The position numbers and the translations under genes are program-made. The notes beneath the pieces are model-generated. The model searched no databases, was not told the DNA's origin, and was given only the letters and a program-made list of their open reading frames with translations. Below are positions 1-63,711 of a stretch of 63,711 nt of DNA, one piece after another (the stretch's first letter is position 1; every line of letters starts with the position of its first letter). The DNA comes from Methanococcoides sp. (GTDB lineage: Archaea > Halobacteriota > Methanosarcinia > Methanosarcinales > Methanosarcinaceae). The stretch spans positions 1 through 63,711 of the forward strand of contig JAIORD010000053.1 of NCBI GenBank assembly GCA_021108275.1. The letters are read 5' to 3'.

Positions 1-338
1 AAGGATTTACAAATGCCAAATAAACTTTGAATATTTATGGGCTTTCACACCCAATGGCGTTCTACCTTCTGATTCACTGCCTCACCGTACTATTTATGGT
101 ACGGTAATAGATAATATGTTTTAAAACTATTAATTGATTTTGATATACAACCTGGTAACAAAAAAGAATTTGACTTTGTCTAGATATTATTTCCTAAAAC
201 CGAACTATCATATATATATTTAATCATAAAAAGTTTCATGAGCATGTTTTTAACAAAAAACATAAGGTGATGAATTTGACGTATTGGTATAACCAGTTTC
301 ACTTATCTCAATCAAGATCGGAAATCTACTAACTTATC
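1..338. other. Intergenic stretch at window start
   Basis: No convincing gene is visible. An inverted repeat with 7-base arms (ACCGTAC / GTACGGT, 84-105, 8-base loop) could form a hairpin. A 20-codon open frame at 270-332 has an AAGGTG directly against its ATG, which is too close for a ribosome binding site. The stretch is strongly AT-rich and contains TATA-like runs near 210-225. Whatever gene lies to the left is outside the window. Confidence 0.5.
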
Positions 339-1043
339 TCACATCAGAAGCTTGGCCAGTATCGGAGCAAGGAAAACTGTAACCAATCCGGCAATGCCAA
401 TTGCCATCCCACTCATGGCTCCCTCGGTCTCTCCCATCTCAACGGCTTTGGTCGTACCGAGGGCATGGGACGAGGTTCCTATGGCAATTCCCACTGCCAC
501 TTTATCGTTTATTCTGAACAACTTACATACCAAGGGACCCAGTAGAACACCTGCTATTCCTGTGAAGACTATGGCTGCAACAGTTATGGATGGCATACCT
601 CCAAGCTGGCGGGATATCTCTATTCCGATGGGCGTTGTAACAGATTTTGGTATCATGGATAGGCTTAACAGCTCATCAAGCCCGAACATCCTGCACATGA
701 CTATTATGCTCACTATACCTGCTGCAGAGCCGACACTGATCCCTGCAAGTATTGGAATTACATTCTCCTTAAGGAGGCTAATCTTCTTATACAGGGGAAC
801 AGCCAGGATGACAGTAGCAGGCCCAAGGAAGAAAGAAATGTATTGCCCTCCTCTGTTGTAATCATCAAAGGTTATGTGTAAGCTCAGCAGAAGACCAATT
901 ATCATCAGCATGCTCAGTACCAGTGGGTTCAGTAGGAGGGAGCCTGTTTTTTTGTAGAGCAGGTTGCCTGCATAGAATGTTATTATGGATATCCCTATGC
1001 CAAAGACCGGCGATCTCACCAGATAGGGGACAAGTTCACTCAA
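339..1043 (-). CDS. lrgB: LrgB/CidB family membrane protein
   Basis: This 234-residue integral membrane protein matches the LrgB family, which partners LrgA/CidA. In bacteria these pairs are described as holin/antiholin-like and later as carriers of small metabolites such as pyruvate; the archaeal role is unproven. Several hydrophobic helices span the whole length, and the family-like stretches GSAAGIVS (about 105) and GTSSHALGTTKAVEMGE (about 190) are present. The length is normal for the family. The start overlaps the end of the upstream LrgA gene by 8 bases, so the two are very probably cotranscribed and translationally coupled. Family is secure, physiological role is not. Confidence 0.9.
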   Translation of the reverse strand: MSELVPYLVRSPVFGIGISIITFYAGNLLYKKTGSLLLNPLVLSMLMIIGLLLSLHITFDDYNRGGQYISFFLGPATVILAVPLYKKISLLKENVIPILAGISVGSAAGIVSIIVMCRMFGLDELLSLSMIPKSVTTPIGIEISRQLGGMPSITVAAIVFTGIAGVLLGPLVCKLFRINDKVAVGIAIGTSSHALGTTKAVEMGETEGAMSGMAIGIAGLVTVFLAPILAKLLM

Positions 1044-1401
1044 CAGATCGTCTCCTTTTGATCAGTATCTGTACCGTCATGCCGGTCACCACTGTAATGA
1101 TGAAGGTCGAGATCACGGATATGAAAAGCAGGGCAGTCCATTTTCCTTCAAGTATGGAAAAACAGGTTATCAGTCCCACAGCTGCAGGTATGAAAAAAAA
1201 TGAGAGATGCTTTAGCAGGAAGTTGCTTACATCTTCGATCATGGATAGTTTTAGGATACCAGTTAACAGAAGGACCAGTAATAGCATCATTCCCAGTATA
1301 TTTCCGGGAATCGGAAGGTTGAGATAATTATGGAGGATATCTCCCATAAAGCATATAGAGAGAATTATAACTAACTGGATGATATACCTAATTGGGATCA
1401 T
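1036..1401 (-). CDS. lrgA: LrgA/CidA family membrane protein
   Basis: A 121-residue protein with four predicted transmembrane helices and the LrgA/CidA signature around residues 28-45 (NLPIPGNILGMMLLLVLL). LrgA/CidA proteins are small holin-like membrane proteins that act with LrgB. The gene is first in a two-gene unit, followed with an 8-base overlap by lrgB. It lies 86 bases downstream of the DEAD-box helicase gene on the same strand, so read-through from that gene is possible. The C-terminus ends in a basic RRRS cluster, as expected for a cytoplasmic tail. Confidence 0.88.
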   Translation of the reverse strand: MIPIRYIIQLVIILSICFMGDILHNYLNLPIPGNILGMMLLLVLLLTGILKLSMIEDVSNFLLKHLSFFFIPAAVGLITCFSILEGKWTALLFISVISTFIITVVTGMTVQILIKRRRSVE

Positions 1402-1487
1402 TTTCGTTTTTTTGGAGGAAGGTCAGTAGCAAACAGTAGCATTTTCAGTCCATGAATGGGGATCCATGAACTGAATTAAATGCTCAA

Positions 1488-2882
1488 TTACTGACTGCTT
1501 TTGGGCTTACCTGCGCCTCGACCCGAATTTCGACCTGAGTTCTTCTTGGAGGTAGTACTCTTAGCTGGGCCTCTATTGGTGTTCTCTGATCGTCCACCTT
1601 TATTTTTACTATCCTTATTAGCACTACTACTTCTACCGCCTTTACCTTCGCCTTTTTTGCCCCTGCCCCTTTTAGGCCCGGCGCTTCCGGTTCGTCCTCT
1701 CTGTTGCTTGGGAGCTGGCTTTGCTGCGTCCCCCGTGGCATTCTTCGCTTTTTCGGAATGGTAATTATGCTCAGCGACCTCGATCTCCATATCGGTGAGT
1801 TTTTCGATATCGCGAAGGAAATCCCTCTCATCTGCTGCACAGAATGAGTATGCTGTTCCTTCAGCTCCTGCCCTTGCTGTACGTCCTATGCGGTGTACGT
1901 AGCTTTCAGGGATATTTGGCAGGTCATAGTTTATTACGTGTGATATGTCTTCGATATCAATTCCTCGGGCAGCTATGTCTGTTGCGACCAGTACACGCAG
2001 TTGTCCAGACTTGAAATTCTGAAGCGTTTTTGTACGGTGGGTCTGGGACTTGCTTCCATGGATAGCACCCGCATTGATATTGCTCTTGTTAAGCATCTCA
2101 GTGACCTTATTGGCACGATGCTTTGTACGTGTGAATATGAGAACGCATTCCAGATGCTTGCCTCTTAATAAATGCAAAAGTAATTCGTTCTTGTTATCCG
2201 TATCCACGAAAAAGATGAACTGCTCTATGCGCTCAACAGTTGTCGCTTGCGGAGTAACCTCTACCTGTGCAGGATTGCTGAGCATCTTCCTGGCAAGTGC
2301 GGATATCTCCGGGGACATGGTGGCTGAATAGAAAAGGGACTGACGCTTTTTTGGCAGCATATCGACAATTTTGTTCACATCGTTGAGGAAACCCATATCA
2401 AGCATCCTGTCCGCTTCATCAAGGACAAAATACTCCACACTGGAAAGTCGAATATGGCCTTGTTGTATCAGGTCCAGCAGTCTGCCCGGGGTTGCTACAA
2501 GGCAATCCACACCCTTTGAGAGAGCTCTTACCTGTGGTGTCTGTCCAACTCCTCCGAATACAACTGTATGCTTGTAACGGGTGTATTTGCCATACGTGGC
2601 AAAACTATCCCCTATCTGTGCTGCAAGTTCCCTTGTGGGCGCAAGCACAAGCACTCGCGGACTTCTTGGCTTCACTGTCTTGTGGGATGCAGACATATTC
2701 TGGAGAATAGGTAATATGAATGCAGCTGTCTTGCCTGTACCTGTCTGAGCGATACCGATCATGTCCCTACCATCCAATAGATGGGGGATGGATAGCTCCT
2801 GTATCGGAGTAGGTGTTGTATATCCTTCTTCGGTTAATGCCCGCTGAAGCGGGAATATTAAATTTAAATTATCAAATGACAC
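1488..2882 (-). CDS. DEAD-box RNA helicase (RhlE-like)
   Basis: ATP-dependent RNA helicase of 464 residues that should unwind RNA duplexes in ribosome assembly or RNA turnover. All core motifs are visible: AQTGTGKT (45-52, Walker A), PTRELAAQI (about 82), DEAD (155-158), SAT (186-188), and the C-terminal RecA-lobe motifs ATDIAARGIDIED and HRIGRTARAG (about 331). From about residue 378 the protein becomes a low-complexity tail rich in K, R, G, S and N, typical of non-specific RNA-binding extensions of RhlE/CsdA-type helicases. Translation probably starts at GTG 2882 behind GAGGT. In cold-adapted methanogens such helicases are often cold-induced, which is family knowledge and not visible here. 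Confidence 0.95.
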   Translation of the reverse strand: MSFDNLNLIFPLQRALTEEGYTTPTPIQELSIPHLLDGRDMIGIAQTGTGKTAAFILPILQNMSASHKTVKPRSPRVLVLAPTRELAAQIGDSFATYGKYTRYKHTVVFGGVGQTPQVRALSKGVDCLVATPGRLLDLIQQGHIRLSSVEYFVLDEADRMLDMGFLNDVNKIVDMLPKKRQSLFYSATMSPEISALARKMLSNPAQVEVTPQATTVERIEQFIFFVDTDNKNELLLHLLRGKHLECVLIFTRTKHRANKVTEMLNKSNINAGAIHGSKSQTHRTKTLQNFKSGQLRVLVATDIAARGIDIEDISHVINYDLPNIPESYVHRIGRTARAGAEGTAYSFCAADERDFLRDIEKLTDMEIEVAEHNYHSEKAKNATGDAAKPAPKQQRGRTGSAGPKRGRGKKGEGKGGRSSSANKDSKNKGGRSENTNRGPAKSTTSKKNSGRNSGRGAGKPKSSQ

Positions 2883-3005
2883 GTTATACCTCTGGTTATA
2901 ATGTAAAAATCGTTGGAATTTATCTGACCCATCTTATTGATAAGAGATAATCTTGGTGGTTAATGAGCCAAGATATATAATTAATTCTTTACAGTAAAGG
3001 TGAAA

Positions 3006-3101
3006 ATGAGGCATTTTTCATGTTCTTTAGTTTTTGAAGTCCTGTTATTCCTCACACTGATCGGAATATTGGGGGTCAAGAGAAATTCAATACTTTTTTA
3101 A
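3006..3101 (+). CDS. Possible 31-residue membrane peptide
   Basis: A short frame starts at ATG 3006 behind an AAAGGTGAA ribosome-binding-like sequence. It encodes one hydrophobic helix (FEVLLFLTLIGILGV) followed by a basic end. It lies in the gap between two minus-strand genes, and its last bases overlap the 3' end of the neighbouring methyltransferase-like gene. The binding-site spacing and hydrophobic pattern favour it, but nothing else does. It may be chance. Confidence 0.22.
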   Translation: MRHFSCSLVFEVLLFLTLIGILGVKRNSILF

Positions 3102-3703
3102 TATTGTCCTTTGAAATGAGGAATTATCCTGTGAACCCGTTCTTGATATTCCCTGTATTCATCACCAAACCGTGCCACAAGTCTTCTTTCCACATGCAGG
3201 GACCCCAGATACACGTATAGGGTGGAAAAAATGTATATTACGAGCAGATTGACGGTCATAAAGGGAGTCAGCCATATAATGATCAATCCTGAGAGCAGGA
3301 AGGGATCCCTTATGAATCGGAAAATGCCCTGAATATTCAGGGAACCTGCTTCAGGAGTATTTGGTGCAGATAGCTGTGCACGTATCTTGAATCTGTGAGG
3401 CGCATCCAGCAGACCTCTGGCACCGATGAGTGCACCGATCAACTGTCCACCCACCATGAACCAGCGCCAGGGAGATGGTATTATGTAGAGTATCGGTCCC
3501 GGATATTTGTAGATCAGATACACGAGTGGTAATACTGTTAGCACTGAGATCAGGCTGTATGCTAGCATATAATATTTTTCTGACCTGGAACCCATTACCC
3601 GCAAGATCATGCCTTTAAAAGGTAGGCTTGCGGTAAGGCTATGAATAACTGCAAATGCTATCAGGCAAAGAACAAGGATGATCGTGGATGAAACCAATTC
3701 CAA
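3098..3703 (-). CDS. NnrU/isoprenylcysteine methyltransferase-like membrane protein
   Basis: A 201-residue polytopic membrane protein. Its C-terminal half carries the pattern of the integral-membrane methyltransferase superfamily (ICMT, PEMT, NnrU): GIFRFIRDPFLLSG (about 128) and, near the end, HVERRLVARFGDEYREYQ, which resembles the conserved E-x-x-L...F-G-x-x-Y-x-x-Y cofactor-binding segment. An early AVIHSLTASLPFK stretch is typical of NnrU-like proteins. Start is TTG 3703, preceded by GGAG. The substrate is unknown. The gene stands alone. Confidence 0.75.
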   Translation of the reverse strand: MELVSSTIILVLCLIAFAVIHSLTASLPFKGMILRVMGSRSEKYYMLAYSLISVLTVLPLVYLIYKYPGPILYIIPSPWRWFMVGGQLIGALIGARGLLDAPHRFKIRAQLSAPNTPEAGSLNIQGIFRFIRDPFLLSGLIIIWLTPFMTVNLLVIYIFSTLYVYLGSLHVERRLVARFGDEYREYQERVHRIIPHFKGQY

Positions 3704-4170
3704 TACTCTCCATTTTCTAATTTTAATTGTTCTAATATTTGTGACTTTATGGGGCAGTCAGATCTTCAGTTGTCAAAGAATTCTCTAAATGTTCCCTCAA
3801 TAATATCTAAATATATTACTTTATACTCCTTGGTAAACATTAGAAGTTCACGTAATATAAAGCAAACCACTAAAATATCGAAGATAATTTTGTGAGTGTC
3901 CTCCGGAATTTGATGATGTGCCCTGCTCTTTCGAATCATACATTACCGTCCCCTGATCTCAAAACAACAGGAACGAGTCCATTGTATTCAGCAGCCGTCA
4001 TTATCCAGACAATACCATCATAGATCCATCCATGAAAAAAGGTTAAAGAAATAAATACTAAACGTGCGTTTCCTTCAAATTTCTCTGACATGATCTTTGT
4101 TCTATGAGAAAATAAGAGTATCGATGTAAATATTCTGACTACTGGTTATGTCAATAATATATCCAATATT
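3704..4170. other. Gene-poor spacer with a possible gene remnant
   Basis: No intact gene was found. On the minus strand, 4043 down to 3936 reads as about 35 open codons ending in TGA, with a coding-like composition (for example DGIVWIMTAAEYNGLVPVVL), but no start codon or ribosome binding site precedes it. It could be the tail of a decayed gene. I could not assign it to a family. The rest is AT-rich and featureless. Confidence 0.3.
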
Positions 4171-4182
4171 AATTATATATAT
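4171..4182 (+). promoter_or_regulatory. TATA-like box for the 63-residue protein
   Basis: An AATTATATATAT run lies about 65 bases before the ATG at 4245. A second TATA-like run (ACATATATTAG, about 4199-4208) sits closer. Either fits an archaeal core promoter; the first would give a leader of roughly 40 bases. Confidence 0.4.
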
Positions 4183-4244
4183 GGGGTTTTCAGAGACAAC
4201 ATATATTAGCTAATCGAATGTATATTCTATTGGGGGTTTTAAAA

Positions 4245-4436
4245 ATGTGGAGTTATTCAAAAATTGACACCGAAAATCTGAAAGCTATCAATGAGCTGGA
4301 AAGTAAATTAGGTATAGCCTTAATTGCTTTTTCAGATGAGAAGATCGAGTATGCAAACTTAAATGAAGACGCTGCTAAAGAAGTAAAGGATCTGGAAAAG
4401 AAACTGGGTCTTTCACTGCTTGCACTTAAAGCATAA
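4245..4436 (+). CDS. Small protein with internal duplication, unknown function
   Basis: A 63-residue soluble, acidic protein of unknown function. ATG 4245 is preferred over the in-frame ATG at 4218 because GGGGG lies 8 bases before it. The protein is two related halves: residues 9-29 (ENLKAINELESKLGIALIAFS) and residues 41-63 (EDAAKEVKDLEKKLGLSLLAL...). Both follow the pattern E-x-x-x-ELE-KLG-hydrophobic-ALxA, suggesting two amphipathic helix-turn-strand units. It has its own TATA box and a strong terminator, so it is a discrete, probably well-expressed monocistronic gene. Confidence 0.75.
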   Translation: MWSYSKIDTENLKAINELESKLGIALIAFSDEKIEYANLNEDAAKEVKDLEKKLGLSLLALKA

Positions 4437-4441
4437 TAAAA

Positions 4442-4479
4442 TAGTGGATTGCAATATTTTGCACCCACTACCTTTTTTT
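4442..4479 (+). terminator. Hairpin plus T-run after the small protein gene
   Basis: TAGTGG (4442-4447) pairs with CCACTA (4465-4470), and inside it TTGCAA pairs with TTGCA. Seven T residues follow at 4473-4479. It begins 5 bases after the stop codon. Confidence 0.7.
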
Positions 4480-4835
4480 CAATTTTAATGATTCCTACGT
4501 TAAAGTGATGAAAATACCTTTGTTCATTGTTCAGATGATCAGCAAGATCGTCAATGCTACAGATCCCGCCCGAAAATAATGTAAGTATATTTCCTGGATA
4601 GCACATTTTCTACTATGAAAATCTAATGCATGGGGCATGTTCAGTATGTTCAACGTACTGCATTATTGTTCTGTTCAATGGTTTGAAGTGATGGGAAAAC
4701 AGTTTCAATAACTATTTATTTTAAGATTAGCCTAAATTATATTGAGGGGGACATATGAGAATCCAATAGATCGTGGGGGTCTGTATTTGAATCTTTTTAC
4801 TATATCTACATATTAGATCTTCTGGAAGGTATTTT
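4480..4835. other. Spacer without recognisable gene
   Basis: The six frames show only short shadow frames. A short inverted repeat, CAGTA...TACTG, occurs near 4642-4660. The AT-rich stretch at 4700-4735 and the TATATCTACATATTAG at 4800-4817 could be the promoter of the DUF504 gene. Confidence 0.4.
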
Positions 4836-5105
4836 ATGGATAATGAAATAAGATCAAAACGTCCGAGGGACATATTCAATGAATTGAAATGGAAGGATGG
4901 CATGGATATAAAAGAATGTAGCATTGAGTATATCCATAGGGGTGTGCCTGGTAATACAAAAACGGTTTCAGGAGAGGATATCGTAGGTATTGGGCACTTA
5001 TTCTTCACGCTTTTTCCAGATACTATGATACCATATCATAGGATACTTCTGATCAAGTACAAAGGGGAAAACGTATACGTAAAGGCTGAACCCGAACATG
5101 TTTGA
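4836..5105 (+). CDS. UPF0248/DUF504 family protein
   Basis: An 89-residue basic protein of the archaeal UPF0248 (DUF504) family. Family features are the N-terminal RDIFNELKWKD, the central EYIHRGVPGNTKTVSG, and the end segment IPYHRILLIKYKGENVY; the length is normal. Domain fusions and context have led others to suspect a role in RNA metabolism, but no activity is established. It is a single gene with no operon partner here. Confidence 0.88.
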   Translation: MDNEIRSKRPRDIFNELKWKDGMDIKECSIEYIHRGVPGNTKTVSGEDIVGIGHLFFTLFPDTMIPYHRILLIKYKGENVYVKAEPEHV

Positions 5106-5301
5106 TCTGTAAACTTTTCTATAACTAATCCATTCACAAATACAATCGTTCGCTAATTTCAGTTCAAACTCGTATAAATACCATCATATGATACATTTGT
5201 ATGTGGTTAATTCAAAAAAGAATCTAACTCAAACTCCAAAAATAATTTTGGTGTCCAGATCGGGCACCATTTAATTTCATCTTCATCTAACGGCAGATTG
5301 C

Positions 5302-6252
5302 TTATTTTGCTACTACGCTAACCATATCAATGAACGCATCTTCATTGTAGCGAGACATCTTTCCTCTGAATTGGATATTGAGTCTGTTTATGTCGGTTAC
5401 TTCAATGCTCTCCTCGTGCCAGGTGTTTTCAGTGTCAACATTTCCTCTTAATATTGCCTTTTCAGTCCAAGTATTTCCTCCATCTGTGGAAACATCAAAT
5501 GCAAGATATTCCCCGTTGTCGAGGCCACTTTCAATATACCAGGAGAAGGTAATTGTTGTGCTTGTTTTGCCACCCAGATCTATATCTTTAGAGGTTAATG
5601 CTGCATCCAAAGCCCTGCCATCGATTTCAGCAGAATAGCTGCCGTCTATTGCCCGCTGAGTTGAATCAAACCAGTCTCTTTGTTTATCTTCGGTCCACAG
5701 CCCGTTCCATTCACCCTGCTCAAAGCTATCATAGAATACCTCTGGTTCACTTGCCACAGGGGCCTCGTTAATGGTCAGAGTCGTATTTTTGATCAAGACA
5801 CTTAGAGGATTTCCTGATGGGTCACTTACGATCACGTTTTTCAGACCAATTGTTGATGTGCTTGTTGCCTGCTCTTTTGCACTCATTGTGATGCTTGCAA
5901 ATGACTCAGGTTCTATGATGCTTGAAGGAGCCAGTATCAAACCGTAAACATTTGAAAGTGTTCCTGCATTGTTGTCTGTGTTTCCATTGCTGAAAAATGT
6001 TGAAGCTCCATTCTGGCTTAAAAGTATGCCTTCAGATACACTGTCTATTTGTAGCTTTGAGCTGTCAAAATCGAGATCGAACTGTAATCCTGCAATTGCA
6101 GCATCCGGTGTTACAAAAACATCGATTGTGAAGTCTTCACCGGTTGTGGCGATTTGAGTTGATGATTCGAGCGTTACGTCTGCTGCAGCTGAATTGAAAC
6201 AACTACAAACAAGCAGAAGTAAAAATATAGTAATTATTGTAATGACTTTAAT
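5302..6252 (-). CDS. Secreted cohesin-domain protein with C-terminal jelly-roll-like domain
   Basis: A frame stays open from 6264 down to the TAA at 5302. It encodes a hydrophobic leader (ITIIFLLLLVC pattern) ending near SAAA-D, then a cohesin-like module of about 130 residues with the hallmark DFTIDVFVTPDAAIAGLQFD and YGLILAP segments. The C-terminal 140 residues contain DSFEQGEWNGLW, SWYIESGLDNGEYLAFDVS and a final IDMVSVVAK, resembling galactose-binding/MAM-type jelly rolls. No ATG, GTG or TTG exists in frame ahead of the leader; a GAGGGTG lies 5 bases before ATT 6252, which is therefore my tentative start. The next usual codon, TTG 5940, would delete the leader and most of the cohesin. 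An unusual start or a base error are both possible. Confidence 0.72.
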   Translation of the reverse strand: MKVITIITIFLLLLVCSCFNSAAADVTLESSTQIATTGEDFTIDVFVTPDAAIAGLQFDLDFDSSKLQIDSVSEGILLSQNGASTFFSNGNTDNNAGTLSNVYGLILAPSSIIEPESFASITMSAKEQATSTSTIGLKNVIVSDPSGNPLSVLIKNTTLTINEAPVASEPEVFYDSFEQGEWNGLWTEDKQRDWFDSTQRAIDGSYSAEIDGRALDAALTSKDIDLGGKTSTTITFSWYIESGLDNGEYLAFDVSTDGGNTWTEKAILRGNVDTENTWHEESIEVTDINRLNIQFRGKMSRYNEDAFIDMVSVVAK

Positions 6253-6482
6253 AGGTACACCCTCTTTATTTTAAAGGCTTGTAGATTTATATGTATATAT
6301 AATTATTCGATGGATTGGATACTAAAAAATATACTATACTATTCTAATAATTATTTTGTAATGTTTCAAATAGGATTCATAAAAAAGTTAATAGAATCTA
6401 TTTTATTTAATTAATTACAGCAGAAACGATTGCTTGAAAATTAACCTGAATACTCCGATTTTCTCCAAACAATAGGATTATT

Positions 6483-6503
6483 GAAAGTTTACGGTAAACT
6501 TTC
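6483..6503. repeat. Perfect 10-base inverted repeat
   Basis: GAAAGTTTAC and GTAAACTTTC flank a single central base. The symmetry is complete over 21 positions. This fits a dimeric regulator's operator better than a hairpin, because the loop would be only one base. No T-run follows. Confidence 0.6.
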
Positions 6504-6814
6504 TGTTTAATTCGAATTTGACAGTTACCGTGGATTCATAGCAGAGAAAATCAAAAAAGTATATTTATGCGAATTTTAATGTGATAAATAGGTTGATTTT
6601 GGAGTATAAATTACCAATTTCGTGAGAATCTAGCCAAGAATATTGAAACTGTCCGATAAGATTTACTGAGTAAAATATGTAGAAATTGGGTAAAAGAGAA
6701 GAGATTCTATTTGAGTAAAAGTTGAAAATGTCAAAGTTAGGCTTAACCTAAAAAACAGTGACTTTCTTAAATAGTTTGCACCAATGTTTAAATAATATGA
6801 TCTATAAATTTAGA

Positions 6815-6834
6815 GTGTTATTGGGGAATAACAC
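6815..6834. repeat. Perfect 8-base hairpin with GGGG loop
   Basis: GTGTTATT and AATAACAC are exact reverse complements around GGGG. The element lies about 95 bases before the 42-residue Cys/His protein. It could be a transcript leader hairpin or an operator; no T-run follows. Confidence 0.55.
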
Positions 6835-6929
6835 AAAACATATCTATGATCGAGGGGCGAGCAATTGGGCGATGACATCTCTTTTTGAATAGTGTGAACT
6901 ATATATTTTTTAAAAGTGGGGGTGGTTAG

Positions 6930-7058
6930 ATGATTCTATGTGAATGCGGGGAGTTTATCGAAGATCATACATTCGATGATTATACGAAAAGTTCAGCAAG
7001 TCCTTCTACAAGAACCATAGGACATGAGAATTGTGACCTGATATTCATTGCGAATTAA
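6930..7058 (+). CDS. 42-residue putative zinc-binding protein
   Basis: A short frame from ATG 6930, with GGTGGTT five bases upstream, encodes a compact acidic protein. It starts MILCECGEFIEDHTFDDY and later has GHENCDLIF. The C-x-C near the start with H-x-x-C at about residues 32-35 looks like a minimal metal-binding ribbon. I do not know the family. The strong ribosome binding site and non-random Cys/His placement argue that it is real. The convergent tRNA gene follows about 100 bases later. Confidence 0.6.
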   Translation: MILCECGEFIEDHTFDDYTKSSASPSTRTIGHENCDLIFIAN

Positions 7059-7157
7059 ATACATTTCATAGGTAAAGCACAGATATTCTCACAGAAATGC
7101 TTTTGTTGAAGATGCAGTGGTTTCACAGTACACAGAAAGAGTAAGTTTGAAAATAAG

Positions 7158-7242
7158 TGCGGGGGGAGGGATTCGAACCCTCGAAATCCTTCGATACCAG
7201 ATCTTAAGTCTGGCGCCTTTGACCTAGCTGGGCGACCCCCGC
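7158..7242 (-). tRNA. tRNA-Leu (anticodon UAA)
   Basis: Reading the minus strand, GCGGGGG at the 5' end pairs with CCCCCGC at the 3' end. The D-arm GCC...GGC, the anticodon arm CCAGA-CTTAAGA-TCTGG (anticodon TAA, bases 7206-7204), a long class II variable arm, and the T-arm GAGGG-TTCGAAT-CCCTC are all present. The discriminator is A at 7158, as in leucine tRNAs. CCA is not encoded. There is no intron: the anticodon loop is seven bases. Confidence 0.96.
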
Positions 7243-7323
7243 ATGAGAATTAGAACGGCTGCCTTACGCTTTTGGTCACCCCATAATTAAAGTTAAGTTA
7301 CTTAAGCCTTATTCTAATGGAAC

Positions 7324-8070
7324 ATGAAGATAACATTTCTTGGAACAGGTGTGGCGATACCACAGAAAGGCAGGGTACAGTCAGGTGTACTGATCGAGTT
7401 CGGGGAAAAGAAGGTACTTTTTGACTGCGGGGGTGGCATTCTTAATCGGATATTCGAAAGCGGGGCATCACATACTGAGATCGACACAATTGTGCTTTCC
7501 CATCTGCACCTTGATCATGTGGCGGATGTCATGTGTCTGCTCAAGGCTAACTGGCTCTGTGAGAAGCTTGATTCGGTCATTTATGGACCTGTTGGGACAC
7601 AGGAATGGTTAGGACGGCTCATGGACATCTATCCGTACATGAAAGAGAAGGTCAATGTCGAGGTTCGGGAAGTTGCGGCAGGTGATGGATTTGAGCTTGC
7701 AGACGGGTGCAGTGTCCAGTGTGGTAATGGGATACACAGTGTGCCTTCGCTTGGATATAGGGTTGAATACGATGGTAAGGTCGTTGTCTATTCAGGGGAT
7801 ACTGAGCCATGTGATGGCATCATGGAGCTGGCACAAGGTGCCGATATGCTTATTCACGAATGCTCGTTCCCGCTGGATTTTCCGATGACCAATCACGCCA
7901 CACCTGACATGTTGCGACCATATCTCGAAGGGTCTGGTATCTCAAGGGTGTATCTGACACATCTTTATCCTCACATGCAGGGGCACGAAGAGGAAGCTCT
8001 TGAATACATAAAAGAAAAGTTCGAGGGGGAAGTGCATATTGCTTCCGACCTCATGAAAGTTGAGCTCTGA
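7324..8070 (+). CDS. Metallo-beta-lactamase-fold hydrolase, RNase Z-like
   Basis: A 248-residue enzyme with the MBL fold and two-metal site. MKITFLGTG opens the first strand, SHLHLDHVAD (about 59-68) is the HxHxDH motif, GIHSVPSLGYR (about 138) has the His and spacing of RNase Z-type proteins, SGDTEPCD supplies the bridging Asp, and HECSF and the late THLYPHMQGH provide further ligands. RNase Z trims tRNA 3' ends, which fits a genome whose tRNA-Leu lacks encoded CCA, but the protein is shorter than classic RNase Z and could hydrolyse another phosphodiester. It is divergent from the neighbouring tRNA gene. Confidence 0.85.
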   Translation: MKITFLGTGVAIPQKGRVQSGVLIEFGEKKVLFDCGGGILNRIFESGASHTEIDTIVLSHLHLDHVADVMCLLKANWLCEKLDSVIYGPVGTQEWLGRLMDIYPYMKEKVNVEVREVAAGDGFELADGCSVQCGNGIHSVPSLGYRVEYDGKVVVYSGDTEPCDGIMELAQGADMLIHECSFPLDFPMTNHATPDMLRPYLEGSGISRVYLTHLYPHMQGHEEEALEYIKEKFEGEVHIASDLMKVEL

Positions 8071-8120
8071 AAACTAGTCCGGGCATTTTTTCTAGTTCTA
8101 ATTGGATGGGCTGTCCTTGT

Positions 8121-8765
8121 TCAGACCTCAATAAAGGACACGCTCACATTGTCCTGCTCAAGCTCAATAAGGGCCGCATATCCATCTGTTGCCATGCCGG
8201 GATTAACAAGGAATGTATCTCCTGATCTGGCAAATCCCCTTGCTTCGTGAATATGTGCACAGATGACCAGCTTTGAGCGGTCAATGAACTTGGCAACTGC
8301 TGCACTGCCCACATTGTCTCCTGAGATGGAATCCAGAAGTCCTTTTGGGGGTGCATGTGAGACCATTACTATATTGCCCTTACAATCACCCTCACAGGCA
8401 TTGAACATGGGTTCAAGGGCATCCTCGATTTCCTGTTCCTCAAGTTCGAAAGGAGTGTTGAAAGGTGTTGGACTGGAACCTCCTATTCCTACGAAAGCGA
8501 ACTCTCCTATTCTTTCGGTTGCCTTGTGCAAATTCACTATTTCCGAATCATCGAGTACTTCAAGGATATCCTTTTGATCGCAATTTCCGGGAACTGCAAA
8601 GACCGGTACATCAAAAACACCATTTAGTTGTTCAACTTCGCTGGAAGGTCCAAAGTTCGTAATGTCACCACTGATGACCACTACATCGATCTCACCGGCT
8701 TTTTCTTTAATATCTTCCAGATGGGAAAAATCACCATGTATATCAGCAATTGCAAGTATTTTCAT
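8121..8765 (-). CDS. Calcineurin-like metallophosphoesterase
   Basis: A 214-residue phosphoesterase of the YfcE/MJ0936 type. The dimetal motifs are ADIHGDFSHLE (residues 7-17), SGDITNFGP (about 32), VPGNCD (about 58-63, the GN[HC]D block), VSHAPPKG (about 134), and CAHIHEARGF (about 170, GHIHE-like). The small size indicates a minimal catalytic domain with activity on phosphodiesters or phosphoproteins; the true substrate is unknown. It lies 22 bases downstream of the AIM24-family gene on the same strand, so both may be cotranscribed. Confidence 0.9.
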   Translation of the reverse strand: MKILAIADIHGDFSHLEDIKEKAGEIDVVVISGDITNFGPSSEVEQLNGVFDVPVFAVPGNCDQKDILEVLDDSEIVNLHKATERIGEFAFVGIGGSSPTPFNTPFELEEQEIEDALEPMFNACEGDCKGNIVMVSHAPPKGLLDSISGDNVGSAAVAKFIDRSKLVICAHIHEARGFARSGDTFLVNPGMATDGYAALIELEQDNVSVSFIEV

Positions 8766-8787
8766 TTATTTCACCTCATATAGACCG

Positions 8788-9567
8788 TTAGAACTTCCTG
8801 TCGCCACCGAGAATGCCGCCCAGTGCACTTTCACCTATGCCTGCAATACCGCCTTTTTCGCCCCTGTTTGAATCACTAGGGCCAATGGCTGCTGCTATCC
8901 TGTCAGCAAGGCGTGAGAATGGCAGGCTCTGAAGATATACTGTACCTGGTCCTGAGACCGTTGCCAGAACGATACCTTCGCCACCAAAAAGGGCATTCTT
9001 GAAACCGCCTACGAACTGTATGTCGTAGTTAACACTCTCTGAGAATGCCACCAGACAACCTGTATCTACCCTTAGTGTTTCCCCCGGAGCAAGGTCTTTC
9101 TTGATTATCGTGCCGCCTGCATGTACAAATGCAAGGCCGTTGCCTTTGAGCCTCTGGAGAATGAAACCTTCTCCTCCGAAAAGCCCTGCACCTATCTTCT
9201 TCGAGAATGCAATGGAAATATCGACTCCATCTGCAGCGCAGAGGAATGCGTCTTTCTGACAGAGGAAACTGCCACCTTCTGATGCAAGGTCTATGGGTAT
9301 GATCTTACCGGGATATGGTGCTCCAAAGGCCACTGTTCCCTTGCCTTTTCCGTTCTGGGTAAAAGAAGTTATAAAAAAGCTCTCTCCTGAGAATGCACGC
9401 TTCAGACCTTTAAGCAATCCTCCGCCAGTGGACGTTTCCATCTTGATGCCATCTCCCATGAACATCATTGCACCTGCTTCGGCCCTTACGGTCTCACCTT
9501 GATCAAGTTCTATCTCAACAAGCTGCATTTCATTCCCGTGGATCATATAATCAATATCATGTGCCAT
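8788..9567 (-). CDS. AIM24/TIGR00266 family protein
   Basis: A 259-residue protein of the AIM24 (TIGR00266) family, whose trimeric beta-sandwich fold is known but whose cellular role is not. ATG 9567 is chosen over the longer frame from 9642 because GAGGAG lies 7 bases ahead and family members begin near MIHGNEMQLVEIEL. Conserved pieces include VRAEAGAMMFM, the glycine-rich TSTGGGLLKGLKRAFSGES, GGEGFILQRLKG, and GGFKNALFGGEG. The C-terminus is glycine-rich (GILGGDRKF), as in relatives. It is followed by the phosphoesterase gene. Confidence 0.9.
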   Translation of the reverse strand: MAHDIDYMIHGNEMQLVEIELDQGETVRAEAGAMMFMGDGIKMETSTGGGLLKGLKRAFSGESFFITSFTQNGKGKGTVAFGAPYPGKIIPIDLASEGGSFLCQKDAFLCAADGVDISIAFSKKIGAGLFGGEGFILQRLKGNGLAFVHAGGTIIKKDLAPGETLRVDTGCLVAFSESVNYDIQFVGGFKNALFGGEGIVLATVSGPGTVYLQSLPFSRLADRIAAAIGPSDSNRGEKGGIAGIGESALGGILGGDRKF

Positions 9568-9898
9568 TGTTATTACTCCTCTATGGGACGGGATCCTCAA
9601 TCGGGAAAGTCCCCTATGCAGAAATATTGCATTTAACAACACATAAACGTATTGTAAGGTTCACATAATGTCACAGTTCAGGCATATCGAAATATTGCAA
9701 TATTCTCTAAATTTATAAGATCTCTAAAGATGAAAAATTTGCTATTACTTTGGAGGGGTACTTTTCATTGATGTTCACGAAAGATGCTATGAATATCAAT
9801 AACAGCACCTGAAGACTTCAAATTGAACTGTAGTTTAAATAACCTATAAATAGTAACTTGATGTATTTACATTTAGAGAAACCGGAGGTTATCAGATC

Positions 9899-10399
9899 AT
9901 GAATACACAAAAATTATTATCCATTTTCATTATCTTTGCCGTACTTACCTGTACCTTTATGGCAGTGGGTTGTACTGAAATTGATAATGAGGACGACATT
10001 GTTGAGGCCGAACAGGGCGAAGAAACGATTGTATCCCTTGAAGAGATCACCGACATTCAATGGCAATGGTCCAGATTGACCGAGACACTTCCAGCCAGTC
10101 AGTCCGTAGTTCCTGATTCGGAAAACTACACACTCACTTTGAGATCGGACGAGACATACTCCATTAAAGCCGACTGCAACATTGGAAGTGGGGGCTACAC
10201 TCTGGATGGAAATGAGCTTACCTTAGCACCAGGGCCAATAACGCTTGCATACTGTGGTCCTGACTCGCTGGATAGTCAGTATCTTTCCCTGTTGAGCAAT
10301 GTAACAACCGTCTCAATGGAAAACGATCAGCTTGTTCTCGGTATCGGAGACAATGGCGATAGGATGCTCTTTATTAAAGGAGATGTAGTCGAGCAGTAA
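9899..10399 (+). CDS. META-domain lipoprotein
   Basis: A 166-residue exported protein. The N-terminus is a lipoprotein-type signal: a charged start, a hydrophobic core (IFIIFAVLTCTFMAVG) and a Cys at residue 25 in AVGC. After an acidic linker, residues 50-166 form a META/HslJ-like domain with the opening IQWQWSRL, a paired-Cys core (DCNIGSGGYTLDGNELTL...YCGP), and the strand LVLGIGDNGDRMLFIK. HslJ-like domains occur in envelope stress proteins and chaperone-like factors; no enzymatic role is known. It is monocistronic, with a hairpin 30 bases downstream. Confidence 0.85.
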   Translation: MNTQKLLSIFIIFAVLTCTFMAVGCTEIDNEDDIVEAEQGEETIVSLEEITDIQWQWSRLTETLPASQSVVPDSENYTLTLRSDETYSIKADCNIGSGGYTLDGNELTLAPGPITLAYCGPDSLDSQYLSLLSNVTTVSMENDQLVLGIGDNGDRMLFIKGDVVEQ

Positions 10400-10707
10400 A
10401 ACAACTGTTCCGAATATATTTTTCAACTGGGGATGGAGGGGATATAAATCTCTTCATCCCGCTAAATTTATACTTAAATGCTTTCTGATAAAATAATATA
10501 TGGGGACCTTTCGCTATATAAATCTCTGAATCTCAGTACTACTTGATCCTATCAAAATTATAGATTAAGAGTGGTTAGCAATAAAATTATTCGACATTAT
10601 CATTTGCTGTGGGTATTAAAGATCTCCAATTACATAGAAATAGTTTTATTTCGTGCCCCCTTATTATTGTTTAGTAATTTTTCTTACTTTGAGTGGGTCA
10701 ATAATTT
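10400..10707. other. Spacer with hairpin and promoter-like runs
   Basis: A probable terminator occupies 10430-10460. The remainder is AT-rich, including TAAAATAATATATGGGG (about 10488) and CTATATAAATCTC (about 10514), which could be the promoter of the DUF21 gene. No gene is visible. Confidence 0.45.
10430..10460 (+). terminator. Imperfect hairpin after the META lipoprotein gene
   Basis: GGGATG (10430-10435) pairs with CATCCC (10455-10460), and the interior AGGGGAT/ATCTCT extends the stem with mismatches. No strong T-run follows, so its role as terminator is moderate. Confidence 0.4.
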
Positions 10708-11733
10708 ATGAATAATATCATCATCTGGATACTTATCACTCTTTGTCTGGTCCAATCAGGGATTTTTTCGGGGTTGACAATTGGTCTTTTTGGACTGAGC
10801 CGTCTCAGGCTTGAGATCGAAGCTGAAGCTAATAACATACATGCACAGAAGGTCTTAAAACTAAGAAATGATCCGCATTTACTCCTTTCTACCTTATTGT
10901 GGGGTAATGTAGGTGTCAATGTACTGCTTACCCTTTTAACAGATTCAGTTATGGTCGGTAGCTCTGCGTTCATATTCTCGACAGTATTCATCACTTGCTT
11001 TGGAGAGATAATGCCTCAGGCATATTTCACAAGAAATGCTTTAAAGATGGGTGCTTCCTTAACACCTCTTGTCAAATTGTACATACTGCTATTGTATCCT
11101 TTTACAAAACCTTCTGCAATGATCCTTGACAGATGGCTTGGTAAAGAGAAACTTGAGTATTTCAAAGAAACATCTCTGAGGATAATGCTTCAGAAACACA
11201 TGAGGTCAGATTCAAGCGATATTGATAAAATGGAAGGACTTGGTGCTCTTAATTTCTTGTCACTGGATGATCTTAGTATAAAAGAGGAAGGTTCGCTCAT
11301 AGATGAGAAGACCATAATCGAAATTAATACAATTAACGACCTACCGGTCTTTCCGGAAGTCGGTACTCCGGATTTTGAGATCTTGCTTCATAAGATCGCA
11401 TTTCCAGCTAAAAAATGGATAATAGCGGTTGATGAGAACAGGTATCCGGTTGTGGCAATAGATTCTACCTCTTTCATAAGAGATGCTATCTACAAAAAAA
11501 ATAATTTCCATCCACTAAAATATTGCCATACTCCGCTAATCGTAAAGAGCCCTAATGTAAAGATAGGGGATGTACTCCATAAACTGAAGGTTTATCCTGT
11601 AGACTCCGAAGATGATGTCATAGATAATGACCTGATCCTTTACTGGAATGATGATGATCCTGAAAAAATAGTCATAACAGGTTCTGATATACTTGGTCGC
11701 CTGTTCAGAGGCATCGTTTATAGGGTAAGGTGA
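10708..11733 (+). CDS. DUF21/CNNM-type membrane protein
   Basis: A 341-residue protein. The first 150 residues form the CNNM/DUF21 transmembrane module, with SGIFSGLTIGLFGLS (about 17) and the family GEIMPQAYFTRNAL segment (about 103). The rest is cytoplasmic: a linker with ILDRWLGKEK, an acidic stretch, then about 130 residues that look like a degenerate CBS pair (KWIIAVDENRYPVVAID and a final VITGSDILGRLFRGIVY). CNNM/CorC proteins take part in Mg2+/Co2+ export or cation homeostasis. The usual C-terminal CorC domain is missing. It stands alone. Confidence 0.82.
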   Translation: MNNIIIWILITLCLVQSGIFSGLTIGLFGLSRLRLEIEAEANNIHAQKVLKLRNDPHLLLSTLLWGNVGVNVLLTLLTDSVMVGSSAFIFSTVFITCFGEIMPQAYFTRNALKMGASLTPLVKLYILLLYPFTKPSAMILDRWLGKEKLEYFKETSLRIMLQKHMRSDSSDIDKMEGLGALNFLSLDDLSIKEEGSLIDEKTIIEINTINDLPVFPEVGTPDFEILLHKIAFPAKKWIIAVDENRYPVVAIDSTSFIRDAIYKKNNFHPLKYCHTPLIVKSPNVKIGDVLHKLKVYPVDSEDDVIDNDLILYWNDDDPEKIVITGSDILGRLFRGIVYRVR

Positions 11734-11958
11734 ATTCCCTTCATTTTTTTGTTGAAAATAATGAATGCTTTTAATTCATGTTAATTGTCAGCATTCAATA
11801 TTGATCAGGGTAGATATGTTTTTATTCTATATTCTTTATTATGAACCATTCCACAGTACAAATTAACTAAATAAAAAAAGGCTTTGTGTTATCCAAGGGT
11901 GCATTTAATCTAATAACACATGGTAATCACCAAAAAACAAGACAGGATAATGAAGAAA

Positions 11959-12567
11959 ATGCGAGATTTTGTGATAATTGCTCATAAGGCTTTGACAACA
12001 GGTGACTTTTCCCTGAATGACCTCCCTGGTTCAGCAGGGCGTATGGATATCCTTTGCAGGTGCATCAATTCATGCCTGTTCCTTTCACATGACCTTAGGC
12101 GGGATGTTCAGGTACATCTGTTACTTCTTGGAGAACCGGAGCCCGGAAAGATCATACGCTTTGATAGTGAGCATGTCAGATATCTCAATCCGGATGAAAG
12201 GAGTGCCGGCTCACTTATCAAGAAAGCATTACAGAAGACTGCCGGGGAATATGAGGCACGCTCAACTCCAGGTGTTTTCATCAGAAGCGGGAATCTTGGG
12301 ACGTTGCTTAATGAGTTCAAAGATGCAGGACGCAGACTCATCTATCTGCATGAAGATGGTGAGGATATCCGCGAGCTTTCTGACCTTACGAACAATGCTG
12401 TTTTTATTCTTGGTGACCATATGGGAGTTACCGAAGAGGAAGAGCAGTTAATAAAAGAACATGAAGCTAAGACCATCTCTCTTGGTCCGATCCCGCTACA
12501 TGCCGACCATTGTATCATACTTATCAATAACGAGATAGACCGGAATTTGTCAGGTAGATCCCAGTAA
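11959..12567 (+). CDS. trmY: tRNA pseudouridine-54 N1-methyltransferase TrmY
   Basis: SPOUT-class methyltransferase of 202 residues that uses SAM to convert pseudouridine 54 of archaeal tRNA to N1-methylpseudouridine. The family opening MRDFVIIAHKA, NDLPGSAGRMDILCRC, LSHDLRRDV, STPGVFIR, and the C-terminal knot region FILGDHMGVTEEEE...ISLGPIPLHADHCI are all visible. Start ATG 11959 follows the alignment of family N-termini; in-frame ATGs at 11950 and 11920 would only add a basic extension. The gene is 23 bases ahead of pus10, whose product makes the pseudouridine substrate. Confidence 0.95.
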   Translation: MRDFVIIAHKALTTGDFSLNDLPGSAGRMDILCRCINSCLFLSHDLRRDVQVHLLLLGEPEPGKIIRFDSEHVRYLNPDERSAGSLIKKALQKTAGEYEARSTPGVFIRSGNLGTLLNEFKDAGRRLIYLHEDGEDIRELSDLTNNAVFILGDHMGVTEEEEQLIKEHEAKTISLGPIPLHADHCIILINNEIDRNLSGRSQ

Positions 12568-12590
12568 AACAGGAAGAAGGAAGTGATCAG

Positions 12591-13883
12591 TTGAACGTGC
12601 TCGATATTGCAAAAAAGATCGTCCGTGAAGGACCGATATGTGACCATTGTATGGGAAGACAGTTCGCAAAACTCTCTACCGGACTTACCAATGACAAACG
12701 AGGGAGTGCAATCAAGCTCGCCCTTGCTATGGAAGGAGACCGCATTAACAAGGACGAAGGTGACAAGGAGATACTGGAAGACCTGAGTACTTCAAGTGTG
12801 AATGCACGCAAATCCCTTAGACTTAAAGGCGAGGACGAAAAATGCTGGGTGTGCCTTGGTCTTTTCGAAAAGCTTGACACATGGGCAGAAAGAGCAGAGA
12901 CTGCATTGAAGGACTATGAGCATTCCACTTTCCTTGTTGGAACGAAGATGAGCGGGCTTTTGAGCGAGAACGAGGAGATCATCTGGACCGAATCCGGGAC
13001 CACCTATGCGGAACAGTTCAAATCCGAGATGAACCGTGAGGTAGGAAAGCTCATTGCAGAAAGGACCGGCAAAGAGGTCAAACTCGAAAATCCGGACATT
13101 CTTGTGACGCTCGATCTTGCTGAAGAGAAAGTTCATCTGCAAGTACGTTCGGTCTATATTCTTGGCAGGTACCGGAAAATGGTGCGGACCATCCCGCAGA
13201 CGCGCTGGCCATGCCGGGCATGCAGAGGGAGGGGCTGTGAGACCTGTAACTTCACAGGAAAGCAATATCCCGAATCTGTTGATGAACTTATTAAGGACCC
13301 TGTCGTGGAAGCCCTTAAGTCAAAGGACACGAAGTTCCATGGGGCAGGGCGTGAGGATATCGATGCCCTGATGCTTGGAACCGGTAGGCCGTTCGTGGTT
13401 GAAGCGGTTGAACCCATGCTGCGCACATGCGATCTTGCAAAGGTCGAAAAGGAGATCAATGAGCGCGCAGGCGGGAAGATCGAAGTGGTAGGGTTAACAT
13501 TCACTCCGAAGAGCACTGTCGAGAACCTTAAGACTGTAAAGGCGGATAAGGTTTATAAACTTAAAGTTACATTCAAAGAGCAAATTCCAGAGGATAAACT
13601 CAGGACTGCCATCAACGAACTTATTGGTGCGCAGATCCAACAGAGAACACCACAGCGTGTTTCACACAGAAGGGCCGATCTGGTTCGTAAGCGAACTGTT
13701 CATGACATGAAGCTTAACGAATTAACAGATGACTACGCAATGATCGAAGTTCATTGTGAAGGTGGCCTGTATGTAAAGGAATTGATATCCAGCGACGAAG
13801 GAAGGACCATACCAAGTCTTACAGGACTTATCGGTTCACAGGCTTTCGTTACAGAACTGGATGTTGTCGGGGTCGACATATAA
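12591..13883 (+). CDS. pus10: tRNA pseudouridine synthase Pus10
   Basis: A 430-residue archaeal Pus10, which makes pseudouridine 54 (and often 55) in tRNA. The N-terminal zinc module has CDHCMGRQF and CWVCLGLF (residues about 17-25 and 85-92). A THUMP-like middle is followed by CRACRGRGCETCNF (about 204) and the catalytic segment AGREDIDALMLGTGRPF (about 252), whose second Asp is the expected nucleophile. The end has RTPQRVSHRRADLVR. TTG 12591 fits the alignment better than the GTG two codons later. It forms a functional pair with the adjacent trmY and is upstream of rpl21e. Confidence 0.95.
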   Translation: MNVLDIAKKIVREGPICDHCMGRQFAKLSTGLTNDKRGSAIKLALAMEGDRINKDEGDKEILEDLSTSSVNARKSLRLKGEDEKCWVCLGLFEKLDTWAERAETALKDYEHSTFLVGTKMSGLLSENEEIIWTESGTTYAEQFKSEMNREVGKLIAERTGKEVKLENPDILVTLDLAEEKVHLQVRSVYILGRYRKMVRTIPQTRWPCRACRGRGCETCNFTGKQYPESVDELIKDPVVEALKSKDTKFHGAGREDIDALMLGTGRPFVVEAVEPMLRTCDLAKVEKEINERAGGKIEVVGLTFTPKSTVENLKTVKADKVYKLKVTFKEQIPEDKLRTAINELIGAQIQQRTPQRVSHRRADLVRKRTVHDMKLNELTDDYAMIEVHCEGGLYVKELISSDEGRTIPSLTGLIGSQAFVTELDVVGVDI

Positions 13884-13948
13884 GTCGCCCGAATATCAAA
13901 TTTATCAAATACAGGTCTATCCACGACCTGAACTAATGGAGGAAAACA

Positions 13949-14242
13949 ATGCCAACATCACACGGTGAACGTAGCTGTACTAGGTACAAATTGAAGAAGA
14001 CAGTAAGGGAACGAGGTCTCTCCCCTATAAGCAAGGCAATTCAGGATTTCGAAGACGGCCAGATGGTCCACATCGATATCGATCCAAGCGTACAGAAGGG
14101 AATGCCAAACGCAAAGTTCCAGGGCAAGACCGGTAAGGTACTTGGAAAGCGCGGAAGAGCTTATCTTTTACAGGTAACAGATGGAAACTCTAAGAAAGAG
14201 GTCATCTCCCTGTCACAGCACTTGAAACCACAGAAATACTAA
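13949..14242 (+). CDS. rpl21e: 50S ribosomal protein L21e
   Basis: A 97-residue ribosomal protein L21e of normal length, with the N-terminal basic block [20 protein letters not shown] and the core [20 protein letters not shown]. It belongs to the large subunit and occurs in archaea and eukaryotes only. A strong GGAGG sits 7 bases before ATG 13949. It is 65 bases after pus10, in the usual archaeal order L21e-Rpo4-DUF655-KsgA. A hairpin follows the stop codon. Confidence 0.97.
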
Positions 14243-14251
14243 ATTCAACAT

Positions 14252-14271
14252 CCAGGCTAGTAATGGCCTGG
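14252..14271 (+). terminator. Hairpin after rpl21e
   Basis: CCAGGC and GCCTGG form a perfect 6-base stem, loop TAGTAATG. Only a weak T-rich tract follows (CCTTTTATTG at 14278-14287). It could attenuate transcription into rpoF rather than stop it. Confidence 0.45.
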
Positions 14272-14391
14272 GCGTGACCTTTTATTGTCGATAGTTATAT
14301 CTGTGCGGAAGTCCATCTGACAGATAGCATCTGCTATTACTTTAGCAGGTACAAAAACGTTAAACATACTAATTCCAAAGAGTGTATTTTA

Positions 14392-14745
14392 ATGATAGTC
14401 AAACACATTCAGAGCGAAGAATTATTGACCGTTCCTGAGGTCAAGGAAATACTTAACAGAATAATGGAAGAGCGCGTGGCACGTGAAGAAGAGCTTGGAT
14501 ATGAACTTCGCAAAGCTATCAACCATGCGGACATGTTTGCAAAGATGGATGCAAGCCGATCCAGAGAACTTGTTAACAAGCTTCTTGAGATGGAGAAGAT
14601 GAAGCCTGAGATTGCAATACATATTGCTGATATTGCACCTCTGACAAGGGATGAGCTCAGGACAGTCTATGCTAAAGAAAGATTCACATTGACCGAAGAA
14701 GAGCTGGACGCAATATTGACTCTTGTGCTCGAGGCAATGGAATAA
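14392..14745 (+). CDS. rpo4: DNA-directed RNA polymerase subunit Rpo4 (RpoF)
   Basis: A 117-residue subunit F of archaeal RNA polymerase, homologous to eukaryotic Rpb4. It pairs with Rpo7 to form the stalk that binds nascent RNA and helps open promoter DNA. The family pattern is clear: opening SEELLTVPEVKEIL, the helical middle EEELGYELRKAINHADMFAK, and the HRDC-like end IADIAPLTRDELRTVYAKE...EEELDAIL. Length is normal. It is in the conserved archaeal cluster with L21e and DUF655. Confidence 0.96.
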   Translation: MIVKHIQSEELLTVPEVKEILNRIMEERVAREEELGYELRKAINHADMFAKMDASRSRELVNKLLEMEKMKPEIAIHIADIAPLTRDELRTVYAKERFTLTEEELDAILTLVLEAME

Positions 14746-14824
14746 ATTTATATCTCATACTTTACTTTTTTTAGTGGAAACAGTAAGTTTTCAACATTAA
14801 TCCATAACATACTGGAGGATATCT

Positions 14825-15421
14825 ATGAGCAAGAGGAGCACGCCGCCTGAGAAAGAGGATTACGCATGGGTTCTTGACTACCTTCCGTACGGAAGTAATA
14901 CTGACAAACGTCCAGCATATCAAAAGAAACCTCTCGTACAGGCAATTGGTGACAAACACTTCGTTCTTATGGAGCTGGTTCCTAAGGAAGGAGCTAATCC
15001 TGAGATACAGTCCAAAGTCTATGTCGGCGATGGGGATCGGGATGTCATTGATCACGTTAAACACAGAATCCACTTTGATAACCTAAGCCACGGAGCACAG
15101 CTCGAGCTACCTTTTGTTCTTGAGATCTGCGTCAAAGACCAGGAAGATAAATTCGTTAAATTCTTCAACGATGCACATTCAATAACAACAAGACTGCACA
15201 TGCTTGAGCTTCTGCCTGGTATCGGAAAGAAGCTGATGTGGGCTATAATCGATGAACGCAAGAAAGGTGAGTTCAAAGATCTGCAGGACCTCCATGATCG
15301 TGTAGGTGGAGTACACATTCCGCAAAAGATCATCGTAAACCGTATCCTTGAAGAGCTCAAGGATGATAACATCAAATACAGGCTCTTTACAACAGCAATG
15401 CAGCAACATAAGCGTGACTGA
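14825..15421 (+). CDS. DUF655 RNA-binding-type protein
   Basis: A 198-residue protein of the archaeal DUF655 family, always found between rpoF and ksgA in euryarchaea. The N-terminal half (DYAWVLDYLPYGSN...AIGDKHFVLMELVPKEG) has an OB-like beta pattern. The C-terminal half has helix-hairpin-helix character, LLPGIGKKLMWAIIDERKKGEF (about 139), a nucleic-acid-binding motif. Context suggests ribosome biogenesis or RNA binding, but no activity is established. Strong GGAGG before ATG 14825. The gap to ksgA is 18 bases. Confidence 0.93.
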   Translation: MSKRSTPPEKEDYAWVLDYLPYGSNTDKRPAYQKKPLVQAIGDKHFVLMELVPKEGANPEIQSKVYVGDGDRDVIDHVKHRIHFDNLSHGAQLELPFVLEICVKDQEDKFVKFFNDAHSITTRLHMLELLPGIGKKLMWAIIDERKKGEFKDLQDLHDRVGGVHIPQKIIVNRILEELKDDNIKYRLFTTAMQQHKRD

Positions 15422-15439
15422 AAATAAGGTGTTATTAAC

Positions 15440-16252
15440 TTGGTCCGAAAAATATTACAAAAATATGGCATCCGTGGTGGATGTCATGACCAACATTTTT
15501 TAATCGATGAACGATCACTTGATTCCATTGTCGATCAAGCGGAGCTTTCTGAAAAAGATGTCGTGCTGGAGATCGGAGGGGGTATTGGAAATCTTACCGA
15601 GCGTCTTCTTGAAAAGGCGGGTAAGGTCTACGTCATCGAACTCGACCCTGCACTTGTACATGTCCTCAAAGACCGCTTTTCTGATAATGAGAAAATAGAG
15701 ATAATCCCTGGCGATGTCCTTAAATTGGATCTTCCGAAATTCAACAAGGTTGTCGCAAATCTTCCATATTCAATATCATCTCCTATAACTTTTAAGCTCT
15801 TTAAGCACGAGTTTGAACTGGGGATACTGATGTATCAGTATGAATTTGCACAGCGCATGGTGGCTAAAGCAAATACTGAGGACTACAGCAGGCTTTCAGT
15901 GAACACGCACTATTTTGCCGATGCAGATATTATCATGAAGATACCACCATCTGCATTCTCACCGCCTCCGGAAGTCTGGTCCGCCGTTGTGAAAGTAGTT
16001 CCAAGGCCATCTTCTTTCCACGTTGAAGATCCTCAATTCTTCCTTGATCTGGTAACCGCAGTATTCCTCCAGCGTAGGAAAAAACTAAGGAATGCCATTA
16101 TAAATGGTAATCATCTGTTAAATGTTCCAAACATCAAGCAGATAGTGGCCGAACTGCCTGAAGAGTTCATGTCCAAGAGGGCCGAAAACCTTGAACCGCA
16201 CGAACTAGCGGAGATCGCTAACCATATCTTTAAAATGAAAGCTACCTCCTAA
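15440..16252 (+). CDS. ksgA: 16S rRNA N6,N6-dimethyladenosine transferase KsgA/Dim1
   Basis: SAM-dependent methyltransferase of 270 residues that dimethylates the two adenosines of the 3'-terminal hairpin of 16S rRNA late in small-subunit assembly. Diagnostic features are QHFLIDERSLDSIV (about 17), the SAM loop LEIGGGIGNLTERLL (about 43), VYVIELDPALV, and the catalytic NLPYSISSPITFKLF (about 103). YEFAQRMVAK and AFSPPPEVWSAVV complete the pattern. Start is TTG 15440, preceded by AGGTG 12 bases upstream. The downstream methyltransferase gene starts 4 bases after the stop. Confidence 0.96.
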   Translation: MVRKILQKYGIRGGCHDQHFLIDERSLDSIVDQAELSEKDVVLEIGGGIGNLTERLLEKAGKVYVIELDPALVHVLKDRFSDNEKIEIIPGDVLKLDLPKFNKVVANLPYSISSPITFKLFKHEFELGILMYQYEFAQRMVAKANTEDYSRLSVNTHYFADADIIMKIPPSAFSPPPEVWSAVVKVVPRPSSFHVEDPQFFLDLVTAVFLQRRKKLRNAIINGNHLLNVPNIKQIVAELPEEFMSKRAENLEPHELAEIANHIFKMKATS

Positions 16253-16256
16253 AAGC

Positions 16257-16865
16257 ATGGCGACCATAACATATAGGGATGCAGACATCGAACTTGATGA
16301 GAATGTCTACGATCCTGCCGAAGATTCATATCTGCTTGCAGATGTTGCAATAGATGTGGCACAAGATGGAATGAGTGTACTCGAGGTTGGTGCAGGGACT
16401 GGTTTTGTCTCAGCGGTCCTTCAAGCCAATGTGGGTGTGGGCCTCGTTGCCACTGAAATTAGTCCCTTTGCAGCCGAATGTGCCAAACGCAATGGTGTCG
16501 AGGTCATCCGGGCAGACATGTTCGGGTGTTTCAGATCCGGGACAAAGTTCGATCTTATTCTTTTTAATCCTCCCTATCTTCCTACAGCAGAAGATGAAAA
16601 GATCCCTGGCTGGCTAAACTATGCCTTCGATGGTGGTATTGATGGTCGTGAAGCGGTTGTTCGATTCCTTGATGAGTTTCCTCCCTACCTAAGTGATGGA
16701 GGAATTATCCTTATATTGATATCGTCACTTACCGGCATAGATGAAGTAAAAATCCATATGCGGGGGCAGGGGTTAGATGTTAAGGTCTGTAATATTGACC
16801 GGGATTGTTTTTTTGAAGATCTATTAGTCCTAAAAGGTAGTTTTAAAGCGTCAGAGCAGCTTTAA
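16257..16865 (+). CDS. HemK-like (Mtq2-type) methyltransferase
   Basis: A 202-residue class I methyltransferase of the archaeal HemK/Mtq2 type, expected to methylate the glutamine of the GGQ motif of release factor aRF1. The N-terminal VYDPAEDSYLLADVAI, the SAM motif VLEVGAGTGFVSAVL (about 40), and the catalytic NPPYLP (about 104) are hallmarks. The protein lacks the N-terminal helical domain of bacterial PrmC, as expected for the archaeal form, which may need a Trm112-like partner. It starts 4 bases after ksgA, so both are cotranscribed. Confidence 0.92.
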   Translation: MATITYRDADIELDENVYDPAEDSYLLADVAIDVAQDGMSVLEVGAGTGFVSAVLQANVGVGLVATEISPFAAECAKRNGVEVIRADMFGCFRSGTKFDLILFNPPYLPTAEDEKIPGWLNYAFDGGIDGREAVVRFLDEFPPYLSDGGIILILISSLTGIDEVKIHMRGQGLDVKVCNIDRDCFFEDLLVLKGSFKASEQL

Positions 16866-16903
16866 ATCAACTATACAGGTTTTGCACAAACATCACACAA
16901 CTC

Positions 16904-16910
16904 TTATATA
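16904..16910 (+). promoter_or_regulatory. TATA-like box upstream of first hyuA-like gene
   Basis: TTATATA inside CTCTTATATACAAG lies about 106 bases before ATG 17016. This would give a leader of about 80 bases. It starts 38 bases after the methyltransferase stop codon, consistent with a new transcription unit. Confidence 0.4.
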
Positions 16911-17015
16911 CAAGCCCTGCTCATCTTATATTAAGAAGAAGATAGTTTTCAATTGACCTCTCTATCTGATCTGTGAATTACGATTTTTAAGAGTTGCAAC
17001 AAAGGAGTGATAAAA

Positions 17016-18941
17016 ATGCAATACAGCATGGGCATTGATGCCGGTGGGACATACACTGACTCGGTTATAATTAGGGACTCTGACGGTGAAATAGTAGATT
17101 CTAATAAAGCACTTACGACCTATCCGAACCTTCTCGAAGGCATTAAGAACTCTCTGGATGGTCTTGACCAGTCATATCTGGGAGATGTTAAGCTCGTCTC
17201 CGTATCAACGACTCTGTCAACCAACACTATTCTCGAAAGTACTGGTTATCCGGTTGCACTCATCATGGCAGGCGATTATCTTATCCCTGAGACTCATTCA
17301 ATTACTAATTATTTCGTTGCTGAAGGTGGCCACGGTCCGAATGGTGAAGAAACAAGGCCATTGGACATCACTGGTATCAAGGACTATGTTCTTCAGAACA
17401 AAGACAGTGTATCAGCTTTTGCGGTATCCTCATATTTTAGTATCCGTAATCCTGATCATGAACTTCAGATAAAGGAACTGATAAAGGACCTCACAGGTCT
17501 TCCTGTAGTTTGTGGTCATGAACTTTCTCAGGATCTCGGTGCTTATAATCGTGGGATTACAGCATATCTCAATGCACAACTTATTCCAATAACAGATCAT
17601 TTTATCGAGACCATTATCAATGAATTGGGACGAAGGCAGATTGAAGCAAGGGTCCTTATGCTCAAATGTGATGGTTCCGTTGTGGGTATCGATGAAGCTA
17701 AGGAAAAACCAATTGAATCTATCTTTTCCGGACCTGCTGCAAGTCTTGTAGGTGCAGCTTATTTGAGTAAGTCTGATACTTGTGCCGTGATCGATGTCGG
17801 TGGTACGAGTACAGATGTTTCAATGATAAACAATGAGCTTCCTGAACTCTGTGATGAGGGTGCCATCGTTGGTGGCTGGCAGACAAAGGTCAAAGCGATC
17901 CGTATGGAGACATCGGCTATGGGTGGTGACAGTCATATATGGATAAAGAACCAACGCCCTAACATCGGTCCCAGAAGAGTAATTCCTCTGTGTGTGGCTG
18001 CTTCAAAGTACCCTGAGCTGATCGATAAGCTGAAAATGGCAAGGATTCCTTCAAGGATGCTCTTAAGTGAAAATATTCAGCCAACCAAATATTTCATCCG
18101 TACGGGGAGAGAACCGCAGAACGAACTCAGTCATTCTGAAAAAGAGATATTTGATAAAATTGATGATGCACCTGTATCTATCAATGAGATCTTCATAGAC
18201 CGACTTCCATCGCCGGTATTTCTTGACCTGTTGATACAAAAGCGTCTCATACAGGGAATAGGCTTCACTCCAACAGATGCACTGCACGTTCTTGGTGAAT
18301 ACACCGAATGGAATTCTGAAGCTTCCAATATTGCTGCTAAGACACTTGGAAGAATGACCCATCAGGGTAAGATCGAATTTTGTCAGACCGTAAAGAAGGA
18401 AGTTGCAAAGAACATGGTCATCTATCTGATGTCCTACTTGCTTGAAAATGTACATCCGGATGAGATCCGGAAAGTAATTGAAGGAAATTATCACACAAAG
18501 TTCAAGCTCGATATCCCTGTAGTGCTTCTGGGGGGACCTGTCAGGGTATATGTGGATGATGTCAGAGAACTCCTCGATGCTGACATTATTTTGCCGGAGC
18601 ATTCCGAGGTCGGGAATGCTGTCGGTGCTCTTGTAGGCAAGGGTATCAAGCGTATAGAGATCCTTATCAAGAACGTAAGGAAGAGGACCAAAGCAAACAT
18701 CACGGTGTTCGCACCAGGTGAGAGAAAGGTCTTCATGACCCACCCTGAAGCCCTCGAATATGCTGATAACCTGGGAAGGGAACTGGTGCTAAGTTATATG
18801 GGCGAAGCAGGACTTAATGCAGACGATGTGCGTATTGAAGTTACCAGGAATGACATTGCTATGCTTGGTGACAGCTTGCCAATTGAGACAAAGCTCATCT
18901 TTGTAGGTATTGGCACTCCGAAAAGAGAGGTCAGTATCTAA
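17016..18941 (+). CDS. Hydantoinase/oxoprolinase family protein (HyuA-like), copy 1
   Basis: A 641-residue protein with an actin-fold ATP site, related to subunit A of ATP-dependent N-methylhydantoinase and 5-oxoprolinase. GIDAGGTYTDSVI (residues 5-17) is the phosphate-1 loop, STTLSTNTILE follows, GHELSQDLGAYNRG is conserved in the family, and IDVGGTSTDVSMI (about 250) is the second phosphate loop. ATG 17016 is preferred over GTG 17007 because GGAGTGA occupies 17004-17010 and would overlap that GTG. A close paralogue follows in tandem. No HyuB-type subunit is nearby, so the substrate is uncertain. Confidence 0.88.
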   Translation: MQYSMGIDAGGTYTDSVIIRDSDGEIVDSNKALTTYPNLLEGIKNSLDGLDQSYLGDVKLVSVSTTLSTNTILESTGYPVALIMAGDYLIPETHSITNYFVAEGGHGPNGEETRPLDITGIKDYVLQNKDSVSAFAVSSYFSIRNPDHELQIKELIKDLTGLPVVCGHELSQDLGAYNRGITAYLNAQLIPITDHFIETIINELGRRQIEARVLMLKCDGSVVGIDEAKEKPIESIFSGPAASLVGAAYLSKSDTCAVIDVGGTSTDVSMINNELPELCDEGAIVGGWQTKVKAIRMETSAMGGDSHIWIKNQRPNIGPRRVIPLCVAASKYPELIDKLKMARIPSRMLLSENIQPTKYFIRTGREPQNELSHSEKEIFDKIDDAPVSINEIFIDRLPSPVFLDLLIQKRLIQGIGFTPTDALHVLGEYTEWNSEASNIAAKTLGRMTHQGKIEFCQTVKKEVAKNMVIYLMSYLLENVHPDEIRKVIEGNYHTKFKLDIPVVLLGGPVRVYVDDVRELLDADIILPEHSEVGNAVGALVGKGIKRIEILIKNVRKRTKANITVFAPGERKVFMTHPEALEYADNLGRELVLSYMGEAGLNADDVRIEVTRNDIAMLGDSLPIETKLIFVGIGTPKREVSI

Positions 18942-19199
18942 TTTTAATATTGGATCGTTGTTCGTTCTCATGGGGTGCAGGATGTTTGGGCCGGATGATG
19001 TATTGGCTATAAATGTCTAATGTACTTCCTGCATTGCAGAACAAAATCCTAATGTTCATATACATCTACTTTAATACTAAAGGCATACGAAGCGATCTAT
19101 GATGGTTATTTCATAAAGAATCCATCATAATAAATCGTTCAGCAGAATTGGATAACAACTATCCAAAATATCAAAATTTACTCATAAAGGAAGTATATC

Positions 19200-21131
19200 A
19201 TGAAATATAGCCTTGGTATTGATGCAGGAGGAACTTATACAGATGCCGTTCTTATCAACGATGAGGACGGAAGCGTAATCGGAGCCACAAAAGCACGTAC
19301 GACCTATCCGGACCTGCTTGTGGGAATACAGAATGCTCTTGATGGGGTCGATCAGGAAATATTGCAACAGGTAAAGCTTGTTTCAGTTTCCACAACCCTT
19401 GCAACAAATACCATTCTTGAGAAAACAGGATATCCTGTGGGCCTGATACTTGTAGGCAATGCTGATATACCTAAAAATTCCGCCATCAAATATTCAATCT
19501 CAGTGGATGGCGGCCACAGTTCCGGTGGAAATGAGACTGCACCACTCGATATAGATTCAGTGAAGGAGTTCGTTGAAAGTGTAAAGGCGAAGGTCTCAGC
19601 TTTTGCAGTTTCATCATATTTCAGTGTGAGGAATCCAGAACATGAACTAAAGGTAAAAGAGGTCATCGTAGAGCTTACTGGAATGCCTGCCATTTGCGGA
19701 CATGAGCTTTCCCAATCACTAGGCGCTTATGATAGGGGGATCACTGCATTCCTGAATGCACAGTTACTTCCTATCACTAACCAGTTCATGAACACCGTTG
19801 TTTCGGAAATAGAACGTCGTGGCATCGATGCCAAGATTATGATGCTAAAATGTGACGGGTCCATTGTAGGGATGTCGGAAGCTCTCAAACATCCTATTGA
19901 GTCTATTTTCACTGGCCCTGCAGCAAGTCTTCTTGGTGCTGCTTATCTGTCGAAAGAGCCGACCTGTGTTGTTATCGATGTAGGTGGTACCAGTACTGAT
20001 GTTTCATTGATCGTTGACGGATTGCCACAGATATCCGACACAGGTGCTGTTGTTGGGGGATGGCAGACGAAGGTCGAAGCTATAAAAATGGAAACTTCGG
20101 CAATGGGCGGGGACAGCCATGTCTGGGTGCGTAACCACGTGATAAATATTGGGCCAAGAAGAGTGGTTCCTCTTTGTGTTGCTGCTTCCAAACATCCTAA
20201 GATCATAAAGAAGCTAAAAGAGGGACAATCCGTAACACGTAATCAGCTTGGAGAAAATCTCCAGCCTACCAAGTTCTTCATCAGGACGGAACAGAAGCCT
20301 ATTGAGATCACACAAAGGGAAGAAGAACTTCTCAACAGGATCGGCGATGAGCCTGTTCATGTAGCCGACATATACTGGGAAAGCAGGAAGATGCCTTCTC
20401 CTATGCTTCTTGACAGCCTCATTCAGAAGAGACTTATTCAGGCCATAGGATTCACTCCAACTGATGCACTGCATGCCCTTGGGGACTATGAAGAATGGAG
20501 TGCCGAGGCAGCTATTCTGGGTGCTGAGCAGATGTGTATCTTCGCTGATATGAAAGTAAAGGACCTGTGTCTTGATGTCAAGAAGAAGGTTGCAAAGAAC
20601 ATGGCTTTGAACCTGCTTTCCTACTTGATGGAAAACGTAGCTCCTGCTGAAATTGAAAAAGGACTTGATGGTGATTATCTTGCAGGTTTCAAGACGGATG
20701 TGCCTGTGGTGCTTCTTGGTGGCCCTGTACGTGCATATACTGAAGATATCAAGAAGTTCGTTGATGCGAATATCCTTCTGCCTGAGTATGCAGAGGTCGG
20801 TAACGCTGTTGGTGCGCTTGCAGGAAAAGGTGTGAAGAGGATCGAGGTACTTATCAGGGTCACTTTTGGTGAATCGAAATACAATCTAAAACCTACCAGC
20901 ATAAGTGTATTTTCGCCACAGGGCAAGCATGAGATGGATAATTACGATGAAGCTGTCCAATTTGCGGAGAAACTTGGTAACGATATTGTCATGCAGTACA
21001 TGAAAGACGCCCAGCTTGATGACGGTAGCATAAATATAGAGGTGAGCAAGAGGGAGATAAATCCGATGAACACTGGCATACCTCTGGAAACAAGATATGC
21101 ATTTTTGGGCATTGCTGAACTTAAAAGATAA
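19200..21131 (+). CDS. Hydantoinase/oxoprolinase family protein (HyuA-like), copy 2
   Basis: A 643-residue tandem paralogue of the preceding gene; by eye more than half of aligned residues are identical along the full length. It has GIDAGGTYTDAVL, STTLATNTILEKTGYP, GHELSQSLGAYDRG, IDVGGTSTDVSLI, and the shared KRLIQAIGFTPTDALHALG. All ATP-fold motifs are retained, so both copies look functional. It has its own 258-base upstream spacer, suggesting separate control. The shikimate kinase gene follows after 48 bases that contain a perfect dyad. Confidence 0.88.
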   Translation: MKYSLGIDAGGTYTDAVLINDEDGSVIGATKARTTYPDLLVGIQNALDGVDQEILQQVKLVSVSTTLATNTILEKTGYPVGLILVGNADIPKNSAIKYSISVDGGHSSGGNETAPLDIDSVKEFVESVKAKVSAFAVSSYFSVRNPEHELKVKEVIVELTGMPAICGHELSQSLGAYDRGITAFLNAQLLPITNQFMNTVVSEIERRGIDAKIMMLKCDGSIVGMSEALKHPIESIFTGPAASLLGAAYLSKEPTCVVIDVGGTSTDVSLIVDGLPQISDTGAVVGGWQTKVEAIKMETSAMGGDSHVWVRNHVINIGPRRVVPLCVAASKHPKIIKKLKEGQSVTRNQLGENLQPTKFFIRTEQKPIEITQREEELLNRIGDEPVHVADIYWESRKMPSPMLLDSLIQKRLIQAIGFTPTDALHALGDYEEWSAEAAILGAEQMCIFADMKVKDLCLDVKKKVAKNMALNLLSYLMENVAPAEIEKGLDGDYLAGFKTDVPVVLLGGPVRAYTEDIKKFVDANILLPEYAEVGNAVGALAGKGVKRIEVLIRVTFGESKYNLKPTSISVFSPQGKHEMDNYDEAVQFAEKLGNDIVMQYMKDAQLDDGSINIEVSKREINPMNTGIPLETRYAFLGIAELKR

Positions 21132-21145
21132 GTCAATTCTTAAAT

Positions 21146-21179
21146 ATCAAATTCCCATATATACTATCGGGAATTTGAT
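21146..21179 (+). repeat. Perfect 11-base inverted repeat abutting the shikimate kinase start
   Basis: ATCAAATTCCC (21146-21156) and GGGAATTTGAT (21169-21179) are exact reverse complements around a 12-base spacer, ATATATACTATC. The right arm ends directly before ATG 21180. The spacer is TATA-like. In DNA this could be an operator; in RNA it would be a stable stem-loop burying the GGGA ribosome-binding-like segment. Confidence 0.7.
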
Positions 21180-22043
21180 ATGACATTTACAGGACAAGCT
21201 TATGCACTAGGTGCCGGAACGGTCATAAATGCCATCGCTACCTGGAAAGGGGCAGCCTTTGGAGTTGACCTGAAAACATTTGCTGATGTTGAACTGACAA
21301 AAGGGAGTTCTTCTTTTATCGGTACTATTGAAGGTGTGCCTCAGGGGGACACTACGCTTATTGAAAGGTCCATGGAGCTTGTCCTCGAGCACTTTGGCAT
21401 TGAAATGGGCGGAACCATTGTCACAAGGAGTGAAGTACCCCTTGCAAGCGGTTTGAAGAGCAGCAGTGCTGCTGCTAATGCTACTATTCTGGCTACGCTG
21501 GATGCCCTTGGTGAAACCCTTGAGCCACTTGATGCAGTTAATATGGGTGTCAGGGCCGCAAAGGATGCCGGTGTTACTATCACCGGTGCTTTTGATGATG
21601 CCTGTGCCTCATTTTTTGGCGGGATAGTTGTTACGGACAACCGGACGAACGAGCTGGTCCAGCGCACTGAGAAGGAGATGGATGTGGTCATTTTTGCACC
21701 GGACAGGCAGTCATTCAGTTCACAGACGAATGTGCATAACTCTGAACTGCTAGCTCCCTGGGTAGATATGGCGTACGATCTCGCACTTGAGGGGGAGTAT
21801 GAAAAGGCCATGACGCTTAATGGTTTCCTTTATTGTGGTGCTCTTGGTTTTAGCACTGATATAATGATGGAAGCATTGAAATGTGGTGTGAAAGGGGTAA
21901 GTTTGTCAGGGACTGGTCCTGCATATTCCGCTCTTGTTGACAGGAACCTGGCTGACACTTTGAAGAAAGTTTGGGAGGATCTTGGAACAAGCGGAAAAGT
22001 GATAAATACCAAGATTAATAATGAAGGATTAACTAAACCTTAA
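21180..22043 (+). CDS. aroK: Shikimate kinase, archaeal GHMP type
   Basis: A 287-residue GHMP-superfamily kinase that phosphorylates shikimate with ATP in the chorismate pathway; it is unrelated to bacterial AroK. The ATP loop PLASGLKSSSAAANATI (about 83) and the late SLSGTGPAYSALV glycine motif (about 240) are typical, and DAGVTITGAFDDACASFFGG (about 127) is the archaeal shikimate kinase segment. Length is normal. It precedes chorismate mutase, a later pathway step, with a 15-base gap, forming a small aromatic amino acid unit. The start codon is fused to an 11-base inverted repeat that may control it. Confidence 0.94.
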   Translation: MTFTGQAYALGAGTVINAIATWKGAAFGVDLKTFADVELTKGSSSFIGTIEGVPQGDTTLIERSMELVLEHFGIEMGGTIVTRSEVPLASGLKSSSAAANATILATLDALGETLEPLDAVNMGVRAAKDAGVTITGAFDDACASFFGGIVVTDNRTNELVQRTEKEMDVVIFAPDRQSFSSQTNVHNSELLAPWVDMAYDLALEGEYEKAMTLNGFLYCGALGFSTDIMMEALKCGVKGVSLSGTGPAYSALVDRNLADTLKKVWEDLGTSGKVINTKINNEGLTKP

Positions 22044-22058
22044 TTTGCAGTGGAAACC

Positions 22059-22346
22059 ATGACCGCAATAGAAGAAGTCCGCAATAAGATCGAACAGATC
22101 GACTACGAGATCATAAAACTTATTGAAGAGCGTATCGATTGTGCGACTGATGTTCTTGATATAAAAAAGAAAGAGCATATGTCCATCAATGATGGTACGC
22201 AGAACCATGTGGTACTCGACAGAGCCACAAATGCAGCAACCGAAAGGAACCTTGATTCAGGCGCAGTGAAAGAGATCTTCGAGATCCTTATCAGAATGAG
22301 CATTGAGCGCCAACATGAACTTAGCGGGGAAGGAAATCTTCCCTGA
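22059..22346 (+). CDS. aroQ: Chorismate mutase, AroQ class
   Basis: A 95-residue all-helical AroQ chorismate mutase that converts chorismate to prephenate. Active-site type residues occur in order: Arg in [11 protein letters not shown], Arg in [11 protein letters not shown], Lys in DIKKKE, and the helix-three region [11 protein letters not shown]. It is a free-standing enzyme with no fused dehydratase or dehydrogenase. ATG 22059 is preferred over GTG 22050, since AGTGG precedes it by 5 bases. It is between shikimate kinase and purE, 11 bases ahead of the latter. Confidence 0.9.
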
Positions 22347-22357
22347 AGGAGAAAAAA

Positions 22358-22747
22358 ATGGTAGATATTTCAATATTAATGGGGTCTGAATCAGATCACG
22401 CAATAGCAACCCGAGTTACGAGTGTCCTTGAGGATACCGACTACTCCTTTGAAGTGGAAGTTATTTCAGCACACCGTGACCCTGAAAAACTTGAAGAATA
22501 CATTGCCAAGAGCGATGCAAATGTCTTCATTGCGATCGCAGGTCTTTCTGCAGCACTTCCTGGTGTCATTGCCTCTAAGACTATGAAACCTGTTATTGGT
22601 GTGCCTGTTAGTGCAAAACTCGGTGGACTTGATGCACTTCTATCCATAGTTCAGATGCCACCTGGAGTTCCTGTCGCAAGCGTAGGTATCGATAATGGTG
22701 CCAATGCTGCAAAACTTGCTATAAGAATACTAGATCTTGTTAAATGA
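22358..22747 (+). CDS. purE: PurE, N5-carboxyaminoimidazole ribonucleotide mutase family
   Basis: A 129-residue protein of the PurE family, which places the carboxyl group on aminoimidazole ribonucleotide in purine synthesis. The phosphate-binding start [13 protein letters not shown], the [12 protein letters not shown] segment with the key His, and [15 protein letters not shown] are clear. It is shorter than the roughly 160-residue bacterial enzyme, losing C-terminal helix, which is common in archaea. Whether it is mutase (class I) or direct carboxylase (class II) cannot be read with certainty. It is last in the unit with aroK and aroQ and has a terminator. Confidence 0.9.
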
Positions 22748-22804
22748 AATGAATGTAGTGGAAAAGGAAATAGCTTTTTCCATCCATTTCAAACTGATTT
22801 TTTT
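22746..22804 (+). terminator. Hairpin and T-run after purE
   Basis: GAAATG/CATTTC forms an outer stem and TGGAAAAG/CTTTTTCCA an inner one (22759-22766 with 22774-22782). TTTTTTTCTTT follows at 22798. It overlaps the purE stop codon at its left edge. Confidence 0.55.
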
Positions 22805-23227
22805 CTTTATGGTAAGTTGAGTTTTTCGAGACTCTCTCCATATGGCCTTATTACTTTTTTCAAAAATTCAATTTGAGGTATTTTTCTTAACAAATTATTG
22901 AACATACAAATATCGATGTCTATCTTTTAACGATCCTGGCTAAAAATAATCACAACATACTGCTCTATTTCTATCTTCTTTTATCTATCCTCTATCAACA
23001 AATTTCCTATGCAATTCCAATATATATTTTTTTATTAATATATATGTTTAAAGTAATGAATAGCATGTATCGGGTAGCCAAAAAGAGTTAAATATATTTA
23101 GTTGAATGGCTCTACTATAGTATTAACTATAATTCTCTAATAGTATTAACTAAAATTCTCTAAATATCACTCTATATCATAATTCATGTAAAGACTTCAT
23201 ATCATACTGTTTAAATGTGAGTAAACC
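22805..23227. other. Long leader region of lonB
   Basis: AT-rich spacer without a gene. It contains TATA-like runs at 23022-23047 (TATATATTTTTTTATTAATATATATG) described here only by position, and a tandem 23-base repeat at 23118-23163. Both suggest regulated transcription of the lonB-tldD-pmbA unit. Confidence 0.5.
23118..23163 (+). repeat. Tandem 23-base direct repeat upstream of lonB
   Basis: Two adjacent copies, 23118-23140 and 23141-23163, each start TAGTATTAACTA and end ATTCTCTAA, with a single T/A difference at position 13. They end 64 bases before ATG 23228. This spacing and near-identity fit a pair of regulator sites or duplicated promoter elements. Confidence 0.65.
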
Positions 23228-25141
23228 ATGGAAGACGAAATGACTGCTACGGAAGAAACCGAACTTTTCGGTGATGATTTTAACACTACAAGTTCAATAG
23301 ATGTACCTGAACTTATGATAGATCAGGTCATCGGGCAGGAGCATGCTGTCGAAGTTGTGAAAAAGGCAGCCAGCCAGAGACGTCATGTCATGATGATAGG
23401 CACTCCAGGTACCGGTAAATCAATGCTTGCAAAAGCAATGGCTGAACTTTTACCAAAGGAAGAGCTTGAAGATATAATGACATACCCCAATCTGGAGGAT
23501 AGTAACAACCCAAAGATAAGGGAAGTGCCTGCCGGAAAGGGAAGGGAGATTGTCCTGGCCCACAAGATGGAGGCTCGCAAAAAGGCTCAGTCACGTAACA
23601 TGATGATGATGTTCCTTGTATTGGGTATTGTCATGTACTCGTTCTATGTAGGGCAGTTACTTTGGGGTATCATCGCTGCGATCATGATACTTATGCTGAC
23701 ACGTCAGTTCATGCCAAAAGAAGAGCTCATGATACCAAAGCTCGTTGTTTCCAATTATCAGAAAGAGCAGGCTCCATACATCGATGCGACCGGAACACAC
23801 GCAGGTGCACTCCTCGGCGATGTAAGACACGACCCATTCCAGTCAGGTGGTCTTGAAACACCTGCACACGACAGGGTCGAGAGCGGTGACATTCACAAAT
23901 CACACAAGGGAGTACTCTTCATTGATGAGATCAATACCCTTAGACTTGAATCCCAGCAGAGCCTTCTAACAGCATTACAAGAGAAGGAGTATGCTATCAC
24001 CGGGCAGTCAGAACGCAGTTCAGGTGCTCTGGTAAAGACCGAACCTGTGCCATGTGATTTTATCATGATAGCAGCAGGTAACCTTGATGCAGTGGAGAAA
24101 ATGCATCCTGCACTTCGCTCACGCATAAAGGGATATGGATATGAGGTATTCATGCGTGATTCCATGGAAGATACACTTGAGAACCGTAAATCACTCGTTC
24201 GCTTTGTGGCACAGGAGGTCGTACGTGATGGCCACATCCCACCATTTGATAAGAGTGCAGTGAACGAGGTTATCAGGGAATCGAGAAGAAGGGCAGGCAG
24301 GAAAGGTCATCTTACTCTGAAGTTCCGTGACCTTGGTGGTCTTGTAAGGGTAGCTGGAGACATTGCTCATTCCGAGAATGCAGAGATCACTACTGCAACA
24401 CATGTTCTCGCAGCAAAGAAGATAGCACGTTCCATCGAACAGCAGCTTGCAGACAGTTATCTCGAAAGGCGTAAGGATTACCAGCTTTTTGGCAAGCTGG
24501 GCGCTGCTGTTGGACGGGTCAATGGTCTTGCTGTCATGGGTGGTGATTCCGGTATCGTCCTTCCGATCATGGCTGAAGTGACACCGACGCAATCTTCCGC
24601 CGGAGGTCATGTGATAGCAACAGGTATGTTGAAAGATATTGCAAAGGAAGCTGTCCAGAACGTTTCAGCTGTTATCAAGAAGGTGACCGGTGAGGATATT
24701 TCCAATCATGATATCCACATACAGTTCATAGGCACATATGAAGGTGTGGAGGGTGACAGTGCATCGATATCTATTGCAACTGCCGTTATATCTGCACTGG
24801 AGAATATTCCTATCGACCAGACCGTTGCTATGACAGGTTCACTATCTGTAAGAGGCGATGTCCTCCCTATCGGTGGGGCTACCTACAAGATAGAGGCAGC
24901 AGCTCAAGCAGGTATCAAGAAAGTGATCATACCTAAGTCCAATGAAGCGGATGTCCTTATCGAGGATTACTATAAGGATAAGGTAGAGATAATCCCAGTT
25001 ACAACAATAGCGGAAGTCATTGAACACAGTCTTGTGGGAGAGGATAAGGCCGGTATTGTTGAAAAGCTCAAGAACATGAGCAACAAAAAGCTCGATCTTG
25101 CAGCAAGTAGCAAGAAGGTCGCAGGTAGTGACGATGTCTGA
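23228..25141 (+). CDS. lonB: Archaeal Lon protease (LonB), membrane-anchored
   Basis: A 637-residue ATP-dependent protease of the LonB type. The AAA+ module has Walker A GTPGTGKS (58-65) and Walker B LFIDEIN (about 234). Between them an insertion carries two transmembrane helices (about 123-158: MMMMFLVLGIVMYSFYVG and a second IIAAIMILML), placing the enzyme on the inner membrane face. The C-terminal protease domain has the Ser in EGDSASISIA (about 518) and the Lys in GGATYKIEAA (about 560). It degrades misfolded and membrane proteins. Its stop codon overlaps the tldD start by 8 bases, and tandem repeats lie upstream. Confidence 0.97.
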   Translation: MEDEMTATEETELFGDDFNTTSSIDVPELMIDQVIGQEHAVEVVKKAASQRRHVMMIGTPGTGKSMLAKAMAELLPKEELEDIMTYPNLEDSNNPKIREVPAGKGREIVLAHKMEARKKAQSRNMMMMFLVLGIVMYSFYVGQLLWGIIAAIMILMLTRQFMPKEELMIPKLVVSNYQKEQAPYIDATGTHAGALLGDVRHDPFQSGGLETPAHDRVESGDIHKSHKGVLFIDEINTLRLESQQSLLTALQEKEYAITGQSERSSGALVKTEPVPCDFIMIAAGNLDAVEKMHPALRSRIKGYGYEVFMRDSMEDTLENRKSLVRFVAQEVVRDGHIPPFDKSAVNEVIRESRRRAGRKGHLTLKFRDLGGLVRVAGDIAHSENAEITTATHVLAAKKIARSIEQQLADSYLERRKDYQLFGKLGAAVGRVNGLAVMGGDSGIVLPIMAEVTPTQSSAGGHVIATGMLKDIAKEAVQNVSAVIKKVTGEDISNHDIHIQFIGTYEGVEGDSASISIATAVISALENIPIDQTVAMTGSLSVRGDVLPIGGATYKIEAAAQAGIKKVIIPKSNEADVLIEDYYKDKVEIIPVTTIAEVIEHSLVGEDKAGIVEKLKNMSNKKLDLAASSKKVAGSDDV

Positions 25142-26465
25142 AGTTGGGTTTTACGATGTCAGAATGATCGATGCAACATCTACATCGATCGTCCTTGACA
25201 ATGGCAATATCGAGGAAATATCGGTCAATTACAGCAAAGGTTGTGGTGCTCGTGCTTTATGTGGTGGGTCATGGGGCTTTACCACTGCAGAAGGGGAGTT
25301 CGACCTTAAAGCGGCAATCGATTCCGCTTCAGAGCTTGCAGCACAGATGAATAGTATTTCTCCAAAGGATGAAGTAAAGCTTAAGCCCGTGGAAAAGCCT
25401 GTTATAAAGAGCATCCCTACTGCAAAGATCGATCCTGCAGATGTTCCTATTGAGGAAAAGGTACAGTTATTGAAGGATATTGAAGACCATGCAAAGATGG
25501 ATGGTGTCAGCAGTACTTCAGCAGTCTATTCCGAAGCTTCCGTAAAAGTTCATTATATCAGTTCCGAAGGGATCGATTGCGAATACAGTCTTATCAGAAC
25601 CGGCTTTGCAATAAGCGCTGTTGCTACTGAGAATGGTTCATATCAGGTTGGAAGGGAAAGTCGCTTTGGAGTATGTGGTTTTGAACTTTTTGAAAAGAAC
25701 GATGCTCTTGCACTTGCAAGATCTGCCGGTGAGACCGCAGTTGAACTGCTTGGGGCTGAACAGGCGAAGGGAGGCACATTACCGGTCATACTTGACCCCG
25801 AACTTGCAGGCGTATTTGCACATGAGGCAGTAGGCCATGCATCAGAGGCAGACCTCGTGCTTGAAGGAAGTTCCATTCTCGCAGACCGTTTGGGAGAACA
25901 GATAGCATCCCCTTTGGTCAATATCATTGATGATCCTACATTACATGAATATGGATACTATCCTTTTGATTCCGAAGGTGTCATGTCTTCGAAGACCACG
26001 ATAATAAAGGATGGGGTCCTCAATTCATATTTGCATTCAAGGGAGACAGCACAGGCCCTCGGTGGAACTCCGGGAAATAGTAGGGCACAGGGTTATTCTG
26101 AACCTGTTGTTAGAATGAGCAATACTTACATTGATAATGGCGATTCGAATTTTGATGAAATGCTTGAAGAGATTGGCAATGGGATGTACCTGACAGGTTC
26201 AAGAGGCGGTCAGGTGAACACTGGAGAGGGTATCTTCCAGTTCAATGCCGAGAAAGGTTATCTTATTGAGAATGGGGAAGTTACAAGATTGCTCCGTGAT
26301 GTATCCCTTTCGGGCAAGACACTTGAGATATTGAACAATGTTGCATTGGTCGGTAATGATCTCAAGATGCACTCTGGAAGATGTGGTAAGAGTGGTCAGC
26401 TTGCACCGGTATCGGATGGTTCGCCTCATATATCTATCTCAAAGGCATTGGTAGGGGGAGTCTGA
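25134..26465 (+). CDS. tldD: TldD family metalloprotease
   Basis: A 443-residue TldD subunit, the catalytic partner of TldE/PmbA in a peptidase that trims unfolded or modified peptides. The zinc-site motif HEAVGHASEAD is at about residue 228, and conserved GGSWGF and the late SRGGQVNTGEGIFQF are visible. ATG 25134 is chosen because it overlaps the lonB stop (25139-25141) and matches family N-termini; the longer frame lies inside lonB. It is directly followed by pmbA, 1 base later, so lonB-tldD-pmbA is one proteolysis operon. Confidence 0.95.
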   Translation: MSEVGFYDVRMIDATSTSIVLDNGNIEEISVNYSKGCGARALCGGSWGFTTAEGEFDLKAAIDSASELAAQMNSISPKDEVKLKPVEKPVIKSIPTAKIDPADVPIEEKVQLLKDIEDHAKMDGVSSTSAVYSEASVKVHYISSEGIDCEYSLIRTGFAISAVATENGSYQVGRESRFGVCGFELFEKNDALALARSAGETAVELLGAEQAKGGTLPVILDPELAGVFAHEAVGHASEADLVLEGSSILADRLGEQIASPLVNIIDDPTLHEYGYYPFDSEGVMSSKTTIIKDGVLNSYLHSRETAQALGGTPGNSRAQGYSEPVVRMSNTYIDNGDSNFDEMLEEIGNGMYLTGSRGGQVNTGEGIFQFNAEKGYLIENGEVTRLLRDVSLSGKTLEILNNVALVGNDLKMHSGRCGKSGQLAPVSDGSPHISISKALVGGV

Positions 26466-26466
26466 T

Positions 26467-27777
26467 ATGTTCGAACATGCACAGAAAGCTATTGAGCTTG
26501 CTGAAAAACTGGGTGCTGATGAAGCAGAGGTATATATTTCCTATAATCACTCTATTTCTGCAGATATCAGGAAGAATACCATTGAATCGGCAAAAGAGAA
26601 TGTTAGTCAGGGTATTGGTATACGTTCGATAATCAACGGCGCGGTTGGTTTTGCAAGTACGAATAATGTGAGTCGTATCGAGGATGTCATAAATATCTCG
26701 GTGTCTTCTGCAAAAGTGAGGGACAGTGATCCTGAATGGACATCACTCCCATCAAATGCAAAATATCCTGCAGTCTCAGGTACATACGATAAAAGAATAA
26801 GTGATATCGGACTGGACGATTGTATAGGTCTCACAGGAAAGATGATCGAGGGTGCATTATCAGTACCTGATGTCAATACAACCTCCGGAAGCTTTTCAAC
26901 ATCATACAATAAGCACCTCATCATGAATACGAATGGTGTTGAGATCGTTGATGAAGGAACGGGGGTTTCCGGATTTGTGGATGTCATCACTACTAAAGGT
27001 GATATCTCAACAGCTTATGATTTTGAAGTTTCGAGATCACTTGATATAGATGTTTTTGGCATAGGCGCAAGTGCTTCAAGTCTTGCCATCAGATCACAGA
27101 ACGGTATTTCCATAGAGCCGAAGAAGACGAACGTCATTCTGCATCCGTTTGCGTTCTCCGATATTTTCGAGAACACATTCGAACCATCCATAGATGCGGA
27201 TAATATGCAAAAAGAACGCTCTTCACTAATTGGCAAGAAAGAAGAGACCATTGCTACGCCGAATCTGAACATTATTGATGATGGATTGCTTGAGGGTGGA
27301 ATTGAGACCTCCATATCCGATGAAGAAGGAACACCATCTCAGAGGACCCAGATAATTGAAAATGGTATTTTCAAGTCGTTCCTCTATGATAATTATACCG
27401 CAGGAAAAGATAATACTTCCAGCACAGGAAACGGAATGAGGCATTCTTATGTATCGTCTCCTTCGGTAGGTCCCAGAAACCTTATCGTGGAATATCCTTC
27501 AAGTGATGTAATTGCAGGTACAGATGAGGGTGTGTTCATCAATACGGTCATCGGTGCACATACGGCAAATGCGATATCTGGAGATTTCTCGGTAGAGGCC
27601 AGAAATGCATTTACTATCAAGGATGGGCAGATTGATAAACCGATAAAGTCCCTGATGTTATCGGGCAATATATTCGAGATGCTGAACAAGGTCACAGGTG
27701 CAGGCAGCGATGTCCGTAAAGTGGGAGGTACTGTAGTGCCATCTTTGCGAATCTCGGAGATGAGTATTGTAGGCTGA
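26467..27777 (+). CDS. pmbA: PmbA/TldE family protein
   Basis: A 436-residue partner of TldD, forming the TldD/TldE heterodimer that encloses the active site. It shares the fold (GADEAEVYIS opening, GIGIRSIINGAVGFAST, PSVGPRNLIVEYP near the end) but has no HExxH-like motif, as expected for the non-catalytic subunit. It begins 1 base after the tldD stop codon, with GGGGGAG upstream as ribosome binding site inside tldD. Joint transcription with lonB suggests a shared function in protein quality control. Confidence 0.94.
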   Translation: MFEHAQKAIELAEKLGADEAEVYISYNHSISADIRKNTIESAKENVSQGIGIRSIINGAVGFASTNNVSRIEDVINISVSSAKVRDSDPEWTSLPSNAKYPAVSGTYDKRISDIGLDDCIGLTGKMIEGALSVPDVNTTSGSFSTSYNKHLIMNTNGVEIVDEGTGVSGFVDVITTKGDISTAYDFEVSRSLDIDVFGIGASASSLAIRSQNGISIEPKKTNVILHPFAFSDIFENTFEPSIDADNMQKERSSLIGKKEETIATPNLNIIDDGLLEGGIETSISDEEGTPSQRTQIIENGIFKSFLYDNYTAGKDNTSSTGNGMRHSYVSSPSVGPRNLIVEYPSSDVIAGTDEGVFINTVIGAHTANAISGDFSVEARNAFTIKDGQIDKPIKSLMLSGNIFEMLNKVTGAGSDVRKVGGTVVPSLRISEMSIVG

Positions 27778-27952
27778 AATCGAGTGATCACAGAACAACA
27801 TAAACTACTATAGGAATTATTATATATTATTCATTACAATAATGATGTGATATATTTAATTTCATCTACCTAGTAATCTATATACTTTGGTAGGGATAAT
27901 ATGACCAACATTGAAGTAAAAAGATCAGATGTTCTGCTCTTTAGGTGGTAAT

Positions 27953-28774
27953 ATGGCTGAGAATGACAGAATAAGAATACTCGTAGTCGACGATGAACCT
28001 GATAATGTCGAATTACTTACTGCATATCTATCGTACGACTATGATATAGTTCCAGCATACAGTGGGAACGAAGCTCTTCAAATACTGGGTGACTCAGAGC
28101 AGGTCTATCCTGATCTTGTTTTAATGGATATCATGTTAAAGGACGGTATGGATGGGGTGGAAGCTGCTAATCAGATCCATATCAAATATGAGATACCTGT
28201 AGTTTATATCACAGCTTATGCCGATGATAGTATCATGCAAAGGGCAAAGTTAACGGAGCCTTTTGGATATATACTCAAACCATTCGAGGAAAGCGAGCTT
28301 CGCACGAACATAGAGATCGCACTCTATAAGCATAAGATGGAAAGCAAGCTTAAAGAAAGCCAAAAATGGCTTACTGCGATCTTGAACAATACCGGAGATG
28401 CTATGATCGCAACTGATAAAGATGGGTTGATAAAATTTATCAATCCCTTTGCAGAAGCCCTTCTCGGCAGGAAACAGTTGGATATCCTTGGTAAACCGCT
28501 TAATGATGTTTTCTGTGTCGAAAGTGAAGACAGTGGTGTTATTGTCGATGATCCTGTTAAGAAGGTAATCCGCGAAGGTATGTTCTATGGACTTGCAAAT
28601 CAGACACTTCTTGTTACAAAGGACGATACAAGAGTTCCTGTTGACATTATAGGATCTCCGATAAAAGGGGAGAACGAGGATGTTATGGGGATATTGATAA
28701 CTTTCTGTGATATTTCTGATAGAAAGCGCATCGAGAACCTTATTTATTCAAAAGCTTCAGAATCGGGCTTCTAA
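27953..28774 (+). CDS. Response regulator with REC and PAS domains
   Basis: A 273-residue two-component protein. Residues about 6-122 are a receiver domain with the acidic pair in VVDDEPDN, the phosphoacceptor Asp in LVLMDIMLKDGMDG, the Thr/Ser in YITAYAD, and the Lys in GYILKPFEE. Residues about 140-262 are a PAS domain (WLTAILNNTGDAMIATDKDG...ITFCDISDRKRIENL). It ends right after the PAS linker with no kinase, DNA-binding or enzymatic output. ATG 27953 is chosen for its AGGTGGT site. No sensor kinase is adjacent. Confidence 0.9.
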   Translation: MAENDRIRILVVDDEPDNVELLTAYLSYDYDIVPAYSGNEALQILGDSEQVYPDLVLMDIMLKDGMDGVEAANQIHIKYEIPVVYITAYADDSIMQRAKLTEPFGYILKPFEESELRTNIEIALYKHKMESKLKESQKWLTAILNNTGDAMIATDKDGLIKFINPFAEALLGRKQLDILGKPLNDVFCVESEDSGVIVDDPVKKVIREGMFYGLANQTLLVTKDDTRVPVDIIGSPIKGENEDVMGILITFCDISDRKRIENLIYSKASESGF

Positions 28775-28789
28775 GTTCAGTTCTAGTTG

Positions 28790-28831
28790 ATGTCGAAGAG
28801 GGGGGTTCAGCCGCGATTTCGACATTTTTTT
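28790..28831. terminator. Hairpin with T-run between convergent genes
   Basis: ATGTCGAA (28790-28797) pairs with TTCGACAT (28818-28825), and seven T residues follow to 28831. It begins 16 bases after the REC-PAS gene stop. The minus-strand gene ends just beyond, so the hairpin can serve both strands. Confidence 0.65.
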
Positions 28832-28841
28832 ACTTAGCTAA

Positions 28842-29951
28842 TTATTTCAGATATTTCTTGTTCACATTCGAAAGAATGCCGGATTCTTCCAATTCCTTTA
28901 TTTTTGCTGAAACATCAGATCTTGTTATCCCTACTTTGGGAATGGCTGTTTCAGGCACTGGTTTTTCTGAAGAGCTACTCGAAATAGTGGGATTATCGTT
29001 AACATTACCTGTATCATTGATCTTTTCGGCTTTCATTTCTTCGAGGAAGGCTGATATTTTTCCCTTTGCTTCTATGTGATGGCCTCTTTTAACTGCAACA
29101 TAGGAGACTGAAATTATAGTAAGTAATGGTATTGCAAATAGAAGAAATTTCATAGGGGAACCTTTTGATCCGGTCTTAACAACTGGGACAGTACTTTCTA
29201 CATCCTCTAAAACCTCATTTGATGGAGAGGGCTTGTTTGTATCAGGAACAACAATATTTTCTGGTGAAGGGGGGTTGTTTGTATCTGCAGCCGTCGTTTC
29301 CTTTTGAACAGTTTCGACTATTGCAAATGATGAGTATATTTCAGAACATGTAGCTTCGTAATAGATGTATGTATCATCTTCACCTATTTTATATGTGGGC
29401 AGAATGTTCCAGCTACTACCCTTATATACGCTCATCCTTACAGAAAGTTCAGGTATATTGTTTTCTTTAAGCCATGATTTCTCTACTCTGAAACCAATAG
29501 AAGAATCAATTATCTTTTTTTCAAATAAGTAATCACCTAACCAGATATTGATATTCTTATATACTCTTCCTTCCGGTGAATTGGACACAAGAGCTGAGGT
29601 CGTATTTAGTGATTCGACTATTGCTTTGACATCACCAACGGTCAAGTCGGCTGTGACATTGATGTAAGTAATATCGATCACTTCGGTGAACGTGAAAGTT
29701 TTTTCTATATCATTAACAATATACCTGGTCGCAACAGTTTTCGCTAAGATGTTCTCATATCTCTCACCGGTGACACTTGTCCCTTCACCAAAGCTACTAC
29801 TTCTAGGATCAGTAGAAATGGTTGCGTCAGTAGTAGGTGATGATGCATCTAAAGCTAATGCTGAAAATGAACACATTGCTGCTATAATCGCAACGATTGT
29901 GATCTTTAAGATCATATCAGATAGATTAATGCTATTTTTTTGCAATTTCAT
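28842..29951 (-). CDS. PGF-pre-PGF domain surface protein with cytoplasmic tail
   Basis: A 369-residue type I membrane protein. It has a signal peptide (ILKITIVAIIAAMCSFSALA), a PGF-pre-PGF-type domain (about 80-225; GFRVEKSWLKENNI and GEDDTYIYYEATCSEIYSSFAIVE are characteristic), a Pro/Asn/Ser-rich stalk, and one transmembrane helix (FLLFAIPLLTIISVSYVAV). The tail of about 80 residues ends in ITRSDVSAKIKELEESGIL, which looks like a helix-turn-helix half. The domain is common in archaeal surface proteins, of unknown function. ATG 29951 has GGTGG 4 bases upstream. The gene occupies the place where the first third of the flanking ATPase should lie. Confidence 0.8.
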   Translation of the reverse strand: MKLQKNSINLSDMILKITIVAIIAAMCSFSALALDASSPTTDATISTDPRSSSFGEGTSVTGERYENILAKTVATRYIVNDIEKTFTFTEVIDITYINVTADLTVGDVKAIVESLNTTSALVSNSPEGRVYKNINIWLGDYLFEKKIIDSSIGFRVEKSWLKENNIPELSVRMSVYKGSSWNILPTYKIGEDDTYIYYEATCSEIYSSFAIVETVQKETTAADTNNPPSPENIVVPDTNKPSPSNEVLEDVESTVPVVKTGSKGSPMKFLLFAIPLLTIISVSYVAVKRGHHIEAKGKISAFLEEMKAEKINDTGNVNDNPTISSSSSEKPVPETAIPKVGITRSDVSAKIKELEESGILSNVNKKYLK

Positions 29952-31853
29952 ATTCCACCACAAAGGTGTTTTGAAGATTCCCTACAGGGACTTGATAATC
30001 TAGATCTCTTTTTTGCTTCTGTGAGCCTTGCAGTAGCAGCAATTCCAGAGGGATTACCTGCACTCATCACGATCACACTCGCTATCGGAATAAAAAAGAT
30101 GGCAGACCGAAATGCCATTATTCGTACAATGCCAGCTGTAGAAAGTCTTGGATCTGCAACAGTGATCTGTTCGGATAAGACAGGTACACTTACAAAGAAC
30201 GAGATGACCGTCCGGAAGATATACACGGATGAAGGTCTGTTCAGTGTTACAGGTCTCGGATATGAGCCAGAGGGTGATTTCGAGCTTAATGGAAAGAAAA
30301 TAGATCCCTTTGATCATCGGGCATTACTTGGAACACTAAAAGCAGGTGCACTTTGTAATGATGCTTATTTGCGTGAAGAAGGTGGCATTGACGGTGACCC
30401 TACCGAAGGAGCACTTCTGGTTTCAGCAGCAAAGGCTGATAAATTCTACATTTCCAGGATCGATGAAATACCATTTGAATCCGAAAAAAGGTTCATGGCA
30501 ACACTTCATCAGGATGATGCTGGAAACTCGTGGGTATATGTAAAAGGCTCTCCGGAGATCATCTCTAAACTTTCCAGCATGCAATTCAATGGAAAGGACT
30601 TCTCAAGGATGGAGCCTGAAAAGATACTTCTTGTTGCCGAAGACATGGCATCCGAGGGGCTTAGGGTTATTGCAACTGCATATCGGAAGCTCGAAAGAGG
30701 GAAGACCGAACTTGAAGATGCTGATATTGACAAACTCATCTTCCTAGGATTGCAGGGTATGATCGATCCGCCAAGGGAGGAAGTAAAACAGTCGATCTTC
30801 AAGTGTAATAATGCTGGCATCAGAGTTATAATGATTACGGGAGATCATATCAAAACTGCTCACACCATTGCAAGACAGCTTGGGATACGTACAGAAGGAG
30901 CATTATCAGGCAGTGATATTGAAACAATGACCGATGAAGAGCTGATAAAAGCATTAAGGTCAGTCTCTGTTTTTGCAAGGACATCCCCTGAGGATAAATC
31001 CAGGATAGTCGGGCTATTAAAGCAGGAAGGCGAAGTTGTCGCAGTTACGGGGGACGGTGTAAATGATGCGCCTGCACTTGAAAATGCTGACATAGGGGTT
31101 GCAATGGGACGTTCTGGGACCGAAGTTGCAAAAGAAGCAGCTGACATGGTCCTTGCTGATGATAATTTTTCATCCATTGTGAATGCGGTAGAAGAAGGCA
31201 GGGATGTCTATAACAAGATACAAAAGGTGATCCTCTGGACATTACCCACGAACGCTGCAGAAGGATTGGCGATCTTAGCTGCGGTTCTACTGGGTTTTGC
31301 AGCTCCACCACTATTGCCATTACACATCCTGTGGATAAATACCGTAACGGCGTTGGGGCTTGGAGTTCCTATGACGGTCGAACCTATGGAGAAGAGACTC
31401 CTCAATAGGCCACCAAGGCCACAAAAAGAGCCACTGCTTCTTCCAATTATCAAAAGAAGGATAATCACTGTGGCATTACTAGTGGTCACTGCTACTTTCC
31501 TGCTATACATCTTCAATATCAATAATGGTATGGATATCAGTACTTCACAGACAATAGCGTTGAATACTATCGTATTTTTCGAGATATTCTACCTTTTTAA
31601 TTGCAAATCCATTTATGAGAATGTTTTTGGTCAGATGTTCTCAAATAGATATATGCTTCTTGGGATCTCTATCGTGATCGGTTTACAGATGTTCATCACT
31701 TACAACCCTACGATGAACATGATCATGAGAACAAGTCCTATCAGGCTTATTGATTGGGTTGTGATAATAATAATTGCAAGTTCCATCTTCTTTTTGATAG
31801 AACTGGAAAAATTCATAAATAAAATTAGGGATAAGAAACAAATCAATAAATAA
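29940..31853 (+). pseudogene. P-type cation ATPase lacking its N-terminal third
   Basis: An open frame of 637 codons that is clearly the last two thirds of a P2-type ATPase. Visible in order: AVAAIPEGLPALITITLAIG (helix 4), DKTGTLTKNEMT (phosphorylated Asp), GDPTEGALL and KGSPE (nucleotide domain), TGDHIKTAHTIA, VTGDGVNDAPALENADIGVA, and helices 5-10. Missing are helices 1-3 and the whole actuator domain with its TGES loop, about 260 residues. ATPase-like sequence begins near 29970, and the frame overlaps the start of the opposite-strand surface protein gene. No frameshift has accumulated, so truncation may be recent. It should not pump ions by itself. Confidence 0.82.
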
Positions 31854-31877
31854 TGAAATGTGAGGGTTGTCTGACCC

Positions 31878-32210
31878 TCAATCCTCATCACCACAGCAGC
31901 TACAGGAAATATTTCCTTTCATGATCTCTTTCCAGTCTCCCAGGACATCATGTGGCCAACAATCATTCGCCCCTGCTGCTTCCCTCATAACAAGAGCAAA
32001 AATGTAGGATAATTATTTAGCTGTAGCTCCCGCTTCCAGAGCACCTTTAAAGTGCTTAAGGGCACATGATTTTGACTTTGCTTTGATGGAAATGGAAAAA
32101 CAGATGAACTGGTATGTTTTCTCATCTATCGTTCGATTTTCAGTATACAAATCATCGATCTCATCCAGTTTTTCTGTAAATTCCGGGAAAAATTATTCTA
32201 ACATTTTCAT
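31878..32210 (-). pseudogene. Carboxymuconolactone decarboxylase-like gene with two TAA codons
   Basis: Reading 32210 down to the TGA at 31878 gives 110 codons in one frame, interrupted by TAA at codon 6 (32195-32193) and codon 66 (32015-32013). Around them the sequence is coherent: EFTEKLDEIDDLYTENRTID, ALKHFKGALEAGATAK, then after the second stop SYIFALVMREAAGANDCWPH and an end ISCSCCGDED. HFKGALEAGAT is the signature of the CMD/AhpD-like family. The position before the usual CxxC-like Cys is Ser (KSKSCALKH). Both interruptions are single-codon changes, for example GAA to TAA, so decay looks recent. Confidence 0.72.
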
Positions 32211-32241
32211 TTCGATCCACTTCAATACATTTTTTCATTTA

Positions 32242-32265
32242 ATGTTCTGATATTTGCCAGAACAT
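32242..32265 (-). repeat. Perfect 8-base inverted repeat upstream of the CMD-like remnant
   Basis: ATGTTCTG (32242-32249) and CAGAACAT (32258-32265) are exact reverse complements with an 8-base spacer. It lies 32 bases upstream of the start of the broken CMD-like gene on the minus strand, a reasonable operator or leader-hairpin position. The rest of 32266-32448 is AT-rich without a gene. Confidence 0.45.
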
Positions 32266-32448
32266 CGAATAAGATGAAACTTAAGGTCACTTAAAAGAAA
32301 AAACGTGCAAATCGTGGTGAATAAAATAAAAAGACTTAAAGTAAAACAATAAGATATTGTCTAAAATCGGGATGAATATCAGAAAAAGAGGATGGCATTA
32401 AGATAAATCTAATATGCCATCTACTCAATAATTCTGAAAAAAAGAGAA

Positions 32449-32580
32449 TCACTTCTTCTTTAGTTTTGCAAGTTTCTTCTTTGCAGCAGCATCGCCTGAG
32501 GATGCCTTCGCTTCAAGTCCTTCTATTTTCTCTTTTTTCTTGCCACTTTTCCTTGCTATATCCTTTTTAGACATTGCCAT
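32449..32580 (-). CDS. 43-residue lysine-rich protein
   Basis: A small frame starting MAMSKKDIARKSGKKKEK, continuing with an Ala-rich helix (GLEAKASSGDAAAKKKLAKL) and ending KKK. About 40% of the residues are Lys or Arg, so it probably binds nucleic acid. Start could be ATG 32580 or the ATG two codons later. The composition is biased but ordered, with a heptad-like spacing of hydrophobic residues, which is unlikely by chance in this AT-rich spacer. I do not recognise a family with certainty. It lies divergent from the following membrane protein gene. Confidence 0.6.
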   Translation of the reverse strand: MAMSKKDIARKSGKKKEKIEGLEAKASSGDAAAKKKLAKLKKK

Positions 32581-32686
32581 AGAAGCTCTTTTTTGAAGCC
32601 TATACTATATAAAATGATGCCAGTAGAGAATTAAAAAGGATGTACCGTTCAGAAGCCTTATAATTCAAAAACTGGCAATATATAAT

Positions 32687-33520
32687 GTGAATAAATATGA
32701 GATCACTACACTTGGTAGAAAACTGGATCCGGAATATCCAAATAATCGCCTGATAATCCAGTTAGCAACTCTTGTAACAATTTCAGCTCTTGTATTCGAT
32801 CTCATCATAAACACAGAAATTTCTGCCTCATTTGTCTATGGCATAAAAGCAGGGATAACAACATTCCTGCTCTGGGCGATCTCAAGGGAAATTGATCCTG
32901 ACCATGAATCGGCAGCTTTCATTCCGGTCATATTTACCCTGCCGCATGTGATCATTTACGGGCTACACCCAATCTTTCCTTTAACTTGGTTCTTATTGTT
33001 ACTAAGACTGGTAAACAGATCGACAGGTGCAAAGGCTGGTATTATAGACTCTTTGGCCATTCTTTCCATTGGAGCTTTTCTTACATATCAGTTAAGCTGG
33101 GTATTTGGGACGATCTCAGCACTCGGTTTTTTTCTTGACGGAAAGCTATCCTCGCCATACAGAATTCACCTCATACCTGTAGTACTATTGCTCCTCTGTT
33201 CTGGTCTTGCTCTGATGCATGAAAGTACTGATGTGGTCATGGACATATCCCTGTTGAAAATAGTTGCTTTCACTGTTATGATCCTACTTGCTCTACCGCT
33301 GTTCACTAACAGAGATACTATCATTAGTATCGGTGACAGGACAGGAGAAAGACTGGATGAACAGAGGATAAAAGCAACGCAGTTGCTGGTGGTATTCAGC
33401 GTATCTGCATTTATGCTATTCTCAACTGCCATTGATGGGCTTTGGCCGCTCGTATGGACCATACCAGTAAGTGTTGGTCTGTACAAGGTATTATTGGAGA
33501 TAAAGCAGATGCGAACATAA
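32687..33520 (+). CDS. Polytopic membrane protein of unknown function
   Basis: A 277-residue protein with about eight hydrophobic helices. It begins with a soluble stretch (ITTLGRKLDPEYPNNR), and the first helix starts near residue 24. The loop AISREIDPDHESAAF after helix two is charged and may be a conserved functional loop. I do not recognise the family. Start is GTG 32687. Nothing in the neighbourhood (a lysine-rich small protein, a LysE-type exporter 107 bases downstream) explains its role. Confidence 0.7.
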   Translation: MNKYEITTLGRKLDPEYPNNRLIIQLATLVTISALVFDLIINTEISASFVYGIKAGITTFLLWAISREIDPDHESAAFIPVIFTLPHVIIYGLHPIFPLTWFLLLLRLVNRSTGAKAGIIDSLAILSIGAFLTYQLSWVFGTISALGFFLDGKLSSPYRIHLIPVVLLLLCSGLALMHESTDVVMDISLLKIVAFTVMILLALPLFTNRDTIISIGDRTGERLDEQRIKATQLLVVFSVSAFMLFSTAIDGLWPLVWTIPVSVGLYKVLLEIKQMRT

Positions 33521-33627
33521 AGCATTATGAAATGATGACAACAGCTTAATATGGCATGCATTATACATAGTGTATATATTATATTTGTCAACATATTATA
33601 TAATTTGTTTTTATTTAGGGTGATGTT

Positions 33628-34272
33628 ATGATAGAACTTCTCAAAGCTCTGGCACTGGGATTTACGATAGGGATCTCAGCTGCACTTATCCCTGGTCCAA
33701 TGATGTTCGCCACTGTTGGCATATCACTCGAAAAAGGATGGCGTACAGGTCCATTTGTATTTCTTGGGCATTCAATGGTAGAACTGATAGTGATCTTATT
33801 GGTCATTGCAGGAGCTTCTTCTTTCATAAGTGACTCCACGATTGGCTACGTATCAATATTGGGCGGTATTGTAATGATCCTTTTTGGGCTTGTTATTCTA
33901 AAAAGTGCCAAAAGCGTTTCAAATATCAATATCGCTGAATCTGCCAAAAAATTCAAATCAGTAGGTCCGGTGTCTGCGGGCATCCTTACCACAGCACTAA
34001 ATCCTGCATTTATTCTATGGTGGCTCACTGCCGGAAGTGCAATTATATTACAAGAATATCTTTTAGGTATGCTGGCCATAGTTGCGTTCATGATCGGTCA
34101 CTGGCTTGCAGACTTCAGTTTCCTTCTAACAGTTGCATCATCGACATCTAAAGGAAAAGACCTCTTCTCAGAAAGGACACACAGAAGGATACTATATTTT
34201 TGCAGTGTTTTCCTCATGATATTCGGTGTATGGTTCATATCGAACTACAACAACCTATCTTCATTTGTATAA
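33628..34272 (+). CDS. LysE/RhtB-family exporter
   Basis: A 214-residue membrane protein with six hydrophobic helices, of the LysE/RhtB amino acid exporter superfamily. The N-terminal GFTIGISAALIPGPMMFATV (first helix with the PGP motif) and FVFLGHSMVELIVIL are diagnostic; the middle has NPAFILWWLTAGSA. Such proteins export amino acids or related solutes out of the cell; the archaeal substrate is unknown. GGTGATG ribosome binding site ahead of ATG 33628. It appears to be a single-gene unit convergent with the 2-oxoacid oxidoreductase. Confidence 0.88.
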   Translation: MIELLKALALGFTIGISAALIPGPMMFATVGISLEKGWRTGPFVFLGHSMVELIVILLVIAGASSFISDSTIGYVSILGGIVMILFGLVILKSAKSVSNINIAESAKKFKSVGPVSAGILTTALNPAFILWWLTAGSAIILQEYLLGMLAIVAFMIGHWLADFSFLLTVASSTSKGKDLFSERTHRRILYFCSVFLMIFGVWFISNYNNLSSFV

Positions 34273-34299
34273 ATCCGGATATCACAAAAAATAAAGAAG

Positions 34300-35154
34300 T
34301 CAGATGAAACTATCCAGCAGCTCATCGACTTTTTCAGGGTCAGCTTTGTTCTTTACAAAGGGACCTGAAGAAAGAACATCCAGATGGTCCTCGAAAGTTG
34401 CTTTCTCATTTACATAGAAAACACCCAGGGGTATCCTTTCATCCCATTCAAGAGACCTTTCAAACGCTTTAACACGATCTTTGGGTGAATGGTCCTTCTC
34501 TTCCATTCTATAGACCCTTTCCGAATACCATTTGAAAGTGTTCAGCTTATTAAAGGAAACACATGGCTGTAGAACATCCACTAAGGAAAGACCTTTGTGC
34601 TGTATCGCTTTTTTGATAAGCTCTGTAAGATGTTCCACATCCCCTGCAAATCCCCTGCTCACGAAAGAGCAATCAAGGGATATTGCGAGTGATAGGGGGT
34701 TTAAAGGTGTATTGAAAACTCCATGGTTCTGGATCTTTGTCTTCATACCCAGCTCACTGGTGGGAGATGCCTGACCCTTAGTAAGACCATAGATCTGATT
34801 ATCATGTACAATGAGGGTAATGTCAGGGTTTCTCCGTATGTTATGAACGAAGTGGTTCCCCCCTTCTCCATAACAATCCCCGTCACCGGTCACAGCAAGA
34901 ACTGTCAATTCATGGTTCGCTACCTTCGCTCCAATGGCAGGAGGTAGTGAACGTCCATGGAGGCCGTTGAACACGTTGCATTTGAGATAATGCGGGAGTT
35001 TGCTCGATTGCCCTATACCTGACGTCAGCAAAACCTCGTGAGGTTCTTTTCCAAGCTCTGCAAGAGCACGCTTGATAGCTTTTAATATCATGAAATTACC
35101 GCAACCGGGACACCATTCGGTCTCGTACTCACCAAAATCTTCCACGCTTACCAT
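34300..35154 (-). CDS. korB: 2-Oxoacid:ferredoxin oxidoreductase, beta subunit
   Basis: A 284-residue thiamine-diphosphate-binding subunit. CPGCGNF (about 18), GIGQSSKLPHYLKCN, and the ThDP/Mg motif GDGDCYGEGGNHF...HDNQIYGLTKGQASPT (about 89-128) are clear. It pairs with the gamma-alpha fusion encoded one base upstream. The enzyme interconverts a 2-oxoacid and its acyl-CoA with ferredoxin; 2-oxoglutarate is favoured because the citrate synthase and aconitase genes are 5-14 kb away, but pyruvate or branched-chain oxoacids cannot be excluded from sequence alone. Confidence 0.92.
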   Translation of the reverse strand: MVSVEDFGEYETEWCPGCGNFMILKAIKRALAELGKEPHEVLLTSGIGQSSKLPHYLKCNVFNGLHGRSLPPAIGAKVANHELTVLAVTGDGDCYGEGGNHFVHNIRRNPDITLIVHDNQIYGLTKGQASPTSELGMKTKIQNHGVFNTPLNPLSLAISLDCSFVSRGFAGDVEHLTELIKKAIQHKGLSLVDVLQPCVSFNKLNTFKWYSERVYRMEEKDHSPKDRVKAFERSLEWDERIPLGVFYVNEKATFEDHLDVLSSGPFVKNKADPEKVDELLDSFI

Positions 35155-35155
35155 C

Positions 35156-36880
35156 TCAGATCACCTTCTTCTGTTCAAGAGCTCGTATTATGTGTTCGGG
35201 AGTGTAGGGTTTCCCATCAGACCTCAATACATTCTCATCAATTCTTAATCCAGTCTCACACTCGAAGAGCCTCGCAAACTGTCCTGTTGCATTGTTCTCC
35301 ACGCAAACTAGTTTTCCAGCATTAGCCAACATATCTTTTATTGCATCCACCGGCAAAGGATATACATGGGTAAAATGCAAGTGATCGACAGCAAGACCTT
35401 CGCTTGTGAGGATGTCTACAACTTCCAGAAGTGGGCCGTATGTAGAACCCCAGCCTATCAAAGTGATGTCAGCTTTCTTATAACCATAAAGCTTTGGGGC
35501 TTCCATTTCCTTCTCCAGAAGCTTTAGTTTCTTCATTCTCTTATCGTTCATCAGGATACGGTTATCGATCGTCTGGTCAAGATGACCTGTCTCATTATGT
35601 TCATCACTGTCAACGACAACTGTAAATCCTGCCTGGCCTGGAATGGCCCTTGGGGATATACCGGTGGGTGTTAATTCATATCTGTTGTACTCTTTCTTGT
35701 CCTTAAGTTCATCATCAGAAAGCAGATGCCTGTCTATCTCTATCTTCGAAGTGTCGAACTTCTCACAGGTGAAAAGAGAATCTGCAAGATACTGATCACT
35801 CATTACAAATACCGGTATCTGGAACTTCTCTGCGATATTGAACGCTTTTGCTGTCAGATAAAAACAATCATCAGGTGTCCCAGGTGCCAGTATGCATCTT
35901 GGGAACTCACCCTGAGCGGCTGTCAGAACGAATTGGAGATCACCCTGTTCTGTCATTGTAGGCAGACCTGTGGCAGGTCCCGGTCTCTGTGAGAGGAATA
36001 TCACCGCAGGCGTTTCGGTTATCCCTGCAAGGCCCAAAGCTTCGGCCATAAGGCAGAAACCTCCGCCTGACGTTGTGGTCATAGCTCTCACACCTGCATA
36101 GGATGCACCAAGGACCATGTTCAAAGCAGCGATCTCATCTTCCGCCTGTTCGACAACAACATTGAACTCATCGGCCTTTGCGGCTATATAGGCCATAACA
36201 CCTGTCGAAGGTGTCATGGGATAAGCTGCCAGGAATTGAACACCTGCTGCAAGAGCGCCAAGGGCAACGGCATCATTGCCTGCAATGAGCATTCTTCCGT
36301 CCTTGTCAGAAGGTTCCTTTACATCAAACTGACATACTAAAGGGAAGTTCATTTTGGCGTGATCATAGCCTGCACGTGCTGCTTTTATGTTATTCTCAAC
36401 GATCTCATCACCTTTTTTCCGGAAGGTGGCAGTCAATACACGTTCGAGATACTCAAAATCGAAGCACATAAGGCCCAACGCAGCACCGATTGCAACGGTG
36501 TTGGAATAGATCTTGTTCCCGCAAACATCCTTTGCGATCTTCAGCATTGGAACATGGAAGAAAGAATCATTCATCTGTTCTATCTTGATAACATCAGTGT
36601 CAACTATTACAACACCATCAGATATCTCGTTCAGGTGTTCTTCGATGGATGCCTCATCAAGAGCGATCAGTATATCGACCTTCTCGGTCATTGCCCTTAT
36701 CGGTTCATTGCATATACGCACCTGATAAGTATTGTGTCCACCCCTTACCCTTGAAAGATAGAACTGAGTAGTAAAAACGTTGAAACCACTTTTCTTGAAG
36801 GTTTTTGCAAGTACCACGCCTATGGTCTGTAAACCCTGGCCTGCAGCACCGCCTACTTTTATCACAAGGTCTGTGTTCAT
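35156..36880 (-). CDS. korA: 2-Oxoacid:ferredoxin oxidoreductase, fused gamma-alpha subunit
   Basis: A 574-residue fusion: residues 1-185 are the gamma domain (KVGGAAGQGLQTIGVVLAK, RVRGGHNTYQVRI) and residues 190-574 the alpha domain (GNDAVALGALAAGVQFLAAYPMTPSTGVM, TTTSGGGFCLM, SQRPGPATGLPTMTEQGDLQF). The arrangement is that of two-subunit archaeal and bacterial KorAB enzymes without a delta ferredoxin subunit. Start ATG 36880 has GGGGG 5 bases upstream. It is first in a two-gene operon, korB beginning one base after its stop. Confidence 0.93.
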   Translation of the reverse strand: MNTDLVIKVGGAAGQGLQTIGVVLAKTFKKSGFNVFTTQFYLSRVRGGHNTYQVRICNEPIRAMTEKVDILIALDEASIEEHLNEISDGVVIVDTDVIKIEQMNDSFFHVPMLKIAKDVCGNKIYSNTVAIGAALGLMCFDFEYLERVLTATFRKKGDEIVENNIKAARAGYDHAKMNFPLVCQFDVKEPSDKDGRMLIAGNDAVALGALAAGVQFLAAYPMTPSTGVMAYIAAKADEFNVVVEQAEDEIAALNMVLGASYAGVRAMTTTSGGGFCLMAEALGLAGITETPAVIFLSQRPGPATGLPTMTEQGDLQFVLTAAQGEFPRCILAPGTPDDCFYLTAKAFNIAEKFQIPVFVMSDQYLADSLFTCEKFDTSKIEIDRHLLSDDELKDKKEYNRYELTPTGISPRAIPGQAGFTVVVDSDEHNETGHLDQTIDNRILMNDKRMKKLKLLEKEMEAPKLYGYKKADITLIGWGSTYGPLLEVVDILTSEGLAVDHLHFTHVYPLPVDAIKDMLANAGKLVCVENNATGQFARLFECETGLRIDENVLRSDGKPYTPEHIIRALEQKKVI

Positions 36881-36925
36881 ATTTTCCCCCTTTCATAATA
36901 AGATCGTTTCGATCAGAAAATTGTC

Positions 36926-37297
36926 TTATACTGAATTCTCATCAACTTCCCACAATCCGAAGGTGTTCTCTTCGGTATCCATGCAAACTGCAAGGTAGCC
37001 CCAACCCGGAACAGGCATCTTTGGCTGTAGCACTGTCCCTCCGAGTTCTTCAACGCGAGTGGAATATTCTTCAACCGATGCAACTTCGATGAAATTGGTT
37101 ATTCTCTGTTCAGGGCTTCCACGAAGTCCCATTCCTCCGCCAACCCCTTTCTCACCATCGAGGGATTCTGTCTCTATGAAATAGTAGTCCATAGGTCCCG
37201 GTACTTTTTCAATTTTCCAATCGAACAGTTCGGTGTAGAACTCTTTTGCCCTGTCAATATCGTCTACGGGCAAGTCAAAATGTGCAATCGCTGGCAT
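36926..37297 (-). CDS. VOC-superfamily (glyoxalase/bleomycin-resistance-like) protein
   Basis: A 123-residue single VOC domain. It opens HFDLPVDDIDRAKEFYTELFDWKI, a first metal-ligand His followed by the family helix, and ends with AVCMDTEENTFGLWEVDE, where a Glu/Asp ligand and the typical GxWE end appear. Members include glyoxalase I, resistance proteins and dioxygenases; the substrate here is unknown. GGAGTGATC precedes the ATG. It lies upstream of korAB on the same strand, 45 bases away, and could be cotranscribed. Confidence 0.88.
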   Translation of the reverse strand: MPAIAHFDLPVDDIDRAKEFYTELFDWKIEKVPGPMDYYFIETESLDGEKGVGGGMGLRGSPEQRITNFIEVASVEEYSTRVEELGGTVLQPKMPVPGWGYLAVCMDTEENTFGLWEVDENSV

Positions 37298-37393
37298 AAC
37301 TAGATCACTCCCAAATTAAATATGACAGTGAACTGATTTAAGTTTAAGGGATAAGTATGAAATCTGTCAAAAAAGAAAATATAGACTGGAAAT

Positions 37394-38035
37394 TCAGACC
37401 AGTCCCAATATTTCACTGATAGTAAGCATTAATTTGCCTACGCCGAACTTAACAGTGTTCCCGAAACCAATAGGTTCGATCTCGATATCACCATTCTGGT
37501 ATGCTGCAAGGAAATCATCTTCAGGAGTCGTTGAAACCATTAATAAGTTTAGGGTTTCTTCATCAGATCTCATCAGTACTGTAGGATCAATTTCAGAGCT
37601 TAGTCCGACCGCAGATTGAAGGATAAGCCTTGAATCAATGGATGTTACTTTTCCATCAGCATCAACATCAAGGCCAAGGTCTTCAGGGATCTTACCAACA
37701 GCCATTTTTACAGCTGAAAGGGAGTCAAGTGCAGTTAGTTTACCATCGGAATTGTAGTCACCTTTTCCGGCTTCAATCTCAATGGAGATCTTACTGAACT
37801 CTACGACCGCACCGTTCAAAGTGACCGCCTTGAGTTCGAGTGTACTATCATCATTCATTTCAATGACGCCGTAGACTTCTTCATTACCAAGCATGTTCTT
37901 TACAAGATCAGGCACAGAATCAAGGTTTGTATTATATGCAGAAACTCTCTGTTCCATATCTTCATATAGATCTGCCTGAGCAGGAGTTGCCAGCAATATC
38001 AAAAAAAGGAATGAAAGAGCTATGATCTTTTTCAT
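37394..38035 (-). CDS. Secreted dockerin-domain protein
   Basis: A 213-residue exported protein. It has a signal peptide (IALSFLFLILLATPAQA), a short domain of about 65 residues, then a type I dockerin at about 91-146: GDYNSDGKLTALDSLSAVK and VDADGKVTSIDSRLILQ are its two calcium-loop/F-helix repeats, each with Asp at positions 1, 5 and 12. The last 65 residues form another region of unknown fold, ending without an anchor. It is the third gene of the cohesin/dockerin cluster and the likely soluble partner of its cohesins. Confidence 0.88.
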   Translation of the reverse strand: MKKIIALSFLFLILLATPAQADLYEDMEQRVSAYNTNLDSVPDLVKNMLGNEEVYGVIEMNDDSTLELKAVTLNGAVVEFSKISIEIEAGKGDYNSDGKLTALDSLSAVKMAVGKIPEDLGLDVDADGKVTSIDSRLILQSAVGLSSEIDPTVLMRSDEETLNLLMVSTTPEDDFLAAYQNGDIEIEPIGFGNTVKFGVGKLMLTISEILGLV

Positions 38036-38053
38036 TCTATCCCCTTCCTATGC

Positions 38054-38605
38054 TTAGTCCCTTCTTCTCATGAAAAGTGCACAAATGCAGAGTATGCCAA
38101 CTGATGCAAGCATCATGCTACCATATCCTACACTCTCGGAACCGGCATCTGTTACAGTTACAACACCATCTGCAGTTTCAGCTACAATTTCCACAAGTCC
38201 TACATTATGGAGGACAACTTCTTCAACACTAACAGTGCTTGAGGTGCCTATGTCTCCTAGAACAATAAAAGATACTGCTATAACTGCGCCGTCACCGGTA
38301 ATACCAGAAGAATCTGCAAGAGCAACAGTCACTTCGCCTGGAATTGCAACGTTTGATTCCATAAATGAATTACTACCAAGATCTGAACCTGATATACCTG
38401 CAGCCTGCAGTACATCACTATCATATTTTAGCACAAGGTCCATGCTGCCTATTTCTGATGCTCCTGTAAAGTAGACAGGAACTTCCACTGAACTACCGCT
38501 TGATGCTTCTACATCATCTGTATAAACTGTCACCGGGACTGCACCTGCAGATGCACATGTAAACAGACATACCATTGCTACCACGAACATACATACTTTC
38601 TTCAT
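38054..38605 (-). CDS. Membrane-anchored cohesin-domain protein
   Basis: A 183-residue surface protein consisting of a signal peptide (VCMFVVAMVCLFTCASAGA), one cohesin domain (about 24-150), and a C-terminal helix (MMLASVGILCICALF) ending RRRD. Cohesin hallmarks are VPVYFTGASEIGSMDLVLKYD, a following VTVALADSSGITGDGAVIAVSF and a final beta strand. The helix and basic tail anchor it in the cytoplasmic membrane with the cohesin outside. It sits between the propeller-cohesin-dockerin gene (13 bases upstream) and the dockerin gene (18 bases downstream), so it could be the attachment point of the complex. Confidence 0.88.
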   Translation of the reverse strand: MKKVCMFVVAMVCLFTCASAGAVPVTVYTDDVEASSGSSVEVPVYFTGASEIGSMDLVLKYDSDVLQAAGISGSDLGSNSFMESNVAIPGEVTVALADSSGITGDGAVIAVSFIVLGDIGTSSTVSVEEVVLHNVGLVEIVAETADGVVTVTDAGSESVGYGSMMLASVGILCICALFMRRRD

Positions 38606-38618
38606 TTTATTACCTCGA

Positions 38619-40409
38619 TTAATTGATAGGCTTCTTTTCAGAAGCCATCTTCAGTATAAGTCTTGCATCAATGGAAGATACACTTCCATCATCATTTACA
38701 TCCATCGATTCATGCATTTCGATCTTATCTACGGACATAAGTAGTGCATACAATGCATCGTATGCAGAAAATTCACCGCCATCACCGGCAGCATCTCCTT
38801 TTCCTTCATCTTTTCCAAGAACCGTGAAAACACCATCTGTTGATTCAATCTCGATCATTGAAAGGTCGGATGCACTATTAGATACGAGCTTATCTATTCT
38901 AAGTGGAGATGTTTCGTCTTCGGAACCGATAACATTGAACTTAACATAACAAATCGAACCATCCCCACTAAAACCTTTCATGTCCACAAGGCTTATCTTG
39001 ACAGTTTCTGTCATAATATTGTACTCAAAGAGTGAGTTTTCCGTTAATCCTCCTTTTACAAGTTCCACACACTCAAGCACATTAGGGTCATAACTTAGTG
39101 TAAGATCCATGTTGCCAATAGCCTCATCTGTACCGGACATAGTAAGTGGGATTTGCACACTTGTTCCAGTTGTTTTGCTACGTGATTCGAAAACAAGTGT
39201 ATTCTTCTCTTCAGAAATAAGAATCGGTTCTACTACATTTTCAGGTACATGGACTTCAGGAAGCTCCCCAGAATATACTACCTTCGCAGAGTAAAGGGCA
39301 TTTGGAGATGTTGCCGGAACTTGTTCAGTATTGCTATAGAAATGACCTACATACAATGATGTAGATGAATAATCATCTGTTGTGACAAGGAACGAAACAG
39401 TGTCAGCATCGTTGTTAATGTAAGTTCCATCAATACTTCCCACAGCATCTTTAAGATTTTCATTTAGTGAAAGTTCAAAGACCTGTTTGTCATTTGTACT
39501 CACAAATACAGTATCTTCCTCATTTGAAGTAAACATGATGGAACCATCATAGTTCAAGTGCCCCCAACCTGTAAATGAACCCAGTTTTGTTAAATATTTG
39601 TTTCCAGGTCTGAAAAGATAAGTATCTTCTTCAACTCCATAGATAATGTAAGCACCATCACCACTCATATCAAATAGGAATTTAGTTATGCCATTGTCTT
39701 CTTCATCATCAAATGTCATTTGATTAGAATTGCCATATTTAGAAAAGAACAATTCAGTCAATTCATGTGAAGTTCCATTTTCCACATAGCCCGGTGGTAT
39801 GAATGCAACATTAATTCCATCATCAGAAATGCGGAAATCAAGTATTTTAGAGATTTCTTTATCATCCACATCTACATCCTCTCGATCGACAACAACAGCA
39901 TCATGGGTTGCATCGGAATTAATTTTCCACACATTCCCAATACTCTCGACAGTCATGTAAACATAATCACCTTTATCGGTGGTTTGAAGCATCCAAATAT
40001 AGTATTCATCATCAAATGCTACAACTTCATCAATACTTCCGTCTTCGATTATATAAACAGCATTGAGACCGTTGAAATAAGCGATTGAACCATCTTGATT
40101 AGTTACAATGTTCATGGCCGAACCATCGGGAGTAGGATATGTTTTCAATCCAGAACCATCTGAATTAATGTGACCTACAATCATTTCATCGGTTTTTACA
40201 TCAATTCCGTTGAAATATATCACATTCTCATTATTGCTCATAGCAGTGTGGAATATTTCAATACCAGAAACGTCACTGTCAATTATCTTTTCATAAACTG
40301 CAACAGCATAAGCATCAAAAGTAGTTGATTTTGCTGAAGCAATAAAAGGACAAAAAGCTAAGATAAAGATCATAATAAATATTTGTTTAGAAATAACATT
40401 ATAACTCAT
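38619..40409 (-). CDS. Secreted beta-propeller protein with cohesin and dockerin domains
   Basis: A 596-residue exported protein with three parts. After a signal peptide (IFIMIFILAFCPFIASA), residues about 30-375 are repeated beta blades of the TolB/WD type (GSIAYFNGLNAVYI, GAYIIYGVEEDTYLF, GSIMFTSNEEDTVFV). Residues about 395-530 are a cohesin (QIPLTMSGTDEAIGNMDLTL, ISLVDMKGFSGDGSICYVKF). Residues about 537-593 are a dockerin (GDAAGDGGEFSAYDALYALL, VNDDGSVSSIDARLILKMA). Carrying both modules, it could link a dockerin protein to another cohesin. It heads the three-gene cluster. Confidence 0.86.
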   Translation of the reverse strand: MSYNVISKQIFIMIFILAFCPFIASAKSTTFDAYAVAVYEKIIDSDVSGIEIFHTAMSNNENVIYFNGIDVKTDEMIVGHINSDGSGLKTYPTPDGSAMNIVTNQDGSIAYFNGLNAVYIIEDGSIDEVVAFDDEYYIWMLQTTDKGDYVYMTVESIGNVWKINSDATHDAVVVDREDVDVDDKEISKILDFRISDDGINVAFIPPGYVENGTSHELTELFFSKYGNSNQMTFDDEEDNGITKFLFDMSGDGAYIIYGVEEDTYLFRPGNKYLTKLGSFTGWGHLNYDGSIMFTSNEEDTVFVSTNDKQVFELSLNENLKDAVGSIDGTYINNDADTVSFLVTTDDYSSTSLYVGHFYSNTEQVPATSPNALYSAKVVYSGELPEVHVPENVVEPILISEEKNTLVFESRSKTTGTSVQIPLTMSGTDEAIGNMDLTLSYDPNVLECVELVKGGLTENSLFEYNIMTETVKISLVDMKGFSGDGSICYVKFNVIGSEDETSPLRIDKLVSNSASDLSMIEIESTDGVFTVLGKDEGKGDAAGDGGEFSAYDALYALLMSVDKIEMHESMDVNDDGSVSSIDARLILKMASEKKPIN

Positions 40410-40548
40410 ATAAACACCATATCTAAATATACTAATCCATTTATTTAATTATATCTGATATATAGTTTTTAATTTATTTAAACCATCATAATTTTTGTAT
40501 CCGGCAGCGTTTACGAACAAACTGAAAACTGAAATTCGCATCAGTAAT

Positions 40549-41763
40549 TCAGATATCATAGAGAATATCGCTGTTGATATCTTCAAGGGTATTGCAGGAG
40601 GTCATTATCATTGCTTTTTCAATATCTGATCTCATATAATCGATCAGACTTCTAACCCCTTCAGCACCATGGGGTACAGCCTCACGTACTATTGGACGAC
40701 CGGTCAATACATGATCAGCTCCCAGAGCAAGCATCTTCACAACATCAAAGCCGGTCCTTACACCACCATCGGCAGTTATCACTACTTTTTTCCCTTTTTT
40801 AGTGTCCCTGATAGCTTTCACTATATTAGGAAGAACATCAGCAACTCCGGGAGTGGAGTCAAGAACACGTCCGCCGTGGTTTGAGATTCCTATTATATCT
40901 GCACCTGTTTCCAGTGCTACCAGTGCATCGCTTTCACACATGATGCCTTTGACCATGAAAGGAAGGGAGGTAGAGCGTTTCAGTTCCTTAAGGTCATCGA
41001 TGTTTTTCCTGACCACCGGTTTTCCAGCAAGGGTAAAATTAACCGAACCGGCACCATCAATATCCACGCCAACGGCTATAGCTTTGGACCTTTCGGATTC
41101 TTGTATAAGTTCAATAAGAGTATCCTGTGAGCGTGGTTTGAAAATGTTGACACCATGTCCTCCCACACTCTTTATTGCAGTAATACCAGGATGGACCTGA
41201 AAATCCTTTGCTGTATCCCCTGTAAATCCAACAGTACCGGCAGCTTTGCATCCGGTAAGAACTGAGGTCATAAAATCTTCTTCTTCTATGTTCTCAAAAT
41301 AGCTCAATCCGCCTGTGGGGGACGCAAAAAGGGGAAGACTTAATCTGATTCCGAAAAAGTCCTTCTCCATTACTGGTTTTTGATGGTCACAAATAAGACG
41401 TGTTCGAAGCTTAACTTTCTCGAGAGCCTTGAAATTGTTGAGATAGGATATGCCTGAACCGATACCTGCAAGACCAAGAGGTTTTCCGTAATCCTGAGCC
41501 AGTTCAGGTTTTAGTAAAGGGTTATCTGCACCTTTTTCGATTATGATCTTTATTTTATGCTCTCTTTGAGATGTTGAATTTGTAGTTTCTGCTTCCGTTT
41601 CCACTAAAGGTTTAAGTTTATTCTTAGTAGCACCACAAACCGGACATTTCCAGTCAGAAGGGAAATCATCAGGCATTGTACCTGCTTTTATTCCCATTTT
41701 TGGATCGCCTACTTCATCATCGTAATGGTAAACATTACATACAGAACAATACCATTTTCCCAT
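40549..41763 (-). CDS. Rubredoxin fused to FMN-dependent alpha-hydroxyacid dehydrogenase-like domain
   Basis: A 404-residue fusion. Residues 1-52 are a rubredoxin with two iron-binding pairs, WYCSVCNVYHYD and WKCPVCGAT. After a Thr/Ser linker, residues about 85-390 are a TIM barrel of the lactate oxidase/glycolate oxidase family: LPLFASPTGGLSYF, VGVDIDGAGSVNF, VKGIMCESDALVALETGADIIGISNHGGRVLD, and ITADGGVRTGFDVVKMLALGADHVLTGRP, which hold the FMN and catalytic His. Electrons from the hydroxyacid could pass through FMN to the iron. It diverges from the citrate synthase gene. Substrate is not known. Confidence 0.88.
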   Translation of the reverse strand: MGKWYCSVCNVYHYDDEVGDPKMGIKAGTMPDDFPSDWKCPVCGATKNKLKPLVETEAETTNSTSQREHKIKIIIEKGADNPLLKPELAQDYGKPLGLAGIGSGISYLNNFKALEKVKLRTRLICDHQKPVMEKDFFGIRLSLPLFASPTGGLSYFENIEEEDFMTSVLTGCKAAGTVGFTGDTAKDFQVHPGITAIKSVGGHGVNIFKPRSQDTLIELIQESERSKAIAVGVDIDGAGSVNFTLAGKPVVRKNIDDLKELKRSTSLPFMVKGIMCESDALVALETGADIIGISNHGGRVLDSTPGVADVLPNIVKAIRDTKKGKKVVITADGGVRTGFDVVKMLALGADHVLTGRPIVREAVPHGAEGVRSLIDYMRSDIEKAMIMTSCNTLEDINSDILYDI

Positions 41764-41917
41764 GCTTTTCCCGCCCGTTGTTCCTGGTGACCAGGTCTGT
41801 AAATTATCTGAACATTATAAATATGTATTTTTTATAAGACTTAAAAGTATCTGGGATACAAACTCATTAATAGAATTGTATCAGATTTACTTTACTGAAA
41901 TATCGTGGGGGTATTCA
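41764..41917. promoter_or_regulatory. Divergent promoter region, rubredoxin-FMN gene and citrate synthase
   Basis: The 154-base interval holds AT-rich TATA candidates, among them TTATAAATATG (about 41815-41825) and TTTTTTATAAG (about 41829-41839). GGGGG precedes the citrate synthase ATG. Both divergent genes must be controlled from here. Confidence 0.45.
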
Positions 41918-43030
41918 ATGGAAGATAAATTTGCAAAAGGACTCGAGAATGTAATTGCTCTTGAGAGCGGGATATCATTTATAGATGGAGAAAAAGGAAT
42001 ATTGGAATACCGTGGCTTTGATATCGCTGAGCTTTCAAAATTATCTTATGATCAGGTCTCTTACATGCTGATAATGGGGAAAATGCCTGGTGAGGAAGAG
42101 CTGGAGGAGTTCTCTGATAATCTTAAGGAGCTACGAAAAATAACAGACAGTGCTTTCAAAGTGATGAGATTCTGTAATTACAACATTGAAGCAATGGACG
42201 CTTTACGAACAACCATATCCTACATGTCACATTGCGATCCCGATCTTAATGATAATTCTCCGGAAGCGAACCTTAGAAAGGGTATGAAAATGATAGCACG
42301 TTTTCCCACAGTTGTCGCTTCATTTTCAAGGGTCAAAAACGGACTTGAAGAGATCGAGCCTGACCCTGAGCTTAGTCATGGGGCTAATTTCCTTTATATG
42401 CTCAGGGGAAAGAGGCCTACAGATCTTGAATCCCGTATCCTTGAAACGGATTTCATCTTAAGTGCTGATCATGAGCTCAATCCATCCACATTTACTGCAA
42501 GGACGATCACTTCCACCCTTTCTGACATCCATTCTTCTGTCATTGGTGGGCTGTGTGCATTGAAAGGACCGCTTCATGGGGGTGCTCGTATGGAAGTGAT
42601 GGAAATGGTGGACGAGATCGGTACCGTTGATGAAGTTGAAGCCTTTGTAATGGGGAAGGTACAAAATCACGAGAAGTTGATGGGATTTGGCCATCGTGTT
42701 TACAAAACGTATGATCCGCGTGCAAAAGTCTATAAAAAATTGGCAAAACAGATCGCAGAAGAACGAAATGATATGCTCTGGTTCGATATTGCAGAAAGGA
42801 TAGAGACCATCGCCTACAGGGAATTCGTGCAAAATAAAGACAAACCGATTTACCCGAATGTGGATTTTTACTCGGGTATCGTATACAAGTATCTGGATAT
42901 TCCTCCAAAACTTGCAACTGCGGTTTTTGCAATAGGGAGGATATCAGGCTGGATAGCACACTGCCTTGAGCAATATTCAGACAATAGGCTAATACGCCCG
43001 CGTGCGAAATTCATTAGATCAAAATTGTGA
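41918..43030 (+). CDS. gltA: Citrate synthase (Si type)
   Basis: A 370-residue citrate synthase that condenses acetyl-CoA with oxaloacetate. Its catalytic triad segments are visible: the first His in CALKGPLHGGARMEV, the second in MGFGHRVYKTYDPRAKVY, and Asp in VDFYSGIVYKY. The short N-terminus LESGISFIDGEKGILEYRGFDI is typical of archaeal and Gram-positive forms. ATG 41918 follows GGGGG by 7 bases; the longer frame from 41762 would add 52 unrelated residues. It precedes aconitase by 16 bases, so the two form one operon feeding 2-oxoglutarate synthesis. Confidence 0.96.
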   Translation: MEDKFAKGLENVIALESGISFIDGEKGILEYRGFDIAELSKLSYDQVSYMLIMGKMPGEEELEEFSDNLKELRKITDSAFKVMRFCNYNIEAMDALRTTISYMSHCDPDLNDNSPEANLRKGMKMIARFPTVVASFSRVKNGLEEIEPDPELSHGANFLYMLRGKRPTDLESRILETDFILSADHELNPSTFTARTITSTLSDIHSSVIGGLCALKGPLHGGARMEVMEMVDEIGTVDEVEAFVMGKVQNHEKLMGFGHRVYKTYDPRAKVYKKLAKQIAEERNDMLWFDIAERIETIAYREFVQNKDKPIYPNVDFYSGIVYKYLDIPPKLATAVFAIGRISGWIAHCLEQYSDNRLIRPRAKFIRSKL

Positions 43031-43046
43031 TCGATCATAGGTGTAG

Positions 43047-45845
43047 ATGATGAGCGAAAAATCAGATGCTTTTGGAGCAAAAGATACTTTCAGTTTTAAA
43101 GGGAAGGAAATAATTATCTATCGTCTGAGCAAGCTTGAAGAAATGGGTCTATGCAACCTTTCTTCCTTACCTTATTCTATCAGGGTATTGCTCGAGGATA
43201 TTTTAAGGAACGTTGACGGTAAGGCTGTGACAGAAGAAGATGTGAAGAACCTTGCTTCCTGGAGATCAAATGATGTGCCACAGACCGATGTTCCGTTCAT
43301 TCCATCAAGAGTACTTCTACAGGACTTTACAGGAGTTCCTGCAGTGGTTGATATTGCAGCGATAAGGTCTGCAATGGAGAGGCTTGGGGGAGATCCGGAA
43401 GATATAAGTCCTGTCATCCCGGCAGACCTTGTCATCGACCACTCCATACAGACAGACTGCTACGGTTCTTCTACAGCTATCTCATGTAACGAGAAGCTTG
43501 AGTTCCAGAGGAACAGGGAAAGGTATGAACTGCTCCACTGGGCACAGAATGCTTTTGATAACTTTAGGGTAGTTCCGCCTGCAAGCGGTATCATCCATCA
43601 GGTAAATCTCGAACATCTCGCGCCTCTTGTACATTTCAAAGAGATCGATGGGGAGACTGTCGCATATCCTGACACACTGGTCGGTACTGATTCGCACACC
43701 ACCATGATAAACGGACTCGGTGTGCTTGGCTGGGGTGTCGGCGGTATCGAGGCTGAAGCGGTAATGCTCGGCCAGCCATATTACATGCCGATCCCTGAAG
43801 TTGTGGGATTCAAACTTGCCGGTAAGCTCAACGAAGGAATTACAGCAACCGACCTTGTACTTACTGCTACCCAGATGCTCAGGGAACACGGTGTTGTAGG
43901 CAAGTTCGTAGAGTTCCACGGACCTGGTTATCGCGACCTTGCTCTTCCGGACAGGGCTATCCTCGCTAACATGGGACCCGAATATGGCGCAACCATGGGA
44001 TTCTGTCCTGTTGATGATAAGACCTTGGATTACATGCGTATGACAGGACGTTCCGAAGAACATGTGGAAATGGTAAAGGAATACCTTGTTCAGCAGGGTC
44101 TCTTTGCTTCTGCTGATAAACCTGATCCTGAATACAATTCAACGCTCGAGCTTGACATGAGCACTGTGGAACCATCCCTTGCAGGTCCGAAAAGACCACA
44201 GGACCGTATTCCACTCAGCAAGATGTCAGAGAGCTTCCACCAGACCATGAAGGATATCTTCGAGCTAAAAGACACTGATGAATCCGAATATGCTAACTGG
44301 CTTGAGGATGGAGGATATGCAGTTGTCGAGAAGATACACCCAGAACACAGTGGTATCGGGAAGATCAAATGCGAGGAAGATGTCTCTGCATTGAACCACG
44401 GTTCTGTCGTGATCGCTTCCATCACATCATGCACCAACACCTCTAACCCATCAGTTCTTATCGGAGCAGGTCTGCTTGCAAAGAAAGCTGTTGAAAGAGG
44501 TGTCAAGGTAAAACCGTTCGTTAAGACAAGTCTTGCACCGGGTTCCCGTGCAGTAACCGACTACCTTGTAGCAGCAGGACTTATGCCCTACCTTGAGGCA
44601 TTGGGATTCCACCTAGTTGGCTACGGATGCATGACATGTATCGGTAATAGTGGCCCACTCAAACAGTCCATCGTCGATGAGATCGAAGGTAGGGGCCTAA
44701 CTGCAACAGCAGTTCTTAGCGGAAACAGGAACTTCGAAGGCAGGATCAGCCCCCAGGTCAAAGCAAACTATCTCGCATCCCCAATGCTTGTAGTTGCATT
44801 CGCACTTGCAGGTACAGTTGATATCGATATGACCAACGAGCCTATCGGATGCGATCCGAACGGTGAGTCGGTCTACCTTAACGAGCTTTGGCCAACCAAT
44901 GAAGAGATCGTTGAAGCATCAACAAAGTACGTCAAACCGGAAATGTTCGAGAAGACCTATGCGAACGTCTTTGAAGGAACTGAACTCTGGCAGAAGATGG
45001 ATGCACCAAAGGGACTGCTATACAACTGGGACAAGGATTCCACATACATTCAGGAGCCACCGTTCTTCCAGGACTTCCCGCTTGATGTCAACAAGATCTC
45101 AGATATCAAATGTGCACGTGCACTTGTGTTCGTTGCAGACAGTATTACCACCGATCACATCTCTCCGGCAGGAGCGATCCCAGCTGAATATCCTGCAGGT
45201 AAATACCTCCTGTCGAAAGGGGTTGCTGCCAAAGATTTCAACTCTTATGGTTCAAGGAGGGGAAACCATGAGGTAATGATGCGTGGAACATTTGGGAATG
45301 TTCGCCTCAAGAACAAGCTCGTTCCAGGTAAAGAAGGCCCATGGACAATGCACATGCCAGATGGAAAGGAGGCTTTCATCTACGATGTTGCAATGCAGTA
45401 TATGGAAGACAACGTACCGCTCGTGGTCATTGCAGGAAAGGAATATGGTACTGGAAGTTCACGTGACTGGGCTGCAAAGGGCACTCAGCTTCTCGGAGTA
45501 AAGGTTGTAGTTGCTGAATCCTACGAGAGGATACACCGCAGCAACCTTGTAGGAATGGGCGTTGTTCCCCTCCAGTTCAAACCGGGAGAAAGTGCTGAGA
45601 CCTTTGGTCTTACAGGTGAAGAAAGTTATTCCATCATCGGAATTGACAATATACAGCCAGGAGGGGAAGTCAAGGTCATTGCAACTGATGCTGATAGCAA
45701 TGAGAAAAGTTTCAATGTGGATGTCAAACTTACATCCGTCATCGAAGTAGAGTACTGCAACCACGGCGGTATCCTGCACAAGTTCTTAAGAGATACCATT
45801 AAAGGGAGAGTAAGATATTTCCTTGATTCTTTTTCTATAGACTGA
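43047..45845 (+). CDS. acnA: Aconitate hydratase, AcnA/IRP type
   Basis: A 932-residue aconitase that isomerises citrate to isocitrate with a [4Fe-4S] cluster. Cluster cysteines are in SITSCTNTSNPS and GYGCMTCIGNSGP (about 520-535). The N-terminal DFTGVPAVVDIAAIR and VDHSIQTD, and the swivel-domain YGTGSSRDWAAKG, are diagnostic of the AcnA/IRP1 group. Translation can start at ATG 43047 or the ATG directly after it. It is cotranscribed with citrate synthase. An AcnB-type aconitase lies convergent downstream, so two forms of the enzyme coexist. Confidence 0.96.
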   Translation: MMSEKSDAFGAKDTFSFKGKEIIIYRLSKLEEMGLCNLSSLPYSIRVLLEDILRNVDGKAVTEEDVKNLASWRSNDVPQTDVPFIPSRVLLQDFTGVPAVVDIAAIRSAMERLGGDPEDISPVIPADLVIDHSIQTDCYGSSTAISCNEKLEFQRNRERYELLHWAQNAFDNFRVVPPASGIIHQVNLEHLAPLVHFKEIDGETVAYPDTLVGTDSHTTMINGLGVLGWGVGGIEAEAVMLGQPYYMPIPEVVGFKLAGKLNEGITATDLVLTATQMLREHGVVGKFVEFHGPGYRDLALPDRAILANMGPEYGATMGFCPVDDKTLDYMRMTGRSEEHVEMVKEYLVQQGLFASADKPDPEYNSTLELDMSTVEPSLAGPKRPQDRIPLSKMSESFHQTMKDIFELKDTDESEYANWLEDGGYAVVEKIHPEHSGIGKIKCEEDVSALNHGSVVIASITSCTNTSNPSVLIGAGLLAKKAVERGVKVKPFVKTSLAPGSRAVTDYLVAAGLMPYLEALGFHLVGYGCMTCIGNSGPLKQSIVDEIEGRGLTATAVLSGNRNFEGRISPQVKANYLASPMLVVAFALAGTVDIDMTNEPIGCDPNGESVYLNELWPTNEEIVEASTKYVKPEMFEKTYANVFEGTELWQKMDAPKGLLYNWDKDSTYIQEPPFFQDFPLDVNKISDIKCARALVFVADSITTDHISPAGAIPAEYPAGKYLLSKGVAAKDFNSYGSRRGNHEVMMRGTFGNVRLKNKLVPGKEGPWTMHMPDGKEAFIYDVAMQYMEDNVPLVVIAGKEYGTGSSRDWAAKGTQLLGVKVVVAESYERIHRSNLVGMGVVPLQFKPGESAETFGLTGEESYSIIGIDNIQPGGEVKVIATDADSNEKSFNVDVKLTSVIEVEYCNHGGILHKFLRDTIKGRVRYFLDSFSID

Positions 45846-45902
45846 ACTTTTCAAGAAGATCGATCATTTTAAAAATAATGTATGAATGATTAAAATGTGG
45901 AG

Positions 45903-45930
45903 AATGGGCGTTGTGTGCCCATTATTTTTA
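45903..45930. terminator. Hairpin between the convergent aconitase genes
   Basis: AATGGGC (45903-45909) pairs with GCCCATT (45917-45923), loop GTTGTGT, then ATTTTTAA. It lies between acnA (plus) and acnB (minus), and it reads as a terminator for acnA. Confidence 0.6.
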
Positions 45931-45985
45931 AATGCACTTACTTTTGCACATTTGATAATTCTCCATAGGGGTTTTATATTTTGTA

Positions 45986-48517
45986 TTACAGGTAGTCTTC
46001 CATTTCATCGAATTGAAGATACTTGTAGATCTCATCCAGTTTTGGCTCGATCTTCTCCCTGTAAACTTCCATGTACTCATCTACTGTGGGTATCCTGCCA
46101 AGGTTGGAGATAATCGCTCCAAGCTCTGCTGAGCCAAGGTAGACCTGGGCTCCGTCACCCAAACGGTTGTCGAAGTTACGGGTGCTGGTGGAAAACACTA
46201 TGGAGGCATCCGGCACACGAGCCTGGTTCCCCATACACAGTGAACATCCCGCTATCTCGATGCGGGCACCAATCTGGCTGTACACTGAAAAAACTGACTC
46301 CTCTCTGAGCTTTGCCTGGTCCATCCGGGTAGGGGGGCATATCCATGTACGGACATCAGGGTTGAACTTCTGGTCACGCCATATCTCGGCTGCAGCGCGG
46401 AAGTGCCCGATGTTTGTCATGCATGAACCTATAAAGACGTCCTGAATAGTTGTGCCTGCAACCTCGGAAAGCAGCTTGACATCATCAGGATCATTTGGGC
46501 ATGCAAGGATTGGTTCCTTGATATCTGCAAGATCTATCTCTATGACGGCGGCGTAATCTGCATTCGGATCTGCTTTTAGTAGTTTCGGATCTTCCAGCCA
46601 CTCCTCAACAGCTTCTATGCGCTTTTGGATGGTCTGTGCATCGTTGTACCCATTCTCGATCATCTTTTTCATCAATACCAGGTTGGAGCGCAGATAGGTG
46701 GCTACGGGCTTCTCATCAAGCTGGATGCAACCGGCGGCGGCTGAGCGCTCTGCAGCAGAGTCCGTCAGCTCGAATGCCTGTTCAGCTGTGAGGTCGGGTA
46801 ACCCTTCAATTTCGAGGATCCTTCCGTTGAATATATTGATCTTGTTCTTCTTTGGCACGGTCATAAGACCCTGCTTGATAGCATAGTATGGTATGGAGTT
46901 TACCACATCACGAAGGGTGATTCCAGAATTAAGCTTTCCACTGAAACGTACCAGCACGGATTCGGGCATATCCAGAGGCATGAAACCCAGAGCTCCGGCA
47001 AAGGCTACAAGCCCGGAACCTGCCGGGAATGATATGCCTATCGGGAACCTGGTGTGAGAATCGCCACCGGTACCTACGGTGTCTGGGACCAGCAGGCGGT
47101 TAAGCCAGCTGTGGATCACTCCATCCCCGGGATGCAGGGAGACTCCGGCACGCTCTGATACAAAATCTGGAAGTGTCTTTTGCATCTTCACGTCAGCAGG
47201 CTTGGGGTAAGCTGCGGTGTGACAGAATGACTGCATGAACATGGGAGCCTGGAACTTAAGGCAGGCAAGTTCTGTGAGTTCGTCGGCTGTCATTGGACCT
47301 GTGGTGTCCTGGGAACCTACAGTTGTCATGATCGGCTCACAGGCGGTGCCAGGCAGAACTCCATCTACATCGCATGCACGACCAACTATCTTCTGTGCCA
47401 GGGAGTAAGCCTGTCCGGGTTCTGGAACCGGATTATCAGGTTTGACGAATATGTCTGTCTCAGGCAGACCCAGTACCTCGCGGGTCCGTGTGGTCAGTGA
47501 CCTACCAATTATGAGGGGAATACGACCGCCTGCGCGGTATTCGTCTGGAAGGGTGTTGGGTTTGAGGTCAAAAGTGGAAAGTACATTGCCTTCTTCATCT
47601 GTTACTTCGCCCTTTGCGGTGTTGATGGTAATGATATCGTCGTGCTGGAGCTTGCTGATATCCATTTGCAGAGGCAGAGCACCTGAGTCCTCGGCTGTGT
47701 TAAAGAAGATAGGGGCTATGGCAGTACCGATGATCACACAGCCACGGCGTTTATTTGGAACGTGTGGTATGTCCTTGCCGATGTGCCAGAGCACACTGTT
47801 GCAGGCGGATTTACGGGAGGATCCGGTTCCTACCACATCAGCGACAAAGGCAACTTCGTGTCCTTCCTTACGCCATTTTGCCATTTCCTCAATGCCTCCT
47901 GAGAAGCGGGTATTGCCCATTTCCAGTGCATGAAGGGGTATGTCGGGGCGACTCCATGCAGCACTGGCAGGGGAGAAGTCGTCGGTGTTGATCTCACCGT
48001 CAACCTTGAATACCCTTACAGTGGTGGTCTCAGGGATCCCTGGTCTGCTTGTGAACCACTCAGCGTTCGCCCAGCTGTCAAGAACTTTTCCGGCAGCGTC
48101 ATTTGTCTTTGACAACTCCAGTATGTCTTCAAAAGCATCGTAGACGAGGGTTATGCCTGAGAGTGCACATGTAGCCTCATCTGCGACCTCAACATCCCCG
48201 AGTGCTTCGATAAGATATTTGACATTATAGCCACCTATCATTGTTCCCAATATCTGGATCGCTTCCTTTTTGTCTATAAGAGGTGAGGAGACATCTCCTG
48301 CCAGTATATCACCAAGGAAATCTGCTTTGACCTTTGCAGCGGGGTCCACACCAGGGGAGATCCGTTCCGTGAACAGGTGGAGAAGGAACTCTTCCTGGTC
48401 TGCAGGAGGATTTTGTAATAACTCACAAAGTTCAGAAGTCTGTTCCGGATTCAGAGGAAGTGCGGGAATACCCTGACCTTTCCTCTCTTCTTCGTGTTTT
48501 TGATAAGCTTCGATCAT
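45986..48517 (-). CDS. acnB: Aconitate hydratase, AcnB type
   Basis: An 843-residue aconitase of the bacterial B class, with the domain order reversed relative to AcnA (swivel domain near the N-terminus). Visible are the N-terminal HEAT-like region, DDFSPASAAWSRPDIPLHAL, VGTGSSRKSACNSVLW (about 232), TVGSQDTTGPMTADEL, and cluster cysteines in FIGSCMTNIGHF (about 690) and AGCSLCMGNQARVP (about 755). AcnB in bacteria is also a 2-methylisocitrate dehydratase. Start ATG 48517 has GGAGG upstream. A 60-base sample at 47761-47820 has 35 G or C versus 28 in acnA at 44761-44820; a bacterial origin is suspected. Confidence 0.95.
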   Translation of the reverse strand: MIEAYQKHEEERKGQGIPALPLNPEQTSELCELLQNPPADQEEFLLHLFTERISPGVDPAAKVKADFLGDILAGDVSSPLIDKKEAIQILGTMIGGYNVKYLIEALGDVEVADEATCALSGITLVYDAFEDILELSKTNDAAGKVLDSWANAEWFTSRPGIPETTTVRVFKVDGEINTDDFSPASAAWSRPDIPLHALEMGNTRFSGGIEEMAKWRKEGHEVAFVADVVGTGSSRKSACNSVLWHIGKDIPHVPNKRRGCVIIGTAIAPIFFNTAEDSGALPLQMDISKLQHDDIITINTAKGEVTDEEGNVLSTFDLKPNTLPDEYRAGGRIPLIIGRSLTTRTREVLGLPETDIFVKPDNPVPEPGQAYSLAQKIVGRACDVDGVLPGTACEPIMTTVGSQDTTGPMTADELTELACLKFQAPMFMQSFCHTAAYPKPADVKMQKTLPDFVSERAGVSLHPGDGVIHSWLNRLLVPDTVGTGGDSHTRFPIGISFPAGSGLVAFAGALGFMPLDMPESVLVRFSGKLNSGITLRDVVNSIPYYAIKQGLMTVPKKNKINIFNGRILEIEGLPDLTAEQAFELTDSAAERSAAAGCIQLDEKPVATYLRSNLVLMKKMIENGYNDAQTIQKRIEAVEEWLEDPKLLKADPNADYAAVIEIDLADIKEPILACPNDPDDVKLLSEVAGTTIQDVFIGSCMTNIGHFRAAAEIWRDQKFNPDVRTWICPPTRMDQAKLREESVFSVYSQIGARIEIAGCSLCMGNQARVPDASIVFSTSTRNFDNRLGDGAQVYLGSAELGAIISNLGRIPTVDEYMEVYREKIEPKLDEIYKYLQFDEMEDYL

Positions 48518-48951
48518 TTTTTATCCTCCATGAGAAATTGCGTTTTTGCTGCATTGGCAACTGAATAGCTTTTCCTTGTCTGGTTACCTTAAAAAAGCAT
48601 TAATTATGATATATGATGCTGATAATCGTTTTTGCTGTATATGACATTAACGGGGCACAAGGGAATGTATTTCGTGAATAAGGCGAGAATACAACTTCCA
48701 TGACTTCTTGCTGGACATCGATTGCTGTAATTATGAAGATATTTTTCAAGAATAGATGAGTTCAAAATCGATGAGTTCAAAATCGATTCTCAAAAGGGGA
48801 AAATCTATGATTTCGATCTCTAAAGAATCAGAAATACATAACGAATTGATGAATAAAATGAAAATTGGGCGAGATGTTCTATCAGATAATGATTCTGAAA
48901 TCATTTTTCAGCTATCCTGAAAAATTAAATAAAGTAATTCATTAATAATAT
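48518..48951. other. Spacer between acnB and pncB
   Basis: Holds the acnB promoter region near its left end (AT-rich TTAATTATGATATATGATG at about 48600-48618). A short reading frame with a 15-base tandem duplication occupies 48756-48920 (listed separately). Nothing else is visible. Confidence 0.4.
48756..48920 (+). CDS. Possible 54-residue protein with duplicated start
   Basis: The 15-base unit ATGAGTTCAAAATCG occurs twice in tandem (48756-48770 and 48771-48785). The frame continues through SISKESEIHNELMNKMKIGRDVL to the stop at 48918, giving 54 residues. A Ser/Lys-rich start and amphipathic middle could suit a small regulator, but no good ribosome binding site precedes either ATG. It may be a remnant, since the end looks abrupt. 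Confidence 0.25.
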   Translation: MSSKSMSSKSILKRGKSMISISKESEIHNELMNKMKIGRDVLSDNDSEIIFQLS

Positions 48952-50163
48952 TTAATCGTCCAGCCCTTTCCTGCCAAAAATGTAGTTAGCCACCCTCAAA
49001 GCATCCTTATCTCCAGTTGCCTTATCCTCAGAATCGCTCAGTTTTACCACCGGGATACCATCGATCTTGTGTAGCTTGATGACCATGTTCAGAGGAGGGT
49101 TGTAACTGAAGAAGTCCGAATTGTTCGTCAGGGTCGTGCCAATGCCGAAACTACAATTTATTCTGCCACTACAATATTCTTTCAGTATCACAGCATCACT
49201 TACATGAAGGGAATCGCTGAATACGAGCACTTTTTTCATAGGGTCGATACCAAGCTTCTTGTAATGTTCGATAACCTCATCTGCGAATTTGATCGGGTCA
49301 CCACTGTCATGTCTGACACCGTTATAAAGTTTCGCAAGCCCAAGGTTGAAGTTCCTGAAGAATGGTTTTGAACCAAAAGTATCACTAAGGGCAATACTAA
49401 GATCACCTTTATACACTTTTACCCAGTTCTCAAAAGCAAATTTGTTCGCATTCCTTAGTCCAACAAGAGCGGAGTTCCCCATTATCCATTCATGGCCAAT
49501 GGTACCTATCGGTCTCACACCATACTTCTTTGCAAAATATACATTGCTGGTGCCGGAAAATGAATCCAGTTTATGAAGGACCTCAACTACTTTATCATGT
49601 AATTTGAACCCTCTTCGGCGTCGGGTCCCAAATTCAGAGAATATACAGCCATTGGCATCCAATTCCCTTCCCATCTCGCCTATGAAATTACCATACTCGT
49701 CCATTAGAGCATTTTCAGGTTCGTCGGAATCAGATGCAGATATCTCTCTCCCTTTAGTATCCACTACCGTAAAATAAAGTTCAGAAATGGTTGACATGAG
49801 TACGATCTCCCACAATATGGAACTGTGCCATGGACCATCGATACAGATCTCTAGCTCATTATCTTCTGTGAGGACTATCTTCACTTCTTCCGGATTAAAA
49901 CGGAAGTTCTTCAGGTATTCAATATATGAGGGCTTAAAAAAAGGACAATTGTCTTTGAGCCAGATAGATTCATCCTCGGAAAGTGCCATTTTGGAAATAT
50001 CCTCATCGATGATACGCCTAAGCTCATTCACGAACTCATCTGTAAAACTCTGACCGCCCCTATTGATGAAACGGTATTCTGCGCGTGCATCTGGGAACAG
50101 TTCTAACACTGCCATCTGCATTGTAAACTTATAAAGGTCATTGTCGAGTATCGATCGGGTCAC
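48952..50163 (-). CDS. pncB: Nicotinate phosphoribosyltransferase
   Basis: A 403-residue enzyme of NAD salvage that joins nicotinate to PRPP with ATP. The E. coli-like PncB pattern is visible: [13 protein letters not shown] at the start, [16 protein letters not shown] (about 180), [12 protein letters not shown] (about 222, with the phosphorylated His), [19 protein letters not shown] (about 293), and [11 protein letters not shown]. Length is standard. GTG 50163 is the start, fitting family N-termini. It diverges from the EamA transporter gene. The sirtuin encoded 12 kb away consumes NAD, but no operon link exists. Confidence 0.95.
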
Positions 50164-50279
50164 TTGAGGTCTTCCCTGATTTGAATTACCTATAGGATTC
50201 TACATATAGAAACCAATATATAAAAGGACAGGCTCTCAAGAGGAACTCGCTAAAAAACGGAAATCACGGGGACAAAATA

Positions 50280-51149
50280 ATGGAAGATCGGACAAAAGGC
50301 ATCATCTACATGCTCACGGTCGTTATCTTCTGGGGTTTCTCTTTCATAGGTACAAAGGTCCTGTTGAATTATCTGGACCCTGCGACCATAGGTTTCTTAC
50401 GTTTTTTCATTGCAACAATACTTCTGTCTGCCATTTGCAAAAAAAAAGCGGATTATACCAGAAAAGAACTACAATACGTCATGATCGCCGGATTTCTGGG
50501 AATTACAAGTTTTTACATGTTCGAGAATGTGGCACTCACCTATACAACGGCCACGAACGCATCCTTAATAGGTGCTACCGTGCCGGTGTTCTTCTTGCTC
50601 ACAGTTGATACGCTAAAGCGCACATTTTCAAGACCCATCAAATACCTGGGAGCGGTCATTGCTTTTGCAGGAGTCGGATTACTGATACTTAACGGAAAAT
50701 TCAACCTTGCACTTAATCCCCTTGGTGATCTTCTAATGTTCGGCTCGGTCTTCTCATGGGTCTTCTACACTACCATAATAGATAAATTAAGGTCGAAGGA
50801 TATGCTTACCCTTTCCCGTGACATCACTATGTTCGGTACGATCTTCCTGTTCCCATTTGCACTTTTCGAGGCAAGGAACATGAGGATAGACATTGTTTCC
50901 CAGTCAGATCTTGTAATAGCTCTTGTTTCCCTCATGTATCTGGCTATATTCGCTTCTGCTCTCGGCTTCCTTTTGTGGAACAAAGCAATAGACCTCACTG
51001 GATCAAGCACAACTACCAATGGGCTTTACCTTATCCCTCCAATAGCCATTCTTGGAGACAGCATAATTCTTGGAAACATACCTAATATATACGCTCTTGT
51101 GGGGGCGGTATTGGTTCTTGCAGGTGTGTATCTTTCAGAAAGGACTTAA
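50280..51149 (+). CDS. EamA/DMT-family transporter
   Basis: A 289-residue inner membrane protein with ten hydrophobic helices in two EamA repeats. The N-terminal repeat has FWGFSFIGTKVLLNYLDPATIGFLRF; the second has ASALGFLLWNKAIDLTGSSTTTNGLYLIPPIA. These drug/metabolite transporters export amino acids, sugars or purines; the substrate is not predictable from sequence. Its ATG is preceded by an 'ACGGGGAC' weak site. It is a single gene, divergent from pncB. Confidence 0.9.
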   Translation: MEDRTKGIIYMLTVVIFWGFSFIGTKVLLNYLDPATIGFLRFFIATILLSAICKKKADYTRKELQYVMIAGFLGITSFYMFENVALTYTTATNASLIGATVPVFFLLTVDTLKRTFSRPIKYLGAVIAFAGVGLLILNGKFNLALNPLGDLLMFGSVFSWVFYTTIIDKLRSKDMLTLSRDITMFGTIFLFPFALFEARNMRIDIVSQSDLVIALVSLMYLAIFASALGFLLWNKAIDLTGSSTTTNGLYLIPPIAILGDSIILGNIPNIYALVGAVLVLAGVYLSERT

Positions 51150-51272
51150 AAGCAATTATGCATCATCTTGATCATATAGTTAATTTTATATGACATCGGA
51201 ACTAATAATATATTACTCATGGGGGTGAGGGATTTGATTATGGTTACTTTCAGTTACAATGGAGGTAATACC

Positions 51273-51371
51273 ATGGAATCAGTAGTAAAACAAACATCAT
51301 ATGGACCATTTGTTCTATTCGTATCAATACTTCTGGCAGCTTTTGCAGGATTTGCAATACAGATGTATTGA
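51273..51371 (+). CDS. 32-residue single-helix membrane peptide
   Basis: ATG 51273 is preceded by GGAGGT with 6-base spacing, a near-perfect ribosome binding site. It encodes MESVVKQTSYGPFVLFVSI and then a hydrophobic helix ending AIQMY. An in-frame ATG at 51240 would give 43 residues but has a weaker site. Small single-span proteins like this often modulate membrane complexes. No partner is evident. Confidence rests on the binding site and hydrophobicity. Confidence 0.55.
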   Translation: MESVVKQTSYGPFVLFVSILLAAFAGFAIQMY

Positions 51372-51570
51372 TCATCTTTTTTTTGCAAGATCGTTTTTTG
51401 CTTGAAGTAACTTTGGAATACGCCATATTATTGGAATAGGTATACTCTTAAGATATTCAGAATAAATGAAATTCCCTTCCTGGTCCGGGACATAAAATAA
51501 AAGACTTGCCAAAAAAGGGATGAGAAATAAATAATATCGGTTTTAACTTCTCATCATCAATTAATTTTTT

Positions 51571-52878
51571 TCACTCATATCTCAAAGCATCCACTGGATT
51601 CAACTTCGCTGCACTCTTTGCCGGCATGAAACCTGCGACAAGACCAACTCCTATGGAAACTAGGGTAGCCACAATTGTAGCCTTAACGCTCAAAGTGAAT
51701 ACGAAAGGTATCTTCAATTGCATTGATATCAGGTACACTATCACTTGTACAAATGCGGTTCCAAATATGATCCCTATTAAACCGCCTACAAGCCCTATCA
51801 ATGCAGCATTGCAGAGGAATATCAGAAGAACATCCTCATTTCTGGCACCTATGGCTTTCATAATGCCTATCTCTTTAGTCTTTTCAAGCACGGAAGTGAA
51901 CATGGTATTGGCAATACCAACAGAACCCACTAATAATGAGATCCCTGCAATGAACGCAAGGAATGCGGTCAGACCTGATATCAATTTATTTGTGCTTTCC
52001 ATCATTTCCTGCTGTGAATAGATATAGAAATCCTTTGTGTCCTCATCAACACGTCTTGACAACTTGAGCTTTTTATCCATTTCATCAAGTGCAGGTTGTA
52101 GTTCTGCATTCTTGTAGAGTTTAACTTCTATGGAGCCATATACGTCCTTTTGCAGATTCGAATATTCATCATCCTGAGCCATTACATATATGTCCTCATA
52201 GGGCATGAATACGCTGCTGCCGAAAAGACCTCCCATTCCACCAAGAAGACCATCACCCTTTGCGAGAATGCCTACAACACGATAGGACTTTCCGTTCAAC
52301 AGGATCAGCTGGTTAAGTCTTATCTTCTTATCCTTGAATGCTTCATTGGCAAGATTATCAGAGATAACGACCACGTTTTTGTCACCTGCTTTAAGCAATC
52401 GTCCTTCACCTATGTCCTCGGTGGTCATTTTTGACCAGACCTTCGGGTCAACACCGCTTATATATACCGATGTCTCTTCATTACCCATGCTCAGCATTGC
52501 AGCAGAATCGACTTTTACATTGATGTATTCGATAGCAGATATTCTTTCAAGGGTCTGCACATCCTTTTTTGTCAATTGTGCTTGAGATTCAGAACCGGGA
52601 TCATCAATGAACTGGTTCGTTTCCTTATCCTCGACCACAGGTTCGCCAACACCTTCATCCTCATTCATTTCAAAAGGAATGGAAGCAACAATGGTTATGG
52701 TGTCTCCTCCAAAATCTTCAAGTGTTTTCGTTACTTGATCCTGAAAATATTCGCCGGTAGTTACAACTGTCATAACAGAAGCTATGCCGATAACAACACC
52801 TATAATGGTCAGCCAACTGCGTAACTTGTTGGCCTTGACCATATTCAGTGAGATTTTGAATATCTTTTTCGGTTTCAT
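51571..52878 (-). CDS. MacB/FtsX-type ABC transporter permease
   Basis: A 435-residue permease with four transmembrane helices: one near residues 20-40 (WLTIIGVVIGIASVMTVVTTG), an extracellular MacB periplasmic-type domain of about 250 residues, and three helices after 310. The FtsX domain has TAFLAFIAGISLLVGSVGIANTMFTSVLEKTKEIGIMKAIGA and the final VAGFMPAKSAAKLNPVDALRYE. Such permeases move lipoproteins, peptides or antibiotics outward by mechanotransmission. It is the last gene of a three-gene exporter operon with the adaptor and ATPase upstream. Confidence 0.93.
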   Translation of the reverse strand: MKPKKIFKISLNMVKANKLRSWLTIIGVVIGIASVMTVVTTGEYFQDQVTKTLEDFGGDTITIVASIPFEMNEDEGVGEPVVEDKETNQFIDDPGSESQAQLTKKDVQTLERISAIEYINVKVDSAAMLSMGNEETSVYISGVDPKVWSKMTTEDIGEGRLLKAGDKNVVVISDNLANEAFKDKKIRLNQLILLNGKSYRVVGILAKGDGLLGGMGGLFGSSVFMPYEDIYVMAQDDEYSNLQKDVYGSIEVKLYKNAELQPALDEMDKKLKLSRRVDEDTKDFYIYSQQEMMESTNKLISGLTAFLAFIAGISLLVGSVGIANTMFTSVLEKTKEIGIMKAIGARNEDVLLIFLCNAALIGLVGGLIGIIFGTAFVQVIVYLISMQLKIPFVFTLSVKATIVATLVSIGVGLVAGFMPAKSAAKLNPVDALRYE

Positions 52879-52904
52879 TTTTCCACACCTCAGGAACGGA
52901 CCTA

Positions 52905-54185
52905 TCAGAGCTTTTTCTTCTTATATAGAACAAAACCTGCACCACCAAGAAGCGCAAGTGTCAGAAGAAGTAAATTGTTGACACTTCCTGAAGAATTGCT
53001 CTTAACAGCGCTTTGTGATGCATCAGGCCTTGATGCATAAACTGACAATTCCTTGTCCTGTATCTCTCTTTCGCCATCACTTGAAGTATAGGCTATCTGG
53101 AATTTCAAAGGCAAGGAATCGCCATAGTTGTCAGGTATCAATCCAAAATCTGCAAGTGTATAATCACCTTTCTGAAGGCTGCCCAGAACTACAGAATTAG
53201 AACCACTTCTCAAACTCCATCCCTCCTGCTCAGGGATGGAAACGGTAACTGAACTTGCCTGATTGTTACCAATGTTGGATATTGAGAACGAATAGTCCCC
53301 ACCCATTGTCTGTTCAACGAATACTATATCGAAATCCGTTCCACCGCCAATGTAGATGCCTGCTTTACTTTCAATGGTCTTACGTTTCTGGTTCTCAAGT
53401 GTTCCAGCCTGTGTTATTGTTTGTAGTTCTTCGACATCATCATAAGTGAGTGTCATATCGAGTTTATACAATCCGGGTTTAGTGTTAACATTGGTCAACA
53501 CCTGAAAATCAATTGTTGCGTTCCCATCGATATCAATAAAATTGATGTATTTCACATTACTTGAACCGACAGGCAAAACAAGGTCGCTTGTGCTTTCCCA
53601 GGAGAACATTGCGTTCTTTAGCGGAGAGTTACCAACATTCTTAACCACGAATGACAGATTCGTTTTCTTGCCAGGTACCAGTTTTTCAAGGCTGATGGAT
53701 TCGATCTCAGCATTTGATTCACTATCAACATCGATATAGAACTCATGGGAAATACAGACATTGTCTTTGTTGCCCTGTTCATAGACCAGCACTTCCAGAG
53801 GATACTGGCCTGCATTGACATTGTTATCAACAAGCATCTCGAATTTTACGACCTTGCTTCTATCATCCTCATAGCGTCTTCCCAATTTACCGATATTTTC
53901 AATGAGGCTCGAACCTGATACTTTCCTAAAAGGATATTTTGGAACCACTTCAACAACAAGGTTTCCTGTTTCACTTGAACCAGTGTTCTGGATGGAATAC
54001 CTTATTTCAAGGACATCACCCGGTTTTACAGGATCAGGTTTCTGGTTGAGCATATCTACCATTATTCCTTTATCAAGGGCATTTATGGCCATGGCACTTT
54101 GCCCGAAAGGCACTGTAATGACCATGCAGAGGATCATTATTTTAAGGATAAATTTTAATTTCATAACAAGGTCTCCTTTTTTCAA
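52905..54185 (-). CDS. COG1361-type secreted adaptor protein with C-terminal anchor
   Basis: A 426-residue surface protein with a signal peptide (FILKIMILCMVITVPFGQSAMA), three to four Ig-like beta-sandwich repeats (EIRYSIQNTGSSETGNLVVEV; LSFVVKNVGNSPLKNAMFSW; YSFSISNIGNNQASSVTVSI) and a C-terminal membrane helix (LLLLTLALLGGAGFVLY) ending KKKKL. Such COG1361 proteins regularly sit between the ATPase and the MacB-like permease in archaea and presumably act as the extracytoplasmic part of the transporter. The ATPase gene overlaps its start by 4 bases, and the permease follows after 26. Confidence 0.9.
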   Translation of the reverse strand: MKKGDLVMKLKFILKIMILCMVITVPFGQSAMAINALDKGIMVDMLNQKPDPVKPGDVLEIRYSIQNTGSSETGNLVVEVVPKYPFRKVSGSSLIENIGKLGRRYEDDRSKVVKFEMLVDNNVNAGQYPLEVLVYEQGNKDNVCISHEFYIDVDSESNAEIESISLEKLVPGKKTNLSFVVKNVGNSPLKNAMFSWESTSDLVLPVGSSNVKYINFIDIDGNATIDFQVLTNVNTKPGLYKLDMTLTYDDVEELQTITQAGTLENQKRKTIESKAGIYIGGGTDFDIVFVEQTMGGDYSFSISNIGNNQASSVTVSIPEQEGWSLRSGSNSVVLGSLQKGDYTLADFGLIPDNYGDSLPLKFQIAYTSSDGEREIQDKELSVYASRPDASQSAVKSNSSGSVNNLLLLTLALLGGAGFVLYKKKKL

Positions 54186-54919
54186 ATATTATTATTTTGA
54201 TCATCGTTCTTCGAAGAATTGTCATTTATCTCATCGTGAACCACCATACCGTCCTTTAGAACGATATGTCTTGCAGCATATTGTGCAAGGTCCATGTCGT
54301 GGGTCACCATCACTACTGTCTTACCTTTCTCTTTCCACAAACGATAGAGGATTCCCATTACATCACGCCCGGTCTTACTGTCTAGGGCCCCGGTGGGCTC
54401 ATCCGCAAGAATAAGTTCAGGATCACATGCCAGGGAACGTGCAATTGAAACACGTTGTTGCTGTCCGCCTGAAAGCTGACTTGGTCTGTTGTTCAGTTTG
54501 TCAGACAATCCTACAAGTTCAAGGGCTTCTGTTGCTTTTTCCAGAGCAATGTCATCTTCAACTTCCTGTATCTCCAATGGCAGGAGGACATTCTCAAGAG
54601 CTGTCATTCCGGGAATAAGGTTGTACTGCTGGAAAACAAAGCCGATGGTCTTGCCTCTGAGCGTTGAAAGATCGGACTCGGTCATGTCTGCTATATTTCT
54701 GGACTTTAAGAAAATATCACCTTCGGAAGGAACATCGAGACATCCTACAAGGTTCATCATTGTGGATTTACCACTACCTGAAGGGCCGATGATAGCAGCG
54801 AATTCGCCGTATTCTATCTCGATACTAACTTTTTTCAGAGCATCTACCTGCACTTCACCCATTTGGTATATCTTCCAGACATCACGAAATTCTATCAGCG
54901 GTTCTGTCATATCTTGCAT
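54182..54919 (-). CDS. ABC transporter ATPase, LolD/MacB type
   Basis: A 245-residue ATPase of the LolD/MacB/FtsE group. Walker A GPSGSGKS (about 45), Q-loop [24 protein letters not shown], signature LSGGQQQR (about 143), Walker [17 protein letters not shown] (about 163), and the switch His in [13 protein letters not shown] are present. ATG 54919 is my start, because the longer frame from 55012 runs through the divergent promoter and begins inside the neighbouring gene. No clear ribosome site precedes it, so the transcript may be leaderless. It heads the exporter operon and overlaps the adaptor gene by 4 bases. Confidence 0.94.
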
Positions 54920-55010
54920 AATAATGGTACGTGTATAAAAGCAAGGGGTAGTTGAAAAATATAGTTCAACTACATTTTCTTTATATATTACCCAGATTAT
55001 AGTGACACCC
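54920..55010. promoter_or_regulatory. Divergent promoter, ABC exporter and membrane protein/HTH pair
   Basis: About 90 bases separate the two divergent starts. TTATATATTACCC at 54981-54993 serves as TATA box for the plus-strand gene, whose leader would be very short. The minus strand has TATA candidates in the same stretch and in TATAGTTCAAC. The closeness implies joint control of the exporter and the winged-helix pair. Confidence 0.5.
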
Positions 55011-55787
55011 ATGGATCTAAGTGTTCTTAATTCAACAATACCACAAGAGCTATTGGATCTATCTACCGAGATTAATTCGAGCTATACTGCAACAGATATT
55101 GTACTTGATCTGATCTCATATCCATTGATGGCGATTCTTGCACTGATGATATACTTGGAGATCTCGAAGATATATTCTATCAGTCAATATCAGGGACTTA
55201 AACATTTCAAGAACGCTTTTTTATTCTTTGGAATAGGGAATCTTTCATTCCTTACAGTTGTGATCTCATTTATAATGCTGAAATTCTCCATTTTAATAGG
55301 AACATATTTTTTTCTTATTGTGGGAGTACCTGCATTGGTCCTTGCTTTATTTGGATTCTGGATAGCCAGGTCTGAATTGCTTTACACAATTACATGGAGG
55401 CATTTTGATTCCATCTCGACAAAGAGGGCAATCAAAGCATTATTTTTCATAGGTCTGATGTTCTTTGTATTCATAGATCTGATAATCTATAGTTTATTGA
55501 GCGAAGCATATGGATTTGCAGTGGGAATGATCTATAAATGTTTGATTTTTGCTTTGATACTATTATTAATTAAGATCAATCTTAGGTCTTTTGGAAGGAT
55601 GGGGTCAATAAAGCATCCATATTATCTAGGGCTTATCATGCTTTTTACATTGAATTTTTTGGGGATTTTTGCAGACCTCATAGCAGAGTCCAGCATTGCG
55701 ACAATTTTTATAAATGGGCTTACAATTATCGCTTACATAATTATCCTTAAAGGTATTAGAAAATGGAGTCGCATTCTAACAATATGA
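55011..55787 (+). CDS. Seven-helix membrane protein of unknown function
   Basis: A 258-residue protein. A polar N-terminus of about 30 residues is followed by seven hydrophobic helices with short loops. It resembles small archaeal membrane proteins of unknown function that occur beside winged-helix regulators. ATG 55011 is preferred over GTG 55002 because it fits a leaderless start behind the TATA box. It overlaps the downstream regulator gene by 4 bases. A sensor role is inferred from this pairing only. Confidence 0.7.
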   Translation: MDLSVLNSTIPQELLDLSTEINSSYTATDIVLDLISYPLMAILALMIYLEISKIYSISQYQGLKHFKNAFLFFGIGNLSFLTVVISFIMLKFSILIGTYFFLIVGVPALVLALFGFWIARSELLYTITWRHFDSISTKRAIKALFFIGLMFFVFIDLIIYSLLSEAYGFAVGMIYKCLIFALILLLIKINLRSFGRMGSIKHPYYLGLIMLFTLNFLGIFADLIAESSIATIFINGLTIIAYIIILKGIRKWSRILTI

Positions 55788-56065
55788 AACCTTTCCAGAA
55801 AAGAAGCCGTCTGGAGATTATAAGGGATATTCTCAAAGTTATACGCGAATCCAATAACTCTATCAGTCCAACAAAACTCCAAAGGTTCTCCAATCTTTCT
55901 TTCCAGATGTTCGAAGAATATGTTAATGATCTTGAAAAGAAGGGGCTTATTGAAGCCAAACCCTATAAGGAAAAAAGGAAGATCTATTCGCTTACAGATA
56001 AGGGAAGAGCTTTTCTGGACAAATATCAGGATTTTGTGAATTTCCTTGCAGATTTTGGTCTCTGA
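55784..56065 (+). CDS. Winged-helix transcriptional regulator (HTH_45-like)
   Basis: A 93-residue DNA-binding protein. KRSRLEIIRDILKVIRESNNSI is the first helix, then SPTKLQRFSNLSFQMFEEYVNDLEKKGLIE the recognition helix region and wing, and YSLTDKGRAFLDKYQ the final helix, all as in the archaeal HTH_45 family. The ATG at 55784 overlaps the TGA of the membrane protein gene (ATGA), the usual coupling signal; an ATG at 55763 would give seven more residues. Likely target genes include the divergent exporter operon. Confidence 0.83.
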   Translation: MKPFQKRSRLEIIRDILKVIRESNNSISPTKLQRFSNLSFQMFEEYVNDLEKKGLIEAKPYKEKRKIYSLTDKGRAFLDKYQDFVNFLADFGL

Positions 56066-56290
56066 ATAACGCATACCTTTTTTAAAATCGCTCTGATATG
56101 TATTTATGCATCCTCCTCCTAAAAAATTAAAGTTCTGAGAACATGTACTAGTATGTAGATACAATATTTTTATCAGTATTGATTTCCAAACATGATGGTG
56201 GAAAAAGCTATGTATAAGTTATATCCAAAGTTATATGTTAACTATCGAAAAAACAATAATTGAAACAATCGTAATTCTGGAGGTCTATAT

Positions 56291-56587
56291 ATGACATTCT
56301 TAGATGATAAAATGCCAGAAGCTTCTAAAGCCTTTGGAGATCTGCGATCTGCTATATTCAGGGCAAACGCGCTTGACATAAAAACAAAAGAACTGATTGC
56401 AGTTGCATCAGCAGTCCTTATGCGTTGCGAAAAATGTGTGAAGATCCATTCAGAAAGGGCAAAAGAGAACGGTGCAACTGAAGAAGAAATAGCTGAATCT
56501 ATCTCCATTGCAATGTTCATAGCGGCCGGATCACAATTACACTGGACAGATGCATATGACGAAATACTTGATGGCACAGAAGAGTGA
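56291..56587 (+). CDS. Carboxymuconolactone decarboxylase/AhpD-like protein
   Basis: A 98-residue protein of the CMD/AhpD-like superfamily. AVASAVLMRCEKCVKIHSERAKENGATEEEI is the characteristic block: Cys-x-x-Cys followed three residues later by His, then the NGAT. Members with CxxC-H act as thiol-disulfide oxidoreductases with peroxidase function or as electron carriers. A GGAGG is 8 bases ahead of the ATG. It is intact, unlike the broken member at 31878-32210. It appears monocistronic, with a hairpin (GATCAG/CTGATC, 56624-56650) after it. Confidence 0.9.
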   Translation: MTFLDDKMPEASKAFGDLRSAIFRANALDIKTKELIAVASAVLMRCEKCVKIHSERAKENGATEEEIAESISIAMFIAAGSQLHWTDAYDEILDGTEE

Positions 56588-56836
56588 GAAATAAAAGTAG
56601 GACTATCATATTTTAAATGATATGATCAGGCTTTAGTGGGGGGTCTGATCGTGTTGTGCAGTTCTGGTATGCACTCTATAAATAAACACTATATATATTT
56701 AATAACTTTTTTAAAAAAGAACAAATGGGACCTATATAATATTTTAGAGGATAAAAACATTTGATCAGGAATAATATTTATATATGAAAAAGTGAGATAT
56801 ATCTGTGATTTATTTTTATATTGGAGTGGTACATTA

Positions 56837-59800
56837 ATGAATAAATCGGTATTTAGTCTAGTTATAATTACTTTTATAATATTAACAACAAGTATTCCTG
56901 CTCAATGTATGGGGTATGATGCCAGATCCTTCAATGATGAAGGGGTAGTTCTAACATTGAATGGAACCTATGATAGGGCCATTGCGAAATACGATCTTGC
57001 ACTTGTATCCGATCCTGATTCCCTAGTTGCACTTGAAAATAAGGCAGCAGCTCAATTTCTTTTAGGAGACTATGGCGGGGCTATCCTCACTTACGATCAT
57101 ATTCTAAGGCTACAACCCGAATCTCCACTGATTCTTACTAAAAAAGGCATAGCGCTGGAAAAAAAAGGAGATTATGGAGCTGCTATTGAAACATATGATA
57201 GAGCTCTTATGTATCTTACTAGATATATTTCAAGCAACGTTCTGAATGAAACAAGCGAATTGAACGGATCAACTTCCACAACTTCTATTGTAGAAGAGAT
57301 TGGAGTTGACGAATCAATGATACTGTATCATAAAGCCAAGTCTCTTGAAGGACTTGGAAGGAATGATGAAGCAATTCTACTTTATGAAAAATTCATTGAG
57401 ATACAGCTTGAGCATTCAACAACCCTTTATGAAAAAGGTCTTAACTTTGCAGAAGGCGGTAAGTCGGAACAATCTATTGCATTTTATGATGAAGCACTAC
57501 AGGTCGATCCTGATAATACGACCATCTGGTATTCAAGAGGGCAGGCATATGATAGTCTTGGTCTCTATGAAGAAGCTATTGTATCCTATGACAAAGCGAT
57601 AGAGTTCGGTCCCAACGATGTGAATGCATGGTGGAACAAGGCGCTTGACTATGACAAGCTCGATAAAAAGGAAGATGCTATTGTCTCTTATGAAGAAGTA
57701 ATTGTTCTTGATCTTTACAACGCAGAAGCATGGTTCAACCTTGGGGTTGCACTTGAAGCTACTGGCAATTATTTCGAAGCAATAAACAGTTTTGAACAAG
57801 TTATATTACTCGATCCTGACAATCTTGATGCATGGCACAAAAAGGGACTTGTTCTCAATAAAATGGGAAGGTTCGATGAAGCACTGGTCAGTTATGATAG
57901 TGCATTGAAGATCAATCCGGACAACATTGCTAAAATATATGCATCCAATCCAGCAATAGCAAGCTTGAACACCAGTCAGCTTACTGGATCATTTGTGGCG
58001 CCACCTTCATTTAATAGTGATTCTGCAAAGATATGGTACGACAAAGGTACTCTTTATCTTGAACTAGAAAACTATGATGAAGCGGTCCTTAGTTTTGAAA
58101 AAGTTCTTGAAAATGATCAAAAGCATGCGATCGTATGGTATAAAAAAGCTATTGCACTCGACAAATTAGGAAATTATAATGGTGCTATCATATGTTACAC
58201 TGAAGCATTGAAAAGAGATTCATCCTGTGCAAATGTATGGTATCAGAAAGGATATGACCTTGATACTACTGGAAGGTATTCAGAAGCTGTTTCCTGTTAC
58301 AAAAAAGCTGTAGAACTCGATCCACAGTTCACTCTTGCATGGTATGCACTTGGTCTTGATCTTGCTCATATGGACGAACACAGCGAAGCGATCGCTGCAT
58401 ATGATCAGGTTATTGGACAGAGCCCTACGTTTGTTGATGCCTACTATCGAAAAGGGAGAGCTCTTGACAAGCTCGGTTCGTATCAAGATGCGATCGGAAG
58501 TTACAGTACTGCTATTTCATTAGATGGTTCCAATTCTGCTGCAAGTTTCCAGATGGAGGCAGATATCAGTCGAGTTGAAAGATCAAACCATTCATCTACC
58601 ATTCCGAAACAGGATATAAGCCCTATAATCGATATTTTTGAGATCATAAAGAGTATCTCAGGCATTAGTGATTACGATAAGGCCATAATGAAACAGAATG
58701 AGTTCGATCTTATTGGTGTCGTTCCCGATGGACACGATGCATGGGTCGCCAAAGGTGGTTCTTTATTTTCAACCGGAAGTTATAATGATGCTCTGTCAGC
58801 ATATAATAAAGCTATATTGATCAAGCCAAACTCCAGTACCACTTGGTATATGAGAGGGCAAACATATGAAATTCTTGGGGATAGATCCAGAGCAATAAAC
58901 GATTACGAAAAAGCCGTTGATATCGACAGCAACTATAAAGATGCATGGTTCGCTCTCGCACAGAACGTCTACAAGTCAAGTAATTATTATTATGCGATCC
59001 AGGCGTATGATAGCCTTTTGAAGATCGATCCGGAAAACAAGGCCGCATTGCTCCAGAAAGGTCAAGCTTATGATAAGATAGGTCTCTATAGAAGTTCACT
59101 GGCCTCTTACAACAAACTTCTAAAGATCGATAAAGGTAACACTGAAGCATGGTATCTTAGAGGAGGTGCTTCCTATAATCTTGGAAATTTTGAGGATGCT
59201 GTGTATTCCTATGATAAGTTCCTTTTATCAGATCCACATAACATTGAAGTGCTACTTGAACAGTCTCTTGCACTAGAGGGTCTTGGACGCTTTGAAGATG
59301 CGATCACCAACTATGATGAAGTATTGACGTTGCAAGTAAACGATTCAGCAGTGCTTATGAAGAAAGGCAATGTTTACGAAAAGCTTGGGCTTTACAAGGA
59401 TGCGAATGATTGCTACGATATCGTTCTGGCAAATGAACCGGCGAACAGTCTTACATTGAGCAGGAAAGGTTTCAACCTATACATGCTCGGAGATTATACT
59501 GGTGCAATGGACCACTATGATAAGGTAATTACAGTAAATCCATACGATGCTGCTGCATGGTACAATAAAGGAAATTTGGCTTATATGACAAGTAGCTCCG
59601 CAGGTTCAACACAGTTCTATCTCAAAGCTGTCGAATTGCAGCCAAATAGTATCACTGCGTGGTATAACCTCGGATATATCGCCAATATAGACGGGGATGT
59701 GGAAGCAGCTATAACATACTATGAAAAGGCACTAGCCATCGATCCAAATGCAGTTTCTGCAATGTATAACAAAAGGTTTGCACATTACAGGGTAGGACAA

Positions 59801-59986
59801 TCGGTTTCTGCGGAAACTGAACGTAAGAAATTGGAAGCACTTGATCCTGACTTCATAGCAGCGCTTGACGATAGGGGGACAAAGTTCTTTACGCCGGACA
59901 AATATGATCCAGCGATCGTGTATGAACTGCCAAGCAGATGGTATGATGGTGAAGACATGCTGGAAACAAATTCAGTAAAGGAATGA
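56837..59986 (+). CDS. Large secreted tetratricopeptide-repeat protein
   Basis: A 1049-residue protein: signal peptide (VFSLVIITFIILTTSIPA), then some 25-28 TPR units of 34 residues covering nearly all of it, for example AWYNKALDYDKLDKKEDAI and IWYKKAIALDKLGNYNGAI type helices. Non-repeat linkers occur near residues 135-165, 380-405 and 580-640. It ends without an anchor (DPAIVYELPSRWYDGEDM). ATG 56837 has GGAGTGGT upstream; the longer frame from 56792 is unlikely. TPR arrays make protein-protein scaffolds, here outside the cell. The partner is unknown. Confidence 0.92.
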   Translation: MNKSVFSLVIITFIILTTSIPAQCMGYDARSFNDEGVVLTLNGTYDRAIAKYDLALVSDPDSLVALENKAAAQFLLGDYGGAILTYDHILRLQPESPLILTKKGIALEKKGDYGAAIETYDRALMYLTRYISSNVLNETSELNGSTSTTSIVEEIGVDESMILYHKAKSLEGLGRNDEAILLYEKFIEIQLEHSTTLYEKGLNFAEGGKSEQSIAFYDEALQVDPDNTTIWYSRGQAYDSLGLYEEAIVSYDKAIEFGPNDVNAWWNKALDYDKLDKKEDAIVSYEEVIVLDLYNAEAWFNLGVALEATGNYFEAINSFEQVILLDPDNLDAWHKKGLVLNKMGRFDEALVSYDSALKINPDNIAKIYASNPAIASLNTSQLTGSFVAPPSFNSDSAKIWYDKGTLYLELENYDEAVLSFEKVLENDQKHAIVWYKKAIALDKLGNYNGAIICYTEALKRDSSCANVWYQKGYDLDTTGRYSEAVSCYKKAVELDPQFTLAWYALGLDLAHMDEHSEAIAAYDQVIGQSPTFVDAYYRKGRALDKLGSYQDAIGSYSTAISLDGSNSAASFQMEADISRVERSNHSSTIPKQDISPIIDIFEIIKSISGISDYDKAIMKQNEFDLIGVVPDGHDAWVAKGGSLFSTGSYNDALSAYNKAILIKPNSSTTWYMRGQTYEILGDRSRAINDYEKAVDIDSNYKDAWFALAQNVYKSSNYYYAIQAYDSLLKIDPENKAALLQKGQAYDKIGLYRSSLASYNKLLKIDKGNTEAWYLRGGASYNLGNFEDAVYSYDKFLLSDPHNIEVLLEQSLALEGLGRFEDAITNYDEVLTLQVNDSAVLMKKGNVYEKLGLYKDANDCYDIVLANEPANSLTLSRKGFNLYMLGDYTGAMDHYDKVITVNPYDAAAWYNKGNLAYMTSSSAGSTQFYLKAVELQPNSITAWYNLGYIANIDGDVEAAITYYEKALAIDPNAVSAMYNKRFAHYRVGQSVSAETERKKLEALDPDFIAALDDRGTKFFTPDKYDPAIVYELPSRWYDGEDMLETNSVKE

Positions 59987-60012
59987 GATCTTAAAGGTCC
60001 ATTCCTTTTTTT
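59980..60012 (+). terminator. Hairpin and T-run after the TPR gene
   Basis: GGAATG (59980-59985) pairs with CATTCC (60000-60005), and TTTTTTT follows at 60006-60012. The stem overlaps the stop codon of the gene. Confidence 0.65.
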
Positions 60013-60067
60013 AAAGCAAAGAATACCTTTTCTGATAATTAAAATAAAAGAGAACAAAAAAGAAAAG

Positions 60068-60099
60068 GCATATCCTGAAATTGAGTTTTCAGAATATGC
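60068..60099 (-). terminator. Hairpin after lysA on the minus strand
   Basis: GCATATCCTGAAA and TTTCAGAATATGC pair over 12 of 13 positions (one C-A mismatch). On the minus strand it is followed by a T-rich tract (complement of 60047-60067). It starts 17 bases beyond the lysA stop. Confidence 0.6.
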
Positions 60100-60115
60100 A
60101 TAGCTTCATCTAAAC

Positions 60116-61378
60116 TCAGCTGAAATCCTCAAGACCCTCAAGGTCAAGGGTTGCAAAGTGATCTTCAATTGTTTCTGCTCTTCTGATCAGGACCACGCTT
60201 TTGTCCTCTCTTAACATTAATTCAGCAGAGCGAAGCTTTCCATTGTAGTTGAATCCCATTGCATGCCCGTGAGCTCCAGAATCATGGATCACAAGAAGGT
60301 CTCCACGCTCAATTTCAGGGAGCATTCTGTCAATTGCGAACTTATCGTTGTTCTCACAAAGGGAACCTGTAACATCATAGAGATGGTCTTCTGGTTCGTT
60401 CTCCTTTCCAAGAACGGTTATGTGATGGTAAGAACCGTAAAGTCCTGGTCTCATGAGATTTGCCATGCATGCATCGGTACCGACATAATCCTTGTAGATA
60501 TGCTTAAGATGCCTTACTTCAGTGACAAGATATCCATAAGGACCTGTAATCGTCCTGCCACATTCAAGGTATATCTTCAATGGATCAAGACCGTTCGCCT
60601 TGATGCTCTTCTCATATTCATCACGGACACCTTTTGCAATGACGTCATAAGGAACAGCTTTCTGGTCTGGCCTGTAAGGAATGCCTATTCCGCCACCAAG
60701 ATTGACGAAATCGAAACGAATATCAAGCTCTTTTGATATCTCAACTATAACTTCAAAGAGCAGTTTTGCCGTTTCAACAAAATATGATGGTTCGAGTTCG
60801 TTCGATGCCACCATTGTGTGAAGGCCAAAACGCTTGACACCTTTTTCTTTCAGAATTCTGTATCCCTCAAAGAGCTGCTCTTTTGTAAATCCATACTTTG
60901 CTTCTTCTGGATTTCCAATGAATGCATTACCTCCCTTCAATGGGCCGGGATTGAACCTGAAACAAACAAGCTCAGGAAGCCCCGCTTCCTTTTCAAGGAA
61001 CTCGATATGACTGATATCATCAAGATTAATGATCGCACCAAGTTCTTTGGCCTTGACAAATTCCTCTGCAGGAGTATCGTTGGAACTGAACATTATACCC
61101 TCGCCAACAATACCTGTCTTCTCTGCAAGCAGAAGCTCAGGAAGTGAACTGCAATCAGCACCAAAGCCTTCTTTTTTCAGTAGCTTGAGGATATAGGGGT
61201 TTGGGAGTGCCTTAACAGCAAAGAACTCCTGGAAGCCTTCTACTATACTAAAAGCATCTTTGAGTTTTCTTGCATTGGCTATGATCGCTTTTTCATCATA
61301 GATATGGAATGGGGTTGGAAACTGTTCCTTTATTTCCAGTATCTGTTCTTTTGTGAATGGAAGTGTCTTTGATACCAT
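60116..61378 (-). CDS. lysA: Diaminopimelate decarboxylase-like PLP enzyme
   Basis: A 420-residue fold-type III PLP decarboxylase, expected to turn meso-diaminopimelate into lysine. EFFAVKALPNPYILKLL (about 48) holds the PLP Lys, FVNLGGGIGIPY the glycine loop, YLECGRTITGPYGYLV (about 291), and TGSLCENNDKFA the active-site Cys supplied to the partner subunit. The end GAHGHAMGFNYNGKLRSAELML is typical. Paralogues act on carboxynorspermidine or ornithine, so the substrate is likely but not certain. It stands alone, divergent from the sirtuin gene, with a GGAGA ribosome site. Confidence 0.88.
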   Translation of the reverse strand: MVSKTLPFTKEQILEIKEQFPTPFHIYDEKAIIANARKLKDAFSIVEGFQEFFAVKALPNPYILKLLKKEGFGADCSSLPELLLAEKTGIVGEGIMFSSNDTPAEEFVKAKELGAIINLDDISHIEFLEKEAGLPELVCFRFNPGPLKGGNAFIGNPEEAKYGFTKEQLFEGYRILKEKGVKRFGLHTMVASNELEPSYFVETAKLLFEVIVEISKELDIRFDFVNLGGGIGIPYRPDQKAVPYDVIAKGVRDEYEKSIKANGLDPLKIYLECGRTITGPYGYLVTEVRHLKHIYKDYVGTDACMANLMRPGLYGSYHHITVLGKENEPEDHLYDVTGSLCENNDKFAIDRMLPEIERGDLLVIHDSGAHGHAMGFNYNGKLRSAELMLREDKSVVLIRRAETIEDHFATLDLEGLEDFS

Positions 61379-61538
61379 GTCCTTTAAGTCTCCTTTATTG
61401 TTTCTGAAGCACTCTACTAACTTTAAAGTTAATACTATTTTCGATAAGGAAAATTGTTTCCGGTCAAGAGAGAAAGTAATAGGACAACATATGCAGGTGC
61501 TATAATGATTTTTATATGATGAAAGTTGGAATCTATCT

Positions 61539-62276
61539 ATGAAAGAGTTATTCAGTCTTCTGGAAAACTCCAGCTATTGTGTTGTCCTTACAGGTGCAGG
61601 AGTATCAACATTTTCAGGTATACCGGACTTTCGGGGAAGTTCCGGAATATATAATGAATTTGATGCTGACCTCATTTTTTCGATCGAGCACTTCAAGAAA
61701 GAACCATCATATTTTTACGGACATTCAAAGGATCTCATCTACGATCTTGAACACAGACAACCAAGTATCGTACACAGAGTGCTCTCTGAACTTGAAAGGC
61801 GAGGGATAATAAAAACTATAATAACCCAAAATATTGACATGTTGCACCAGAAGGCTGGTTCAAAGAACGTCATTGAAGTCCATGGTTCTCCACAAGAACA
61901 TTCCTGTCTTGCCTGCGGAAAGAAATATACTTACGAATATGCTGCAATCCTGCTTAGAACAGAAGAGGTTCCAACCTGTGATGAATGTGGAGGACTCATA
62001 AAACCTGACATTATTTTCTATGGGGAAATGCTAAAGCAGGATGTAATTGAAAAAGCAATCGAAGAAAGTTCAAAGGCTGATCTTCTACTGGTTCTCGGAT
62101 CGACCCTTGTGGTTCAACCTGCTGCCAGTTTGCCACTTTATACAATCGAAAATGGGGGAAACCTTGTTATTGTTAACAATATGAAAACACCTCTTGATGG
62201 ATATGCAATAGGGCTATACAAAGACCTTGGAGATGTGTTCATTTCCATTGCAGAACATTTCGATATTGACCCTTGA
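61539..62276 (+). CDS. Sir2-family NAD-dependent protein deacylase
   Basis: A 245-residue sirtuin. LTGAGVSTFSGIPDFRG (about 18-34) and TQNIDMLHQKAG (about 95) are the NAD-binding and catalytic loops, with the catalytic His in VIEVHGSPQEH. The zinc knuckle has CLACGKKYTY and PTCDECGGLI. GSTLVVQPAASLP completes the Rossmann fold. It removes acyl groups from lysines, in archaea including the chromatin protein Alba, and consumes NAD. The start fits family N-termini. The adjacent lysA gene is divergent; no operon link. Confidence 0.95.
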   Translation: MKELFSLLENSSYCVVLTGAGVSTFSGIPDFRGSSGIYNEFDADLIFSIEHFKKEPSYFYGHSKDLIYDLEHRQPSIVHRVLSELERRGIIKTIITQNIDMLHQKAGSKNVIEVHGSPQEHSCLACGKKYTYEYAAILLRTEEVPTCDECGGLIKPDIIFYGEMLKQDVIEKAIEESSKADLLLVLGSTLVVQPAASLPLYTIENGGNLVIVNNMKTPLDGYAIGLYKDLGDVFISIAEHFDIDP

Positions 62277-62329
62277 TAAAATTTTAATCAATAAACTATA
62301 ATAATATACCTGCAATATAGGATTTCAAG

Positions 62330-63711
62330 ATGAATTTAATGCCAGATTTTATCAAACGGAACGATCCATGTGCACACGGGCAGTTGGTACTGTCTATGAT
62401 CTTCATGTTCACGTTCCTTGCATTCCCTTTTATTGAGGTTAATGTTCTGATAATCATATTTCTGGTTATGCTTATAGCTTTCAGGTATCTTGAGATCAAC
62501 CCACATCTATTGAAAAGTCTTGACACGATGCTCAGGACGAGATCAACACAGGCATTTGTCGCCTCGATATTAATACTGTTCCTGGTAAGTTTCGTACTTG
62601 ATTCCTTTGCCTACAACTATCCGATATTCGTTATAGGACAGGTCGTTGCCATTTCAACTATAGGATTAGGTTCTGCAACGTTGGTTCGCTGTCATAAGGA
62701 ATCAACATACATGAAGGGGAAATCTCCGGAAAGGGGTCTCAAAAATGATGAGATGAGGATCAATTTCATACCCTCAAGCATTACGATGCTTATAGTCGGA
62801 ATAATCTTTGCATCACTGGCTGGTTTTTGGATAGTCTACTGGCAGGGTGCGAACATATCTTATAATATGATATTCTTCGTAGCAGTGATAGGTTCAATAA
62901 CTGCCGGATTGTTCGAATCGATCCCTTCAAAGATAGATAAGAACATATCCATTCCACTTGGCTCAGGTATGGCAATGTGGTTGTTCTTCTCATTTGGATA
63001 TTCGATCCCAACGAACCAAATACTGTTCGCACTCCTCTTTTCGATGTTCCTCGGTTATCTTGCATATTATGCAAAGATAGCTGACATCTCTGCTTCCCTT
63101 AGTGCAACCCTTATCGGTGTACTGATAATCGCATTCAGTAACATCTACTGGTTCGTACTTCTTCTGACATTTTTCATTCTTGGCGGGATGTTCACTAAAT
63201 ATAAGTACAAGCTCAAAGAATCAATGGGCATCGCAGAAGGAAAGGGCGGGGTTCGCACATACGAAAATGTGTTCAGTAATAGTACAGCCGCCCTTATACT
63301 TGCGATTGCATATGGTATCTATCCTCAGTACGGTGAACTGATCATATTTGCATATCTTGGTACAGTAGCAACAGCTGCGGGTGATACTCTTGCAAGTGAG
63401 ATTGGTACGACTGCACAACAGCAACCAAGGATGATAACAAGTCTGAAACCCGTAAAAACCGGGATCGATGGCGGGGTGACCTTACTTGGTGAGCTCTCAT
63501 CGATCGGCGGGTCTGCAATAATTGCAATTTTCGCTATCATGTTCGCAATGGTCGACAGTTTTTATGCAGCTCTGATCATAACAATCGCTGGAGGATTTTT
63601 GGGCACGAACATCGACAGTCTTCTCGGAGCAACCCTGCAGAGTAGGGGTTTGTTGACCAATAGTGGTGTAAATTTCGTTGCTACTTTTGCAGGTGCAATT
63701 ATTTCTGCAGG
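62330..63711 (+). CDS. DUF92/TIGR00297 membrane protein, cut by the window end
   Basis: A frame from ATG 62330 runs open to the end of the window (460 codons seen), so the protein is partial at its C-terminus. It has at least twelve hydrophobic helices. The N-terminal part FIKRNDPCAHGQLVLSMIF has a His/Gly segment and later ESIPSKIDKNISIPLGSG resembles the cytidylyltransferase/dolichol-kinase motif. The region GTVATAAGDTLASEIGTTA and KTGIDGGVTLLGELSSIGGSA is the DUF92 signature. Its plant relative phosphorylates phytyl phosphate, so an isoprenoid-phosphate kinase is possible. It is not a shadow frame. Confidence 0.85.
   Translation, partial: MNLMPDFIKRNDPCAHGQLVLSMIFMFTFLAFPFIEVNVLIIIFLVMLIAFRYLEINPHLLKSLDTMLRTRSTQAFVASILILFLVSFVLDSFAYNYPIFVIGQVVAISTIGLGSATLVRCHKESTYMKGKSPERGLKNDEMRINFIPSSITMLIVGIIFASLAGFWIVYWQGANISYNMIFFVAVIGSITAGLFESIPSKIDKNISIPLGSGMAMWLFFSFGYSIPTNQILFALLFSMFLGYLAYYAKIADISASLSATLIGVLIIAFSNIYWFVLLLTFFILGGMFTKYKYKLKESMGIAEGKGGVRTYENVFSNSTAALILAIAYGIYPQYGELIIFAYLGTVATAAGDTLASEIGTTAQQQPRMITSLKPVKTGIDGGVTLLGELSSIGGSAIIAIFAIMFAMVDSFYAALIITIAGGFLGTNIDSLLGATLQSRGLLTNSGVNFVATFAGAIISA

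Follow-up and report, generated by a model that had tools for sequence, protein, structure and literature searches.

A conserved archaeal operon encoding an anchored cohesin, a putative cohesin-dockerin adaptor and a dockerin protein of predicted SCP2 fold

Three consecutive genes of a Methanococcoides genome encode a secreted protein that carries a propeller, a cohesin and a dockerin (P), a membrane-anchored cohesin (CohA), and a small secreted protein in which a dockerin interrupts a predicted sterol carrier (SCP2) fold (DocP). This P-CohA-DocP operon belongs with the archaeal non-cellulosomal cohesin-dockerin systems of the AF2375/2376 kind. The reading that we modestly favor is a calcium-dependent surface complex in which CohA would be the anchor, P the adaptor and DocP the carrier, such that an SCP2-fold protein is presented for a lipid-like molecule. 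Since 1999, the cohesins and dockerins of archaea have been described as enigmatic, because outside cellulose breakdown both their partners and their purpose were unclear.

The locus and its three genes

The window, which is the whole stretch of 63,711 nucleotides analyzed here, corresponds to contig 17 in a genome of 2.67 Mb (G000) in which 12 dockerin matches and 11 cohesin matches were detected. The genes of the trio are as follows.

37394..38035, minus strand: DocP, secreted protein of predicted SCP2 fold with an inserted dockerin (213-aa open reading frame, Pfam, structure model)
38054..38605, minus strand: CohA, cohesin with a C-terminal membrane tail (183-aa open reading frame, Pfam)
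38619..40409, minus strand: P, putative secreted adaptor with signal peptide, propeller, cohesin and dockerin (596-aa open reading frame, Pfam, profile)

The initial annotation had described three minus-strand open reading frames separated by 18 bp (DocP-CohA) and 13 bp (CohA-P), which is exactly what a check of the open reading frames returned. The signal peptides that it had assigned to all three proteins are plain, with N-terminal 19-residue hydropathies of 1.85-2.25, and the cohesins of P and CohA as well as the dockerin of DocP score over the Pfam cut-offs. As the trio recurs elsewhere in the same genome, in other genera and in one other phylum, its association is beyond chance. Elsewhere in the window, a 322-aa open frame (5302-6270, minus strand) contains a cohesin match at 5809-6171 (E 1.2e-12); as the first usual start codon falls within the cohesin domain, this is probably a broken or truncated gene.

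Conservation and distribution of the operon

Conserved synteny of the trio was looked for in relatives, the genomes searched being species representatives, and it was found at 20 triads. At 20 of the 20 intact DocP loci, i.e., those with both dockerin and backbone, P, CohA and DocP follow one another on one strand, with DocP directly downstream of CohA and P upstream, and most triads show short gaps or overlaps between genes. Broken matches in two genomes (G249 and G344) are left out of this count, as is a DocP-like open reading frame (G013:C78) whose insert is something other than a dockerin and which lacks an upstream CohA. The hosts are Methanosarcinales, the family f21, seven Archaeoglobaceae and one Thermoplasmatota metagenome-assembled genome (MAG). 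Each operon comprises one to three P genes, while CohA and DocP are usually single; one genome (G173) has two CohA genes, and the distance of 573 bp found there spans the first of them.

DocP is not essential, since P-CohA pairs are kept without it in Archaeoglobus fulgidus (G336), in contrast with the seven other Archaeoglobaceae that have DocP, as well as in an ANME-1 MAG (L080) and in Methanomethylovorans. Within the genus, only the genome under study and a Methanococcoides MAG (G064) have DocP among 11 genomes. In three congeners, both flanks of the locus are present at 76-93% DNA identity and the trio is cleanly absent, the empty site of one of them (G068) measuring about 94 bp where the trio occupies about 3.2 kb. 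Because these congeners keep the flanks and miss exactly the trio, it appears to come and go as one accessory unit. In a different genus of the same family (G049), the trio is 72% identical at the DNA level, encodes a P ortholog of 596 aa and, like the trio of the window, has aconitase nearby. P and CohA genes very like the archaeal ones were also observed in a MAG labeled Chloroflexi (L084), which reflects either mis-binning or transfer.

Such patchy presence could be taken to mean that the modules are vestigial, do not bind and have been kept by chance, and the weak Pfam score of the P dockerin (see below) would agree with this. Nevertheless, gene order and modules are conserved over two phyla and so are the calcium-loop and helix positions of the dockerins, which makes this explanation very improbable.

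The putative adaptor protein P

The following modules were delineated in P.

39225..40334, minus strand: TolB/PD40-like beta-propeller, residues about 26-395 (profile matches; the propellers of Archaeoglobi P proteins are homologous via intermediates)
38820..39206, minus strand: cohesin, residues about 402-530 (Pfam E 4.1e-13; 2xdh E 2.7e-19)
38640..38798, minus strand: dockerin, residues about 538-590 (Pfam 19.5 bits, below the cut-off; aligned with 45 dockerins)

The initial annotation had recognized a beta-propeller in P. No Pfam match over threshold was obtained for this region, but a profile of six sequences matches the designed propellers Scone (E 1.5e-10) and Cake, as well as TolB (E about 1e-4), which bears the assignment out. 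An oligogalacturonate lyase was considered (3pe7, E 3.8e-4) and rejected, as it is outscored by the designed propellers and TolB, and the summary alignment A4 shows no invariant histidine. The claimed dockerin of P scores below the Pfam Dockerin_1 cut-off (E 0.0011, 19.5 bits), yet both of its repeats align with those of 45 other dockerins, and its first loop is one residue longer than that of DocP. Thus, the two calcium-loop repeats and helices of a type I dockerin are recognized in P by alignment and in DocP over the cut-off.

A sister operon on contig 3 of the same genome (L024:3412-9096) comprises one gene each for CohA and DocP and two for P proteins of 812 and 660 aa. Its P proteins carry a LamG-like (E 3.7e-32) and a FecR-like module, neither of which is a propeller, and across operons propeller, LamG, FecR and FG-GAP modules were seen. 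The cohesin-dockerin end is 52-76% identical to that of the window P in 19 of 21 relatives. As the modules of the sister operon differ from the propeller, the N-terminus of P appears exchangeable and the cohesin-dockerin end kept. The earlier description of the propeller protein as a link therefore stands insofar as P would be an adaptor; it is amended in that the displayed part is exchangeable and that P, with its own cohesin and a dockerin like that of DocP, might also form P-P chains. The A. fulgidus P gene is split between two frames, one encoding the signal peptide and the first part of the propeller, and the other the remainder (L121:7281-7754 and 7720-9240).

The anchored cohesin CohA

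Two features were delineated in CohA.

38153..38533, minus strand: type I cohesin, residues about 25-151 (Pfam E 2.6e-14; model against 2xdh)
38057..38128, minus strand: C-terminal tail, GY followed by a transmembrane stretch and RRRD (hydropathy; model helix 161-181; tails of 12 orthologs)

The claim that CohA is membrane-anchored agrees with its C-terminus, where hydropathy reaches 2.0 at residue 161 ahead of RRRD; it is the only one of the three proteins with such a hydrophobic end, typical of an anchor. The CohA model superimposes on the A. fulgidus cohesin structure 2xdh with a Z of 20.0 (134 aligned residues, rmsd 3.1), tied with bacterial type I cohesins. By sequence, 2xdh is matched by both cohesins of the trio, with E values of 9.1e-12 for CohA and 2.7e-19 for P, and it is the best structural and sequence match.

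The tails of Methanosarcinaceae CohA proteins (window 38057-38128; L024, L062-L069) have GY, often AGY, followed by a hydrophobic stretch and basic residues, whereas those of Archaeoglobi are PGF-CTERM-like. Two exosortase-family genes are present in the Methanococcoides genome, and the GY/AGY-type tail is possibly an unnamed archaeosortase signal.

DocP, a dockerin within a predicted SCP2 fold

DocP is composed of three segments.

37784..37972, minus strand: N-terminal half of the predicted SCP2 fold, residues 22-84, helix-helix-three strands (model, structure search; dockerin-free relatives)
37598..37768, minus strand: dockerin, residues 90-146, two calcium-loop repeats (Pfam; model match to 4uyp_B)
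37397..37588, minus strand: C-terminal half of the predicted SCP2 fold, residues 150-213, strand-helix-helix-strand-helix (model; structure and profile-profile searches)

The dockerin is detected by Pfam Dockerin_1 (E 2.1e-5, 25.0 bits for a cut-off of 22.9). Many dockerin-free secreted proteins of 150-165 aa match DocP over residues 1-83 and 146-212 within a single frame, indicating that the dockerin interrupts a widespread, functionally uncharacterized protein. An SCP2-like fold was proposed for DocP from its sequence ahead of the structure search. In a model built from seven sequences (mean pLDDT 63.6), the best non-dockerin structure matches are SCP2-fold proteins, including 3bdq (Z 9.0, 104 aligned residues, rmsd 4.0), 3cnu, which is AF1534 of A. 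fulgidus (Z 8.8, 101 aligned, rmsd 3.2), and UbiJ-SCP2 (Z 8.5), a Z of about 9 being barely above the level reached by unrelated models. The model also matches the SCP2-like C-terminal domain of alkylsulfatases. These alignments comprise 93-117 residues and span about 20-198 across the dockerin insert, and residues 88-146 match the dockerin 4uyp_B separately (Z 8.2). Foldseek returned 3bn8 (probability 1.00, E 2e-3). The isolated DocP model is weaker than the DocP region within a CohA-DocP fusion model.

When 26 dockerin-free or trimmed backbones were compared with archaeal SCP2 profile to profile, a score of 29.2 was obtained and 60 of 60 column shuffles scored lower (maximum 19.5), with a probability of 37%, so that at the sequence level homology between DocP and SCP2 is only suggested. 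Neither DocP nor its relatives have a Pfam match to PF02036 (SCP2). Relationships with PepSY (Pfam E 0.12) and LiaX (17.9 bits for a cut-off of 350) were considered; both matches are insignificant, and SCP2 fits better. According to its model, then, DocP has an SCP2 fold with the topology preserved across the whole domain, an assignment that is new here. It shares the predicted fold and the order of elements outside the dockerin with AF1534, UbiJ-SCP2 and the alkylsulfatase domain, and differs from SCP2 proteins in being secreted, in the dockerin inserted in its fold and in lacking a PF02036 match; a literature search for sterol carrier proteins with a dockerin found none among the papers covered. 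A dockerin-free SCP2-like protein (L130:15149-15805) is encoded at a distance of about 6.5 kb from an operon with the order P-P-CohA-DocP.

The position of the dockerin depends on the lineage. It lies between beta3 and beta4 in the DocP proteins of Methanosarcinales and family f21, and N-terminal to the SCP2 part in those of Archaeoglobi and of the Thermoplasmatota MAG. In a tree of backbones from which the dockerin was removed, the two placements form two clades (82% and 98% of bootstraps), each adjoined by SCP2 relatives that lack a dockerin. The dockerin was either added to an SCP2-fold protein twice or moved, with losses; both histories point to selection for a dockable SCP2-fold protein beside the same anchored cohesin. 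This joining in two separate clades, at the same operon position, is left unexplained if the system serves adhesion, with the exchangeable propeller or LamG modules of P binding neighboring cells or matrix sugars and the SCP2-fold part acting as a passive spacer. That explanation can draw on the LamG-like N-terminus of the sister operon and on the cell contact that ANME papers propose for cohesin/dockerin proteins, and we consider it unlikely.

Cohesin clades and binding specificity

In a tree of 56 cohesin domains, those of CohA are separated from those of P by a single branch (support 86/75, 84% of bootstrap trees), and each side holds Methanosarcinales, ANME-1, Archaeoglobi and Thermoplasmatota. 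Since the two clades have the same spread, two distinct cohesin roles appear to have been kept together. By position and sequence (L121), A. fulgidus ORF2376 is a CohA and ORF2375 a P, the 2xdh sequence being the cohesin of this P-type gene. The ORF2376 cohesin and the ORF2375 dockerin form a strong and specific pair (PMC9705933). The statement in the initial annotation that partners of archaeal modules are mostly unidentified therefore holds except for A. fulgidus, the closest relative, which has an identified pair.

At 16 helix positions, the dockerins of P and DocP are 62% identical, as opposed to 49% elsewhere. Because the two share a recognition-helix pattern, DocP might just as well bind CohA, and P-P binding is conceivable. 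A CohA-DocP complex was folded as an in-frame read-through with stop codons replaced by Gly, purely as a modeling device; the domains of the resulting model are good and their mutual placement is of low confidence (pTM 0.40).

Two other arrangements follow from this likeness. In the first, the P cohesin would recognize the P dockerin, giving a head-to-tail fiber of P that starts from CohA, displays many P modules and is capped by DocP, whose only binding module is a dockerin. The shared helix pattern argues for it, as does the presence of several P genes in some operons beside what is usually one CohA and one DocP, apart from the two CohA genes of G173. Moreover, both A. fulgidus cohesins reportedly bind its single dockerin, which lies on P itself. 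The two ancient cohesin clades may signify different specificities, and we regard such chains as possible but not probable. In the second, the dockerins of P and DocP would compete for CohA only, and the P cohesin would recruit other dockerin proteins. The similar recognition positions, the location of the CohA gene between the other two and the existence of further dockerin proteins on other contigs are compatible with this. It would leave the conserved P cohesin devoid of an operon partner, and the helices of the other dockerins are clearly different, which renders it rather unlikely.

A model for the surface complex

In the anchor-adaptor-carrier complex that we favor, the C-terminal tail of CohA would anchor it in the membrane and leave its type I cohesin on the outside, and secreted P would dock onto CohA via the C-terminal dockerin of P. 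P would then present its propeller, or LamG, FecR or other modules in other operons, and offer its own cohesin, to which we infer that DocP binds through the dockerin in its beta3-beta4 loop. The SCP2 domain of DocP would accommodate a lipophilic ligand, and at the outer cell face it might take up a lipid-like molecule or pass it on, with a putative role in uptake or transfer. The earlier scheme of an anchored base, a link and a soluble cargo is thus retained as a syntenic three-part system whose CohA-P step has been published for the A. fulgidus orthologs (PMC9705933), while its cargo is redefined as a protein of predicted SCP2 fold with a dockerin inserted midway. A bolder version, to which we give little credence, is an extracellular lipid shuttle, in which an SCP2-fold carrier that gained its dockerin twice independently plugs into an anchored chain of cohesins and ferries a membrane-soluble compound between the membrane and either the cell exterior or an adjacent cell; one might guess at an isoprenoid lipid or an electron carrier such as methanophenazine or menaquinone.

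Relation to known cohesin-dockerin systems

The system of A. fulgidus resembles that of the window most, with P, a TolB-like propeller with cohesin and dockerin, encoded directly before CohA, which has a C-terminal sorting and transmembrane tail. It differs in the absence of DocP beside CohA and in that tail, PGF-CTERM-like as opposed to GY, transmembrane stretch and RRRD. The cohesin/dockerin proteins described in ANME archaea are likewise extracellular and non-cellulosomal (PMC9012536), and the ANME-1 MAG has a P-CohA pair as in the window. That account, in the parts consulted here, emphasizes scaffoldins with multiple cohesins and ABC-transporter binding proteins that bear dockerins, and these parts describe neither an SCP2-fold dockerin protein nor a three-gene operon (Chadwick et al., 2022; PMC9012536).

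With bacterial cellulosomes, the trio shares the type I cohesin fold and the two-repeat calcium-loop dockerin. It differs from them in having one cohesin per protein, an archaeal tail anchor instead of SLH, and neither scaffoldin nor glycoside hydrolase in the operon. A cellulosome-like degradation complex, with a multi-cohesin scaffoldin and dockerin-borne glycoside hydrolases, was accordingly rejected, as neither the trio nor the sister operon encodes a glycoside hydrolase domain. The earlier remark that polymer-degrading enzymes are absent is valid for the window and the operon; on other contigs of the same genome, a disaggregatase-related protein with dockerin and cohesin (L026:3035-7216) and a beta-helix/CBM9 protein with dockerin (L025:6351-9356) are encoded, their dockerin helices differing from those of the trio. 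Another contig of 10 kb (contig 33, L027), which encodes several dissimilar dockerin proteins together with a REP-transposase-like gene, seems not to belong to the genome and to be a contamination.

Significance

The operon provides a closed set of probable partners for archaeal cohesins and dockerins, and the trio would represent an orthogonal cohesin-dockerin set for engineering. DocP is a conserved third component that A. fulgidus, the model studied best, does not have, and the predicted lipid-carrier fold of this docked protein may be a clue to function. Together, the probable partners, the third component and the predicted fold make the purpose of archaeal dockerins directly testable with three small proteins.
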